DNA of 64,000 nucleotides from Dryomyza anilis (lineage: Eukaryota; Arthropoda; Insecta; Diptera; Dryomyzidae): the NCBI GenBank assembly GCA_951804985.1, contig OX638133.1, positions 3,554,501-3,618,500 on the forward strand, given 5' to 3'. The notes below the pieces were generated by a model. The model ran no database searches, was not told the DNA's origin, and saw nothing but the letters and a program-made list of their open reading frames with translations. Below are positions 1 to 64,000 of this stretch, piece after piece (positions within the stretch are counted from its first letter, which is position 1; each line of letters opens with the position of its first letter). The position numbers and the translations under genes were made by a program.

Positions 1-20
1 TACCAACAAATAGAACTTAC

Positions 21-101
21 TGATCGCCATCCAGTAGTAGATCCGAGCACGCAGGATCTCTTTTTGTTGGTCCATTGTCTTCAGCGTTTTTTATTGCCAA
101 A
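21..101 (-). CDS. RGS (RZ subfamily) protein, second coding exon
   Basis: This 81-nt exon lies between an acceptor (TTTTTATTTTTAG, ending at 102) and a donor (GTAAGT, 20-15). It enters with two bases from the exon at 10914-11206 and leaves with two bases pending. The split codon TG|T makes a cysteine, so the joined protein reads CCFCWCCCCSCSC followed by LAIKNAEDNG. Vertebrate RGS17/RGS20/RGS19 also have a cysteine string followed by a short charged linker before the RGS domain, so the join is convincing. The RGS box itself must lie beyond the left edge of the window. Partial gene; no other exon is visible here. Confidence 0.8.
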
Positions 102-769
102 CTAAAAATAAAAATTTGTGTTATAATAAATTGCCGAATTGTATTGTAAAAAATAACGAACAATTTCTCGGTTTTCCGAAATAAAGCGCTACGCATCGTG
201 TAATACTCTGCAGTGTTCAAATATAATAAACTAATGCGTAAAAGTAATATACAGGAGCAGTATTTCCCTAATATGAAACTCAATTAGGCCAACTATTTGA
301 GTGGCTGCAAATGCAAACACAGCATTGCTTTTAGGTTTTTCAAAATACGTTATCAATGCTAATTATTCTGTTACCATGTATCTACCTATGGCAGAGTCAC
401 TCTTATCGCCCCCGTAATTGTTTATCGAAAATGTAATTGTTTATCAATAGATAGCGCGTCCCAAAGATGCCTGCCTGCCGGTTCACTGATATGCCATTTA
501 GATGGAGTGCAGAAACTTATCTAATGACGGCTTTATCTCTACCACGGCACCCGATACTTTTAGAGGGGACCAGATTTTCGAAAGCTTTCCTTTGTATATT
601 GTTTATATTTTTTCTATTCCACAAACAGTTCTGCACTTAATTGAATTTTTCTATAAACAAGAATATTTCTCGGGCCAACGGGTCGAATATTAATTTTTAA
701 AAATATTGTGAAATCGAGTTTTAAAGTTAATTTTAAAGTAAATTAATCATTCATCATAGCGTATATAAA

Positions 770-1690
770 ATATTTTTTGATTTGGACTAGAGATGGGCGC
801 GTGTCTGTTTTTGATGGCACACCGATAGGTGACACGCACGAGCCCGACGACTAAATTTAAAGCCACGCACGAGAAGCACGATAAAACACGGGAAATAGAA
901 AGTCACGAAGAAGCACGACAAAACACTAAAACAGCGCGGAATCACATGGAAAACTAGGCAAAACGAGAAAAATATATTATAAACAGGGACTAAAAAACCC
1001 TTTAGAATATAGGTTCCGGTTCTAGTACCAAGATTTTTAAAATAGCAGTTCCGATTTCGGTTTCAACCAAAAATTGTATGAGTTCCGATTCCGGTTCCAT
1101 TTTTTAATGACGGTTCCCATTTCGGTTCCGGTTTCAAAAATCGAAACGGTTTCGTTTACTTTGCGGTACCAGAGTGGGACTAAAACCCTTGAAATATCGG
1201 TGCCGGTTCTCGTAACAAGATTTAAAAAATAGCAGTTCCGATTCCGGTTCCAACTAAAAAATATATATGGCTTCCGATTCCGGTTCCACACATTTTTTAA
1301 ATCAGTTCCGGTACCGGTTCTTTATGTTCCTTTATCATAAATAATTCAAAAATTAACTTTAGTACTTTTTTATTCTCTGAATCGGTACCTCTCCGGAATC
1401 GAAACCTGTTGGGGACCGCAAAGAACCGGAATCGGCACCGTTATTAAAAAATGTGTGAAACCGACACCGATATTCCAAAGTGTGTTTGTCCCTGGTTAAA
1501 ATACCATTTTTTATTTTCTGATGCTGGAACCAAAGGATTTTTTTAAATTGGAGTAGAAACTAAAAAAAAAATCTTTAATGGGCGCGTGCCTAATTTTAGA
1601 GACACGGGCACGACAACAACTAGCACGCACGGAGATTCGCACGCACGAATTCAGATTTTCGGGCGTGACACGAAAAAAGCACTGCAGCTC
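770..1690. repeat. Degenerate GGTTCCGATTCC array flanked by GGGCGCGTG repeats
   Basis: Between about 1010 and 1490, degenerate units such as GGTTCCGATTCCGGTTCC separated by AT-rich spacers recur; for example AGATTTTTAAAATAGCAG and AGATTTAAAAAATAGCAG mark two longer units about 190 bp apart. The block is flanked by related GATGGGCGCGTGTCT (about 791) and AATGGGCGCGTGCCT (about 1577) segments and by roughly inverted ends (TTTGGACTAGAG and CTCTAGTTTGG). Similar GAACCGGAATCGG words occur at 42165-42260. It looks like a decayed interspersed element. Confidence 0.5.
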
Positions 1691-1974
1691 TAGTTTGGAC
1701 AACTCACTGAATTATAAATGCGGATTTTGTAGGTATATGAGCAATTCCAGAAAACTTTTCACCTTCATGATATTGCCATAAAGCAATGAATAAAAAGGAT
1801 TTGTTGTTTTTTATATTTTACATTTTAATTGAATATTTTTAAGAATACTTGAATTAATTTTTATATGTGGTCAAAGTAAGAAAAGCATCAACAAGACCGA
1901 TTCAATCATCTCCATTGCTGCGGCTTGCAATATATCGTTGCAATATAAATACGATCGCTAGCTAATATCTATGT

Positions 1975-2113
1975 AAGGGTTTTTCAACAGGGACGCTACA
2001 AAAGTAGAGCGCCAGGGACAGCAAACGACGCCATATTTCTTGTCGCTCATTTGACATTTCTCTTCAGTAAGGTATGCCATTTCATTTTGTAGCGCTCTTA
2101 TTGAAAAACCCTT
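1975..2113. mobile_element. 139-bp MITE with AAGGGTTTTTCAA inverted ends
   Basis: AAGGGTTTTTCAA (1975-1987) is exactly inverted at 2101-2113, and the inner GCTACA/TGTAGC also pair. No coding capacity. A clear target-site duplication is not visible. Confidence 0.75.
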
Positions 2114-4010
2114 TATGAAATAAAAACAAATATTTTAAGATATGACTCGTGACTGTGTTAAAAACACCAACTTTAGACAAAATTTTTTGTTCCTAATTGT
2201 TCCAGATTGCTTTCGAATTTTGAACTAAAATAGCGTTACCAACCGTTCACGCAAACTTAAGAACCTATAAAATTATATTTAAGATTTTTCAACCCCAAAA
2301 GTACAAGTTTTCTGGATTTGCACATATTCTGTCCTATACATGTTAACAAAATTCGTTACTCACAATAGATATTCACAAACAAAGTTGTTTTGCCTAAATT
2401 GTTCATTTGAGAGGACCGAAATGTTTTTTTTTTAGGCTTATTGACCATATTTCATTATTTTCTTTCCGGTTTTTGCATATACTTCGCAAAAACAGAAACT
2501 AACACTTTTTAGAGAATTTCTTAATTTTTTCCTATATTCCTATAGCTTTAATAAACTAAAGAAAAATTCGAAAATACAAAAAACTAAACAAAAATAATAA
2601 TAATGCAGCACTAAGAGCTTAGTTAGACGTAAAGGGCTACATATTGATTAAACACAGCACTATACTCGAACTCGTACACGCACTAGTAACTAAATCAACA
2701 ATTAGATATGAGTTTAATTGTTGGCTAGGCTAAAAATAGATATCATACGACGGGTGAATATAAGGGAGAGTATATTCTAAAATGATGCAACCTGGCTTGT
2801 GGTCTAAAGTGGATTTCACCGATCCATGTCAACAATAGCAATGATTTAGCACTAGGGTCGCATGTACCGAACGAAAGTGTCACTCCCAGTAGTAAAATCC
2901 CATGGGTGTGATTTCACTGCACGATGTGATGACGTTGGCCAATCGGCCGTGTGCTCGTGCCTAAGATATCCTGTGAGCTTTTGCCTAGCGTTGACGTGCA
3001 GCAGCATAATAAGTATTTCACATAGTTATAAAGTAATTGGCTTCGCAAAAGTTGCCCGTTAGTCGTCGCACTTACGTACCTTTGTCTGAGACGCAACACC
3101 ACACTCCTCCAACGTTCTGCCATATCGTCCAATGTGCCTATTGGCATATGTGAGCAAATAGAACAAACTGACGGGGTTTATCGAGACTAGTATTTCGAAT
3201 GGTATTTCATGCGTCCAAATATAACAGATTCTTGTAGGAAAATTCGGTACGTTACCGTAAACAACTCAATAGTGCTATGTTATTTAGCTGCGATTTTCAG
3301 ACTGAAAGTACCTAGTACGAGTACAACAAAATTTATGTTTTTCGCTGTATTTCATTTTGCCAATTCCATGAATTTCCACAATAATATACAGCGCGCACTA
3401 CTGGAGCAGTACTCTGGACACAATTACAATAAATGAGCAGATGCAGATGAAAAATAGACTCTCGATGATCAGGCAGAAAGAAACGACGTTCGCCGCGATC
3501 TGTCGGACCCAGCAAATGGCGTCGGTGGCTGGCTACACAAACGAAATCTACGTAATCTAATTTTGGAATTTATGAGGTGTTTTCGCAACCATTCAAGCGA
3601 GCATTTCTCCAAATAACATATGTGCGTATATGTCTCTGTCTGTATATACTACATGTACCTAACAGCAATATTATTGAACGATGATTTGGAATTTTGTTAT
3701 TTTGAAAATTATACAAACTTTGTTTGTTTGCCCCCACCGACCGCACGGGTCAAAAATCACAAAGCTATTAGAAATCGAAGTTCGTAAAGAAAAAACAAAT
3801 AAATGAAAAACAAATATTGCATTGTTCAATAGCTCGGCATAATGCCAAAGTCATTTTAGAAATCACCTAATACATATTGAGAAAAGCCTTGTTTTACAAT
3901 ATAATTTAACAATTTCACATTTAAAATAGTTCATAAATAATAGTTCAACAAAATTGTTGTGACAAACAAATTATTCGCTTCTCTTAAATTAAAACAGCTA
4001 ACTAGTTTTA

Positions 4011-4226
4011 TACCCAGACAAAAATTCTCTCTGCTAATTGATCAATGGGACAATTATCGATTTAATAGTATACAAAAAATAAATATTTTCATATAAACTG
4101 AATGGAAATGTCATGGTATTTTGTAGTATTTAATGGTATTTTCCGATTATAATAATAATTTATCCTATTGACTATTTTTAATAGTAAAAAAACTATTATT
4201 TATATAGTATTTTTTTCTGAGTGTAG
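4011..4226 (+). mobile_element. 216-bp MITE, family with TACACCCAG ends (copy 1)
   Basis: This copy shares about 200 bp with 60522-60737 (same orientation) and with 12581-12802 (inverted). The common core includes AAATATTTTCATATAAACT, GTCATGGTATTTT and TTTAATGGTATTTTCCGA. Ends are TACCCAG on the left and CTGAGTGTA on the right, an imperfect inverted pair. Confidence 0.7.
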
Positions 4227-4245
4227 TTTTGTTTGTAATAATAAT

Positions 4246-4490
4246 AATAGTTTGGCACTACAGTTCTATAAGAACTTAGGCCGAGCTCTCTCACATTTTT
4301 GAGCTGTGCGTGTTATATTTGTACTCAAAGTGGTGGGACCTACAGTTTATTGCCGAATCCGAACGGCGGGTAAGAGCTTTTCATAGGCAATGTTTTCCAT
4401 TTACTGCCGAGAGGTAGCGCGGTATAGAAAAATGTTTCTATGAAAAGATGTTGTTAGCCCCAGTCCAGGCTTGAACCGGGGACCTTGTTT
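4246..4490 (-). mobile_element. tRNA-related SINE, truncated copy
   Basis: This is homologous to 50911-51163 across GTGGTGGGACCTACAGTTTA, AGAGCTTTTCATAGGC and TTTCTATGAAAAGATGTTG. At the right end the inverted B-box region remains (GGCTTGAACCGGGGACC), but the A-box end is missing or replaced. The head, when present, would be transcribed on the minus strand. Confidence 0.6.
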
Positions 4491-4786
4491 TGTTTATAAG
4501 AAATGTATAAAATTTAGAGTGTTCATATGGTTTTGATGTAGTAACCGAATATGGTTTAAAGGAAATCAAATTGTACACACAGACACATAATTTAAATTTA
4601 TTGCGCCAACCGAACGATTGCCCAATCGACGTATTTGGTTCTCTCAACTATTTAGGACTAAAACCAATTTCGAACAGTTTTAAACAAGTCCATGTGTGTT
4701 TATGATAATATTTCAAGCGTCAACCGATTATGCCAGCTGTATCGACCAAATTTGTAAAAATATGATTGATTTTAGTTGTTACAACT

Positions 4787-5654
4787 ACACACAAAAAAAT
4801 AATTGCTTGTCGTACAGTTGTTTCAACGAATATTCATTTGCATCTACCAAATTTAATCAGTTTCAACTGAAATTCATTTGTGGTAAACAATAGTATGAAG
4901 CGTAACCAACTTTTAGTTGAAGCAACTGCAACATTGATTGGGGAAACAAACTTTTTATCCATTTTCAATTTTTTTGTTTCCATTGCAACTAAATTCAAAA
5001 TGAGACCTAACCAATATTTAGTTGACTTAACAGATAGCTATATAACATTAAGTTGAAGTGACCAATATTTATTTGATTGAACTGTGAAATCAGTTGTCTT
5101 GTATAATAGTGATGCCAAAGCAGGACAACACCAGTCGCGCAAGCTTTACATTTTTCACTCATTTTGTTTTGCGGACAGCGCGTGCCACGTCTTAGTCTTA
5201 AACAATATTTGGAATTGTTTTAAGGCTTGTTCGTTTTTACTGTTCGGTTTTTTCATGCTCAAATATACTTTCTTCAACCAGAGACATACTATTCTACAGA
5301 GTAATTCCTATTGTGTTTCTATATGTTGTATTTATATATGCAGCCCTAGCGCTCCAACGTGTTGCAAACACGAAGTCAGCAGCACAACGAATCGTCGGCA
5401 ATGTTCGATCTCGGGAACGCTGTTGTGACGCTGACTTCGTGTTTGCAACACGTTGGAGCGCTACGTAAAATGGCCGATTTCTTATAATTAAATTGGCTAC
5501 CACAACTAAACAAATTGGTTGTGTCAATTGTATTCATTAGTTGTGTGAACTGATACGCGGTGTTGCAACAACTGAATCAGTCGAATGTTGACAGAACTAA
5601 ATAAATCGGTTGGCAAAAAAAGACGGTTGCCCCAATTGATTCGTTCTTTGGGTG
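4787..5654 (+). mobile_element. 868-bp non-autonomous DNA element with internal hairpin (copy 1)
   Basis: Ends are ACACACAAAAAAATAATTGC and TTCGTTCTTTGGGTGT, an imperfect inverted pair. Most of the length matches 49871-50727 in reverse. Inside, a segment of about 33 bp (5348-5380, containing CTCCAACGTGTTGCAAACAC) is inverted at 5428-5460, so the middle can form a long hairpin. No transposase-like ORF. Confidence 0.7.
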
Positions 5655-5796
5655 TAACTTTTTCATTTACTCGATCGATGTGTCATCTGTTGGTTTGCTG
5701 TCATTCAATTAAGTCAAATCTAGATTGTTCAAAAAGTACCTAATTTTAATGAAAATGTAATTTTTGCGCACTGTTTTATCGATATTAGCAAATTGA

Positions 5797-6022
5797 CTAA
5801 GAATGTGTGCGAATTCGACTAAATTGCTGAATAAACTAAATTGAACGGGTTTTGAATTCGATCTCCAATAAACCGAAAAAGTCCGTAGTAAAGGGATTAT
5901 CAAAGATCTGTTTGCTGTTAGCTAATTTAGTACAATTTAGTTGGCTCGAAAATATGCTAAATTGAATAGCGATACAATTTAGTTTAGTCAGCAATTTAGT
6001 CGAATTCGCACATAGCCTAAAT
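5797..6022. mobile_element. MITE with TTAGGGTGTGTGCGAATTCGAC-type ends (copy 1)
   Basis: The left end GTGTGCGAATTCGACTAAAT and the right end ATTTAGTCGAATTCGCACA are inverted. Related copies lie at 25754-26250 and 61124-61373. Confidence 0.65.
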
Positions 6023-8314
6023 ATTAGACTTTTTTGGCACAGGCCCTTACACTAAGAAAACAAAATGTTTGCTAGAATGCTAGAACAATTACAATATGCA
6101 ATAAATATATGAAAAGAGTAAGTAATTTGTAAACATCACATATTATAAACTCGCACACATCCTAAAATAATGTTTTTTTTTTAAAACATTTAGATATTTT
6201 GTTTCATATGAGCCATTGGAAGAAAAAAAAGTTAGTTGTAACATACAACCTTAGTCGGTTAAAACGGAATTCCAACATTCCAACATTTCAACAAAATGAT
6301 AAAACTGCCATTATCGGTTGGATGCTGAAATAATGTCATACCTCACATCGCAACTCCGTCTAAAACTATTTTAAATTGGTTGTAGTCCAAGCCATAGACC
6401 GTCCAAGTTATAACCCTTTTAGTTTTGGCTAAAATAACCGACTATTCCATAGTGTTTGTGAATTTTACAAATTATTTTCTGAATCATAGATGATTTCTAT
6501 GTCCAGTAAAGTTTTCCCAATTTATAAACTGTAGGTACTTATTTCACATTAATTTAGATCGCAAAACTTAGTCGGTTTAACACTGCATGAGCCGAATGTA
6601 TTGCTTTTGTTTTGATGTTGAAGAATTAGTCATGCCATAAATAAATCCATAAAATCGTTAGGTTGTATTTATTAAATCATTATGAAATGAAAATGAATTG
6701 AATTCAATTTTTATTAGAAATTTAAGTATTGACGGGAAAATGACTTAGTGAGTCTACTTTTTTTTGAGACTATTGGAATAAATGGAATTATATAGTCTCA
6801 TTTTTGTGTCATATTTTTTGGTTGCACAAAAAAATATAAGATTTGTATACAATTTAAACAGGTGTAATCACTATGATTTCGTAGTATATACTATACGATT
6901 CTAGCACTGTGACGTTAGGTCTTGTGGTCGGCTCACACACGCTCTGAAGTGCGGACGGAAACTGCAGACCATTACCGTGAATTTATGCGCCCAAAACGTG
7001 CCCTAGCCGTCGAAAGCTCATTGGCCTGTATGAACTTGTACACCAACGACCCTAACCAAATAATTATACATCTAAATGTTAATTTATCCGCCGCATTTCG
7101 TGAATGAAATAATTTGAAAAAAGCTCCAAATAAATATGTTCTAAAGCTCTCATGAGTACGCCAATTCGAAAACAAAAAAAATAAACCTTCCTCAAACAAC
7201 GCATGTCCATCCTACATATTACACAGTCAGATTTCGGTTCTCTGTGCAATAACTCAACAAAATGCGCAACAATAACAAAACAGCAATTTGTTTATCAACC
7301 CTGTTGTCTCGAAAATTCTCTGTGGTCAGGTCATCGGCGCAAAGCTGCCAGAAAGCTCTCAATGTCCCGGAGAGTGCGTGATATCTCGAGAGACCGTTGT
7401 TTCGCCTACGAATTTCTTAACCGTGATTAGTATAATTAAAATTCAATAATTTGAATAAGTTAATAATGATTTATACAAAAGAATTTATGTTTTTTTATGA
7501 ATCATATGTTATAAAAGCACTCAAGATATCTGCAGTTGGTTACACCAATCACAGCATACAGAATTTTGATCCCACACCCGCGTACTATTGATGACGTTCA
7601 CCTCATGTTTTATCCATCTTTATTTTTCGAAAAATTCACTAATTCCATTTAAACTGTTTTCTCAGAAATCGGCGGCAAGAATTTTTGTAAAAATTGTATT
7701 TAGCTTGTACAGGAATGTTGACAGAGGCGAATCTACTATACAGATTATTCATGAATGGAACTTTTCGGCTATATTATTTTCTGTTGAACTACTGAAACAT
7801 ATTTCCTCAAGAAGTAGTCGAGGTAGTCGCTAAGTGAGTCTCTGTGTGTATGCCTGCCAACTATTTACAGAAAACGTCTGTAATGTGTGAATATTATGTG
7901 CGTGCAAATTATTTCGGAATGTGTAATAGCTACATATTTTTTATTATTTGCCTATTTTTTTTTTGTAGTACTATTCATTTTATTCGAGAAAATACATTGG
8001 TAATGACATCAAGAAATTCTTACTTACCATTTCGCCCTTTTGTATCCAAAAAATTAGCAGTACATGGTTTTTGTTACAATCCAACGATCCAAAAAAATAA
8101 ATAGAAACAAAGTTAAAATAAATAGAATTTGAGGTAGAGAAATTTTGTCCAAAATGGAACATGCAATATTAAGCAAAATCATAGTTCTGTTGATCACTGC
8201 TCAGATAGAAAATATCAATTTTTGTCCAATAACTTTGCCGTTAAAAATACAACAAATTATTCTTGTTATAAACGAGGGGAGACCGGGGCTAAGTTCAAAC
8301 CGGCCAAAGTCAAA

Positions 8315-9383
8315 TCTATATATATATATATAAAACTTTCTGTCTGGATACTATGTAGTCCGGAGGGTGTCATTGGCTATATATCGGCGTGAATGGACAA
8401 AGGGGCGTGGCACCTCCCATACAACCTAAACTTTCAAAAAGGCAACTCGGCACATACACAAGCTACGAAGATGAAACAAAAAACTCAAATACAAAAAAAA
8501 TACAAAAGCAAAAACACAAAAACAAAAGCAGGTACTATAGCAATCACACAAAAACAAAATAAAAGATGGTAATACTAAACAACGCAGAACCACAAAAACA
8601 AAAGAATAACACTAATACATAACCACAAAAGCAAAACACAAAAACAAAAGCAAAGACACAAACAAAACCAAAACACAAAATCAAAAACACAAAAGCAAAA
8701 ACACAAAAACAACAGCAAAAACAAAACACAAAAGCAAAAACACAAAAAAAAAGCAAAAACACAAAAACAAAAGCAAAGACACAAAACGCAAAAGAAAAAA
8801 TACAAAACCAAAACACAAAAGCAAAAACACAAAAATAAAATCAAACACACAAAAATAAAAGCAAAACACAAAAACAAAAGCAAAGACAATAAAACAAAAA
8901 ACCACAAGCAAAACACTAAAACAAAAACACAAAAGGAAAGACACAAAAACAAAAGCAAAAACACAAAAATTAAATAAAAAACAAAAACAAAAAAAAGCAA
9001 AACACAAAACACAAAAACTAAAGCAAAACACAACATCAAAAGCAAAAGCAAAAACAAAAGATAAGAAAATACACAAAAACTAAAGTAAAACATAGAAAAA
9101 AAAGCAAAGACACAAAATCAAAAGCAAAATTCAAAAGCAAAAACAGATAATTAATAATATAATGCAAAAACACAAAAGCAAAACCACAAACACAAAAAAA
9201 AAAAGCAATGAAAAAAAATCAAAAGCAGAACAAAAAAGCAAAAACAAAATCTCTGCACGAAATTTACATAAAAACTGGAATATATCGAAAATAAATAATA
9301 AAAATGTTCTTTATTTTAATAAGATCACTCCATATCCTTGCATTTACAAAATCTTTGCACGTGTCGTGCACGGGTCCAGCTAG
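8315..9383 (+). mobile_element. Non-autonomous Helitron carrying a CAAAAGCAAAAACA minisatellite
   Basis: The 5' end is TCTATATATATATATATAAA, typical of insect Helitrons. The 3' end is CTAG, preceded by a hairpin TGCACG-TGT-CGTGCA (9356-9370) and CGGGTCCAG. The flanking bases are A before TC and T after CTAG, as expected for A^T insertion. No Rep/helicase coding is visible; about 780 bp of the interior is a minisatellite. Confidence 0.8.
8470..9250. repeat. Minisatellite of ACAAAAGCAAAAAC units
   Basis: About 780 bp of variants of ACAAAAACAAAAGCAAAA with strong strand asymmetry (almost no T on the plus strand). It is inside the Helitron at 8315-9383. The long minus-strand Phe/Cys/Leu-rich open frames here are composition artefacts. 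Confidence 0.85.
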
Positions 9384-9439
9384 TTTAGACATAAAATGAG
9401 AATGGGATGTCTGATGCAGTCAATATTGATTCTGAAGTC

Positions 9440-9760
9440 AGAATAAAAAATCTTCATATTGACGAATTTCGTTCTTCAAACCATGCTAATTGTATTGAAA
9501 AACAATTCATTACTGATCACTTCAAAATATCAATGTTATGAATGAATTGCCATTGTCAATTTGATGCATAACCAAAAAAGTACAAAATAAGTGTAATCAT
9601 AATGAAGAATGCTGTTCATCAAACCAAATTTGAATCAAAATATTTATTTTTCATTAATTTTTTCTATATTAGTTATATGTTGTGTATTATATTTATGTAA
9701 TTACATCATTTTATTAATAAAAAGTTATACATATTTATAAAAAAAAGTATGTCAAAGTAA
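9440..9760. mobile_element. TTCATCATATTGATGAATT-family element (short copy)
   Basis: Contains TTCATATTGACGAATTTCGT, TCTTCAAACCATG and a downstream TTTTTCATTAATTTTTT segment found in the longer copies at 44407-45450 and 62060-62955. Boundaries are approximate. Confidence 0.5.
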
Positions 9761-10004
9761 AATTCGAAAGTACAATATGTTGTTCAATTGTTCCTTTTAA
9801 TAATTATTTTATTTTGAAAAAAAAATACTTTGCAAAATGTTTTTTTACAGATTTTTTATAATACGTATATTTTTTTTCATAAATTCGTAATTTTTCAACA
9901 ATAAATTTATTTGGATATTTTATAAAAAAAATTATTACTTTTTTCAGAATAAATTTCAACATTTCAAATAAACAATTTTAAATAAAAAAATATATTTTAT
10001 AAAT

Positions 10005-10230
10005 ACCCAGCATACCAAACGATATCGAAACGATATCGTTTGAACGAACATTATTATCGTTTTCGACTATCGTTAAAGATACGAGAATGATAGCGTTCTC
10101 GATAAAAATGACTTTATCGTTAACGATGTCGATATTGTTTGAATTCGAAAATTGATTCAATTCCGATATCGAAACGAATTCGAAAAATTATTAAATTTAG
10201 ATATCGAAACGAATTCGAAAAGTTTATTCA
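10005..10230. mobile_element. ACCCAG / ATATCG-rich element (copy 1)
   Basis: Starts TACCCAGCATACCAAACGAT and is packed with ATATCGAAACGA and CGATATCG words. Related to 16341-16623 and 30036-30428. The right end is eroded. Confidence 0.5.
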
Positions 10231-10913
10231 ATTTCGATAAATTAATTTGCCTTGAAATTATCTTTCATGGATCATTGCAACAAGCATTCTATAGCATCCA
10301 CAACATTAAAATTGTTTACCTGGTTTGAGATTAAAAATTAGTTTATTGATCCAGCAAAAAAATATTTCATTCTTACTAAATTTTAAAAGTTTCTAACAGT
10401 TGCGAAATTTCTTCCAATTTTAAAATTTATTTATTGAACAGCTTTCTTTTTTTGATAAATAATTCAATACTTCTATAGAAATTTAACGATATCGTTCCGA
10501 ATTCGAAACATCGCAATCGAAACTATGTTTATTGAGTAAAGACAAATACGTTTTTATAAATTTTAAGTTCAAAAACGTCATATTGAACATCAAAATGAAA
10601 TGAATGAAATCTTCCATATGTTTAATATGGTAGTTGGTGAAAAATATTGAAGTTTTTGTCCAGCCGAAATATATGCACACTTTAAAAAAATTGCAATTGT
10701 TAATCTTTTCAAAAAAAAAATATAGGAATAAATCGCAAGTATTTAAATTTACTACTTATATTTGCAAAATTTGCAACAACAAAAATGAAAAACTCAATTC
10801 TTTGCTGCTCACATCCACACTTATGAAATGTTTACCATATTTGATTGTGGAAATTCAAAATTCCGTAGGTTGTAGTACTATGTAATATTTATATTCAATT
10901 GAGCTATACATAC

Positions 10914-11206
10914 CAAGAGCAGGAACAGCAACAGCACCAACAGAAGCAACATGGTTTCTGTGATTGCTGTCGTTGAAGCGGAGCTGAGGATTCTGGCAGA
11001 TTGTTCGTTGTCGCCGACAGTGTCGTTGTTGTTCCCAACGCACTGGTTGTGTTCAGAATTCCACCCACATGGACACCGCCTCCAGTACTTCCACCATTTC
11101 CGCCACTTCCTGTAACAACCACAGTTCCCGTTCGTTCGCCTCCACCGGTTGCACCCATACCGCGAAGGCGACAACCCGACGGCATCTCAGACACTGTGCA
11201 AGACAT
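10914..11206 (-). CDS. RGS (RZ subfamily) protein, first coding exon with cysteine string
   Basis: The ATG (11206) follows immediately after an acceptor (TTGTTGTAG then G), so an upstream non-coding exon is expected at higher coordinates. The exon encodes about 97 residues: a Gly/Thr-rich low-complexity N-terminus, then the string CCFCWCCCCSCS at the exon end, split by a GTATGT donor (10913-10908). In the RZ/GAIP family this string is multiply palmitoylated and anchors a GTPase-activating protein for Gi/Go/Gz alpha subunits at membranes; that role is inferred from the family. The exon is phase-compatible with 21-101, which restores the last cysteine. The intron between them is 10.8 kb and mostly repeats. 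Drosophila has RZ-type RGS genes, but I do not assign a symbol. Confidence 0.85.
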
Positions 11207-11597
11207 CCTACAACAAATAAGTTGAATGATCTTACTTTGTGACGTATGCAGTTAGTAATCAGAATTGTGACTCATTAAATAATAATACTCAAAGTGTTGT
11301 TTAAAATACGAATATACTTGTGTTTAGTTATTGGAGTACATGTGTTTTTAATTTACCAAAATTTTTAAATATTTTATATTAAATGATTAAATGATGGAGG
11401 GAAGGGTTTCGATTTGGTATCCATAACTTTTTCGATCAAACTAGTCGATTTAACATTAAATAACATTTAAATGATTTCATTGTATTTTGAACAAATTGTA
11501 TTATATGTATTATATTGTATTATTCATTATTCAAAACTAATATTGGATGTATTGGCCCCTAAATATTTTATGAATCCTTAACATATCTGAAAACTAT

Positions 11598-11705
11598 CTT
11601 TAACCAGTTGGGAAAGTTAGATCACATGAGAAATTTTAAAGTAGGGACATTTTATAGTAGTTGTTATTATGATAGTTAGGATTATTAAAGTCGGTCTAAG
11701 CCGAG
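11598..11705 (-). mobile_element. mini-me 3' tail fragment, inverted
   Basis: CCAGTTGGGAAAGTTAGATC through ATAGTTAGGATTATTAAAGTCGG is the reverse complement of the tail of the element at 36497-37172. Confidence 0.6.
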
Positions 11706-12310
11706 TAGTTGCAACTACCTCTTAATTCGGTTGTGGCAACCTCCAAGAACTGATAAAGTAGTTGCAATTACCTCTTAATTTGGTTGTGGCAACCTCCAAA
11801 TCGATGGCCATAAGGTTGTGACAACCACCTAATCAGTGTCATGAGGTTGTGGTAACCTCCAAATTGCGACAACCTCCAAATTGGTTAGCATGAGGTTGTC
11901 GCAACCTCTTAGTCGTTAAGCATGAGGTTTTTTAAACCTCCAATTGAAATTTTATTATAACATAGTTTTTTATGTATATTAAACTTATGTATTATAATTG
12001 ATTAAAATTGTCGCGCACACAATTTAAAACTATATATCTACTAATTCCTGCACCCTAAAAAAAAACTATGAAAAAATACATGTATCTGCATGCATTTATT
12101 TTTTATTTCCTCATAACCAATAAATGCACGAATAAATGCACGAATGTCAATTATGGCAGAATGAAAAATGCAATGAGGTTACGGTAACCGGACTAACATT
12201 TCGGTTGTAGAAAAAAAAGGTACGTTCATTTTAATGACATGAGGTTACAACAAATGTATTTCGGTTGCAGTACTGAAACGTTGGTTCAATTAACCTCATG
12301 CCAAAAGAGA
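11700..12310. repeat. Palindromic GGTTGTGGCAACCTCC array
   Basis: The self-complementary words GGTTGTGGCAACC, GGTTGTCGCAACC and GTTGCAACTACC recur about seven times over 11705-11945, spaced roughly 30-60 bp, with CATGAGGTT linkers. After an AT-rich spacer a diverged block follows (12170-12300, ATGAGGTTACGGTAACC). Confidence 0.6.
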
Positions 12311-12580
12311 ACTTATTTATAGTAATTATAAAAGTTTAACTAAAAAATGACTGTAGATAGAAAATCATGATAGACAAAATATTAATATGAAAATACAATG
12401 GTAATAGACATATATAGTTATATAAGCGTAAAATATACCGACATATTTTGAAGGATTTATTTGAAAAATATTAGAATTCCTGCTCAATTAATTACTAAAT
12501 AATATGGAGTTTACGGGGCTCCGCAAACGCGTAAAATCCGCTTTTTTGACATCCGCATTCTTTCCGATTGTTTTGGTACA

Positions 12581-12802
12581 TACACCCAGAAAAAAATACT
12601 TTATAAATAATAGTTTTATACTATTAAAAATAGTCAATAGGATAAATTATTATTTTAGTCGGAAAATACCATTAAATACTAGAAAATACCATGACATTGC
12701 CATTGAGTTTATATGAAAATATTTATTTTTCAGATACTATTAAATCAATAATTGTCCTATTGACCAATTTTAATGTGATTTAAGGGATTTTTTCTCGGTG
12801 TA
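12581..12802 (-). mobile_element. MITE, TACACCCAG family (copy 2)
   Basis: Inverted copy of the 4011-4226 element: it begins TACACCCAGAAAAAAATACT and ends TTTTTCTCGGTGTA, so the terminal inverted repeats (about 16 bp) are clearest here. Confidence 0.7.
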
Positions 12803-13214
12803 TATATTAAAAATATTTAAACATAACAATTTTAATGTTTTTTTTTTCTTCCTATAGAATTGTGAATTAATTTAATATGTTATGTACGATTTCAGTACAC
12901 CAATGACCGTGTAGCGTTTTCAAACTAAGGGCCTTTCTTAAATAAGTTTTAAGGATATACTACGAATAGGTTGTCTATTTAAATATAAATACTTTTTTTT
13001 ATTAATTGAAGAACAAAAAACATTTTCTCGATCTTGTATGTTATTTCGATGATTAAGATTCTAGATTCTTATCAAGATCTCATATTTAGTTTTTGAATAT
13101 TGCCAACAGTCTTTGAGTTAATACGTAAAGCAAACAAATATATATTGGACTTGACTCAAAAAATATATATTGGACTCTGAAATTTGACTCTTAGAAATTT
13201 GAATTTTCTCTTTT

Positions 13215-13351
13215 TATACCCTACACCTATGAGGTACAGGGTATATTAACTTTGTGCATATATTGTAACGCCCCTTAGGAGGCGTGTCCGGTATGGAAAA
13301 GTATATATATTCTTGATCAGCATCACTACCCGAGTCCGTTTAGCCATGTCC

Positions 13352-13387
<36 letters not shown>

Positions 13388-14008
13388 TGCTGTCTTGCTG
13401 TCTTGCTGTCCGAATACAGAATAACTTGAGAAATACTGATCAGAATGCGATGAAATTTCGTCTCAATATATTTTAGCCAAAAGTAGGAACTGAGTTTGAA
13501 AATGAGCCAAATCGGTCAACGGACACGCCCACCTCCCATACAAGTCACTTTCATATAACTCTTTCGGAACTAATAACTCGAAAAGTATTCAAGGTATAGT
13601 TATAAAATTTAAAACGTATTGTTAGAATTCACCTAAAAATATGTGGTCCAAAAATGGGCGTGATCCGCCAATTTTTTTTTTCATTATTTCCCGGGTTTTC
13701 ATAGTGGAAATTTGATCCGTTAATTATTAAAATCAAATCTATGAAATATTGGCCTTTTAAAATTTTAAATATAGGCGTGGTCCGCCCAATTACATTTTTC
13801 AAATTTTTTTTTTTGTTTTTTATACTTTATACAATTTTTTTAATTTATGGGGAAATAAGACGTAAATTTCTGATATATGAATAATATTCTGAGGGTTAAT
13901 ATCCCCACCAAAGGTGTAGGGTATTCCATAGTCGGGCCCGACCGACTATAAAAATCCGCCACATGTGACCGAACTTACCCATGTGACCTAACTTTCCCAA
14001 CTCGTTTA
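13215..14008 (+). mobile_element. mini-me-like element, copy A
   Basis: Begins TATACCCTACACCTATGAGG. The conserved core TATATATTCTTGATCAGCAT is followed by (GTCT)n and TTGCTGTC repeats, then CACCTCCCATACA. It ends with GGTGTAGGGTATTCCATAGT, CCGACTATAAAAATCCG and a shared tail CCTAACTTTCCCAACTCG. TA and GTCY proto-microsatellites are the hallmark of dipteran mini-me elements. Confidence 0.8.
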
Positions 14009-14789
14009 TATTGCAGTTAGAAATTTAGAAATACGGGTTGATCTGATCTTGGTTTTGAAGACCAGTCAAACGAAAAAATACAAAAGAAATCAAACAGAAA
14101 AATCATAATATAGAATAAACATGCCAATTTACATTTTTTTGTTTTACGTATAACTCAAAAACGTAAGGAAATATCAAAAAAATATGAGGTATGAAGGCTT
14201 GATAAGTATGAGTTCTTGATAAGAATTTCCATCGGGATTTCAGTCTAAAATTTGGTGTGTAGTCTTATTTCATAGTTTGGCTATTTTCCATTCCACATTA
14301 AAATTCAAACTTTCTGTAATTTTATCGATTAAAGTTGTCTACTGCTATTGTCGATTTGAAATAATTTTGTACCCCAACTCGTTCGAATTATGTGAATCGA
14401 TTTAAATGTGATTTCAGTAAAAAATGAATTTCAAACTATTGAAACATTTTTCGAATTAATTAAGTTAATGAGCAAGCAACAGCAGTATTGTATTTAAAGT
14501 AAAATTGTAAATATTGCTGTATTCGATTAATGCCACATGTTGAGTGTGTAAAAACTCATCAATATGGTACCTGATTTCCCAATACGAAATTGATGGTTTT
14601 AGCCTATTCGGGATTTTTTATAAGCCGCACCGAACAATAATATTAACATTGTGGGTGACTATTGCAGACTGTGCTGTGACCATGCAAGAGAGTGATTCAC
14701 AACGTTACCTGTTTCTCGGTCAATTCCTCGGTGCTTCTTGCTCTGTGCGCTCCTCTATGATGCGCGCTGCCAGTAATGCGTGCGGAGAG

Positions 14790-15990
14790 CAAAGTAGAGT
14801 ATAATGTACCGACTTCCAGATGGATGCCTGCGCCACTTTGATTTTGGGACCTAATACCAAATTGATGCGAATACTCTATAGAGCCAGCACTAACCGATTT
14901 GCAGCGAATTTCTGTTATTTATTTTCTTTTTAATTTAGAACTTGTCACGTACGAAAGAAATCCATTTAAATATATGGACAGAACATATTTCACCTATGTG
15001 GTTGGTTGGTGAGGTGGGGTGTCTGAAAAGGGTCGCGGCGCGTCGACCCGTGAGTGCTTTCTTCTCGCGCGCGTGTATGTGTGAGAGCGAAAGATTTTTG
15101 TATGGTGTCAAATTGTTCCTATTTTCTTGGGTTTGTATGTAGACACTATGATAGCAGTGGCGCGGTGGTGTAGACACATGCTCCGAATGCAACCGAACCA
15201 AACGAAAACGCAGCGCAGCGCGTCTTGGAGTCACTATTTGTTAAAAATTTTCAAAATATTTTCACAATTTTCCACATTGATTAATGGCACTTGACGCGAG
15301 TATTAACGGCTGTTGAGACGTGTGGGCTGGCCGCCTGCCTGCCGGGTCAGAACGTGACGGAACAACTTATGGCAGGAGCTGCGGCTGCTGCTGGCAGCGA
15401 GTGTTCGGCGCTGGGGCCAGCGCCGCAACGGGTAGATACATTTCACGGCGACCAACTGAAAAATCTGCGCTGATTTTCAAACGAGTTTCGCGTTGCCTAT
15501 TTCAGGACTTTATTCAATACGTTCGTTATTATTCAATAAACTGCAATGAAATTGAATTGTTTAAATTTTAATTTCATTTATAAATTGATTTGCTTTCGTT
15601 GGCGTGTGTGTGTGGTGTGTGTGTCGCTCGGCGTCGCTGCTGCAAATTGTTACGTTGTCTAAACTACACCCCGCGACCACTAACCGAGTACCAACCGTTT
15701 GGCTTTGGCTGAGGAATTCACACTGGGCTGCGAACGAATCGAATTCAATATATTCCCGAAAATCTCGAGAAACATTTCTCCCCGACTATGAAGAAAGCTT
15801 GCGAAAGCTCTCACACAGTTTTTGGCTGGCTGGCTGTTCCCTCAGCGAACGAAAAGCGGAACAAGCACAAAAATATTATTTATCATTTTAGTTTTATCTT
15901 GTTGTTGTTTGGCAAACTATGTAGTACCTGCGGAAGCTTTGCATGGAGCTTTGTAACTTGCAGCGCACGCTAACTTGCTGTTGGGACAAA
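14790..15990. promoter_or_regulatory. GC-richer, repeat-poor block; possible promoter/5' exon region of the RGS gene
   Basis: This 1.2 kb block has more CpG than its surroundings (for example GGTCGCGGCGCGTCGACCCG and TCTCGCGCGCGTGTATGTG) and lacks the repeats that fill both sides. The minus strand offers donor-like CAG|GTACTA (about 15926) and CAG|GTAACG (about 14709). The RGS first coding exon at 11206 opens right after an acceptor, so it needs a 5' exon at higher coordinates. Assignment to that gene and strand is inference. Confidence 0.35.
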
Positions 15991-16340
15991 GGTGGCGTCA
16001 AGAGCTTTTGGCCAAATAGCATTTATTGAACTTGGAAAATTAAATTAACATTTTAATAGCTTTTCGCTAGTATTTTACGCATCTATTAAATCATATATTT
16101 GTTTTATTTGCCTGTATATTTTGGCATGCGCTCGCCGCACGGGTGAATATCAATGGCTTAATGCATTTTTAAAATATGTTCATTTCTATATTGCATGCCT
16201 GAATTTAGTTTTAATGTAATTTTTTTTTTTAATATTATTTATTCTATTATTATTCTAATACATTTTTCTCTAAATTTTTAATTAATGGTAAAAATTCCAT
16301 TTCAAAAATAAAATGTTGATACTAAACTAAAATATATAAT

Positions 16341-16623
16341 TACCCAGCAAACCAAACGATAATTTTACGATATCGAAACGATATCCTCCTTATATCCTCA
16401 AATTGTCGTTTTCGATAATCTATAATGATGCGAAAACGATGGGGTTTTCGATAAAAACGAACCTATCTAAAATGATATCGTTGTTTTTGTCGAAATGATA
16501 TTATAAATGGAATTATTTTCGATAAACAAATTTTATTTATTTTTAAATACTTTGAGTTTTATATCTAAAATTTTTCATTATTATATCGAATTTAAAAATT
16601 ATCGTCAAATGGTTTGTAGGGTA
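16341..16623. mobile_element. ACCCAG / ATATCG-rich element (copy 2)
   Basis: Left end TACCCAGCAAACCAAACG; right end ATGGTTTGTAGGGTA. Between them lie several ATATCG/CGATAA words. Ends are imperfectly inverted. Confidence 0.6.
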
Positions 16624-16872
16624 ATCAAAAAACACTACGTTCCCATTCGTTATCAGTAAAACAAAACAGAATCATATTCCGCAAACGTGCCGATTACTGA
16701 ATCCGGAATCGTGTTGGAAAGTGGATTTTGAGGAACATCGAAAACGTATTTGAATTAGTACCTTTTTAATCCATGTCTTCTAACGATACCATTAAATTAA
16801 TCACACTCCACAAAAATCTTGATTGCGCAGATATTTTTGGAGGTAAGGGAGTATTCGTATATTTAACGATTT

Positions 16873-17706
16873 TTATACCCTCCACCTATGAGGTACAGGG
16901 TATATTAACTTTGTGCATATATTGTAACGCCCCTTAGGAGGCGTGCCCGGTATGGAAAAGTATATATATTCTTGATCAGCATCACCAGCCGATGTCCTTC
17001 CGTCTGTCTGTCCGTCTGTCTTGCTGTACGTATACACGATAATTTGACTAATACTGCTTAGAATGCGATGACATTTCGTTTCAATACTTTTTAGCCAAAA
17101 GTTAGTTCTGTCAATGAAAATGAGCTAAATTGGTCGACGGACACGCCCACCTCCCATACAAATCTCTTTTATATAACTCTTTGGGAACTAATAACTCGAA
17201 AATTATTCAAGATATACTTAAAAATTTAAAACGTATTGTTAGAATTCAACTAAAAATATGTGATCCAAAAATGGGCGTGATACGCCTACATTTAATTTTT
17301 TTTATTATTTCTCACTTTTTTTCATATTGGACATTTCGCAAATTATTGAAAACAAATTTATGAAATATTAGCCTTTAATCTCTACATATGTTTTAAAAGT
17401 GGGAGTGATCCGCCCACATTTATATTGCTACATATTTCAACATTTTTAATTTTGTATTTTTTTTATTTTTACATTTTTTTAAATTATTGGGATATATGTC
17501 GTCAGAAATTTGATATGTAAATAATATTCTGAGTGTAAGAATGTTCAGCATAATTAAGAACTTTAAAAGGTAGGTTTACAATTAAATTTCCCAAATTCTT
17601 ATTCACACCAAAGTGTAGGGTATTCCATAGTCGGGCCAGACCGACTATAAAAGTCCGTCCCATGTGACCGAACTTACCCATGTGACCTAACTTTCCCAAC
17701 TCGTTT
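16873..17706 (+). mobile_element. mini-me-like element, copy B
   Basis: Same structure as copy A: TATACCCTCCACCTATGAGG, CTTGATCAGCATCACC, a short GTCTGTCY run, CCACCTCCCATACAAATC, GTGTAGGGTATTCCATAGTC and the tail CCTAACTTTCCCAACTCG. Confidence 0.8.
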
Positions 17707-18635
17707 CTTATACTTTCAGTGAATTGTTATGTTTTTTAATATGCAATTTGCTCTAAGATATTGGATAAGGTTGAAATGGTTGCTAATCCGGGTGAAAGGG
17801 TATTCCTTTAACTGTTAGTTAAAATTAATTTCAGCTTAATAACTTTTAAAAGTTTTTTGTTGTGAATGTTCAAAGTCATAACTTTTGGTGTAATTCGGCT
17901 TTTCAGCATTCAGCGGGGCCAGGTTCCTCAGTATTCGGCCGCATGGAGTGAAAACCTTTTCATTCAGCTATTAGTTAAAATTAATTCCAGCTTTATGACC
18001 TCCTTTAAAGCATTTTACTTATAAACGTTCAAAGTCGAATTTAGAAACAAAATATATCAACGCCTCTTACGAAAACAAGCACGTTTTTCGTAAAGCAAAT
18101 TGCCGTTTTTCGTAAGCAAATGGAAACGTGCTGGTTTTCGTAGGCATACAAACTAAAAAAATGTGAAACAATTGTTTTTTTTCGAAAAAATACATGGAAT
18201 ATATTTTAAAAAATTTAATTGGAGCGCAATAAGTTAACAACTTAAGCAGAATTTTCACTCAAAGTGAAAAAACCATGGGTACTGAACGAAACGAAAACGG
18301 ACACAATTGCTTTTTCAATCGCTTAGTTCTGAACAAAACAAAAAAACAAAAAAAAAAGTTTTTGTTCTGAACGAAACAAAATTATTTTGTTCCAAAAAAA
18401 AAAAATGTTATGTTTTAAATTCATATAATGTTTTTTTTTCAGAACTTTATTTTTGAAATTTCTTTAAAAAATAACGTTTCGTTTAGAACTTTATATTTGA
18501 AACATTATTTTTTTATTCAGATTGAAACGTTTTTTTCTGAACTTTATTTTATGGTTCATTTTGTTCAGTACCCCTGGAAAAAGCCAATTCGAAAATTCAC
18601 ACTTTTTATTATTTTTTTTGTATTCTTTTTTTATC

Positions 18636-18897
18636 ATATCGTCACCTGAGAATTTGTCTAGCTTAAACATCATTTTTGGGTGATTTGAGGTAGGAATTGG
18701 ATATATATGTGACTTATATATTCTCTTTCTAATGCCATTATCCGATATCTCGTATCAAATCTGCGATATTCAGCTTCGTCTTTGCTATAAATCGCAAATT
18801 TGATCCTATTTTAAACACAAATGCAAATCTTGTTTATCTTTTTTCTCGAAATCGACTCAATTGGGTATGAGCCAGACAAATTGTAAGGTGACGATAT
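18636..18897. mobile_element. 262-bp MITE with ATATCGTCACCT ends
   Basis: The left end ATATCGTCACCTGAGAATTT and right end AAATTGTAAGGTGACGATAT are inverted over about 25 bp with a few mismatches. No ORF. Confidence 0.7.
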
Positions 18898-19190
18898 AAA
18901 ATGTAGTGATAAACGATAAAAAGATTTATAGTTATCCAAAACATAATCCAAACTTTCAAAATTACCTGTTTTCTAATTGTTCTACTTTTTAAAATATTCC
19001 CTGTTCAACATAATTTTGGTACTCTTTTATATAATCAATTTTCAATGAAAATACTTATTGCTATTATCTGTTCTCATTACCATATTTAAAGTATGCTTAT
19101 TCTTATTGCATACTCAGTTTTTTCATATTACATAGCCTTTTTGATAAAAATTCGGGTAAACATTGCTCTTTTTCAGTAATTTATATCGTC

Positions 19191-19320
19191 GTTGTAGAAG
19201 TAAGTAAAAGTCACCAATTACATTTTCAAAATGCCAATTTTACATTAACAAAACCCTTATATCTGTCAATTTCTGATCGGTGACATCAATATTTGTACCA
19301 AATGAAAAGGGAATGTTATT
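19191..19320. mobile_element. CGTCGTTGTAGAA-type MITE, left half
   Basis: TATATCGTCGTTGTAGAAGT, then AAAGTCACCAATTACATTTT and TGTCAATTTCTGATCGG, matches the ends of the complete copies at 44812-45064 and 61831-62050. The right end is not found. Confidence 0.6.
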
Positions 19321-22021
19321 ATTGTTCAAGCAAAAGGTTTCAAAAATTTCAGTTCAGTCGCTCAGAAGCATTCGTTGACGACGGATGTATATTTGACCCA
19401 TTAAAGCCTGTCGAATCACACCAAGAGATTACACAGTGCAATTTTCCCCATCATATTTTCCCATAATGCGTACATCAGATGCCACTACATTATATATGTA
19501 TGAAATTGTATATCTCTGCGTGCAATTCCCTCCATTTAATAATACAATTTTTTTTCATAAACAAATTTTAAAAAATATTCCAAAAAATTTCAGTAAGATG
19601 AAATTTAAAACATTTATTCGAAATTTTGACAGCAAACACATTGCGAACTAATATTAAAATCTTTTTTAAGAGACCCAGCCAACGCAAGAACTCTGAAAAG
19701 ATTGTTTTCACAATCTTTTGCCTGAGCCTGAGCGCTCATGTTTCATTCAGAAAAGAGTCTTGAAATATACACTTTCTGATAAAAATGCGTCATTCAGACC
19801 TGATCGTAGTTAGAAGGCTCTTTTAGGAGTCTTGTATCGGAGCCTAAAAACAATCTAGCAGGGAGCCAAAAAATAATCAGGAAATGCTCTTGTATAAGAT
19901 TCATTTTATATCGAAAAAAAAGCTCCCCGAAAGGCTCCCAAAACATTCGAAAATTGCATACGCTTACGTTGCAATAAAACAATGTCAAATAGGTGTAAAT
20001 GTACAATAAAATGTGTTTTTTTTTATATTTTACTTGCAACTAACGGCTATTATAATAGTAAAAAACATAATTAAGGTTTTCATCATCGCACCTCGCTGCA
20101 CTTGCGACGCTGCAGAAGCGACTTGCTCTGCATTAAAAAATATTGCACTGATATTGATATATGTAGATGCAGAAGTCTTTGGCTGTATATATCCAGTATA
20201 TTCAAAAATATTTCTCGATGTCAAATGTCTGCGACTTTATTGCAGCTGCACATTGTTCGCACAACGTCATATGTACTCCTTGAATTCAGTGTCTGCGGGA
20301 ATAAATGGAATAAAGTATAAGCTTCAATTTAATTTTATTGCTGACTTACCATAATAATTATGCGCCGCAACACACGTTATTTTTATCTTTACAATTTATA
20401 ATATTTAATTTTGTTTGACAAAGTGTTTGGCATTTAATTTTTGAAAGAACAAAAAAATAAATTGTACTAAAACACGAAACGAAATCAAAACATTCCTCTT
20501 AGATTCAAGACACGGGAGCCTGAGTGTAACTTGAACTCTGGCGTTAGCTGGGGAGCTTAGAGAATTGTGATAAATTACTCACTCGACACACTTTTTTGAG
20601 TAACACAAATTTCTTTTAGATTTTTTGCAAAAGCTAGTATCTGGACACATATTTTTTTGCCAATTATCCGTAGGGCAAGGTTCATATTTTATTTTGTGAT
20701 AAAGTTTGCATCTGCATGGCGAAATCGTGCGATAACTTGCGTTATAAAGTACCAAAAACGGCCTTTTTTGCAACTTTGACTCGATTTTGTGCAAAATCTC
20801 GACGTATAGGGAAAATTCTGAGTACGCAGCAAGAATGAGGAGACCGAAATCAACCAGAATTGATAGGTTTCATGCCAGTTTAAAATCCTTGTAGAACAGT
20901 GTAACCAACAAATTCGAAATTTCAGATTTTCATAAAAAGTTTTTGATGGAAACTCTGTTGATAGGGCATATTTTATAAATAAGAACCGATAAACAAAAGT
21001 TAGCAATTTTGATCGTTAATTCGAACTATGCTCTGCATAACTATAAATCATTATCTTATTTATCAATAGATCCAAAATGCTAAAAAAAATTGTCCAAAAA
21101 TAGTTGAACAAAACAATATTTTTCAAATTTAGATTTAAATATCTTAAACACATATCGGAATAATAGTATTTGTTCGTATATTGCAATTAGTCTTGATAAT
21201 TGAAAGAAAAACTGCAGATTTTTAAAAAACTAGTTGGTTAAAGGTCTGAATTTGTTTCATTCAAAAGAGTGTCTGAAAAGGTCCTAAAAGTTCGATAGCA
21301 AATTTTCTTAAAAACTTTACATAATAAAAAAAATAGTATGCAGTCAAAATTAGCAACCGCGTATGGTATAGAATTGATGTATGAGATGTCTATGATAACA
21401 TTTTTGATGTCTTTGATAACATTTTGTTGAGTAGTGTTGTTTTTGTTTTACGACCTCTATTGAAATATTCAAGATATTGTACTGACGTGTTCAAAGATCT
21501 GTCGATACAAATACGGTGTTTTGTAACTGGACCTTCAACGCGTCAAGACAATATCTTGAATATTAATTTTAATTATCAATTAAAATTGTTATTAAAAATA
21601 TCAGCTTTAATGAATAGTAAAAATGCAGTACTTTTTTTCTGAATTTTAGATGAAAACTGCATTTAATTATTCGAATATTTTGTCAATAACAAACGTAGTA
21701 ATATAAAACCATAGTAGTATTCCAAATAAAACTGACTGCTAGTATATTTGTGGATAAAAAATATATATTTAAGATGTGATTGCAATATATATTAGAAATT
21801 AATATAAATGTAAAGTGCAACGAACTCAAAATAGACTTCAAATAGAAAATGTTTTGCTAAACTATTTTGCATTTACCTCAAGCACTTTAAAGAACATTGT
21901 GAAAATATGTTCAACATTTGCAAAACATTTCTTATAGCGAAGCGCGCCGAGTGTTTGCGTGTATATTTTAAAAGAACTACAAATAATTCAATAATTAAAA
22001 TAACGGATCACTGCGCACCTT

Positions 22022-25000
22022 CTACGTGTACAAACGTATTGTAGCATCTGCGCCCGTCGAGAAGATCCATGGCTGCACCGGATGCCAATTCACATCCAAC
22101 ACACCGAACTCTTCGCGTTGCTCGTGCGTCTGCAGTTTCTTCAGCGGCACAATTAAAGGATTTTGCAATAAATCACTAAAAATAAAATAAATTGAAATTG
22201 ATTGCCACCAAAACGTGCGCACCATGCAAAACATACTTGTAAACCATGCCGTGCGACACGATGACCGATTGATCGTCACTGCCGGAGGCAAACAGCGGAT
22301 AACGCAAATGGAAGGCTACACTGCGCACAGCATTCTTGTGCAGTCGCATGGTCTGGTAGGGCTTCGTCGACAGATCCAAATCGAACCAGAGCATCTTCTT
22401 GTCGTAGGTGGACACGAGCAGATTGTCGCCTTTAGGATGTATCGACATGCCCGAAATCCACTTGGAATTGGTCAGCAGCTTCTTAACCAGCTCCTGCTTA
22501 ACCAGATCATAAATACGTATGTTGTGCTGCGTCTGAAATATGGAAACCCGGTGTCAGTTTTGAATGACGATTTTGGCACAGATTTTGCGCTGCTTACGGC
22601 AACAAAGAAGCACGGCTTGACTGGATGAAACAGCACACATTGTATGAGACCCTTGCTCTTGGAGAAGGGTATCTGTGAGCGACGCCTGGACAGCTGATGT
22701 ATGAGGGCTGAACGGTTGGCACCTTCCGGCATAACGCTGGCTATGTAATCGCCACGTCCGTGCCAGGTCACCTGACGTATGGGCTTGAAGTGATTGATAA
22801 CAATGCGTACGCCCTTCTCTTGCTCCTCCTCCGATGCTGTCACCCACTGTACGGCGGTTTTGATGCGCTCACTCTCTAGCTGATCGCTCTTTGGCGCCTC
22901 GGCCAGCAAATCGTCCGTCTTCTTGATCAGCATTTTGTCGCCCACCTTCGGATTGATGAGCAGCAGTCGATTGCCGGAGGCCACCGCAATGATGGACAGT
23001 TTGGCGTTGGGACACCAGGCCACACAGCGCACCACGTCATCGGTTTCGATGGTGCGGATGCAGCGGCCAGTGGCAATTTCCCAAACTAGAAACATTTCAA
23101 ATATTAGTTGATTTTATTTTAGTCTTTTATACTTTATTATTTGGCACTACGAAATAGTCCCCAAATGAAATAATCCCACATAAAATAACGCTCAAATGAA
23201 ATAACTACCAAAAAAAGAAATATTTTCCAAAAATTATGTAAAAGGAAAAATGAAGCAGCATCGAAAAAATACCTTATTTAAATGCCTTATTTAATTTTAT
23301 TGTTTCATTTGGGGATTATTTTATAGTGCCTATTATTTAATATGATATTCAAAAATAACTAAATAAATAAGTAAAAACACAAAAAATGTAATGCTTACTC
23401 TTGACAGTCTTGTCGTCGGAGCCGGAGACCACATACTCGCCCTTCGGCTCCACACTAACGGAGCGTATGAGATCCGTGTGTCCGCGATACACCATGCTCT
23501 CGACCGTGGGGAACGGTTGCAGATCCTTTGGCGACGGCAACTTCGGTATCAAGTACTCGGCATCAATGTTCAGCTTCATGCGGCGCGCACGCGGACACAG
23601 ATACAGATCGAGACAGCGCAGGAAGCGCTCACGCATGAAACGCGGATAAGCAGGCACTTCGCGTAGTGATTTGTATTTTTGTGGCATAAAGTGTAGCTTG
23701 CGCTTGTGTGGTTCGTCCTTCAACTTCAGCCATTCCTTCTGCTCCTTCTCGTCGAACAGATATTCCGGCGGTGGGTTATACGACTCTGCATGACCGGGCA
23801 AATCACGTTTTGGCGCAGAGACGGGATCGTGTATGCGTCGCATGTGCTCTCTGCTAGTGTCTGTCTCCCACAACATAAAGAATTTGGGACCACGTTTGGC
23901 CTGTTTCTCGCGCGTCACCTCATCCTGTGTCTTCATCCATCCCATCTTGAGGGCGTGCACCATGCGCGACACTTTCTTCTTCTCGGAGACCGACGGCAGG
24001 AAAGAGCGCTTGTGGTCGGGCACATTCTTAATGGGCATTTTTTCCACTTCGTTCGTAAACCAATCGATCCATGGCTCGTATTCATTGTGTTCTGGGTTTG
24101 GCACACGCGCCGAGTTGATGCGCTTTATCAGCTCAATATCTGCGTCGCTGAGCATAACTTCCTGACCAGTCTGTGGATCCTTGACGGTGCGCCAGAAGTT
24201 TGGATCCTCAATTTTTCGCAAGAAGTCATCGATTTGATCACCTTTAGCTCCCTTTATGATTTTCTTGGCATCCCAATCATAGCCAATGTGCTTGTACTCG
24301 TCGTACCAATGCATGGGGATGTTGCCGACTGTGTTGCGAATGTCCTCTTCGTCGGACGTGTCCGAATTGGCGTATTCGTCAGTGTTTGCTGACTTGCGTT
24401 CATTTTTATTTTTGTTGCCCTTTGATTTCGGTTTGGGTTTGGCCACTGTTTTCGTCTCATCCCCAGTTGCGACCGCTTTTGCTGGTTTGGAGTTCTTGGC
24501 AGGTGCTGTAGGTGTTGTTGCTTTTTTGATGGGTGCCTCTTTTACTACAATAGCTTTCTTTTCTGCTACATCGTCTATGTCATCTGCGCTGTCGTCGTCA
24601 TCATCGTCTTCTTCTTCTGCATCAGATATGTCTTCAATATCCGCCTCGTCAATTTCCTCCTCTCCTGACAAATCATCCTCATCGGCATCTTCCTCCGTAT
24701 CCGCATCGTCTTGATCTGCTGTGGCACGTTTTTCAAAGTTACCCTCATCGTCGCTCTCGAACTCTAATTCATCACTACCATCGGAATTGAAATGCGCATC
24801 AATGCCTTCATCATCATCACTACTGTCGGCATCTTCGTTTGTGATTTTTGATAGTAAATCCTATATAATAAAAAGGACAACATGCGTTACAACAAAAACA
24901 TTACCAAAGACCAATAAGAAAGACATCGTTTACCTCTGGCAGTTCCGCTTCGTCTTCGCTGGAATCGGGCTTCGGTGGGACAATTTCATCCTCACGTGCA

Positions 25001-25038
25001 ATTGCAGCATTCTTGCGCTTCTGATTTTTCTTTTTCAT
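22022..25038 (-). CDS. BOP1: BOP1 ribosome biogenesis protein (WD40), complete, five exons
   Basis: Exons are 25038-24934, 24860-23399, 23085-22598, 22532-22237 and 22175-22022. Phases all agree and give an 834-residue protein. Its N-terminus is Lys-rich, followed by long Asp/Glu/Ser acidic tracts (about residues 40-150) and a Lys/Ala/Pro stretch. The BOP1-N domain begins near residue 218 with [15 protein letters not shown] and continues to about 477. C-terminal WD40 repeats follow (for example SGSDDKTVK joined to IWEIATG, and [13 protein letters not shown] at the end). BOP1 works with Pes1 and WDR12 in the nucleolus in 27S pre-rRNA processing and 60S assembly; this is family knowledge. The length is slightly above the human protein because of longer acidic tracts. 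The start is the first ATG of a short Lys-rich exon typical of the family. The intron at 23086-23398 contains degenerate AAATGAAATAA repeats. Confidence 0.95.
23150..23335. repeat. AAATGAAATAA-type degenerate repeat in a BOP1 intron
   Basis: Short imperfect units of the form CCCCAAATGAAATAA recur several times in the intron between BOP1 exons 2 and 3, and the segment near 23307-23325 is roughly the reverse complement (TTCATTTGGGGATTATTT). The same vocabulary recurs at 42070-42850, so this is an interspersed palindromic AT-rich element rather than intron-specific sequence. Confidence 0.5.
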
Positions 25039-25753
25039 TATAATTTTATTTAAATTTCAATAAATACAGGGAAAGAACTCAATTAAACCAAACGAACGAC
25101 TGACTGCACGTGTTTCCAAATCACAAAACACAAAACTCAACTGACGTCTAGTCCACTTCGAATATTTTCGAAACTTCAAAAGGCCACTTCGAATCGATGT
25201 AACTTTATCGAATACCGAATACCCGATATTGTAAATTTTTTTTGTAATTAAAATTAATCAAATCAAAATTTTAAAATCTTAAAATCAATAAACCCAATAC
25301 CTCACTCGCCATTTAGAACTCAAACCGTTCGGTTGTGGTTCGGCGCAGTCAAGTAGAGTTGTATGGGAGAAATCCCGTTATCTCGGCCATATATATTTAC
25401 AGTTTGTGTCGCGTACGGCGTGGTAACCACGCTAAGGCGTATAAAGTGCAAATAAAACTATTTTGAAAAGTACAGTTTTTAAAAAACTATAATTCGTTAT
25501 GGCGTTATAATTCGTAGAATTGGCCAAATAATTCTCTAAGCCTTTCACCTTCGGTGTGGAAGCTGACGGAGTAACCTAAATTCCAAAAAAAAAAAAAAAA
25601 AAACCCAATACCTTTTAATCGTTATTGGACGTGTATCGATATCAATTACTTTTGTTAGAAAGTATTTAAGATGTCATCATAAAATAAAGTCATTAATCAT
25701 AAAAATAAATAAAAACATTAAAATTAATAAAATTCACATTTAAAATAATATTC

Positions 25754-26250
25754 TTAGGGTATGTGCAAATTCGACTAAATTGCTGACTAAATTAAATTGT
25801 ACGACTTTTCATTCGATCGCCATTCGGTAACCGGTATGTTTTCGACTACAAATAGATTTTAAATTTACGATATAAAAAAATGTAAAAAATAAGTTTTTTT
25901 TTCTAAATATATTAATTATGTACAGTCCATGATAAATAAATTTCAAACAATTTATTGATAACATCTACAATATTCTGGAAATCGTGCTATTTGAATTCAC
26001 ATAGTACAAAAAAAGAGTATCAATAAATTGCTGACTAAACTAAATTTTGTGGGTAATGCAGTGTTTGACGTTTCAATTTAGTAAATTTTCGAGCAGACTA
26101 AATTGAACTAAAATGGAAGACATCAAACAGACATATGACAATCGATTTATTAGATACTTTAACAATTATCGGCTACCGAATGGCGATCGAATCAAAACCC
26201 GTACAATTTAGTTTAGTAAGCAATTTAGTCGAACTCGTACACACCCTAAA
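25754..26250. mobile_element. MITE with TTAGGGTATGTGCAAATTCGAC ends (copy 2)
   Basis: The left end AAATTCGACTAAATTGCTGA is paired with the right end CAATTTAGTCGAACTCGTAC. This copy is about 500 bp, longer than copy 1, and includes the 25833-25935 segment that is duplicated at 26652-26750. It lies upstream of BOP1. Confidence 0.6.
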
Positions 26251-26651
26251 TCTCATTTTTGAATGTTTTAGTTTCCAATTCAGTCATTCGAAAGCGGTAT
26301 ACTTCAAATCAGATAAGAGATGTGAATTTGACATGCAGATAACAATAGCTCTCAGTTTATAATATGAAATCCGAAAAAAACAAAATTTAAATCACAAATT
26401 TATTTACAGAATAGCTAAATTTCGAATTTCCACATTCTTGAACAGCAGAACATGTCTCTTTTGGTAACTCAAATTTTTAAATTTTTATATTAAATGCCAA
26501 CAAAGAGAGAGAGAAAGATTATGTAGAAAACTTGAACAATTCTCATACCATCTGACAAATATTTTATATTCAAAAATTCAGTATTGAATTTTTTTGATTA
26601 ATTAAAAAACGTGAGATGTGCGGATGGTGTTACACAAATAACATCAATAAA

Positions 26652-26750
26652 GTATGTTTTCGACTACAAATAGATTTTAAATTTACGATATAAAAAAATG
26701 TAAAAAATAAGTTTTTTTTCTAAATATATTAATTATGTACAGTCCATGAT
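26652..26750 (+). repeat. About 100-bp near-identical duplicate of 25833-25935
   Basis: GTATGTTTTCGACTACAAAT through TACAGTCCATGATA is repeated almost base-for-base about 820 bp downstream of the first copy; the only visible difference is a one-base change in a T run. Confidence 0.85.
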
Positions 26751-27110
26751 ACAAATATATACAGGTACGATCACTCTGACACTAGGTAAGTTTTTTTGAC
26801 AAATATTGGAATATTTTGTTTTGATTCAAATTATAATTTTCAAAAATTGAAATTTATGCTTAAAGAAAAACTGAAAATAATTATTCAGATTTTGTTGTGA
26901 TTATAAAAATTTTTGAGAACATTTTTAAATTATCTCAAGGCATACCTTGATAATTATATTTCATTTCTATACAATTTTATATGAGATTTTTTAATTGTCG
27001 ATTTTGTTTTGGTTTTAAATCTAAACTTCAAAAAACTTGCTTAGTGTCAGCTAAAGTAAACATTGGAAAAAAATGAGAGAGTGATCGTACCTGTATATAT
27101 TAGTATCATG
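26749..27110. mobile_element. 362-bp element with ATATATACAGGTACGATCAC inverted ends
   Basis: CATGATACAAATATATACAG then GTACGATCACTCT at the left is inverted at the right as AGAGTGATCGTACCTG then TATATATTAGTATCATG (about 35 bp, one or two mismatches). It abuts the duplicate at 26652-26750. Confidence 0.75.
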
Positions 27111-27818
27111 GTACAGTCCTATTATCAATGAATTGCCCCAGAATTTCGTTTATTTTGAAAATATATATTTTAAAAAATTAAAATATATAACAATAGTATA
27201 TTTACAAAACTTTTTTTTCTGAAGGTCATGGAACATCTTACATTTGTTCAATACAAAGGATGATTTAAGAGTTCGTTATATTTTTAAATATTAATATATT
27301 TATGTCAACATTAATTAATTTCTCATTTTTGCTTAGTCGCTTCGCTTCAACTGTTATGCTCACACGCTCTGATAATATCAGAAGAAATACGCCATGCTCA
27401 GAGAAAAGCACACGTTCTGTTTTAAGAATTGTACATATTCAAATATTGATATTTTTTTATTTTAAAAATAAAATCAAAACTTTTATCTTTACGTAAATAT
27501 TTATTTTACATCGGTTTAGTTTATGTCTTTCATCTATTTAAAAGAAAAATTATAGTTTTATTAATATAAATACATAAAAAGTGGTTGTTACTGAATTTAC
27601 GGATTTACACATTGTCTTAAATAAATGTTTATGTCGTAGAATATCGACACAATTTTATTTTTTATATAAACAAATTATGTTTAAAAATAATTAACGAACA
27701 CCCAGAAATAATAAACAAAACACATGTGCCTAGAGCAACATTTAACGTCATTTCAATATAATGTATGCAAAAGAGTAAAATGCAAGACCGTCGAATATTC
27801 GAGGAAAAACTAGTATGT

Positions 27819-30786
27819 CTATCGACCCATTATAGTAGGTTCATCGGCCATTGCTAGTTCATCGGTAGGTGCCTTGCTGCCCTTCTTTTTACCAGAATAC
27901 CAAATAAACATTATACCACACGTAAGATTAACTGTGAATGTGAACCAAGCCAGCACCACTCCGTATCCATACCTGCAAATAGATTAATATAGATGAGGAC
28001 AAAACATCGTTATTTATTTAAACATACTTTAATTCGGCCTTGGCAGGATATGCGTAAAAGAGATGTGTCTTTGTATATGCCACCGATGATAGTAACACTT
28101 GAATCACAACAATTGCCGTTGAAGCTGATACTAGATGAATGCCACCTGCAAGTCGCTTGAACATGTAACGTGGATTCATGAATGTGTAAAAAGAAAATAC
28201 AGATCCCAAGCACATTACGAAGACAGTGATACAAGCAAACGATGCCTGTGTTCGAATGTAGTCTATTCAAAAGTAAAAAAATATGTTTTTGAAGTATTTA
28301 ATATGCAATACTTGAGTTTGAGTACTCACCCATTACTGTTTCGTCAAATCCAGGATCACTGCGAAGTACATTTGGATTTGGAAACATCTCAATGTAATTA
28401 CAACGTCCTAATTAAAGTAATATTTTTTATTCTCCGTTATTTTATCAAAAATGTAGTTATTGTGTAATCATTCCAATTAATATTTTACAAATTTGACAAA
28501 ATTATATAAAAATATAATTTACTCACTGGTAGGTAAGTAATCATAGCCGTTTGCCTTACGCCCCCTCTTTGGCGGTTTCGGTGGAACGAGTTGTAGAATT
28601 ATGCGATCATCATTTAGCACATAGGCCGGTATTCCTAAATCTCGCACATATGGCCAGAATAGCTTTGGAACATATTTGTGCTCATTCCAACCTTCAAATA
28701 TCGCCAGCTGTGCAGCCTCCGGTATGACAAATAAATATAGACTGGAGTTAACCAACACTTTCTGTAACGCGTTACCAAAAGTGTTTGCCGCCTGTATACC
28801 ACCCACATCCATAGCATTAATTTCTATTGCATCGGCATCTATAGGTATCATATCTGCACGTGCTTCCTCAGTGGACAAAACCAATTTTTCGAATTCGTTT
28901 TTAAATGTTTGAAATTGTGCTAAATCATTTCGTACCCAATGCGCAAACATACGCTGCTTAGCTTCCTCGGTGAAATTTTTCATAGGAAATTCAACATAAC
29001 GTTCACTATACTGCTTGATGAATTCCATACGTGAAGCATTCATTTTGCCTTCATTCATATAATTCGGATTTTGGTAGGCAATAGAGGTAAAGTTTCGAAC
29101 TACATTTGAATCAGGAAGGGCGTTCGGCATTACAGTAAATCTACAATGCCTCCATAAGCCTGAATGTGAAGAGATGAAAAAACGTCGCGTTTCTGGAATA
29201 AATATTCCTGAAAGTGACATCATATTTTATTAAAATCATATATAATATGGCTCTGTTAGCTCTGCTTTTAAAGGTTACTCTAAGAGGACGTCAAGGGAAT
29301 AATCTGATTATGGTGAAAATGTACAGAAATAAGTGCAATATATATTTTTATTATTTAGTTGATTTCAAAATTAATAACCCAACCAAAAAATATAGTCATT
29401 AGATAATCTTGAATTCAATGTCTACATACTGGGTAAAACTTTTGGCTATGGGCCACATCATATCGGGAGTTTATTTTTGTCCCATTCCCGCAGAATGGAT
29501 TCCTTTAAACTCCAAACTTTAGAGTCCAAAGTTCTGTGTTACTTAGAGGTAGTCGAATACGGCGGCCAGCAGTAAAATAAAATTACATATCTTGGAATCA
29601 CCTTTACCTCGTCCAAATTCAGGATGTGTCCTACTAAAATATTCATTCCTTATTTGAGAAGTGGACCTATCCCAGGGAATGATCACAGCCTTTAAAATAT
29701 CTAAGATAACCAAAGGGCCCCTTGTCTGTTGGGCATATTCGTTACCAAATCATGGATTGCGGCTTTGGTCTGAGTTCAATAATGGATCTCCACATAATGA
29801 AGCATTCACAGAACAACTCCTATAATTAAAAGTTTGTTAAACGGTAAAAAAAAATTAGCTTGGGTAGCGATACTATTGTGGATCGTCATTTTAGATAAAT
29901 AGATAATAAATAAATAAATAAATAAAGCAAAATACGATAAGAAAAGTGTATTTTCTAAATTAAAAAAAAAATCTATAGCCTTCATTCTACAAAGACAATA
30001 ATTTTGAATACAGTTATTTCTGGTCATCTTTTATTTACCCAGTATGAGCTTCGTTTCGATATCGTTACGAGATCAATGCGAATATATGGAGAAATCACAC
30101 GATATCGGATCGGTTCTTGTAACGATATCGAGCGTCAATTTGGACCTACATGGTAGGTAGATATCGAAACGTTCTGTCGGAGTTTTCACGATACGAGAAA
30201 TGTTTCGAAATCGGATCGATATCGAAGACAAAAATGATCAAAGTTCCAGATTGCTGCGAAAAATATTGCGATATCGATTTGATAAATGTTTAATTATCGT
30301 ATCGTATTTGAATGTACGAACATTTTTAAAAATCGGAATCGAGAAAGCAACGGTATCGAACTTTTTATCGAAGTTATTCGAGAAAGCTTCGGGGCATCGA
30401 AATTCTCGGAGACATAGCAGACTGGGTAAAGATGGAGTTTAAAACAAAGCATAACATGATGAAAAAATTGCTATAAAAATCGTTTATAATATGTCCGTTG
30501 TAAGTTATATGTATTCTAAATAATATTTTAAATATGAAGGGGTACATATTACGTTCGTATGAAATTAGGAAATAGGGGAGCAATACATTACCAATATTAT
30601 CATACCTGTTCCTCCTGATATTATAATCCAGTGATCCGTTGAAATGGCGACAATCCAAACTATAAGAGATACCGCCATAAGAACACTACATCCTAACAAC
30701 ACACGTCGTTGGAACATGTATGCTGTCATAAGTAGGTGCCGACCCTCATCTCGGCCGATCGTCGATGTCGAAACGTCTCGCTTCAT
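27819..30786 (-). CDS. Claudin / calcium-channel-gamma-like four-pass membrane protein with giant extracellular loop 1, five exons
   Basis: Exons are 30786-30606, 29207-28527, 28407-28330, 28262-28028 and 27972-27819. Phases agree and give 442 residues. TM1 spans about 28-50, TM2 about 320-338, TM3 about 349-375 and TM4 about 395-417; the tail is short and basic, ending PTIMGR. The PMP22/claudin/CACNG signature is present: Trp 53, then HSGLWRHC at 75-82, which resembles the HSGLWR.C of CACNG proteins. The second loop cysteine appears to be Cys290, in [11 protein letters not shown]. The loop is therefore about 265 residues, against roughly 50 in ordinary claudins. The insert, encoded by one 681-nt exon, carries NFT and NSS sequons and no domain I recognise. 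Possible roles are septate-junction claudin or channel auxiliary subunit; neither is shown. The first intron (29208-30605) holds an ACCCAG/ATATCG element and a possible retroelement scrap. Confidence 0.85.
30036..30428. mobile_element. ACCCAGT...ACTGGGTA element (copy 3), in intron 1 of the claudin-like gene
   Basis: TACCCAGT at the left is exactly inverted as ACTGGGTA at the right. The 393-bp interior has many ATATCGA-type words. No coding capacity. Confidence 0.65.
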
Positions 30787-33700
30787 TATAACACAAATTA
30801 CCCAACGAAAGACAAATGTTTATATTTATACTAGGAACAACCACCGTGCACGCACGTTAGTACGCGGCTATGTCGGACCTGAACTGAAAATATTTTAAAA
30901 TTTGTACATATTTTGGAATTTTGAAATTACTTTATATATTTGCTTTTTTTGTTTTTTGAGTTATTTTTGTTAACGGCAATATTCGCAGCAGGTATGATTT
31001 GCGCGAACTCATGGGAAAGAGTGATATTTGTCGTGCTGCACGATGTGTGGATGGAAGCGACGACTTGTCAAGGCACATTAAAGCATTAAAACAAACAAAT
31101 TCCTCATACAATTAAATCTGTACGTTGAAACTCACACAGCCAATGCACATTTTTAACAAAAACAAAAAATCTTGTATCAGAGCCAGTTGAAAAGTTCTTT
31201 ATAGGCTTTCGTCGGTCGGCGTATTCAAAAGTTTGTGTTTTTGAAAATACGTTCGTTCATTCGCTCGCTCGCTTCTTTTGTTTTGTTTCGGTTTCGTTTG
31301 TTTAGAATGAGAGCTGCCGATAAATTTATTTTTGTATATTTTTATTTATATATATCGTTTTTCTATGAGATACGTTTCACGGTAGTGATTCTTAAGGCTA
31401 GTACTAGAAATTGTGCTGTGTGGTCCCAGCAACTACAATGTGTCGAGCAACTCAATTTGCAGCATGCAAACAGGTTGCAATATTTCCATTCTCATGAAAA
31501 AAACAAAAAAATAGCATCGCAATTTAAAAACTGCTGACATTGCTAGGACGACAAAGTAATGACCTGTCAGTCCGCGTAGCCAATTCTGTGGAATTTGTTT
31601 ATTTTTAGCATTATGTTTTGTATTTTTTTAAACTCATATTTTCTCGATGAATATTTGCGAGTTTTTTTTAGCTCATTAAGTTAAAATTTTGACAATTTCT
31701 ATGCAAATAAATGTGCTATTCGGTTAGTAACTTGAAACAGTTTTTCACAATTTTGTCATATAGAACTGTATCACCGTTTTTTCAGCAAATCTTTATTTTT
31801 AGAATTTCATTTACTTGTAGTAATATTATGACCACATGTTAATTTATGCTATCGCACAACATTTTTAAATGTTTGGCTCTTTTATTTGTTTTTATACAAT
31901 TTTAAATGATTTTACATGCATTAATTAAGTTTCAAAATTCATTATGCAATAGTATAATTTTTTTTTGAAAAACTCCGAAAGACTGTACTTAATATAAATA
32001 ATTAACAAATATAGTATATTTAAATTTGCAGGTCGACTAATGTAATTTCTCAAAAATAAGATTTTTTATATATTTGTATCTGATTGACATTTGCAGTTGT
32101 CTGATATTACATTTCTTTTAATTTTTAAATACGTATTAATTTTTGTTTAATTTTATTATATTCTGATAAACACAAAAAAAGGCAATCTTGCGATGTTTTG
32201 AAACGACCGCGGATCAACAGTCACTCACATACCGCGCGACTAAATCAAACTGACTGAAATTGTCAGATTGATGCAAACAAAAATTAAATGCTAAATGTGC
32301 TCTTTGTTGCTTTCCGAAAATTCTCTGCCTAAAAACTTAAATTTTTCTACATTCGCCGAATTGACTTACGAACTTGCTCCTTAGCTAATCGTTGATCCAT
32401 TTATTTAAATATGTGTAAAATAGTGATTTATTATCACATCAAATTTTGACAGACATTATTTTTATTGTTATAGTTTTTATAGTTTTAACAATTCAATTTA
32501 AAACCTATTAAATAACAAATTGCATTATCTAATTTATGGAATTTTTTTTATTACGATCATTAATATTGCTAATAATATTCTACAATATCAAATATTTGTG
32601 ACATTAATATATATGTATTTATTATTCATTCTGATTTTACTGCCATCTGTCCGAAACATAAAAATACATTTTATTTGTTAGTATTTTCGGATTCTGTTAA
32701 ATATTATTCAAAGAAATAAATTAAATTAAAATTTTATTTTTTTTTTTGTTTGCAAGAATAAAACAACAGAAAATTCTTACTTGCTGTTATTTGTTTACGT
32801 TTTTATTGAATTTTAAGTTGGCGTTTAAATTTTATTGCCGAGCTTATTCTGATTTGTTTGTATAGATTATTGTTTATAATGTTTCAGATTCGTATTTTTA
32901 CAAAAAATAAACTTTACAAAATACAAAGAAAAATTTGTTATAATTACATTTCTTTATAATTTAAAGTTTTTATAATTTAAAAAGATATTTATATTAAATA
33001 TTAATATTTTAATTAAAACCAGTGATTGTAACCGGTACCATAGCACTCAGAGGAATGAACGCTGGACTTGCATTGTAAAGGTTCGAATCAAGGTTAAGAA
33101 AATTAAAAAAGAACGTTTTTCTCTTACAGGCAACTCTGTCAGGCAGAAAATGCAGTGTTGCATGCTAAAAAAATAATACGGCGGAGATGTCAACTTTCAG
33201 AATATTCGATTTATCAAAATTTCTAAAAGTTGACTTTTCGACTAATGGATTATTTGAGTTGTAAAAGTCGACTGTCGACGGTATAGGTCGACTTTTCGAT
33301 TTTCAGAAATGGGCATTTCCACAGAAAAGTCAACTTCTGGTTACATGATGACACCCTTTTTATCAATTGGTTATCTTTTAGAACCATGCAGTTTGATTGT
33401 TTTTTTTTTACTAAATATAGAGGTAGTAGCTTCACCTAAAAGTCGATTAATCGAATAATCATACATCGAGTTATAGAACTCTACACCATCTATATCTTTA
33501 TTTAGTTGTGTGGGTGGTACTAACTCAATATTTTTTAAATTAGATATCTAAATGTAAATTAAATTTTCAAATGATGCAATTTCTAATAATCATTTATCCA
33601 ACATGCCCCATTGTGGCGGCTTTGCTATTAAAATCGTAGCCGGTTGCAAATCGATCGGCGCAAGTCTATCGATTTGAAGTATTCAGTGATGCCAACGTCA

Positions 33701-34193
33701 TAATAATTATTGAATTTATACAATAAGGCCCAATTTACATTGTATCTTCTTCTGTGAGTCTCACTGTATCTCCTAGGCTTGATTTTTTTTTATAATTTTC
33801 ATATAAAAATAGTAATTTTTTGAAAAAATGCACCCCTAGGAGATACAGTGAGGCTCACAGAAGATACAATGTAAATCTGGAATAATTTTTTTTGACAAAA
33901 ACACAGTTTTTTGAACTCATTTGGGTGCCATGATGTCAGCGACTGATTTCTGCAATAACTAATTTTTAGTATTTCACATTCTACCCACTTTTCACTTCCA
34001 ACATACTCACACATTAAGCCAACGGACGGACAGACACCTTTTTTTACTTAAGATATAATAATTTTTTCCCATTTTTTACAATAATTTTTGACAGTACAAT
34101 ACTAGTATACTTTAGGGTTGGCATCACTGGAAGTATTTTTCGTTTGTTTGTTTTTGTTAAAATTATAGGACGAAATATCGCCGCGCCACCACA
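30787..34193. other. Interval between claudin-like gene 5' end and the Krimper-like gene
   Basis: Divergent promoters are expected at both ends. The interior (31.2-33.0 kb) is AT-rich without recognised genes. A possible tRNA-like SINE scrap lies at about 33020-33075 (GGTTCGAATCA B-box-like), GTCGACTTTTCGA repeats at 33180-33330, and an inverted-repeat element at 33684-34129. Confidence 0.5.
33684..34129. mobile_element. 446-bp element with CAGTGATGCCAAC ends next to the Krimper-like start
   Basis: CAGTGATGCCAAC (33684-33696) is exactly inverted at 34117-34129, ending 64 bp before the Krimper-like ATG. Inside is a second inverted repeat (33727-33779 against 33829-33885; TACATTGTATCTTCTTCTGT paired with ACAGAAGATACAATGTA) around a 50-bp loop. 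Confidence 0.65.
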
Positions 34194-36062
34194 ATGAATG
34201 ATGGCGAACCTATTAAATTATTGTACAAGATATGCCAACTAGAGTTTCAGCAACTCCTGGAGAATATGACAACATACGAAATGAATTTCGCCAAAATATT
34301 GGACATCGTCAGTACCCACGGGAGAAGTATTGACGAGACAAATGCAATTTCTCTACTAAAATATGACAACTTTTGCGCCAACATCTCGTCCGTGACAAAT
34401 TTTGCCAGAAAATTCAATCTACATCTGCAGCTCCACAGCTTGGAGGAGACATCAAAAGAGAGCGCTCCATGCAATGAATTCAATATCAAACAACAAAATG
34501 ACAACGCAGAGATAAACTACGACAACTATTTTATACCGCCAATAGAGATGAACGATAAGCCTTGTTTTGAGGCGCCGAAAGAAGTGGTGTCCGACGCAGC
34601 CACGAACAATGCAAATTATGTACAGAAAAATCTGATGGCATTTGAAACTAATAGCCTCCTAACGGCACTGGTGACAAACGTTGAGTGTGAAGAGCCAAAA
34701 TTCTATGTCTGTGACGTAAATGATGCACACTCGGAGAAGATCACGCAGCTGGGAAACATGAAACATTTAAAGCAATACGCGACTTTGCCAGCGGCGGGCA
34801 TTGTCTTCGGATTGGTGCTTGACGATGTCATCTTCCGTGCCGTGCGCTATATCAGCGAAGTGGCAGTGCACAACAGCGCTTGGCTGATTGATTTGGGAGA
34901 AGCGGTCGATGTCAGCAACGATGACATCATATACCAACTACGTGAAGAGTTCCAGGGCATACCGGCACAAGCCATACCGTGTCTGCTGCTAGGCAAGGGT
35001 CATGAAAGTGCCAGCGATTTGGTAGACATGCTGCAGAGTTGGAAATATCAAAGGGTACAGTTGAAAGTAGCTCAAAATGCGACAAACGTGCTTTATGTTC
35101 AAGAAACAGCAGACGAAGATACGACTACACGCAGTCAAATAACGTTGGTAGACACAAATCCATTTAGAAATGGATCGCTCTCCATGCAAAAAGGCACACA
35201 GGATTCCGACGAAGCAATACCAGCGTCTGCAGTAAATGATAAAGTGCACAAAATGTTTGCGCACAACAATTTAACAGCCGAAGAACTCGAAATGTTGTAC
35301 GAAGAGGAAGAGTGCACCACGAATGCGATGAAAGCTGTCATGGGCTACGATCCCAAGGACGAGAAACGCATTTGTCGCTTCTACAATGCCAAGACCAACA
35401 GCTGCTTCAAGGGCGCCAACTGCAGACAGGAGCACATGCTCATGATGAAGGACGGCTGGACAAAGGACGTACAACCGGCCGCTAACATAATGCATGCAAA
35501 TGATCATTTGCACAGCTATGCCGCCGGCACCGTACTCACGGTTACGCCGACATTTATTGAGAGCATTGAGCGCTTCTATGGCCAGATAAGCGATAGGAAC
35601 AAGCTGTCCATGGAGCCGCTCATCTGGATGCCCGAAGATATACCCGACTTGTATAAACTGCAGCGGGCGCCTATGCTGTTCGACTTGGTGCTTGCGCGCT
35701 ACAAGGACGGCATGTGGTATCGCGCCAAAATCACCGACATGGACGACAACGCCAAGTACTTCAAGGTCTTCTATGTGGACTATGGCAATACGGAGACGGT
35801 GCCGCTGCGCTGTTTAGCCAAGTGCGATGCTGCGACGGCGCAGTGGCCTTTTCAGGCGGCGCTCTGCCGGCTGGCTGATGTGCGCATTGCTGCCGCCGTC
35901 AGTATGCAACAACGTAAACTTTCAATGGAATTGCTGTGCAAAACCATACTCAATGTGCAAATTCGCGTGGAAGTTGTTTGTCAGGGAGAGGAGCTGCTCG
36001 TCCGCATTATCGATCAACAATACAGGGATTTACCTAAAAAACTCATAGACTTGGGCCTCTAA
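34194..36062 (+). CDS. krimp: Tudor + CCCH zinc-finger protein, probable Krimper (piRNA pathway)
   Basis: Intronless, 622 residues. The N-terminus is helical (about 10-40, coiled-coil-like). A degenerate extended-tudor region lies at about 155-310: AAGIVFGLVLDDVIFRAVRY then SAWLIDLGEA, where the usual DYGN is lost. A CCCH finger follows (Cys394, Cys404, Cys410, His414; spacing C-x9-C-x5-C-x3-H). A canonical C-terminal eTudor covers about 445-600 with KDGMWYRAKI and FYVDYGNTE, so the aromatic cage for dimethyl-arginine looks intact. One defective plus one intact eTudor is what is described for Drosophila Krimper, the nuage scaffold that brings Ago3 and Aubergine together in the ping-pong cycle. 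The orthology is inferred from architecture. AATAAA lies about 30 bp past the stop. The gene runs tail-to-tail with ataxin-10 (114 bp between stops). Another germline tudor protein is the alternative. Confidence 0.75.
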   Translation: MNDGEPIKLLYKICQLEFQQLLENMTTYEMNFAKILDIVSTHGRSIDETNAISLLKYDNFCANISSVTNFARKFNLHLQLHSLEETSKESAPCNEFNIKQQNDNAEINYDNYFIPPIEMNDKPCFEAPKEVVSDAATNNANYVQKNLMAFETNSLLTALVTNVECEEPKFYVCDVNDAHSEKITQLGNMKHLKQYATLPAAGIVFGLVLDDVIFRAVRYISEVAVHNSAWLIDLGEAVDVSNDDIIYQLREEFQGIPAQAIPCLLLGKGHESASDLVDMLQSWKYQRVQLKVAQNATNVLYVQETADEDTTTRSQITLVDTNPFRNGSLSMQKGTQDSDEAIPASAVNDKVHKMFAHNNLTAEELEMLYEEEECTTNAMKAVMGYDPKDEKRICRFYNAKTNSCFKGANCRQEHMLMMKDGWTKDVQPAANIMHANDHLHSYAAGTVLTVTPTFIESIERFYGQISDRNKLSMEPLIWMPEDIPDLYKLQRAPMLFDLVLARYKDGMWYRAKITDMDDNAKYFKVFYVDYGNTETVPLRCLAKCDAATAQWPFQAALCRLADVRIAAAVSMQQRKLSMELLCKTILNVQIRVEVVCQGEELLVRIIDQQYRDLPKKLIDLGL

Positions 36063-36176
36063 CAAGCCATGTACAATATAGTATTTAAATATAATAAAAA
36101 AAATAAATAAGTTTAATTTGTTTTTTGTTTTGTTTCTTAACAAAAATTTATTTCTACAGCATGTTTTGGTCGCCAC

Positions 36177-38588
36177 TTACTTGCTTGTTTGTATTCTCAA
36201 CGAGCCCATATCAAGGTTGAGTTCATTGACGATATCATTTTGCACCATTCCCTGATTAGTCAGATTGGCGATGGTGGCCTGAATTTCGGGGCAATCCATG
36301 CAACCGTTGCGGATGGCCAAAATACTCCACTCTCGGATGACTGCAAAGATGTACATAGTGTTAATTTAAACACGGTAGGTATTGATCGCATTTTATACTC
36401 GAACAAATATAATACAAAAGAAAACTACTCAATACGATTTATTCCATGAATTCTGTATAATTCGCTGGTGCTGATTTTGACTGCATACTCAGTTTTTATA
36501 CCCTACACTAAAAGTGAAAGGGTATATTCAGTTTGGTACGCCGTTTGTAACACCCAGAAGGAAGCATCTCCGGTATGGAAAAGTATATATATTCTTGATC
36601 AGCATGACCTCCTGAGTCGATTTAGCGATGTCCGTCTGTCCGTCTGTCTGTCCGTCTGTCTGTCTGTCCGTCTGTCTGTCTGTCTGTTGAAATCCCTAAG
36701 ACTTTTAAAATTGAAGAGCTAGATGGCGAGATCGATCCATTGTGACCTATGATCCGACCACTTATGTTCAAATACCTCATATAAAATGTACATATAAAGA
36801 TCAATTTTTATGTATACGTGCTTAGGTAAACTTTTTGGTCAAATATATATTGACATCATGCTCAAATACATGATAATAATGTTTTCCGGCGAAAAGACTT
36901 GTGGTTCACAAAAAAAAAAATCGAAATTCGGTACACCTACCCATTTGTAAATATGGGTATCAAATGAATGGAAATTCTTCAGCGATTAAATGTTTGTAGT
37001 TATTTTCAGGATTCGTATACCCTGGTGACCTATATATCACTTTGAATGGTAACCACACATATGTGTAGGGTATTTATAGTCGGCTTAGACCGACTATAAT
37101 TTTGATAATCCTAACTATCATAATTACACCTACTTTAAAATTTCCCATGTGATCTAACCTTCCCAACTGGTTTTTATTAAGTTAAGTTTTTGGAGAAAAT
37201 TACAATCGTAATTTTTAGGCCGTTCAAAAATTGTAAACGAAATTTTTCTTCTAATTGTCCAGACTTATTTTAATATACTAATAAATGCTAATATTCCAAT
37301 ACGTTTTTAGGATAATTGGATCTAAACCGGGAATTAATGCATGTGTTGACCATGGGATAATTTATTTTTCGTTTTGTTGAGAAGTGTAATCACAGTATAT
37401 ATATGAATCAGTCGATCTTAATAAATGAATACTTACGTGGATTTCGCGCATCCATGTTGGTGCACTCCAGCAGAGCCGGCATCAGCTGCGTGTCTATGCA
37501 GTAACCTTTGTTGGTTGGATTTTTGTAGAGCAGATTGGCCACGCAACGCACCAGCAGCGTCTTCAGCTCAAATGAAATCTCCCGCTCAAATTCTGGCGAT
37601 ATCTCCGATGTTACCGCTACCTCCTCAAGTTTATTCATTGGCGTGAATATGCTCTTTGTCTCTGCCTTGCCAGCAGCCACCAGACAGCGCAGCAAACTGC
37701 TGACATTCAGAAAGAGCGCGTGATCTTTGCTGTAGATCTGTGCGTATTTCTCGCTGCCCGATGCAATTGCTATAATGCGCAGCAAACTGTATGCCTCACG
37801 TGGCTTTGCCTGTTCGACGTCCGATGCCGACTGCCGCAGTATATAATCTGACTTCATCTTAAACTCCTTGGAAATGTAGGTCAGCAAAAAGTCACCGATG
37901 TTGCCATTGGGACTGTCATTGCGTAGATAGCTGGCAACGTAATCCAGGAAGGCCATGCGCTGTGCTGATTCTAGACCTGCATAACACTGCACCGCACGGC
38001 GCGACTTCTCCACCAAAAAGTGTTCGTAGAAGAAGTGTAGAAACTCAAAGGTACCATCGCACTTTTCATCGATGATAGTCTGCCAAAGTTGTGTAATGAT
38101 GTTCATTACCTCACTGTCCGACAAACAACCGGAGTCGCCCAAATAAAAGTTATAGAGCATCATCAGTGGAATTTCTGTCAGTCGTCCAAGTGGCAGCGCC
38201 ACGCATCTGCGCTTAATATGATCGCCAAAATGTTCAGCAATTATACGCTGCGTATTGCAGTTGTTAACGACTGTATTGGCCAGTAGCTGCCAGAGCAACA
38301 ATTGCAGCTGTTCATGGTTTTCTATGACTGGAACAGGCTCGTTGAGATGCTTTTTAATGAAAGCGATCAACTGGCTATTAGCCGCTATATTATTTTGTAC
38401 GATCGGCGACTTTGCACATGCACTGCGCAGCGATTTGATATGTAAAAGCACCTCTTCCACATTGTCATCGTTCACGGACAGACACGCTATCAACGCATTT
38501 ATTCGCTCCGCAGCCGTATTGTCTATGTCACTACAAGAAAATACATTAATGATTCGATTATAAATATTATAATCCAAATATACTCCAT
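36177..38588 (-). CDS. ATXN10: Ataxin-10 homologue
   Basis: The main exon ends at donor GTAAGT (37436-37431) and joins the last exon 36340-36177 (acceptor TTTGCAG). The join restores the ataxin-10 C-terminal core: NP-LIREWSILAIRN, then CPEIQATIANL, ending IQTSK. Most of the protein is an armadillo-like all-helical repeat fold, as in the family. There are two models for the start. In the spliced model, ATGGA (38588-38584) joins 38530 across a 53-nt intron (38583-38531, ending TTTTCTTGTAG), giving MDDIDNTAAERIN and 420 residues. In the unspliced model, the in-frame ATG at 38577 gives a 434-residue protein. I favour the spliced model because the unspliced start encodes an odd NIYNRIINVF stretch. 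Human ataxin-10 is a cytoplasmic protein linked to neuronal survival, cytokinesis and cilia. Confidence 0.85.
36497..37172 (+). mobile_element. mini-me-like element, copy C (diverged subtype)
   Basis: TATACCCTACACTAAAAGTG start, TATATATTCTTGATCAGCAT core, a long (GTCTGTCC)n run (36629-36684), and the end GTGTAGGGTATTTATAGTCG...CCGACTATAA with tail TTCCCAACTGG. It lies in the ataxin-10 intron. Confidence 0.8.
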
Positions 38589-40157
38589 GTTGCTGTGTCG
38601 ATCAATTTGATTTTGTCAGTATTTTTTACGGCGATTTAAAATAAATCTGACGGCCATGGCCGTCAAATATATCAACAAAAAAAAAAACCCGCAACTGCGG
38701 AATTTTTGCCAGTTCCGTGTGAAATTTCCCATTTGTGGTAATTTTTAACTGTTGTAGGAAAGATAATTCCCATGGAAATTTGTAATGGCTCTGGTAATTT
38801 TTCTACCACTTTTTTTTGTTTTTTTGTTGTTGTATGTAATTACAATTTACGAACTCATCAAATGTAAGTATTGTGTTCTAAACATATCGAATGCACTAAC
38901 TTGTTAAGTAAAAATATAGTTGTGGTTTGTTTAAATAGTTTTTAATTTTCATGAGATTTATATGGTAATTTTGAATTATTGGGACACTTTTTGTGGTATT
39001 ATTACCTTAATTTTACTTGCTGTGATATTTTGTGGACATTTTTGTGTTGATATTTACTTGCTGTGGGAATTAAATCAACCAAAATGATCACGTGGGAATT
39101 CTTAATGAGTCGTATGGGAAAAAGGTATTTTATTATTTGTGGGATTTTTAGTTTGGAAACTATAAACTGCGGTACCGGTACTCTGTCACAGCAATCTATC
39201 TGCATGTTTAGGCCCTTTTTGAGCATGTCCTTATCAGTTTTTTCATCGGCGACCTCAGCAACGTTAGATACAGTCGGTGATAATTTATGGCATTTATATT
39301 ATGCTGAACATATTTTTGTTATATATGATATAAAAAAAACTTTTTTTTTTTGGATATTTAGAAATTTTTGAGATATTTAGAATTTCTCAGATTTCTTTCA
39401 AAAGGCTATATATTTTGCACAATATATTTATCCTCAGTTAGATTTTCGTTGTGAAAGAATTTGAAACATCTTAAAATAATCCAGTGTTATGGCTTATCGA
39501 CTTTTGGACAAATCTTCCATAAAAATATATGTCAAAAGTTGAATACTATCTCAAGTTGGACATAATTTTTTGATTGTTGGTATTGTTGACAGACATGAAA
39601 ACGAGTTATTAAAAACGTTTCAATAAAAAAATACTGCATAATATTAAAATAAATACTCAGAATGTAGTATTTCTTGTAAAACTTTACTTTCGCAAAAAAG
39701 CATTTTTTTTATCATTTGTTGTTTTTTTAGTTTTTGATATATAAGAGGTACCACGTGACCTTTATATTTTATATACTTTCTTTTATTATAAATATTAGTA
39801 TTAAATTTTAATTTTTTATTGATCGATATTCAAATAATATTAATATTCAAATATATATATCTAGTCAGTCTCGTTTTGGTAATTTTTCTCTTTTATGGGA
39901 TTTTTCATATTATTTTTTATCTATGGTATTTTTATGTTATTTTTTAAACAGCGAGGAATATTATATTGTATTTTTTAATTGCAAAGGTATTATATAGTGT
40001 AAAAATACTAAGGTATTTTTAAATGTCTGCCGTGCGATAAAGGTATTTTCTGTGGAATAAAAACATGGCAACTATGGTCCGTTCGAACTGACAATACAGC
40101 TGTCAGCTAGATCGTGACGTATAAACTGGGCTATTGAGGTTTCGCCAAAATATAAAC
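38589..40157. other. 1.57 kb divergent intergenic region, ataxin-10 / ALKBH8
   Basis: Must hold both promoters. Near the ataxin-10 side is a perfect 16-bp palindrome (38649-38664). The middle (38700-40080) is AT-rich with repeated GGTATTTT/GGGATTTTT words (for example 39893-40035) and looks like inserted, decayed repeat DNA. No gene is supported. Confidence 0.5.
38649..38664. promoter_or_regulatory. Perfect palindrome GACGGCCATGGCCGTC upstream of ataxin-10
   Basis: A 16-bp fully self-complementary GC-rich sequence in otherwise AT-rich DNA, about 60 bp upstream of the ataxin-10 start. It could be a dimeric binding site or a repeat end; no function is known to me. Confidence 0.35.
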
Positions 40158-41993
40158 ATGCCATCAAATTACCAAATCCAAAAAGTTAATAAAAAACAAC
40201 GACGTTGCTGCAAAATTATAAGCAACGAGTGCTCCATAGTCAGCAGCGAGGTACCAACGCAGTTTCTGGCCATTTTAAATGCTGGCCTTTCAACTGGCCT
40301 CACGGATGAACGTGTGCTCGCCGAGGCATCCAAATATGGCGCCGTACAACAACTGCACATGTTACCCGGTAAATCCTACTGTTTCATTATTGCTGGCACT
40401 GTGTTGGCTGCGACGCAAATATACGAGGGCATGCATAATAAAGCCGCCTTGGGACAGGACGATGCACAAGTCTATTTGGCCTACTTTGAGCAGGTTCCCC
40501 CGTTCGAAAACCCTTGGCTGCGGCGAGCACCCAACGGCTTAATAGTGTTAGAGGAGTTCATTACGTCGGAGGAAGAAATGACACTGTTACAAGCGATAGC
40601 AAAGCCCTTGGAATCTGCTACGGATGCGGACACTTTAAAGCATCGACAAGTGGCCCATTTTGGATTTGAGTTTCTTTATGGAATCAATAACGTAGACGTT
40701 AACGCGCCGCTCGAGCAACAAATACCGAGTGCGTGCGATGCACTGTGGCCACGTCTGAAGCAAACTCTGGACGATAAGGGACTGCAGGCTGCATGGAGTG
40801 TGCCGGACCAACTGACAGTCAATGTGTACCAGCCGGGACAAGGAATTCCACCGCATGTGGATACGCACAGTGCCTTTGGCGACGCTATTATGTCGTTGTC
40901 GTTAGAGAGCGATGTTGTTATGGAGTTTCGCAAGGGTAGCGAACGTGCATTCATACGGTTGCCCCGACGTTCGTTGCTAATAATGTGCGACGAAGCACGT
41001 TACGCCTGGACACATGGCATTGCGCCGCGCATGCTGGACATTGTGCCGACGACAACAACAACGCTGGCATCGGCATTGACAACACAGAGACGTTGCAAAC
41101 GCACTTCTTTTACTTTTCGCAAATTGCGACGAGGCAGTTGTGACTGTGCTTTTCCGACACTGTGTGATACGCGTCTGAATGTGAATACGCATAACAAAAC
41201 AACAACAACTGCTGCAGTGGCAGCGCAACTGGAGACGCTAAATGTACACAGCGTTTATGACAAAATTGCCGATCATTTTAGCGAAACACGCCACAAACAG
41301 TGGCCACAAGTTGCCGAGTTTATCAATAGCTTTGACTGTGGCGCGGTGCTCATGGATGTGGGTTGTGGCAACGGCAAATATCTGACTGCGAACAGCGATA
41401 TGCTTAAAATAGGCTGTGATCGCAGCGTTGGACTGTTGAGCTTGTGTGCGTCCAACAAGCAGAGCGTTTTCAAATGCGACTGTCTGCAGTTGCCCGTACG
41501 TAGCGCATCGATGGATGGCTGCATAAGCATTGCAGTTATTCATCATTTGTCCACGCCAGAGCGACGCCTCAGTGCAATTCGCGAAATGGCGCGTATACTT
41601 GTGCCCGGCGGACGTGCACTAATTTACGTGTGGGCGAAAAATCAACAGGCCAATGATAAGAAGTCAAGTTATCTGCGCCAGAACAAGGCAGTGAATAAGC
41701 AAAAAATCACTGAGGATGAACAACGACAGCTTACCGCTGAACTGCAGCCAAGCGAGGCGTCCATTTTCGATTTGCCTATTCACACAAATCGTACACAGTT
41801 TCAACAACAGGATATGTTGGTGCCTTGGAAACTGAAAAATCCACACGGCGACAGTTCCACCTATTTACGTTACTATCACGTATTTGAAAACGAAGAGCTG
41901 GAGCGCTTAGTGTCGCAGATTCCCGAGGTGGACACTGTGCGAAGCTATTATGATCAGGGTAACTACTGCATCATTTTTAAGAGAAAAATTTAA
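40158..41993 (+). CDS. ALKBH8: ALKBH8: tRNA wobble-uridine methyltransferase / 2-oxoglutarate dioxygenase
   Basis: Intronless, 611 residues, starting at the ATG in the fly-type context AAACATG. Domains in order: a diverged RRM (about 33-95), an AlkB-type Fe(II)/2-oxoglutarate dioxygenase (about 120-325) and a Trm9-like SAM methyltransferase (about 362-611). Visible iron ligands are His233 and Asp235 (PPHVDTHS) and His286 (AWTHGI); the 2OG-binding arginines lie in KRTSFTFR. The SAM motif is MDVGCGNGKY (about 399-408), followed by the DCLQLPVRS and IHHLS motifs. In animals the methyltransferase half, with TRM112, makes mcm5U at tRNA position 34 and the AlkB half hydroxylates it. AATAAA lies at about 42045. 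The gene is divergent from ataxin-10 with 1.57 kb of AT-rich DNA between. All catalytic motifs look intact. Confidence 0.95.
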   Translation: MPSNYQIQKVNKKQRRCCKIISNECSIVSSEVPTQFLAILNAGLSTGLTDERVLAEASKYGAVQQLHMLPGKSYCFIIAGTVLAATQIYEGMHNKAALGQDDAQVYLAYFEQVPPFENPWLRRAPNGLIVLEEFITSEEEMTLLQAIAKPLESATDADTLKHRQVAHFGFEFLYGINNVDVNAPLEQQIPSACDALWPRLKQTLDDKGLQAAWSVPDQLTVNVYQPGQGIPPHVDTHSAFGDAIMSLSLESDVVMEFRKGSERAFIRLPRRSLLIMCDEARYAWTHGIAPRMLDIVPTTTTTLASALTTQRRCKRTSFTFRKLRRGSCDCAFPTLCDTRLNVNTHNKTTTTAAVAAQLETLNVHSVYDKIADHFSETRHKQWPQVAEFINSFDCGAVLMDVGCGNGKYLTANSDMLKIGCDRSVGLLSLCASNKQSVFKCDCLQLPVRSASMDGCISIAVIHHLSTPERRLSAIREMARILVPGGRALIYVWAKNQQANDKKSSYLRQNKAVNKQKITEDEQRQLTAELQPSEASIFDLPIHTNRTQFQQQDMLVPWKLKNPHGDSSTYLRYYHVFENEELERLVSQIPEVDTVRSYYDQGNYCIIFKRKI

Positions 41994-42069
41994 CGACTTA
42001 TTAAATACTGTAGTTAGTTCTATATTTATAAAATATATTTTTTAAATAAACAAAATATTTTTTTTAATG

Positions 42070-42850
42070 CACAAAAAAGCCCACAATGAAAAAATGCCCG
42101 ATGAAATAAACCCAAATAAAAAAATATTTCCCAAAAATAAAATAATGTAGGCCCGCAATGAACCGAAATCGGTACCGTAACCGTTTCGGTTTTTTGAATC
42201 GAAATCGGAACCATATAATTGGTTGGAACCGGAATCGGAACCGGAACCGCTATTTTAAAAATTTTGAAACCAGCTATTCTAAACGATTTTAGTCCCTGAA
42301 TAATGCAAAAAAAAAAAAAATTAAAATAAGCCCCTGTTGGTTATTATTTTGTATGACATAACTCCTAAATAAATGAACCCCCAATGAATAAAATAACGCC
42401 TAAAACGAATAAAAGAATGTACAAAATTATCATCCAAAAAGTTTTCAATTGTATAATCTCCAAAAATAATTAAATAACACTCAGATAAAATGAAATAACA
42501 CCCAAACAAAGAAAAGAAATGGGATTATCTACACACAGCTCTATGAGATTTTTTGTTCTATCTCTAGCTATTTTCTCTATCGTATAACTCGCCTAAAATA
42601 AATTAAAATGTGAAATAATTTGTGATATATATTTCTTCTACAGAAAATTCTACAGTTGAAATATTTTCCAAACGATATTAAATAAACTCCACAACTATAA
42701 AATAACACCCAAAATTAAAATGAAATAAACCCCAACCATTTTTTTGGGGATTTTTTAATTGGGGCTTATTACATTTTGAAATAACACCTAAAATCGTATA
42801 AACAATTTTGGGCGTATTTCATTTTATTTTTGGGTGTTAAAGCACACTTA
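42070..42850. repeat. AAATGAAATAACACCCAA palindromic array
   Basis: Many variants of GAAATAACACCCAAA occur, with inverse forms such as TTTCATTTTATTTTTGGGTG near the right edge (42820-42838). The layout suggests a decayed element whose inverted ends spread as short repeats. The same words are in the BOP1 intron. Confidence 0.5.
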
Positions 42851-43695
42851 AAGCACAATATCTTCAAAAAACTGTTAAAGTATTTTCAAAAGAATTACTT
42901 TACCAAACTTTGGTAAAATGTTATCCTTAATTTATAATAATCCGTGTAATAATATTAAACCGATTTAAAGCTTTCTTTTTATTTTTAAGTACAAGTGTAC
43001 GATAAGTATTCACTTACATAGGTACATATATATATAATTTACATTTACAAATATAATATAACTCTTTAAGAAATATAAATTTACAAATACATATCATTGA
43101 TAAAATGGGCGGACTCCCAACATTGACACACTCAACTAAAATTTATTGTTATTTTTTTAGAGGGACTAATTTGTTTTATTATTATTCTCTACTCTTTTAC
43201 TCTATATTTAGAGTAAAACTTAACCCAGTATCATTTTTTTATTATTACTTAAATTTCACATATAACATACACAATACCATGTGTGTTACAAAATCTATTC
43301 GGAAAAAGAAAAATAAGGAAAACATGTAAATGTTTTATTTTAAAATATGTTCAGTTAACGCAGCAGTTAGTCATTTCAGTATAAATTGTATCTACTTTTT
43401 TTTAGTTATTTTCAACTTTTTTTGAAGTGTACTTAATGCGTTTTAGAAATTTTTTGAATTGAGAACTACGATTTTAATAAATTAAAACATTGATCAATAG
43501 ATTTACGAAAAGGGATCAAGATTTTTCGCTTAGTTTGTAAGCTGTGTTTTTGGGTGGAATAAAATTAATTCGAATAACGATATTGCCTAAAATATTTCAA
43601 ATTATTTGCAATGGAATAGAAATAAGACAGAAAATTTTAAATTTAACAAATCAAAGTCAAAAATTATTTAGAAAAGAACATAAAATTCCCATTTT

Positions 43696-43741
43696 TATAC
43701 CCTACGCTTAAAGTAATATGATATATTCACTTTGCTCATCT
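43696..43741 (+). mobile_element. mini-me 5' end fragment
   Basis: TATACCCTACGCTTAAAGTA followed by ATATTCACTTTGCTCATC resembles the first about 45 bp of copy C; the rest is not recognisable. Confidence 0.4.
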
Positions 43742-44406
43742 CTGCCTGATATTAAAAATGGGAATTATCGGTCTCTTGTGATATTCAAATATCTAATATA
43801 TATTGGAAAATTTTGGTTTAGGGATTGCGCACAAAAAAATTGTTCATCACATTATTTACTATGTCATTTTTTAGAAATAATAAAAAATTAAAAAAATGAT
43901 ATGTAGAATGCTGTGGAATGAATGTCAAATTATTTTTATAACTTCTTAGAAGTGGACTCGTCCATAATCATAAAAATGGCAATCGAAATGGATATAAGTA
44001 TATGCAATTTAAACATTTCACTGTACCACTTTCAGTGAACTAACAAACAATGCTAGGGAACTAAAAATTTAACCAAACACTGTTTGGAAGGTAATAAATT
44101 AGTTTAAATAGTAGCTGATCTTTACACAAAAGGCATGTTCGGGGAGAAATAAAGGGGATCTGTGACAAGAAAAAATCAAAGAAGATTAGTAACTTGTTCA
44201 AGAAAAAACCTAATAGTTGTTGGCATAAAGGTAGCAACAATTGTATTGTTCGGAGTCTTTTGTTCGTAGGATCAAAAGAAGATGGACTGAAGATGTTGAA
44301 GGTTATAAAAATAACAGACAAGAATGTGATAAAGTACACTGGGTGTAAAAATCGTATCAAAAGATTTTTTTTTGAAAAATTCAAGTGCTACATAAAACAC
44401 AGGAAA

Positions 44407-45450
44407 AATGTACATCATATTGATGAATTCCGTTCTTCAAACCATGATTCATTGTATTGAAGAACCATTCATAATATTAATGACTAACGCCATCAATGTT
44501 ATGAATGCTATCATAAATATGAAGAACGCTTGGTAACTGCCGAAAAAGTGTTCTTCAATATGATGAACAGTAGGTGAAGTATACGTTTCATCATATTAAT
44601 GAACCAAAATATAAAATACAACATATATGTTCTTCATATTGAAGAACACTGTTCATTAAATCAAATTTCTATCGTTCTTTTTTTGCTGTACTTCTCAGTT
44701 CTCAAGTAGTTCTTGTATATTATATCTTATATGCATAAATTAGTAAAATGTGTTATAATATATTTATTTATAATTACAACTTTTTATTAATAAAAAGTTA
44801 TTTATCTTCGTCGTAGAACGAAAAGTCACCAAATACATTTTCAAAATGCCAAATATTCATTTACAAAAATCTTTATATTTCTGTCAATTTTTAATCCATG
44901 ATCTCATTTTTTTTACCACATGATAAGAAAATATTAATCTATTAATTGATACTTTAACTTTAAAAATATATCAATTACTTTTTATAATATTAATCAACAA
45001 ACACGACATTTAAGTTTTTCATAAAAATGTATTTGGTGACTTTTCGTTCTACAACGACGATATATAAAAAATATATTTTTGAGAAGAAACATTTTTTCGA
45101 ATTTTTTCTTCCAAACAATTTTTTTTTACAAAAATTTTAATTTTCGAAAAAATATTTTTCCAAAAAAAAAAATTTTTCGAAAACTTTTTTTTGGTTCGAA
45201 ATTTCTTTTTTCGGATAATTTTTTACTGTTAGTTTTTAAATCAAAGACTTTTTTCGAATTATTTTAAAAGTTTTTTTTAAATATTATGAACAAATTCATC
45301 AATTTCATTGTTTTGAATATTCTGTTCATATATATAATGAATGTATTCATTAAATGTCATTTAATGAGCGATGGTATCAATATGATGAATCTGGTAGTTG
45401 GTGAAAAAATTCATAATATTTATGAATAAATTCATCATATTGAAGATTTT
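44407..45450. mobile_element. TTCATCATATTGATGAATT-family element, interrupted by a MITE
   Basis: The left part CATCATATTGATGAATTCCG and the right part AATTCATCATATTGAAGA match the uninterrupted copy 62060-62955. Relative to that copy, the sequence is interrupted after AATAAAAAGTTAT by the MITE at 44812-45064. Confidence 0.65.
44812..45064. mobile_element. CGTCGTNGTAGAACGAAAAGTCACC MITE, nested
   Basis: ATCTTCGTCGTAGAACGAAA at the left is inverted as TTTCGTTCTACAACGACGAT at the right; AAGTCACCAAATACATTTT also pairs. Inserted within the TTCATCAT element. Confidence 0.75.
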
Positions 45451-46059
45451 TTTTTTTCTGTGAAGGAACGAAACCTCATAGACCGTAATTTGATACTGCA
45501 GATTCATAAGAAAATGTGGACCAAAAATTTAAGACCAAGAAGCACTCGAAAATTCCTAGACAGCTGTTTATTTTGCGACCAATCTGCAGTTGTTACAAAA
45601 GAAGTAAGACTTTCATCATCATGTGCAAAAAAAAACTCCAATATTTACTTTAAAGAATTCTTGGGGAAGAGACTGCCATTCTGGTATGAATCTGAAGTGT
45701 CCACATTAATTTGGCCTAACCTGGTCTTCTGTCTAACGTCATTCACTACAGTAAAACGGCCGTCAAGTGATACACAAGCAATAACGTCATATGAAATTCG
45801 GTCGGAATTCGATCGAAAGCCGGAACATGTCCGGTAACATAGTTTCACTATAAAAATCGAATCTCTGGTTTAGAAGATCTTTGTAACTTTGTGATGGACA
45901 ACTTTTTCGTGCGCCGTCCCTATTTCGACCGAAGTAAACTTTTTGGGTATATAAATAATGTTTTTCTCGCGAAACGACGACGAAAAAATACCCATTTGCA
46001 TTTGTTGGATTTTTTTGTTGTATACACACAAAAAATTTCACCAAAAATATCACCAACTA

Positions 46060-46395
46060 CCAGGATTTATCATATTGATGAATTCATTCATTGAATTAAA
46101 ATCGTATTTTTTAAATGTTTTTCATTTTCAATATTTTTTATTAACATCAACTTTCAAAGACAAATTTATCTCCATTTACACATTTATGTATTTATAATTC
46201 TTAAAGCCTCTATTTCATCATATTAATGAAAAAGGGAACATCATATTGATGAATTTTGGTCATCAAACCATAATAATTTAAATATCATAAATCTTATAAG
46301 AATTAAAAATGAAAAACACTGAAAAAATACGATATTAGTTTAATGAATGAATTCATCAATATAATGAATACTGGTAGTCGGTGAACATTTTTTTT
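46060..46395. mobile_element. TTCATCATATTGATGAATT-family fragment
   Basis: TTATCATATTGATGAATTCA, TTCATCATATTAATGAA and ATTCATCAATATAATGAA recur; ends in CTGGTAGTCGGTGAAC like the other copies. Confidence 0.5.
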
Positions 46396-47794
46396 TAATT
46401 TACTGAACGTCGAGATATTATTAAAATTCGTAAATACAAATCACTTGATGTGGAATCATACAAATTAGACATTTCTGGGTTTAAACACTTCGAGTTACTT
46501 TACCTATTTTATTAACTCTTGAATAGTTCAGTGTTACTGGATCTTTTATAAATGTTTCTTTAATTGATAGTGTTTTTTGCTAACTACATTTTTTGTATTG
46601 GCCTGTATGATGTGTATGTGAAAAGAAATTACTCGAAATAGTGTATCGTACGTTTCATATCTATGCGTAGTTTATATTACTTATATATTTATTTATATAG
46701 TAGGTATATTGTGCTTAGTTAAAATTCTGAAATATTTACATTAAGTGCTAACGTCTAAGAGTTATACAAAAATGTATTTTTACTTTATTCAAACTACCGA
46801 CAATAAGTACATAACTTGGACCATGAATTGACATATTTAAAAGCTAGTTGATAACTCAAAACAAAACAAATAGTAGCTAATTGATTAGTCTTAACATAAT
46901 TCTCTGAAACTTGAAGATATACATATTTGATATGAATACAATACATGTTTTTTTTATTAATTAAAACGGCGTATGCACCACATTCTCAAGTGTGCATACC
47001 TTTCTTATTACTCTATTCTAGTTAATGTATTATTTAGTAAAGCTTAAACCATTGGACCTTCGTTATATATCCAAAAAATTTGTATGTGTTAGTAAATTTA
47101 GGTAATCTTATAACATTAATTCACACGTTACGACTTGCTTAAAATACAGTTATTAATTTACTTCGTTAATTAATACAGTTAATAAAAAAATCGACATCAA
47201 GATATATATTATTCATCTGATATGGTAACTATAATTTTGCTCTTACTGTTTTCATTCAGTATGATATATAATTTATTCTATAATAAAAATCAGTAAAATA
47301 AGTAGATATGTTAAAAGGCATGCTAAATACACATTGAACAAAAGAGTTATAAAATCGTTGTGTTTACATTAAAATGATTTTTACATTAATTATATTAAAG
47401 CCTGAAAGTTATAAGATTTTAAAGCTGTATCGTTTTTATAATTTCAGTCAATTTTTGTTCGTTTGTGCAAATCCGAAACATTTAAAAAGAGGTTTGAAAC
47501 CAAGTATAGATGTTGATCTTTGAGAAAGTTCGAAATCGGGATGGTTATTTTGAAATTTTTGAAATATTTTCTTTTTAATTAGGTATATAAATCTGTCGCG
47601 GATAAAAAAACCACATATCAAAACTATTTTTCTCTCTATAGGTTTCAAGTTTTGTTTATCCACTTTGACCAACATTTCTGTGATCGGTCTATTTTTTTCT
47701 ACTATACTTGTTTAAAATAATTGACATCAATAGGTTATGGTACACAAATATGAAATAAAGGTTTCGTTTAAATAAATGTTTCGGATGCCATTTG

Positions 47795-50700
47795 TTACAA
47801 ACACTCAGAGGGCGGTGCTTCCTCATGCGGCGGTGAAGGACCTGAAACAGAAACCATTGGCAATGTATTTATTTTAGGTTTGGCCGATATTAATTTGAGC
47901 GCCTTGGGGCTGCTGTGCGGTGAAATGGTTGGTGATAGGCTACGATTTGTGGACGTCGACGAACCGCGGTGCACAAGGACGCGTGACTTTGTCTCTGTGG
48001 GAATCAGTATTAGTTCCTCCACGGTGTCGGTCGAGTCATGGGAAGCAGTTGATGCGGTGGTGTTCTGTGACTTAACATGTGCCTGAACCAGTTGCTTTTG
48101 CAGTTCAGTTGTAGAATGTGCCGCCGACAAAACCTCGCCTTTAAAGTACGCCGGCGGTGCCTCAATAGAAATACTGCCGACGACCATATTTGAGGTTGTG
48201 ACGGCCGCCGAACGACACGGAAAACTTAAATCCGTCGACTGTTGACCGTCAGCATTCGCATTCGCATTGAGCACCGAAAGAGTGCGTGTTTCGTTAGCTG
48301 ATCGGCATTGTTCGAGTTCGATCGCCGTGTCCTCGTTGTCGTGTTGTTCTCCGATGGCTTCTGAACTCTCATCGGTACGCCAACGTCGTTGTTTATTTGA
48401 AAAACTCTTCTGCTAAGAAAAACAAAGTCGATTAAATCATGTAGAAGAGGATATAGTAAAAATCGGTTTATGAACCTTTCTTTCGTTGTCGGTAATATTC
48501 TCCGCACTTTTGGCCTTGCGACAGAGCACACTTTGCGAACCATGTCTACGCAAAAACTCAATGGAGTCAAAACCTTTACCCTCGGACGACACAAAAATCG
48601 CAGAGTTTATGCGGCTCCGTGTGCAGCGCTCCGATATGGAAGTCGAGTGCTCCTCCTGCACCATATGAAAATGCTGAAAAGTAGAAGAGGTATTTTTAAA
48701 ATGTTTATATTACTCTACTCCTTAAAGTGCTAAAACTTACTCGGCTCTGATAATGCAACGGCTGGTAGGCAAGTGCGCCACATTCACTACCTTCAAACTG
48801 AAATGCGAAGTAGAATTTAGTAGGAATAACTTATATTCTATGCATTAGGGTGAAAAGCATCATGTTTTGATAAGAAGCATAAATATATTTACAGTAAACT
48901 ATATACAAAATTATTCGCATTGCATGTTGCCGTAGGCTTTTCGCACGGTTGGTATTTTGTGATTAAGTTTTGTACTTGGAATCGTTTAAATATTTAAAAT
49001 AACTCTACGGTATGCTAAGCGAAATTTCAGCTCCTTAAATATAGGTACTTTAGGTGTATTATTAATGAGATAAATGTACATAATATGAATGTGTCCTTGT
49101 GTGTGTATGTAATGTATATAATGTGCGCTTAAGATGTATGTTGGGTACACAAGACAATCTCGTAGATCTTACAAACATATATTTTATAGTAGGTAATTAT
49201 ACCCTTTATATTAAAAAAAATAATAAACATTTTTTAGACATTTTCTGTATAGTTCAGACGCAGGTTTATGTGACTCTGATTTAGTTTCTTTCTCAGAGAA
49301 TAACTTATTTATAATAGGTTTTATATAAATGGGTATTTGAATAAGCTCTCGTTGTTTTATAAAAGATGACGTTATCAGAACTACGTCTATTAAAAAAAAA
49401 TATTATAAATAAAAATAGCTTAAACTTCAGTGGAAGTTATTCCGTCGAAGTAAGTCAAAGGAAGTTAAATTTCGTGCCAAAAAAAAGAGTATTTGTGGGA
49501 ATACTCTTGAATAAGAGAATATTCTTGATGTAGACTCATATCAAACGCTAGCAGAACTTGCAGAATTATTAGGATTTGATCACACAACAGTTTCGAAACG
49601 TTCAGAAGGAAGCTGTTTAAACGGCAGAAAAAAAGGTGCTACGATAATCCCAATCGTTGAAAACATTGGGGGCAAAGCTGAATATTTATTGCTTGAAACT
49701 TCTTCTCTGCATTTGGTGGAATCTGCTGGGTGTACTTTATTGTGAGATGCTCGAACCGAACGGAACCATTCAGGAGATCGCTATCGACTACAATTGATGC
49801 CGAGCATTGACGAAAATGGACGGTATACGAGCAGAGACATGACCTAGTAATTTTGCACCCGCTGTATATCACACCCAAAGAACGAATCAGTTGGCGCAAC
49901 CGTATTTTTTTTGCCAACCGATTTATTTAGTTCTATCAACATTCGACTGATTCAGTTGTTGCAACACCGCGTATCAGTTCACACAACTAATGAATACAAT
50001 TGACACAACCAATTTGTTTAGTTGTGGTAGCCAATTTAATTATAAAAAATCGGCAATTTTACCTATCCCTAGCACTCCAACGTGTTGCAAACACGAAGTC
50101 AGCGTCACAACAGCGTTCCCGAGATCGAAAATTGCCGACGATTCGTGCTTGCAACACGTTGAAGCGCTAGGGCTGCATATAGAACTACAACGTATAGAAA
50201 CAAAATAGCAAGAACTCTGTAGAACAGTACGTCCGTTGTTGAAGAAAGTATATTTGGGCATGAAAAAACCGAACAGTAAAAACGAACAAGCTTAAAACAA
50301 TTCCAAATTTTGTTTAAGACGTGGCACGCGCTGTCCGCAGTACAAATAAAATGCGTGAAAAATCTAAAGCTTGCGCGACTGGTGCTGTCCTGCTTTAGCA
50401 TCGCTTTTATACAAGACAACTGATTTCGCAGTTGAATCAAATAAATATTGGTTGCTACAACCTAATATAATTAAATATCTATTAAGTCAACTAAATATTG
50501 GTTATGTCTCATGTTGAATTTAGTTGCCGTTGCAAAGGAAATAAAAAAAAAATGAAAATGGATAAAAAGTTTGTTTCCCCAATCAATGTTGCAGTTGCTT
50601 CAACTAATAGTTGGTTACCCTTGATACTATTTTGTACCACAAATGAATTTCAGTTGAGGTTGACTTAATTTGGTAGATGCAAATGAATATTCGTTGAAAC

Positions 50701-52434
50701 AACGCCTAGCAATTATTTTTTTGTGTGCACTTGTCCCGATCGATGACATGGTCTATCCATTCTTATGAAAATGTAAAAAAATGGCTCGACTTCTGGATAA
50801 AATTAATTTGAAAAAAATAAAATGCTGCCAGAAAAAAATCAGATAATAATTTTGGACATACTAGAAGTAAAGTAGTCGTGATAGTATTAGAAAATAATGT
50901 ATTATATAAATAATAGTTTGGCGCTACAGTCCTGCGAAGCACTTAGGTCCCACCACTTTGAGTGGTGGGACCTACAGTTTAATGCCGAATCCATCGGCGG
51001 AGTGAGAGCTTTTCATAGGCATTGTTTTAGGTTTGCCACTGACTGCCGAGAGTTAGCCTGAAAAATGTTTTCTATGAAAAGATGTTGACAGTCGCTGGAA
51101 TCGAACCCAGAACCTTTCGACTCGTAGTCCAACGCACTAAACAATCGAGCCACCGACGCTATTAAGAATACTTTGAGTAAATAATGAATACCGCAAACTG
51201 CTAATTAGATGACTGATTTACGTATCATCAAATGGAATTTACAATGTTATAACTTCGAAAAAAAGATCCGAAGTAATATGAAAAAAAATATTTGATTACA
51301 TGTAGAATTCGATGATGAAGGGTAACTGTACTATTTAATTAAATAATATAAAAAAAGAGTGCATTAGTGGTGCAAAACAATGAGTACAGATGATTTTGTT
51401 CTTAAAGGCAAAGAAGCGCTTCAGAGATGCTGCAAACAGATGAATATTTCAAAACTACAGAAAACCAGAACATAGTAGGTATTAAAATTCGAATTGTTCG
51501 AATGCGTGGTGATTCTAGTGGCAAATTTTACGGAGTGTTCAAAGATATGGTGCGGTGATGGTCTCCAGCAGTGACGTGTTGTAAATTACAAAAGCAGTCG
51601 TCCGACGGACAAGTACTGTGATGAATTTAACATTGTGGTGCATTGACTATGAACAAATTGACGTGGGTGAAAGGAGTCCAACGTTCGCATAGGATCGCAG
51701 AACGCACTTACACTTTGGTGCTCGTTTTGGATGTGATTGTTGTTGTTGTTATTGTAGATGTTATTGGGCGAAGAATCTGTGCAGATCGAATCGCTGGTTA
51801 TGGTGGCCTGTTTATATTTGCGCAATGACGAAGAGTCCCGACTCTCGCGTGAATCTTCACGACTACGTTCGGCACACGAGAACTGACGCCTATATTGTCG
51901 TCGTCGCCGAAATGCTCCAGGTCCATGTACGGTGCCGTGACCGGAGACCGGGTGTCCACCGAAGGACGTATAATCACTGCAAGACGGTTGACCGGCAATA
52001 GGTGGCGTGGGCCGATAATAACTGGGATCATAACTGAACTGACGACGACGCCACTGTTCGTACTGGCGGTAATGACTGAAGAGACGTCGACGGCGCAATA
52101 TTATCTGTTTCTTGGCCTCTATTTGCTCCAGCTCATCCGTGGTGTATGTCTGCTCCTGTGAGTTCTTTAGTATGCTGCGTTGTTGGGCAAACTTCTTCTG
52201 CTTCGTGCCCGACTCTAGTAATAATTTAGCTTTAAGCTGTTCATTAGATATGTGTTGCTCCTCTTCCGGAGTAGTAGTGTCCTCTTCATCGTCAACAATC
52301 AATACCTCGGCTTCGTCCATATTGTGCTGACGCGTCTGATGCTGTAGCGAAGTTGATGCAGCAGCGCTACAATCGGCACTGTCTGATTTACATTTACTCT
52401 CGGATGGTGCATCAACTTCACCGTGTGCTGGTTG
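47795..52434 (-). CDS. Candidate readthrough extension of the FnIII membrane protein (531 codons, four exons)
   Basis: After the TAG at 52437-52435 the same frame stays open to a donor at 51712 (AGT|GTAAGT) and continues through exons 48797-48741, 48673-48476 and 48412-47795, ending in TAA. Every junction is phase 0. Composition looks like a disordered cytoplasmic tail: acidic (EVLIVDDEEDTTTPEEE), Lys/Gln-rich helical (TDELEQIEAKKQIILRRRRL), Tyr/Arg/Pro-rich, Arg/Ser-rich (SREDSRESRDSSS), Asn-repeat, then Ser/Thr/Pro-rich near the C-terminus (SPTISPHSSPKALK). No catalytic domain is recognised. The donor at 48475 (AAG|GTTCAT) is weak. Alternatives: an independent protein starting at ATG 52320 (MDEAEVLIVDD), or a transcript that avoids the TAG by editing or splicing. 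If the last exons are not spliced in, the frame runs to a stop at 51586. Confidence 0.65.
49500..49605 (+). pseudogene. Mariner-like transposase remnant (helix-turn-helix part)
   Basis: The plus-strand frame from about 49529 reads DVDSYQTLAELAELLGFDH then TTVSKRSEG, resembling the second helix-turn-helix of mariner transposases (QTxxELAExLxVxxxTVSxRL). Upstream, the frame has a stop and a basic stretch RAKKKSICGN. No catalytic region is left. Confidence 0.45.
49871..50727 (-). mobile_element. 868-bp-type element, inverted copy (copy 2)
   Basis: Reverse-orientation copy of 4787-5654: it begins ACACCCAAAGAACGAATCA and ends ATTATTTTTTTGTGTGC. The internal hairpin is preserved (50070-50160), with several mismatches in the right arm. 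It is located in the intron between FnIII-gene exons 51712 and 48797. Confidence 0.7.
50911..51163 (-). mobile_element. tRNA-derived SINE with intact A- and B-box head
   Basis: Read on the minus strand from about 51161, the head has TGGCTCGATTGTTTAG (A-box-like) and, about 40 nt later, GGTTCGATTCC (a perfect B box), then the SINE body. The body contains an internal inverted pair GTCCCACCACTTT/AAGTGGTGGGAC. It is related to the truncated copy at 4246-4490. It lies inside an intron of the FnIII gene. Confidence 0.75.
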
Positions 52435-52437
52435 CTA
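52429..52437 (-). promoter_or_regulatory. Candidate programmed stop-codon readthrough site (TAG CAA CCA)
   Basis: On the minus strand the stop and the next six bases are TAG CAA CCA. This is an exact match to UAG-CAR-YYA, the type I leaky-stop context first defined for tobacco mosaic virus. It sits between two coding-like segments in one frame, with 40 codons of the same exon before it and 241 codons after it. A short GGTG...CACC stem can form about 12-28 nt downstream but is too small to weigh. Confidence 0.6.
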
Positions 52438-55400
52438 GCTCTCGACGTCGGCCTTGTGCAGCAATGCAAATTGACAGCCACAATCGCGTTCCAATTCGCG
52501 GCGAGGATACTGAAAGCAGCGGTCGAACAATCCGCAGCCCTCACAGCGGGGCAAACACTAAATTTGTAATGCATTATAACCAGGTTTGATATATCAAATA
52601 TGATTTTTGGTGAAAGGTCCTTATATTATTTTTACACGCATTAAATGAATAGAGCTAAATACGTCCCATGCTAGGAATTTGGTCCTCAAAGCATAAAGCA
52701 GGGATTGAAACCGTAAACGATATTCGTGAAATATTTTAGAGCCGAAAGCAAAACATTCATACAAAAAACAAAAAATGCGATAGAAACGGTTTCGGTTTTG
52801 TACCGATTAAAAAAAAATTAATAAAAATGCGAAAAATAAAGAGATACCTACAGTATAATTTTCACTACTACAAAAGAAAGTTGAATATTGTTCATTTTTT
52901 TTAAATTTCTATTTATTTATTATTCTGTAGTAAAACATTTCGTATATGGACCAAAAATAATATTAATAAAAATCGAAACCGAAACTGTAAGTTGCAACCG
53001 TTATAACGAAATCGATTCTCTATAAATTTTAAAATCAAAATCGTAACCGAATCCGAACCGAGTGATTTCGAAATCGTCAATCGTTTGTGTTTCAATCCTT
53101 GGTATAAAGCGAGGTGAAATTATTGAAACTTAACTTTCAAAGTTATTAAAATGTATAAAAACCATTAAGAATATTTTTTCATATATTGAATCAGAATAAA
53201 TATGTGTTTATGAAATTCAGATTAAGAGCTGGTTATGTCCTACTATATTAATCTCCATAATCGTTTTGTGTTTCTTCCATACGATTTGATACATGTAATT
53301 AAAATTTGTTATTAACTTGTTTTTAATATCGTCACTATCATGCCAAACGGGAAAATGTGTAATTTTAAACATTTGCGTTTTTTTTTCATTTTTGAATGTA
53401 GTTTTTCCTCAAGTATACTGTGCCAAAATTGTGTGCGGTTTTGTTGGATATTTCTGGCCACAAAAGACGAAACCTAAAGGGCGAATTCGAAAAATTGAAA
53501 TTGTTGTCATTCCAAAAGGGTGAATCTTTTCGTTTTTTTGCGATAACTTTTTATTGGTATAAGATAAAATAATAGAGTAAAGGCATTAATTGTTTGTTTT
53601 TAAAGCACCTAACGATTTGCATCGTTATTTTATCGATATTTTTTTGAATTTTTATCATTTGAAAGAAAAATGTTTGGCAAATTGTTTTTAAATAATGATG
53701 CCCATCGATAGCTGCTTTAAAAACAAACAATTACCATCAAACAATCACTATTTTATTTTGCACCATTAAAGAGTTATAGCAAAAAACGCAAAGATTCGCC
53801 TTTTTGGCATGACTAAATTTTCAATATTTCCAATTTCTTCAATTTTTGCTATAACTCTTTATTGGTATGAGATAAAATAGTGATGTGAAGGCATTAATTG
53901 TTTGTTTCTAAAGCACCTATCGATCATCACCATTATATAACATTTTTTTTTTGAATTTTTATCATTAGCAAGAAAATTTTTTGGCAAATTATTTTGAAAT
54001 AATGATGCCAATCGATAGCTGCTTTAATGCCTTCACATCACTATTTTATCTTGCACCATTAAAGAGTTATTGCAAAAAAAGGCAAAGATTCGCCCTTTTG
54101 GCATGACAAGATATTAAATTTTTCAAATGTCTTCATTTTTTGCTATAACTTTTTATTGGTGCAAGATAAAATAGTGGTGTAGAGGAACTAATTATTTGTT
54201 TTTAAAGCACCTATCGATTGGCATCATTATTTAAAAATATTTTTTTGATTTTTTATAATTTGCTAGAAAAATGTTTGGCAAATTATTTTTAAATAATGAT
54301 ACCAATTGAGCTGCTTTAAAAACAAATAATTAATGCCTTCACAACACTATTTTATCTTGCGCAAATAAAGAGCAAAAAAACATTGAAAAAATATTAAATT
54401 TTACTAATTTTTAAAGCACTTCAAACTTTAAAATTTGATTTCCCAATAATTTTAAAAATGCACATTCGCCCTTTAGGCATGATAGTGACGATATGATTTT
54501 AGTAAACTGTTATAAGTTAAGTTTTATTCCAACTGGGATGTATTTTGCATACAAAACGGAATTAATGACGGATAAAAATTTCCAAATAAAAAAAAAGACA
54601 AGTGCAAAACAATATAATGCAGAAAGCGAATGCTACAAGATAAATATTTGAAATGCCGGTATATGATTGATTGACTGATTAAGCAAACAATTTAATTTCG
54701 GAAATTTTATGTTTTTCGTATACGGGAATTATAAATCTTAGAAATTTAAGCATTTTTAGCAAGCTGAATTTTACGAATATGATCGAATGCAATACAAGAT
54801 AAGCTTGTGGAAAATTTGTAGATAGAAAGGTGCTTTTATGTTTATATTTTGTTTTTTTATTGAAAAAATGTGATTAAGCTGTTTTATAAGATGTTAATTA
54901 TATAATGTACCTTTACAAAAAGATCTGGGTGTAAATTCTATAAAATAAATGTAAATTTTTAATTAAAATATAGTCGTTTGCAATTTTGCCATTTTGATAT
55001 TTAATATATAGTATAAAATAGTGTTGGGCAAGAGTGAAACCATTTACTAAAATAAATATATGCAACTCTACTATTAGGTCTCATAATTTAACTTAAGTTC
55101 AAAATGGTAACAAATTAATATTTATTACATTCAATGTGACCCTATAATATACCATCAATATATAACTTTAAGAAAATAATCAAAATCCAAAACAAAATAG
55201 GTGCAAAATATTGCATTAATTGTTGCTTTTATAGTTGTAGTTGTCCTCGAAAATATTATATAATTTGGCCTGCATTTAACTATACTAATAGCAACGTTTA
55301 GAATTACCTGATGTGAGTGCTGTCCATTGCAAACGCCGCCGCTACAAACACCAGTGCCGGGTACTTTGAGCTGCTCATGCTTGTAATCCGGTTGATATGG

Positions 55401-58400
55401 AAGTAACATGCGAATTTTTCCCCAACGATTGAAAAATAGTGCTATTGCTCCTGCCCATACCATCAAGACAATTAACACAATGCCAATTTCTACGCCGCGT
55501 ATCTATAAACAAAATAAGTACCAAACGTTACATCTTAACTGACCTTTAGAATTGACCAAACATTGAGCATTTTACTCTGACCCTATGACATATGAAAGGA
55601 CGGTACAACTTACCGTAGGTAATTCTCTATGTGCACCATTAGCAAGATTATTCGTTGCGGTAGATGTTACATCATCTGAATATGTGCTGCCGTTCACTGT
55701 TTTACTAATGCTGCCGGAGAATAGTCCGGTACCACTCTGTAGATCCTGTTGCGACGAGGTTTTGGGCATATCTATGTGGAGTGCCAACTAAACAATATAC
55801 CTTCTTACTGACAATATAAGGTAGACGACTTACCCAAGGTTCTAAAAAATATCTGTCTACTGCGGTACTTTTTCCCAAGCCAAACGGCGGTCACAGCTAT
55901 GGAATACTGGGTGCTGGGTGAGAGGCGATCTAAAATGATGGCCTCACTATTACCTGCGACATCCTGTACAACCCTGTAACTTAAATTAATTAAATTAGTA
56001 TCTACTTTGAGCTAAAGTGCAAATAATATATCGTCGTCGTTCAGTGAAAAATCACTAAGTCCTAAAATTGAGTATAGAGATAAATGCTTTTAAAGATATA
56101 AATGATCGCAACAAATTAGAATATTTATACCCTACACCTATGAGGTACAGGGTATATTAACTTTGTGCATATATTGTAACGCCCATTAGGAGGCGTGTCC
56201 GGTATGGAAAAGTATATATATTCTTGATCAGCATCACTACCCGAGTCCGTTTAGCCATGTCCGTCTGTCTGTCTGTCTGTCCGTCTTGCTGTCTTGCTGT
56301 CCGAATACAGAATAACTTGAGAAATACTGATCAGAATGCGATAAAATTTCGTATTATTATATTTTAGCCAAAAGTAGGAACTGAGTTTGAAAATGAGCCA
56401 AATCGGTCAACGGACACGCCCACCTCCCAAAAAAGTCACTTCTATATAACTCTTTAGGAACTAATAACTCTAAAAGTATTCAAGATATAAGTATAAAATT
56501 TAAAACGTATTGTTATAATTCACCTAAAAATATGTGGTCAAAAAATGGCCGTGATCCGCCCACTTTTTTTTTCATTATTTCCCGGGTTTTCATAGTGAAA
56601 ATTTGATCCGTAAATTATTAAAATCAAATCTATGAAATATTAGCCTTTCAAAATTTTGGACACAACACATGACCGTTATTGGCTTCTTTTCTTTATCGTT
56701 CAGTGAAAAATCACTATTTCCCATTTAAACAGTAACCGTGCTCCAGTTTATCAAAATAATTGTATCGGAATTCAGTTTGAATTGGAGATGAAAGAACTGC
56801 ATATAATATCTGTCATTTAATCCAAAAATCGTTAAAATCCGACCGTTTTTGTGAACTCAGCACGGTTTTATTCAGATTTCGACGATTGCCATTCAGTGAA
56901 AAAATCACTAAGTCCCATATAAACAGTAACAGTGCTCCAGTTTATCCAAATAATTTCATCTGATTTTTGTTTAAATTAAAGATGAAAGAACTGCATAATA
57001 TCTATAATAATCGTTGAAATCCGACCATTTTTGTGAACTCGGTACCGTTTTAATCATATATCGGTGATTGCCGTTCAATAAAAAGTAACTAAGTCCCATA
57101 TAAAGAGTAACAGTGCTCCAGTTTATTCAAATAATTGTAAAAGATTTCAGTTTTAATTGGAGATAAAAGAACTGCATGACATCCGACCATTTTTGTGGAA
57201 TCATCACAGTTCTATTCAGATTTCGACGATTGCCGTTCTTTGAAAAATTTGACTTATTTTTTACGCCGCGATTATAGTATTTTTTGATAAGGAATGTCCA
57301 TGTAGATCTTCTTCTATAGTTTAAGTCCAAAATAGATTTGATCGGCCCCTTTTTAAGGGCTAATTGTGGACTTGAGTACTTTTCATTGAACTGAATTTTT
57401 CAATATTTGAAGTTAGAGATTTTTCATTTTTAATATCTTCGGTTTTGTAAGATGTAGAACTACGAGGACTTTTCCAACGTTTTTATTATAGTGGTATACT
57501 TATCTCGATATTTTCGAAAAATGGACTTAACGACTTTTCACTGAACGACGACGATATGTTAGTTAATAAGTTCGGATATTGTCGTCAATATATCTCTGTT
57601 AGTCACTCTCGCCTGTCGTAGCGGATATTTTTATTCGAATACGGCAGGCTCTGATTTGGAAGTTACATATCCGATCCGCATATCCGTTCCGAATAGCTAA
57701 ACATTCGTTTTCGTATAGAGTAGACTTGGATTGGGATTTTCACTATGGCGTACTTCAGAATAGGAATGATTGTATGTAATGAAATCTGTTGCAATTTGTT
57801 GAAATTTGGTAGGGGTTATTTTATATACTGATTAAGTCACTTTAAATTGCTTTAAACTAACCTACAACTGGAATGTTATTAACTATAGCAATGTTCTTGT
57901 CACGTTATTTAAAATACAGGGATAATGGCAGCAGGTGGTGCCAAACAATGACCTTAAGTTTGTTCACTAGTTGACGTTGTTCGACAACTAAGTTTTGGGT
58001 TACCCCAAAAACAAAACGCTGAAAGGTGGTTGGTTGATTGGTAGGTGTTCAGACAGATGGGGTTTCTTTGAACCCATACACTAAGCTAACCGCAAGAGAC
58101 TAACAAGCATAAAAATCAATCATTTTAGGGGAACAAAATAAACCAATTATATTCGTCTAGAATGCGACACCCTACAAAGGATATTATTGAATATTTAGAA
58201 TAAGTTTATAATATAACTTTTTATATAGTTAAGTGTTTGTTGAAAAATGGGGTTGGAAGAACAGCAGAGTTAGTTTTAACAGAAGAATTAGTTGTAACAG
58301 AAGAGTTAATTGTAACAGAAGAGTTAGCTGTAACAGAAGAGTGCCTGCCAATTGGTATAGGACACACTCAAAATTGTAAAAACTGTTTGATATTCGGCGT

Positions 58401-61075
58401 AGTTGAAACTACCATTCTTTAACTATTAGCTTTCATAACCGACTTAGAAGTTGAGAGAACCGAATTGGTAGCTTTTTCGACGTAACAAATATCTTATTGT
58501 GTTTATAGTTTATAGTTATATTATATTGTCTTATTGTCGACCTAAACTGACTCAAACTGTCTTAATGTCTGCTAATGCATGTGAGCTAAAAATCGATTTA
58601 AAAACGAACAATAAAAAAAATGTAATAAAGAAACTTCTCAACAGTTTAAAAATATCGTAGTAGGGACATTAACCATAAACTACAATAAACAAACAAACAA
58701 ACATAATCCATCAGGGTGGAGCGAACTCTAATAAAAAGCTACGAATAAAACTTTAGTACAAATAAAAATATTTACATAGTAATTTCTGCGATATTCATGA
58801 CTATGACATCTTTAGAAACTTTGACAAATATCTATGTATATCGATTCAAATTTTAGCTGCTTCACCTGCACCCAAATGCCTTCAAATGTTTTACCTAATA
58901 ATATACTTCCGTTTAATTATACTCCACACATAATCGTTTGTCTAGTGTTTTTCAAAATGTGTTTACAACAAATGCCGCAGATACAGACTACGACGACGAC
59001 GACAATCCAAAGTATGTCATGCGTTTACTCAGGGGACACCTAATAAAACACACCATCCCATCCGTCCTGAGGTAACACCAGACACCTTCAACCTTTATGC
59101 ATTCAATAGAGTGTGTGTTGGTTGTACCTACCGAGTTTTGGTGACAACATGGCACGCGCGATAGTAATGTAGAAATATTGTATTCTAATTGCGTTATTCA
59201 AGTCATTGTTGTGTATAAAAAATATTTATTAAAATTGGGAATTCTACATTTCATTAACATATTTTTCGATATTGCTTTAATTGATATAATAATGAACGAT
59301 ATAGAAAATACAAAATTTTGAACGCTGTAGAGCTAAAACACACCAATTAAATTTTAAAGTTTTTAATTATTGCTTTATGAGACATTTTTTGAATCTAAAA
59401 TTTTATAATTAAATAACTTTTAATTGTAGTTTTTCATTAAAGAAAATGTTTATGATTATGCTGTAGAATTATAATTAATATATATGGTGATTAATATATA
59501 TTTAATTAATTTGTGCAGAAATGTGTAACTAATTCTTAATATTTGTTAAACATTTTTGAATAAAAGTTTAGTTAATTAAAGTGGGTTTGTTCTTAATTAA
59601 TTCATTCTCACTTGAAAAGGTTACCGAATTTTTGGGGTGAAATAAGACAAATTTTTACTTGATAATTTTGAATAGATTTAGGGCCAGTTTTCCAGTGGTA
59701 GTTTAACTCCGTTTGTAGTTTAAACTTAGAATCGTGTTTTTCAGTGAACTTTAAACGTAGTTTAACCCACCGCTGCCATATTTTAAACACTGCTTTGAAT
59801 GAAACTTAAACTGCCACTGAAAAACTGCTCGAAAAGGTAAACTACGTGAGACGTTTAAGTAAACGTAGTTTAACTAAGTTTAAACTACCACTGAAAAACT
59901 GGCCTTAGAGAACGTCTCAAAAATTGTTCACGATACCAAGGGAGCAATTTTCGAAGGAAATTTTATTCATGACAGTGCTAAATATCAATCATACGACCTG
60001 TTTTTCGAATATTAGTGGTAGTTTAAACTAAGTTTAAACTACCACTGAAAAACTGGCCTTAAAGAACTTTTCAAACATTGTTCACGATACCAAGGGAGCA
60101 ATTTTCGAGGGATATTTTATTCACGACAGTGCTAAATATCACTCATACGACCTGTTTTTAGAATATTAGTGGTAGTTTAAACTAACTGTAAACTACCACT
60201 GAAAAACTGGTCCAAGATAACTTTCCAAACATTGTTCACCAAGGGAGCAATTTTCGAAGGAAATTTTATTCATGACAGTGCTAAATATCTAAAATAGTGA
60301 TAACTCATACGACCTGTTTTTAAAATATTAATTAAAATATTTTGCTTATTTCATTTCATTAGGTGGTAATTGCAAGGCAAAAGTTAAAAATTTGTATTAT
60401 TAATATAATTCAATCTATCATAAAAACTAATTATTTTATTTTTTTATTAATGAAATATTTTGAGTTTGATTATTTTTAACAAAAAAGTTATTATATGGAG
60501 TACATATCGTATGAGTGATATTACACCCAGCAAAAAATTCCCACAAATCCCATTAAAATTGGTCAATAGGACAATGATTGATTTAATAGTATACAAAAAA
60601 TAAATCTTTTCATATAAACTCAATGGCAATGTCATGGTATTTTCTAGTATTTAATGGTATTTTCCGATTAAAATACAAAGTTATCCTATTCTATTTATAG
60701 TATATTTTAATAATATATAGTATTTTTTCTTGGATGCAAAGTTGTATCGGACTGTAAAATAAACCATTTTATACAAGTATTATTCTATTACAATTTTTAT
60801 TTGGACATTGTCTTAATTTACGATAAGATAGCCCTTGGCTGTTCTCCGCTTTGTGAATATTAAGTAGTTCTCTATTCATTCAGTGTCGATACTATTAATG
60901 CTAATGTAGTGCAGTATTTTATTGGTAACATACCTGTCATCCGTCGGCTTATATGTAACAATGTATTTTTCAATGGGATGAGCATTGAGATCAATCATTG
61001 TCTGCCATGAAACACGTACTGTAGTGGGTGTTAAAAAAGTCACAGTGATGTTTTCGGGTGTTGCAGGAATAGTAC
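52435..61075 (-). CDS. Type I membrane protein with a fibronectin III domain, 3' exons up to the TAG stop
   Basis: Five phased exons are visible: 61075-60934, 55973-55834, 55771-55614, 55502-55308 and 52557-52435. The first two encode one FnIII domain (starts TIPATPENITVTF; includes TVRVSW, IEKYIVTYKP and LSPSTQYSIAVTAVW; ends FFRTL). A Ser/Thr-rich stem with an NGS sequon follows. Next is a single membrane helix (IGIVLIVLMVWAGAIALFF), then a basic juxtamembrane segment FNRWGKIRMLLPYQPDY and a Cys-rich cytoplasmic segment (VCSGGVC, then CLPRCEGCGLFDRC) ending KADVES before TAG. The acceptor for 55771 was chosen because the nearer TTTAG acceptor gives a frame with an early stop. Signal peptide and N-terminal exons lie beyond 61075 or off the window, so the gene is 5'-partial. 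I do not recognise the specific orthologue. The frame does not end here: see the extension entry. Confidence 0.75.
52558..55307 (-). other. Intron of the FnIII gene (TM exon to TAG exon)
   Basis: 2.75 kb; contains a scrap of the GGTTTCGATTTT-type degenerate repeat (52690-53090) and the foldback element at 53326-54494. The stretch 54500-55300 is AT-rich with nothing recognisable. Confidence 0.6.
53326..54494. mobile_element. 1.17 kb foldback element with tandem hairpin units
   Basis: Ends ATATCGTCACTATCATGCC and GGCATGATAGTGACGATAT are perfectly inverted. Inside, roughly three units of about 280 bp repeat. Each is itself a hairpin: ATAACTCTTTATTGGTAT-type left arm, GATAAAATAGTGATG, GCATTAATTGTTTGTTT and AAAGCACCTATCGAT, then the mirrored right arm GCTGCTTTAA...ATTTTATCTTGCACC. 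No transposase. In the large intron between exons 55308 and 52557. Confidence 0.8.
56038..57557. mobile_element. 1.5 kb element with ATATCGTCGTCGTTCAGTGA ends, internal 185-bp repeats and a nested mini-me
   Basis: The left end ATATCGTCGTCGTTCAGTGA is inverted at the right end (TCACTGAACGACGACGATAT). The interior has about three tandem units of about 185 bp (starting near 56699, 56890 and 57073) sharing AGTCCCATATAAACAGTAAC and GATGAAAGAACTGCAT. The mini-me copy D sits in its left part. Confidence 0.8.
56126..56660 (+). mobile_element. mini-me-like element, copy D, 3'-truncated and nested
   Basis: Closely matches copy A through GATCCGTAAATTATTAAAATC and then stops. It is inserted inside the repeat-bearing element at 56038-57557. 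Confidence 0.75.
58269..58340 (+). repeat. Four tandem 18-bp units (GTTAGTTGTAACAGAAGA)
   Basis: Four nearly identical 18-mers. Because 18 is a multiple of three they give a repeated LVVTEE in one frame, but the surrounding frame has no other coding sign and it lies in an intron. Confidence 0.8.
59692..59904. mobile_element. 213-bp MITE with GGCCAGTTTTCCAGTGGTAG ends
   Basis: GGCCAGTTTTCCAGTGGTAG at 59692 is inverted as CTACCACTGAAAAACTGGCC ending 59904 (one mismatch). The interior has further TTTAAAC/GTTTAAA words. Confidence 0.8.
59870..60330 (+). repeat. About 150-bp tandem repeat, three units, seeded from the MITE end
   Basis: Each unit contains ACTACCACTGAAAAACTGG, TTGTTCACGATACCAAGGG (shortened in the third), AGCAATTTTCGA, GACAGTGCTAAATATC and CATACGACCTGTTTTT. 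Units start near 59880, 60028 and 60177. Confidence 0.75.
60522..60737 (+). mobile_element. MITE, TACACCCAG family (copy 3)
   Basis: Same orientation as 4011-4226, inside an intron (or the 3' flank of an exon) of the FnIII gene. It contains GGTCAATAGGACAATGATTG and CATGGTATTTTCTAG, and ends near TTTTTTCTTGGATG. Confidence 0.7.
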
Positions 61076-61123
61076 CTAAAAAGAATAGAAACTTATTTAA
61101 TATTATGAAAAATTTAATAGAAT

Positions 61124-61373
61124 TTAGGGTGTATGCGAATTCGACTATGAATTGTTGATTAAACAAAATTGAACGAGTTTTCAGTCGATCACAACTCGGT
61201 AACCGGTAATTGTTAAATTCCGTAATCAATCGATTATCATATTTGTGTTTGCTGTCAAGCCATTTAGTTCAATTTAGTCTGCTCAAAAATTTGCTAAACT
61301 GAAAAGTAAACACTGCATTACCGACAAAATGTTGTTTAGTCACCAATGTAGTCCAATGCGCACACACCCTTAA
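61124..61373. mobile_element. MITE with TTAGGGTGTATGCGAATTCGAC ends (copy 3)
   Basis: Left end TTAGGGTGTATGCGAATTCG; right end GCGCACACACCCTTAA. Diverged from copies 1 and 2 but with the same layout; it sits just upstream of the FnIII exon at 60934-61075. Confidence 0.6.
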
Positions 61374-61830
61374 TATAAATATTTATTCTGTTCGGTAAAA
61401 AATAACTCTAGACACATTTTTGAAAGATATGCACTGTCAATAAATGGCTAGTAGTGGAATAGTTCCATTTCAACATCAGAAAATGAACCGAATTTGCTTT
61501 AAAGCAGAAACTAAAATGGAAATTAAAACACGAAACTGAAGCGGTTTTTAATTAAACTAGTACAACTTATTTTAAGTATTACAAATTTTTACAAAAAACT
61601 CTTTTATTTCGACATTTTTTTATACAAATTTTGATAATAAACGATTTTCAATTTGTTGTTTCAATAAAAAAAAATATTTCAAAACGAATTCAAATCGTTC
61701 AAGTCAAAAAAATTTATTTCACTTTAAGAGCAAACTTAAGTACTGAGAAATTGAATTTAAAAACGTTTCATTTTACAATTGTTTTTTTTTAGTGTCCTGG
61801 AAAACGAAAACGAACATATTTTAATATTCA

Positions 61831-62050
61831 TATAACGTCGTTGTAGAACTAAATGTCACCAAATACATTTTTATGAAAATCTTAAATTTCAACTTTGTTC
61901 GTAATTATTTTAAAAAGTAGATTCATATTTTCTTTTAATTTGGTACAAATATTGAGCTCATCGATCTGAAACTGACAGATATATCAAGATTTTTCTAAAT
62001 TGGCATTTTGAAAATGTAGTTGGTGACTTTTACTTCTACAACGAGGATAC
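61831..62050. mobile_element. CGTCGTTGTAGAACTAAATGTCACC MITE, complete copy
   Basis: TATAACGTCGTTGTAGAACT and, at the right end, ACTTCTACAACGAGGATA are inverted, with GTCACCAAATACATTTT paired with AAAATGTAGTTGGTGAC. Sits immediately left of the TTCATCAT element at 62060. Confidence 0.7.
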
Positions 62051-62059
62051 ACAAAAAAA

Positions 62060-62955
62060 AAGTACATCATATTGATGAATTCCGTTCTTCAAATCATGAT
62101 TCATTGTATTGAAGAATCGTTCATAATATTAATGACTAACGACATCATTGTTATGAACGCTGTCATAAATATGATAAACGCTTGGAAACTGCCGAAAAAG
62201 TGTTTTTCAATATGATGAACTGTATGTGAAGTATACGTTTTATAATATTAATGAATCAAAAATATAAAATACATGAAATATGTACTTCATATTGAAGAAT
62301 GCTCTTCATTAAACCAAATTTCAATCAAAATATTTAATTTTCGTTCATTTTTGCCGTACTTCTCAGTTCTCAAGTAGTTCTTGTATGTTATTTCTTATAT
62401 AATGCTTGCACGACATGCATAAATTAGTGAAATGTTTTCTAATATATTTATTTATAATTACAATTTTTTATTAATAAAAAGTTATATTTATAAAAAAATA
62501 ATTTTAAAAAAAATTTGTTTAAAATTGTTTTTTTGGAAAAAAAAAATTTTTCTTTACCTTTTTTCCACCATTTTTTTTCATTTTTTTTATTCAATTTTTT
62601 TTTCGACATTTTTTGTTCGGATAATTTTTTTAAAATTTATTTTATTTATTATTTTTCTGTTATTTTTTAATAAAATTTTTACCATCTTTTTTTTCGAATA
62701 ATTTTTTTTTAGAAAAATTTGTAAAAAAATATTTTTTTCATAAATGTTATGAATCATCAATATGACGATTCAAATTCATTGTATTGAATATTTCGTTCTT
62801 CACTATGATGTTCGATAGTACGAATACTTTCATATATAAAATGAATGTATTCATCATTATGTCAGATTCATCATTTTATGATGATTATGGTAGTTGGTGA
62901 TAAATTCATAATATTTATGAATAAATTCATCATATTGAAGAATTTTCTTTTCTGT
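62060..62955. mobile_element. TTCATCATATTGATGAATT-family element, uninterrupted copy
   Basis: About 895 bp from ATCATATTGATGAATTCCGT to AAATTCATCATATTGAAGAA. The T-rich middle (62500-62720) gives a meaningless Phe-rich open frame. It serves as the empty reference for the nested insertion at 44812. Confidence 0.65.
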
Positions 62956-63068
62956 GTATATTAACCTTACTAAAATAACGTAAAACCACAAGTCTATCGT
63001 CCAATTTTTGAAAATTATGTTGCTGTGTAAGCGAAATTATAGATAATGCTACCATCCCATTCCATAAG

Positions 63069-63701
63069 ATCCCGAGTGGAAATTTAGTTTAGGATGCGAT
63101 CATTGTCTGATCAGGCAGCTTGATTTCAAATCAGGCAATGATCAGGGTTTTTCATCAGTGCCTGATTGAAAACGTGACGCTTATCGAAGTTACTATCCTG
63201 ATCTTATCCTTATAATAACCTTAATGATAACATTCGATATTTAGATACTTCTGAAATTACAAATTCGAGCACTTTCAAAAAAGTTTTGTAAACAAAGTCG
63301 TCTCAATAACTTTTGCAATGACATAAAATCAACGTTTTGTGAAAATTTTTAAAAATGTTGCGAAATTGGATTTCTTTTGCATTAAAGTTTAACATTTATT
63401 AATAATTTTTAATTTATTAGAACAATTTTGTTACCAAATTTTATTATAAAAGGTGTTTAATAACATCTCGATATCCAATCATGTTTTTTTTATAAGTGTC
63501 ACATCAGGTTCCATTAAGTAGGCTTTAGATCAGGATTTTTTATGAAGGATGGATTAGTTTGCCTTACGTGGATTTGAATTAGGATTACCCAAGTCGACAC
63601 TGATTTGGATCGTTTCAAGTCGTCTTTAGTACGGATGTATTTTGATCAGGGACGGATGCATAATAAAGCTAACCTTAACCAATTTTCACTCGGGATGCTA
63701 A
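63069..63701. mobile_element. 630-bp element with ATCCCGAGTGRAAATT ends
   Basis: ATCCCGAGTGGAAATTTAGT at the left is imperfectly inverted as CCAATTTTCACTCGGGAT at the right. The interior has several ATCAGG/CCTGATT palindromic words (for example GATCAGGCAGCTTG, AATCAGGCAATGATCAGG). No ORF. Confidence 0.65.
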
Positions 63702-64000
63702 GTCTTAAAAGTGAGTTTTGCAGGAGAAGCATTTAAAGGTTTTTGTAATTATCTTAGGTTTTAATAATAGTTTAAAAATGTGTTCCTAGTTTTTATTTTC
63801 TATATACCGAGTCCAATCTGAATTATATGGTTTTTGAAATGCCAAGTACATTTTTGATTATAACTTTTGATAGGATCAACCGATCAGCACCGAAATCTGA
63901 CAGTATTTAAAGTAAGATAAAATTGAATAACATTAAAAAATATATAACGATGTTTTAAAGCAACTTCGATATCATTAACAGTGCCATTTTTCGTGCGCGT

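What the first reader, a model, noticed from the sequence alone, without database searches (positions are those of the whole stretch)
47795..52557. Candidate programmed stop-codon readthrough adding about 531 residues to an FnIII membrane protein
Seen: the exon 52557-51712 carries one in-frame TAG (52435-52437); the 40 codons before it and 241 after it are open in the same frame. Three further exons (48797-48741, 48673-48476, 48412-47795) join at phase 0 and stay open to TAA. The nine bases TAG CAA CCA match the UAG-CAR-YYA type I readthrough context exactly. Known: type I contexts are leaky, and stop readthrough is common in Drosophila. Inference: most protein ends at KADVES and a fraction continues into a large disordered, charged cytoplasmic tail. 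Rivals: A-to-I editing of UAG to a Trp codon, rare use of the TAG as a splice acceptor (purine-rich upstream, so poor), or a separate ORF from ATG 52320.
Basis: partly seen in the sequence, partly recalled or inferred. Interest (0 to 1): 0.92.

Follow-up and report, generated by a model that had tools for sequence, protein, structure and literature searches.

The report
Leaky stop codon in fly irisin-like gene
A fly relative of the mammalian irisin-precursor gene has one in-frame stop codon in the middle of a long coding exon, probably read through some of the time to add a 531-residue tail; the same idea was already in print for the fruit-fly version, and splicing around the stop is a serious rival.

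Summary
Exon 52557-51712 (minus strand) carries one in-frame TAG (52437-52435), in the context TAG-CAA-CCA. Splice phases fit: 267 residues to the TAG, 531 more to the TAA. The gene is the fly FNDC5/irisin-precursor homologue, Iditarod (CG33143) in Drosophila.

Added here: post-stop Gln-Pro recurs in Drosophila and Glossina models; a predicted 15-bp stem starts 12 nt after the stop (16 of 2000 shuffles as stable; not significant in a longer fold); the first 66 post-stop codons look coding (0 of 286 null windows).

Against: gene models of relatives also reach the tail by splicing past the TAG, and two in-frame acceptor-like sites here (52341, 52236) would allow it. The first 33 post-stop codons are weakly coding-like. 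No RNA or ribosome data were available. Readthrough is likely, unproven.

The parts
60934..61075 (-). FnIII exon 1 (first coding exon in the window; the signal-peptide exon starts at window-equivalent 64106, outside)
   Evidence: fn3 match; phases fit; start exon found in flanking DNA
55834..55973 (-). FnIII exon 2
   Evidence: phase and GT/AG; homologues
55614..55771 (-). extracellular linker exon
   Evidence: phase and GT/AG
55308..55502 (-). transmembrane / DUF4808 exon, ends ...NGQHSHQ at phase 0; branch point of the isoforms in relatives
   Evidence: PF16066 E 3.6e-26; homologues
54911..54937 (-).
   Evidence: same or similar cassette in 9 of 256 fetched homologues
52438..52557 (-). 40-codon Cys-rich tail before the stop (CLPRCEGC...FALLHKADVES); 39 of 40 residues as in the D. 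suzukii short isoform (compared by eye)
52435..52437 (-). in-frame TAG stop codon (candidate readthrough codon)
52429..52434 (-). CAACCA, fits the CARYYA (type I) context
   Evidence: motif definition from PMC3542737
52346..52422 (-). predicted stem-loop: 15-bp stem 52422-52408 with 52360-52346 (12 perfect Watson-Crick pairs, 52419-52408 with 52360-52349), starting 12 nt after the TAG
51712..52434 (-). first 241 codons of the extension (same exon as the TAG), with the conserved block ILRRRRLFSHYRQYEQWRRRQFSYDP
52341..52342 (-). CTACAG|CAT: in-frame (phase 0) acceptor-like site 93 nt past the TAG; its upstream tract overlaps the 3' arm of the stem (splicing rival)
   Evidence: score 1.70, within the range of the real acceptors
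52236..52237 (-). GAACAG|CTT: in-frame acceptor-like site 198 nt past the TAG, near where the B. dorsalis X2 model enters as judged by eye (splicing rival)
   Evidence: score 4.73; P0002 joins FVK|SKSK
48741..48797 (-). extension exon 2 (FEGSECGALAYQPLHYQSR)
   Evidence: homologues
48476..48673 (-). extension exon 3 (conserved RINSAIFVSSEG...AKSAENITDN)
47795..48412 (-). last extension exon to TAA

Best explanation
The gene is the fly FNDC5/irisin-precursor homologue (Iditarod, CG33143 in Drosophila), a membrane protein with one FnIII domain. The transcript that includes exon 52557-51712 encodes two products. Most ribosomes stop at the UAG and make a 267-residue form with a short Cys-rich cytoplasmic tail. 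A fraction decode UAG with a near-cognate tRNA, helped by CAACCA and perhaps by the stem-loop that starts 12 nt further on, and continue in frame for 531 residues. Shown here: the frame, the exon phases, the conserved short end, the homology of the extension and the context. Predicted: the stem. Inferred: that ribosomes pass the UAG, how often, and that the stem matters. Other spliced forms of the same gene probably carry the last three exons without any readthrough.
For: Frame and splice phases fit from ATG to TAA with one internal stop. The extension query has one match in the genome, itself. The short end is real and old: D. suzukii X7 ends in the same KADVES; of 256 fetched proteins 21 hold C[QR]FALLH, and 18 end within 10 residues after it, the named ones being D. 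suzukii, two midges, four beetles, a moth, a gall wasp, a bee, a locust, a thrips, a planthopper and a mealybug; 4 are unnamed. Mudge 2019 legend: a coding-signature region next to the transcript F exon suggests an exon that includes an in-frame TAG, perfectly conserved and followed by C (I did not see the alignment). Post-stop Gln-Pro recurs in D. rhopaloa QPAHRE, D. immigrans and D. palustris QPVHR and Glossina QPTRV models, as CAR-CCN would give. CARYYA stimulates readthrough (PMC3542737, PMC4132726). dfr/vvl has UAG-CAA-UCA plus a stem from about +9. The stem here: 1 of 200 shuffles of 103 nt and 16 of 2000 of 90 nt as stable. Codon score of the 66 codons from TAG to 52237: 0.43; 0 of 286 overlapping null windows reach it. 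The TAG is a poor acceptor: -3.71, against a leave-one-out minimum of -1.16 for 9 real ones.
Against: Splicing past the TAG is seen in models of relatives: P0006, P0011, P0012 (another exon into a site after the TAG) and P0002 (FVK|SKSK). Acceptor-like phase-0 sites exist here at 52341 and 52236. The first 33 post-stop codons score 0.29 in frame and 0.36 in frame +1; 55 of 1951 null windows reach 0.29. The score is a blunt tool: the real transmembrane exon scores only 0.14 (the same in frame +1), and exon 48797-48741 scores higher in the two wrong frames. The residues just after the stop diverge quickly: five models read VPHRE (P0005, P0007-P0010), so YYA is probably not kept everywhere. The stem: in a 273-nt fold that also contains it the whole is no better than shuffles (z -0.71, 43 of 200); it ranks only 8th by z of 253 windows, and 24 stems of 12 or more perfect pairs occur on this strand of the window; it starts at +16, while shifting the dfr stem by 3 nt already lowered readthrough. 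No DNA of relatives was reachable, so conservation of the TAG, of the C after it and of the stem was not tested by me.
Confidence: 0.55

Rival explanations
1. Alternative splicing alone. The TAG is an ordinary terminator of the short isoform. The extension is coding because other transcripts enter the exon downstream of the TAG (52341 or 52236 here), with or without the 27-nt cassette exon, or skip the exon altogether. Nothing reads through.
For: Models of relatives: P0002, P0006, P0011, P0012 enter after the TAG; 61 of 120 listed homologues skip the exon, by motif. Acceptor-like sites in phase 0 here. The cassette exon is present at phase 0. The first 33 post-stop codons are weakly coding-like.
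Against: The 66 codons between TAG and 52236 are coding-like as a whole (0 of 286 overlapping null windows), though 52341 could explain the second half. The Drosophila legend reports an invariant TAG followed by C inside the coding exon it infers (PMC6886504). Post-stop Gln-Pro recurs in models from two fly families besides this fly.
Confidence: 0.28
2. The TAG is itself a 3' splice acceptor (AG|CAACCA): HSHQ joins QPAHGEV and the stop is removed as intron.
For: Five gene models read HSHQ|QP (P0004, P0013, P0015, P0016, P0020), as this would give; two Anopheles models read HSHQ|HPG (P0094, P0100). Their DNA was not seen, so the bases before the join are unknown.
Against: Purine-rich upstream; score -3.71, below the leave-one-out scores of all 9 real acceptors of this gene; 74% of the 2804 AGs on this strand score as well or better; rank 17 of 34 AGs at the start of the exon. 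Gene finders avoid in-frame stops, so such models are expected without RNA support (general knowledge).
Confidence: 0.05
3. A small intron inside the exon (GAC|GTCGAG... to 52341, about 105 nt) removes the TAG in some transcripts.
For: D. willistoni model P0241 reads HKAD|HQHQHGTP; the same cut here would read HKAD|HQTRQHN.
Against: The donor GAC|GTCGAG is unlike the 8 donors of this gene. Models that join the two sides differ between species (P0001, P0003, P0074, P0241), as evasions of a stop would.
Confidence: 0.03
4. A separate downstream ORF is translated from ATG 52320 (dicistronic mRNA or another promoter).
For: The ATG has A at -3 and G at +4. Models that start after the stop exist in relatives (P0079-P0082, P0095, P0096, P0102). 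D. gunungcola P0080 starts, and D. rhopaloa P0020 has a Met, 40 and 39 residues before the anchor, where ours lies at 39.
Against: 16 ATGs, the start codon included, precede the TAG in the reading path. 9 of 19 models have no Met at all between junction and anchor. In the 17 of 23 start-after-stop proteins that could be measured the first Met lies 1 to 124 residues from the anchor. The product would lose signal peptide and membrane anchor.
Confidence: 0.05
5. A-to-I editing turns UAG into UGG (Trp).
For: UAG is a favourable ADAR neighbourhood (recalled, no call). In the 273-nt fold the A of the TAG (52436) is paired, in a short interrupted hairpin with 52460-52464 and its neighbours.
Against: That hairpin is short, and the 15-bp stem lies 3' of the TAG without it. 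Not testable without RNA.
Confidence: 0.03

Closest known systems
Readthrough candidate in D. melanogaster CG33143/Iditarod (Mudge et al. 2019, PMC6886504, Fig. 4B legend; passages seen)
   Same: Orthologous gene, an exon with an in-frame TAG followed by C, same proposal; the position fits (173 nt = 120 + 3 + 50, my arithmetic)
   Different: There it rests on Drosophila alignments without transcript data; here another fly, with exact TAG-CAA-CCA, a predicted stem, a 531-residue extension over four exons, and explicit splicing rivals
Programmed readthrough of Drosophila dfr/vvl (PMC13170385; outline, passages and sections 15, 19, 22 seen)
   Same: UAG, CAA-YCA at +4 to +9, stem-loop just 3' of the stop
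   Different: dfr is intronless, its stem starts at about +9 to +12 and is conserved; here the main stem starts at +16, spans 77 nt with a large inner loop, its conservation is untested, and introns follow the stop
Abundant readthrough in Drosophila and Anopheles (PMC5100048; abstract, section 3 part 1, section 9 and passages seen)
   Same: In-frame coding extension after a stop reported as conserved in Drosophila; TAG commoner among structured Drosophila candidates there
   Different: Their criteria ask for coding signal between the stop and a downstream acceptor; here that interval gives a mixed single-genome signal
Type I UAG-CAR-YYA readthrough of tobamoviruses (PMC3542737, passages seen)
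   Same: Stop and six following bases fit the motif
   Different: A viral replicase; here a cellular membrane protein with alternative splicing

Membership tests
FNDC5/irisin-precursor homologue (Iditarod) | Signal peptide, one FnIII domain, one TM, cytoplasmic part (DUF4808 as the Pfam mark) | tested here: met
   fn3 E 5e-13, DUF4808 E 3.6e-26; start exon with a hydrophobic N-terminus; D. suzukii X7 81% identical over 100% of the query; the name Iditarod = CG33143 from PMC10523451. The link from our protein to CG33143 rests on fly homologues and the papers, not on a direct accession match. TM and signal peptide were judged by eye.
Conserved stop-codon readthrough (Jungreis criteria) | Long in-frame coding ORF after the stop | tested here: met
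   531 residues, homologues
Conserved stop-codon readthrough (Jungreis criteria) | Same stop codon in related species | not testable with these tools
   No DNA of relatives reachable; PMC6886504 states perfect conservation in Drosophila
Conserved stop-codon readthrough (Jungreis criteria) | Coding constraint between the stop and any downstream acceptor or ATG | tested here: inconclusive
   66-codon interval coding-like, first 33 codons weak; no substitution test possible
Type I readthrough context | UAG-CAR-YYA | tested here: met
   TAG-CAA-CCA
Stem-loop-facilitated readthrough (strict definition of PMC13170385) | Hairpin of at least 35 nt within 60-80 nt of the stop, loop 3-10 nt, bulges at most 2 nt | tested here: not met
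   By inspection of the folds: the stem closes a large inner loop and extends past +80; their script was not run
Stop-codon readthrough | Ribosome footprints or peptide past the stop | not testable with these tools
   No such data at hand

The most novel reading that the evidence does not exclude
The stem-loop after the TAG is a two-way switch: its 3' arm is the upstream tract of the in-frame acceptor-like site at 52341, so one RNA structure would both promote readthrough of the UAG in the spliced mRNA and hide the splice site that bypasses the UAG in the pre-mRNA, setting the ratio of short and long irisin-precursor tails.
Probability: 0.08. Interest if true: 0.65.

Novelty: already known. 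Interest (0 to 1): 0.36.

Why it matters
If real, a fly irisin precursor is made with two very different cytoplasmic tails, and the choice is set partly during translation. The short tail is old in insects, and the gene affects exercise performance and autophagy in flies (PMC10523451; abstract start in the listing and passages seen), so a leaky stop would be a testable control point. The case also shows that long readthrough tails need a splicing control: the same residues can be reached by routes that avoid the stop.

Tried and rejected
DNA of relatives: genome contigs and viral-contig scans found no relative, and the window's genome has no relatives to search. So no test of synonymous substitution, TAG conservation or covariation of the stem was possible.

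Rfam on 47500-53000 (E up to 0.1) and tRNA on the window (bacterial code): nothing. Motif searches for the Drosophila YNHYFLFNPC exon in the intron gave no convincing copy. The solved-structure search gave 15 sequences, by their names FnIII-type proteins. The Abhydrolase_4 hit on the extension (below its cut-off) was taken as chance. Anopheles models P0085, P0094 and P0100 have a different exon at the same junction; its relation to this extension is unsettled.

Papers: 'readthrough' and 'stop codon' occur 0 times in the main text of the Iditarod paper and of the 2025 irisin review PMC11853655. CG33143 gave 8 papers (7 listed); I opened three (PMC6886504, PMC10523451, PMC11952656), and in the passages that I saw only PMC6886504 speaks of readthrough of this gene; the others were not opened. 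AGAP006721 gave none. Of PMC3840789 I saw outline and abstract only.

Limits: homologue lists were capped (best 120 of 225, of 282; all 42), so counts of k in 256 or 120 are of what was listed. The null windows overlap and come from noncoding DNA of other composition, so 0 of 286 is not a p-value. The acceptor matrix rests on 9 sites of this one gene. In one search the site CTACAG was also scored one base off (52342, -11.43); the correct row is 52341, 1.70.
Full report
The observation. On the minus strand the exon 52557-51712 holds one in-frame stop, TAG at 52437-52435, with 40 open codons before and 241 after it. The other two sense frames hold 6 and 21 stops, and 241 open codons have a chance of about 8e-6 at this base composition. 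Upstream, two FnIII exons, a linker exon and one transmembrane exon also join cleanly, and the start exon lies just outside the window, at window-equivalent 64106. The product is 267 residues to the TAG and 531 more after it. A genome search with the first 241 residues of the extension gave one match, itself, among 7 candidates.

What the gene is. The short form matches DUF4808 (E 3.6e-26) and fn3 (E 5e-13), and insect proteins of which several are named FNDC4 or FNDC5. The Drosophila gene is CG33143, renamed Iditarod, the FNDC5/irisin-precursor homologue (PMC10523451, passages seen). I reached this identity through fly homologues and the papers, not through a direct accession match.

The short end is real and old. 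D. suzukii isoform X7 (P0121, a cluster of 11 sequences) ends in the same residues, FALLHKADVES. Of the 256 proteins listed in three searches, 21 hold C[QR]FALLH; 18 of these end within 10 residues (D. suzukii, two midges, four beetles, a moth, a gall wasp, a bee, a locust, a thrips, a planthopper, a mealybug and 4 unnamed) and 3 continue (P0003, P0074, P0241). An assembly error at the TAG is therefore unlikely: it ends an ancient tail.

The extension is coding in flies. Of the 256 proteins, 42 hold the block around LFSHYRQ; 18 have the membrane part and 24 do not. The 18, and P0241, join the two sides in different ways: HSHQ to QP (P0004, P0013, P0015, P0016, P0020), HSHQ to VPHRE (P0005, P0007-P0010), another exon into a site after the stop (P0006, P0011, P0012; P0014 is a low-quality model that mixes routes), cassette exon to SKSK (P0002), HRAD to QPTRV (P0074), HKAD to HQHQH (P0241), HK to VADGYRR (P0003) and a cut in the tail (P0001). 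Many of these look like ways in which gene finders avoid an in-frame stop (inference). The routes of P0002, P0006, P0011 and P0012 come from numbered isoform sets and may rest on RNA, which I could not check. The Glossina gap of four residues (VES plus the stop, if spacing is as here) would be too small for an intron. Post-stop Gln-Pro in Drosophila, Glossina and this fly is what CAR-CCN would give; the VPHRE models suggest that the exact motif is not kept everywhere.

Prior art. Mudge et al. 2019 (PMC6886504, passages seen) say in the Fig. 4B legend that a candidate coding region just 5' of an exon of CG33143 transcript F suggests an exon 173 nt longer, which includes an in-frame TAG that is perfectly conserved and followed by C, and suggest readthrough; they used no transcript data. 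With 120 nt plus the TAG before it, this places the transcript F acceptor 50 nt after the TAG (my arithmetic, assuming the same tail length). The proposal is therefore not new for the gene.

Mechanism. TAG-CAA-CCA fits UAG-CAR-YYA, described for tobamoviruses (PMC3542737); in a reporter CARYYA gave about 15% readthrough, very similar with UGA and UAG (PMC4132726). The nearest worked case is dfr/vvl: UAG, CAA-UCA and a stem-loop from about +9, where the six bases after the stop and the stem each matter and Gln is inserted (PMC13170385). Here a predicted 15-bp stem with 12 perfect pairs starts 12 nt after the TAG. Alone it folds better than all but 1 of 200 or 16 of 2000 dinucleotide shuffles. 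Against it: in a 273-nt fold that keeps the stem the whole is ordinary (z -0.71, 43 of 200 shuffles); it ranks 8th by z and 10th by energy of 253 windows along the coding sequence; 24 stems of 12 or more perfect pairs with loops up to 90 occur on this strand of the window, though no other in the exons of this gene; it starts further from the stop than in dfr, where a 3-nt shift already hurt; and it fails that paper's strict hairpin definition by inspection. It is a lead, not proof.

Test of the part that only readthrough explains. In-frame acceptor-like sites lie 93 and 198 nt after the TAG (52341 and 52236). The 66 codons up to the second score 0.43 on a codon table trained on 2429 codons of other ORFs in the window; 0 of 286 stop-free noncoding windows score as high. 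Split in two, the first 33 codons score 0.29 (55 of 1951 null windows as high; frame +1 scores 0.36) and the next 33 score 0.58 (12 of 1951). The other exon stretches of this gene that I scored give 0.14 to 0.64, and two of them (the transmembrane exon, a tie, and 48797-48741) do not score best in their own frame, so the test is blunt. The stretch up to 52236 looks translated, but the stretch up to 52341 is not settled, and splicing into 52341 remains open.

Other rivals. The TAG as acceptor scores -3.71, below all nine real acceptors of this gene when each is left out in turn (minimum -1.16), and 74% of the 2804 AGs on this strand score as well or better. A separate ORF is unlikely but not excluded: 16 ATGs, the start codon included, precede the TAG, and 9 of 19 models have no Met between junction and anchor, but D. 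rhopaloa and D. gunungcola have a Met within a residue of the place of ours. Editing could not be tested; the A of the TAG is paired only in a short hairpin.

Splicing matters in any case. 61 of the 120 homologues listed skip the TAG exon and join HSHQ, directly or through the cassette exon, to later exons (by motif). The same joins are in phase here, so forms with the last 290 residues and no readthrough are expected.

Verdict. Observation confirmed; readthrough likely (0.55) but unproven and already proposed for the orthologue; splicing past the stop is the main rival (0.28).

Noticed in passing
54937-54911 (minus strand): 27-nt cassette exon NLHPDLFVK between consensus-like splice sites, phase 0; same or similar in 9 of 256 fetched homologues.
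   Followed up: yes
52557-52438 (minus strand): The Cys-rich 40-residue tail ending FALLH is kept from bugs to flies, while the residues after the stop diverge quickly; I saw no description of its function in the papers opened.
   Followed up: partly
51160-51090 (minus strand, in the intron after 51712): A stretch that looks like a tRNA-derived short repeat (box-like motifs, recalled); ARAGORN with the bacterial code did not call it.
   Followed up: no
50161-50078 and 5463-5347: Two inverted-repeat elements sharing the CAACGTGTTGC core (13-bp and 34-bp stems), probably copies of one mobile-element family.
   Followed up: no
P0085, P0094, P0100 (Anopheles): Anopheles gene models have a long His-rich exon at the same junction (HSHQ|HPG or HSHQ|DAAA), perhaps the mosquito counterpart of this extension; whether a stop precedes it is unknown.
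   Followed up: partly
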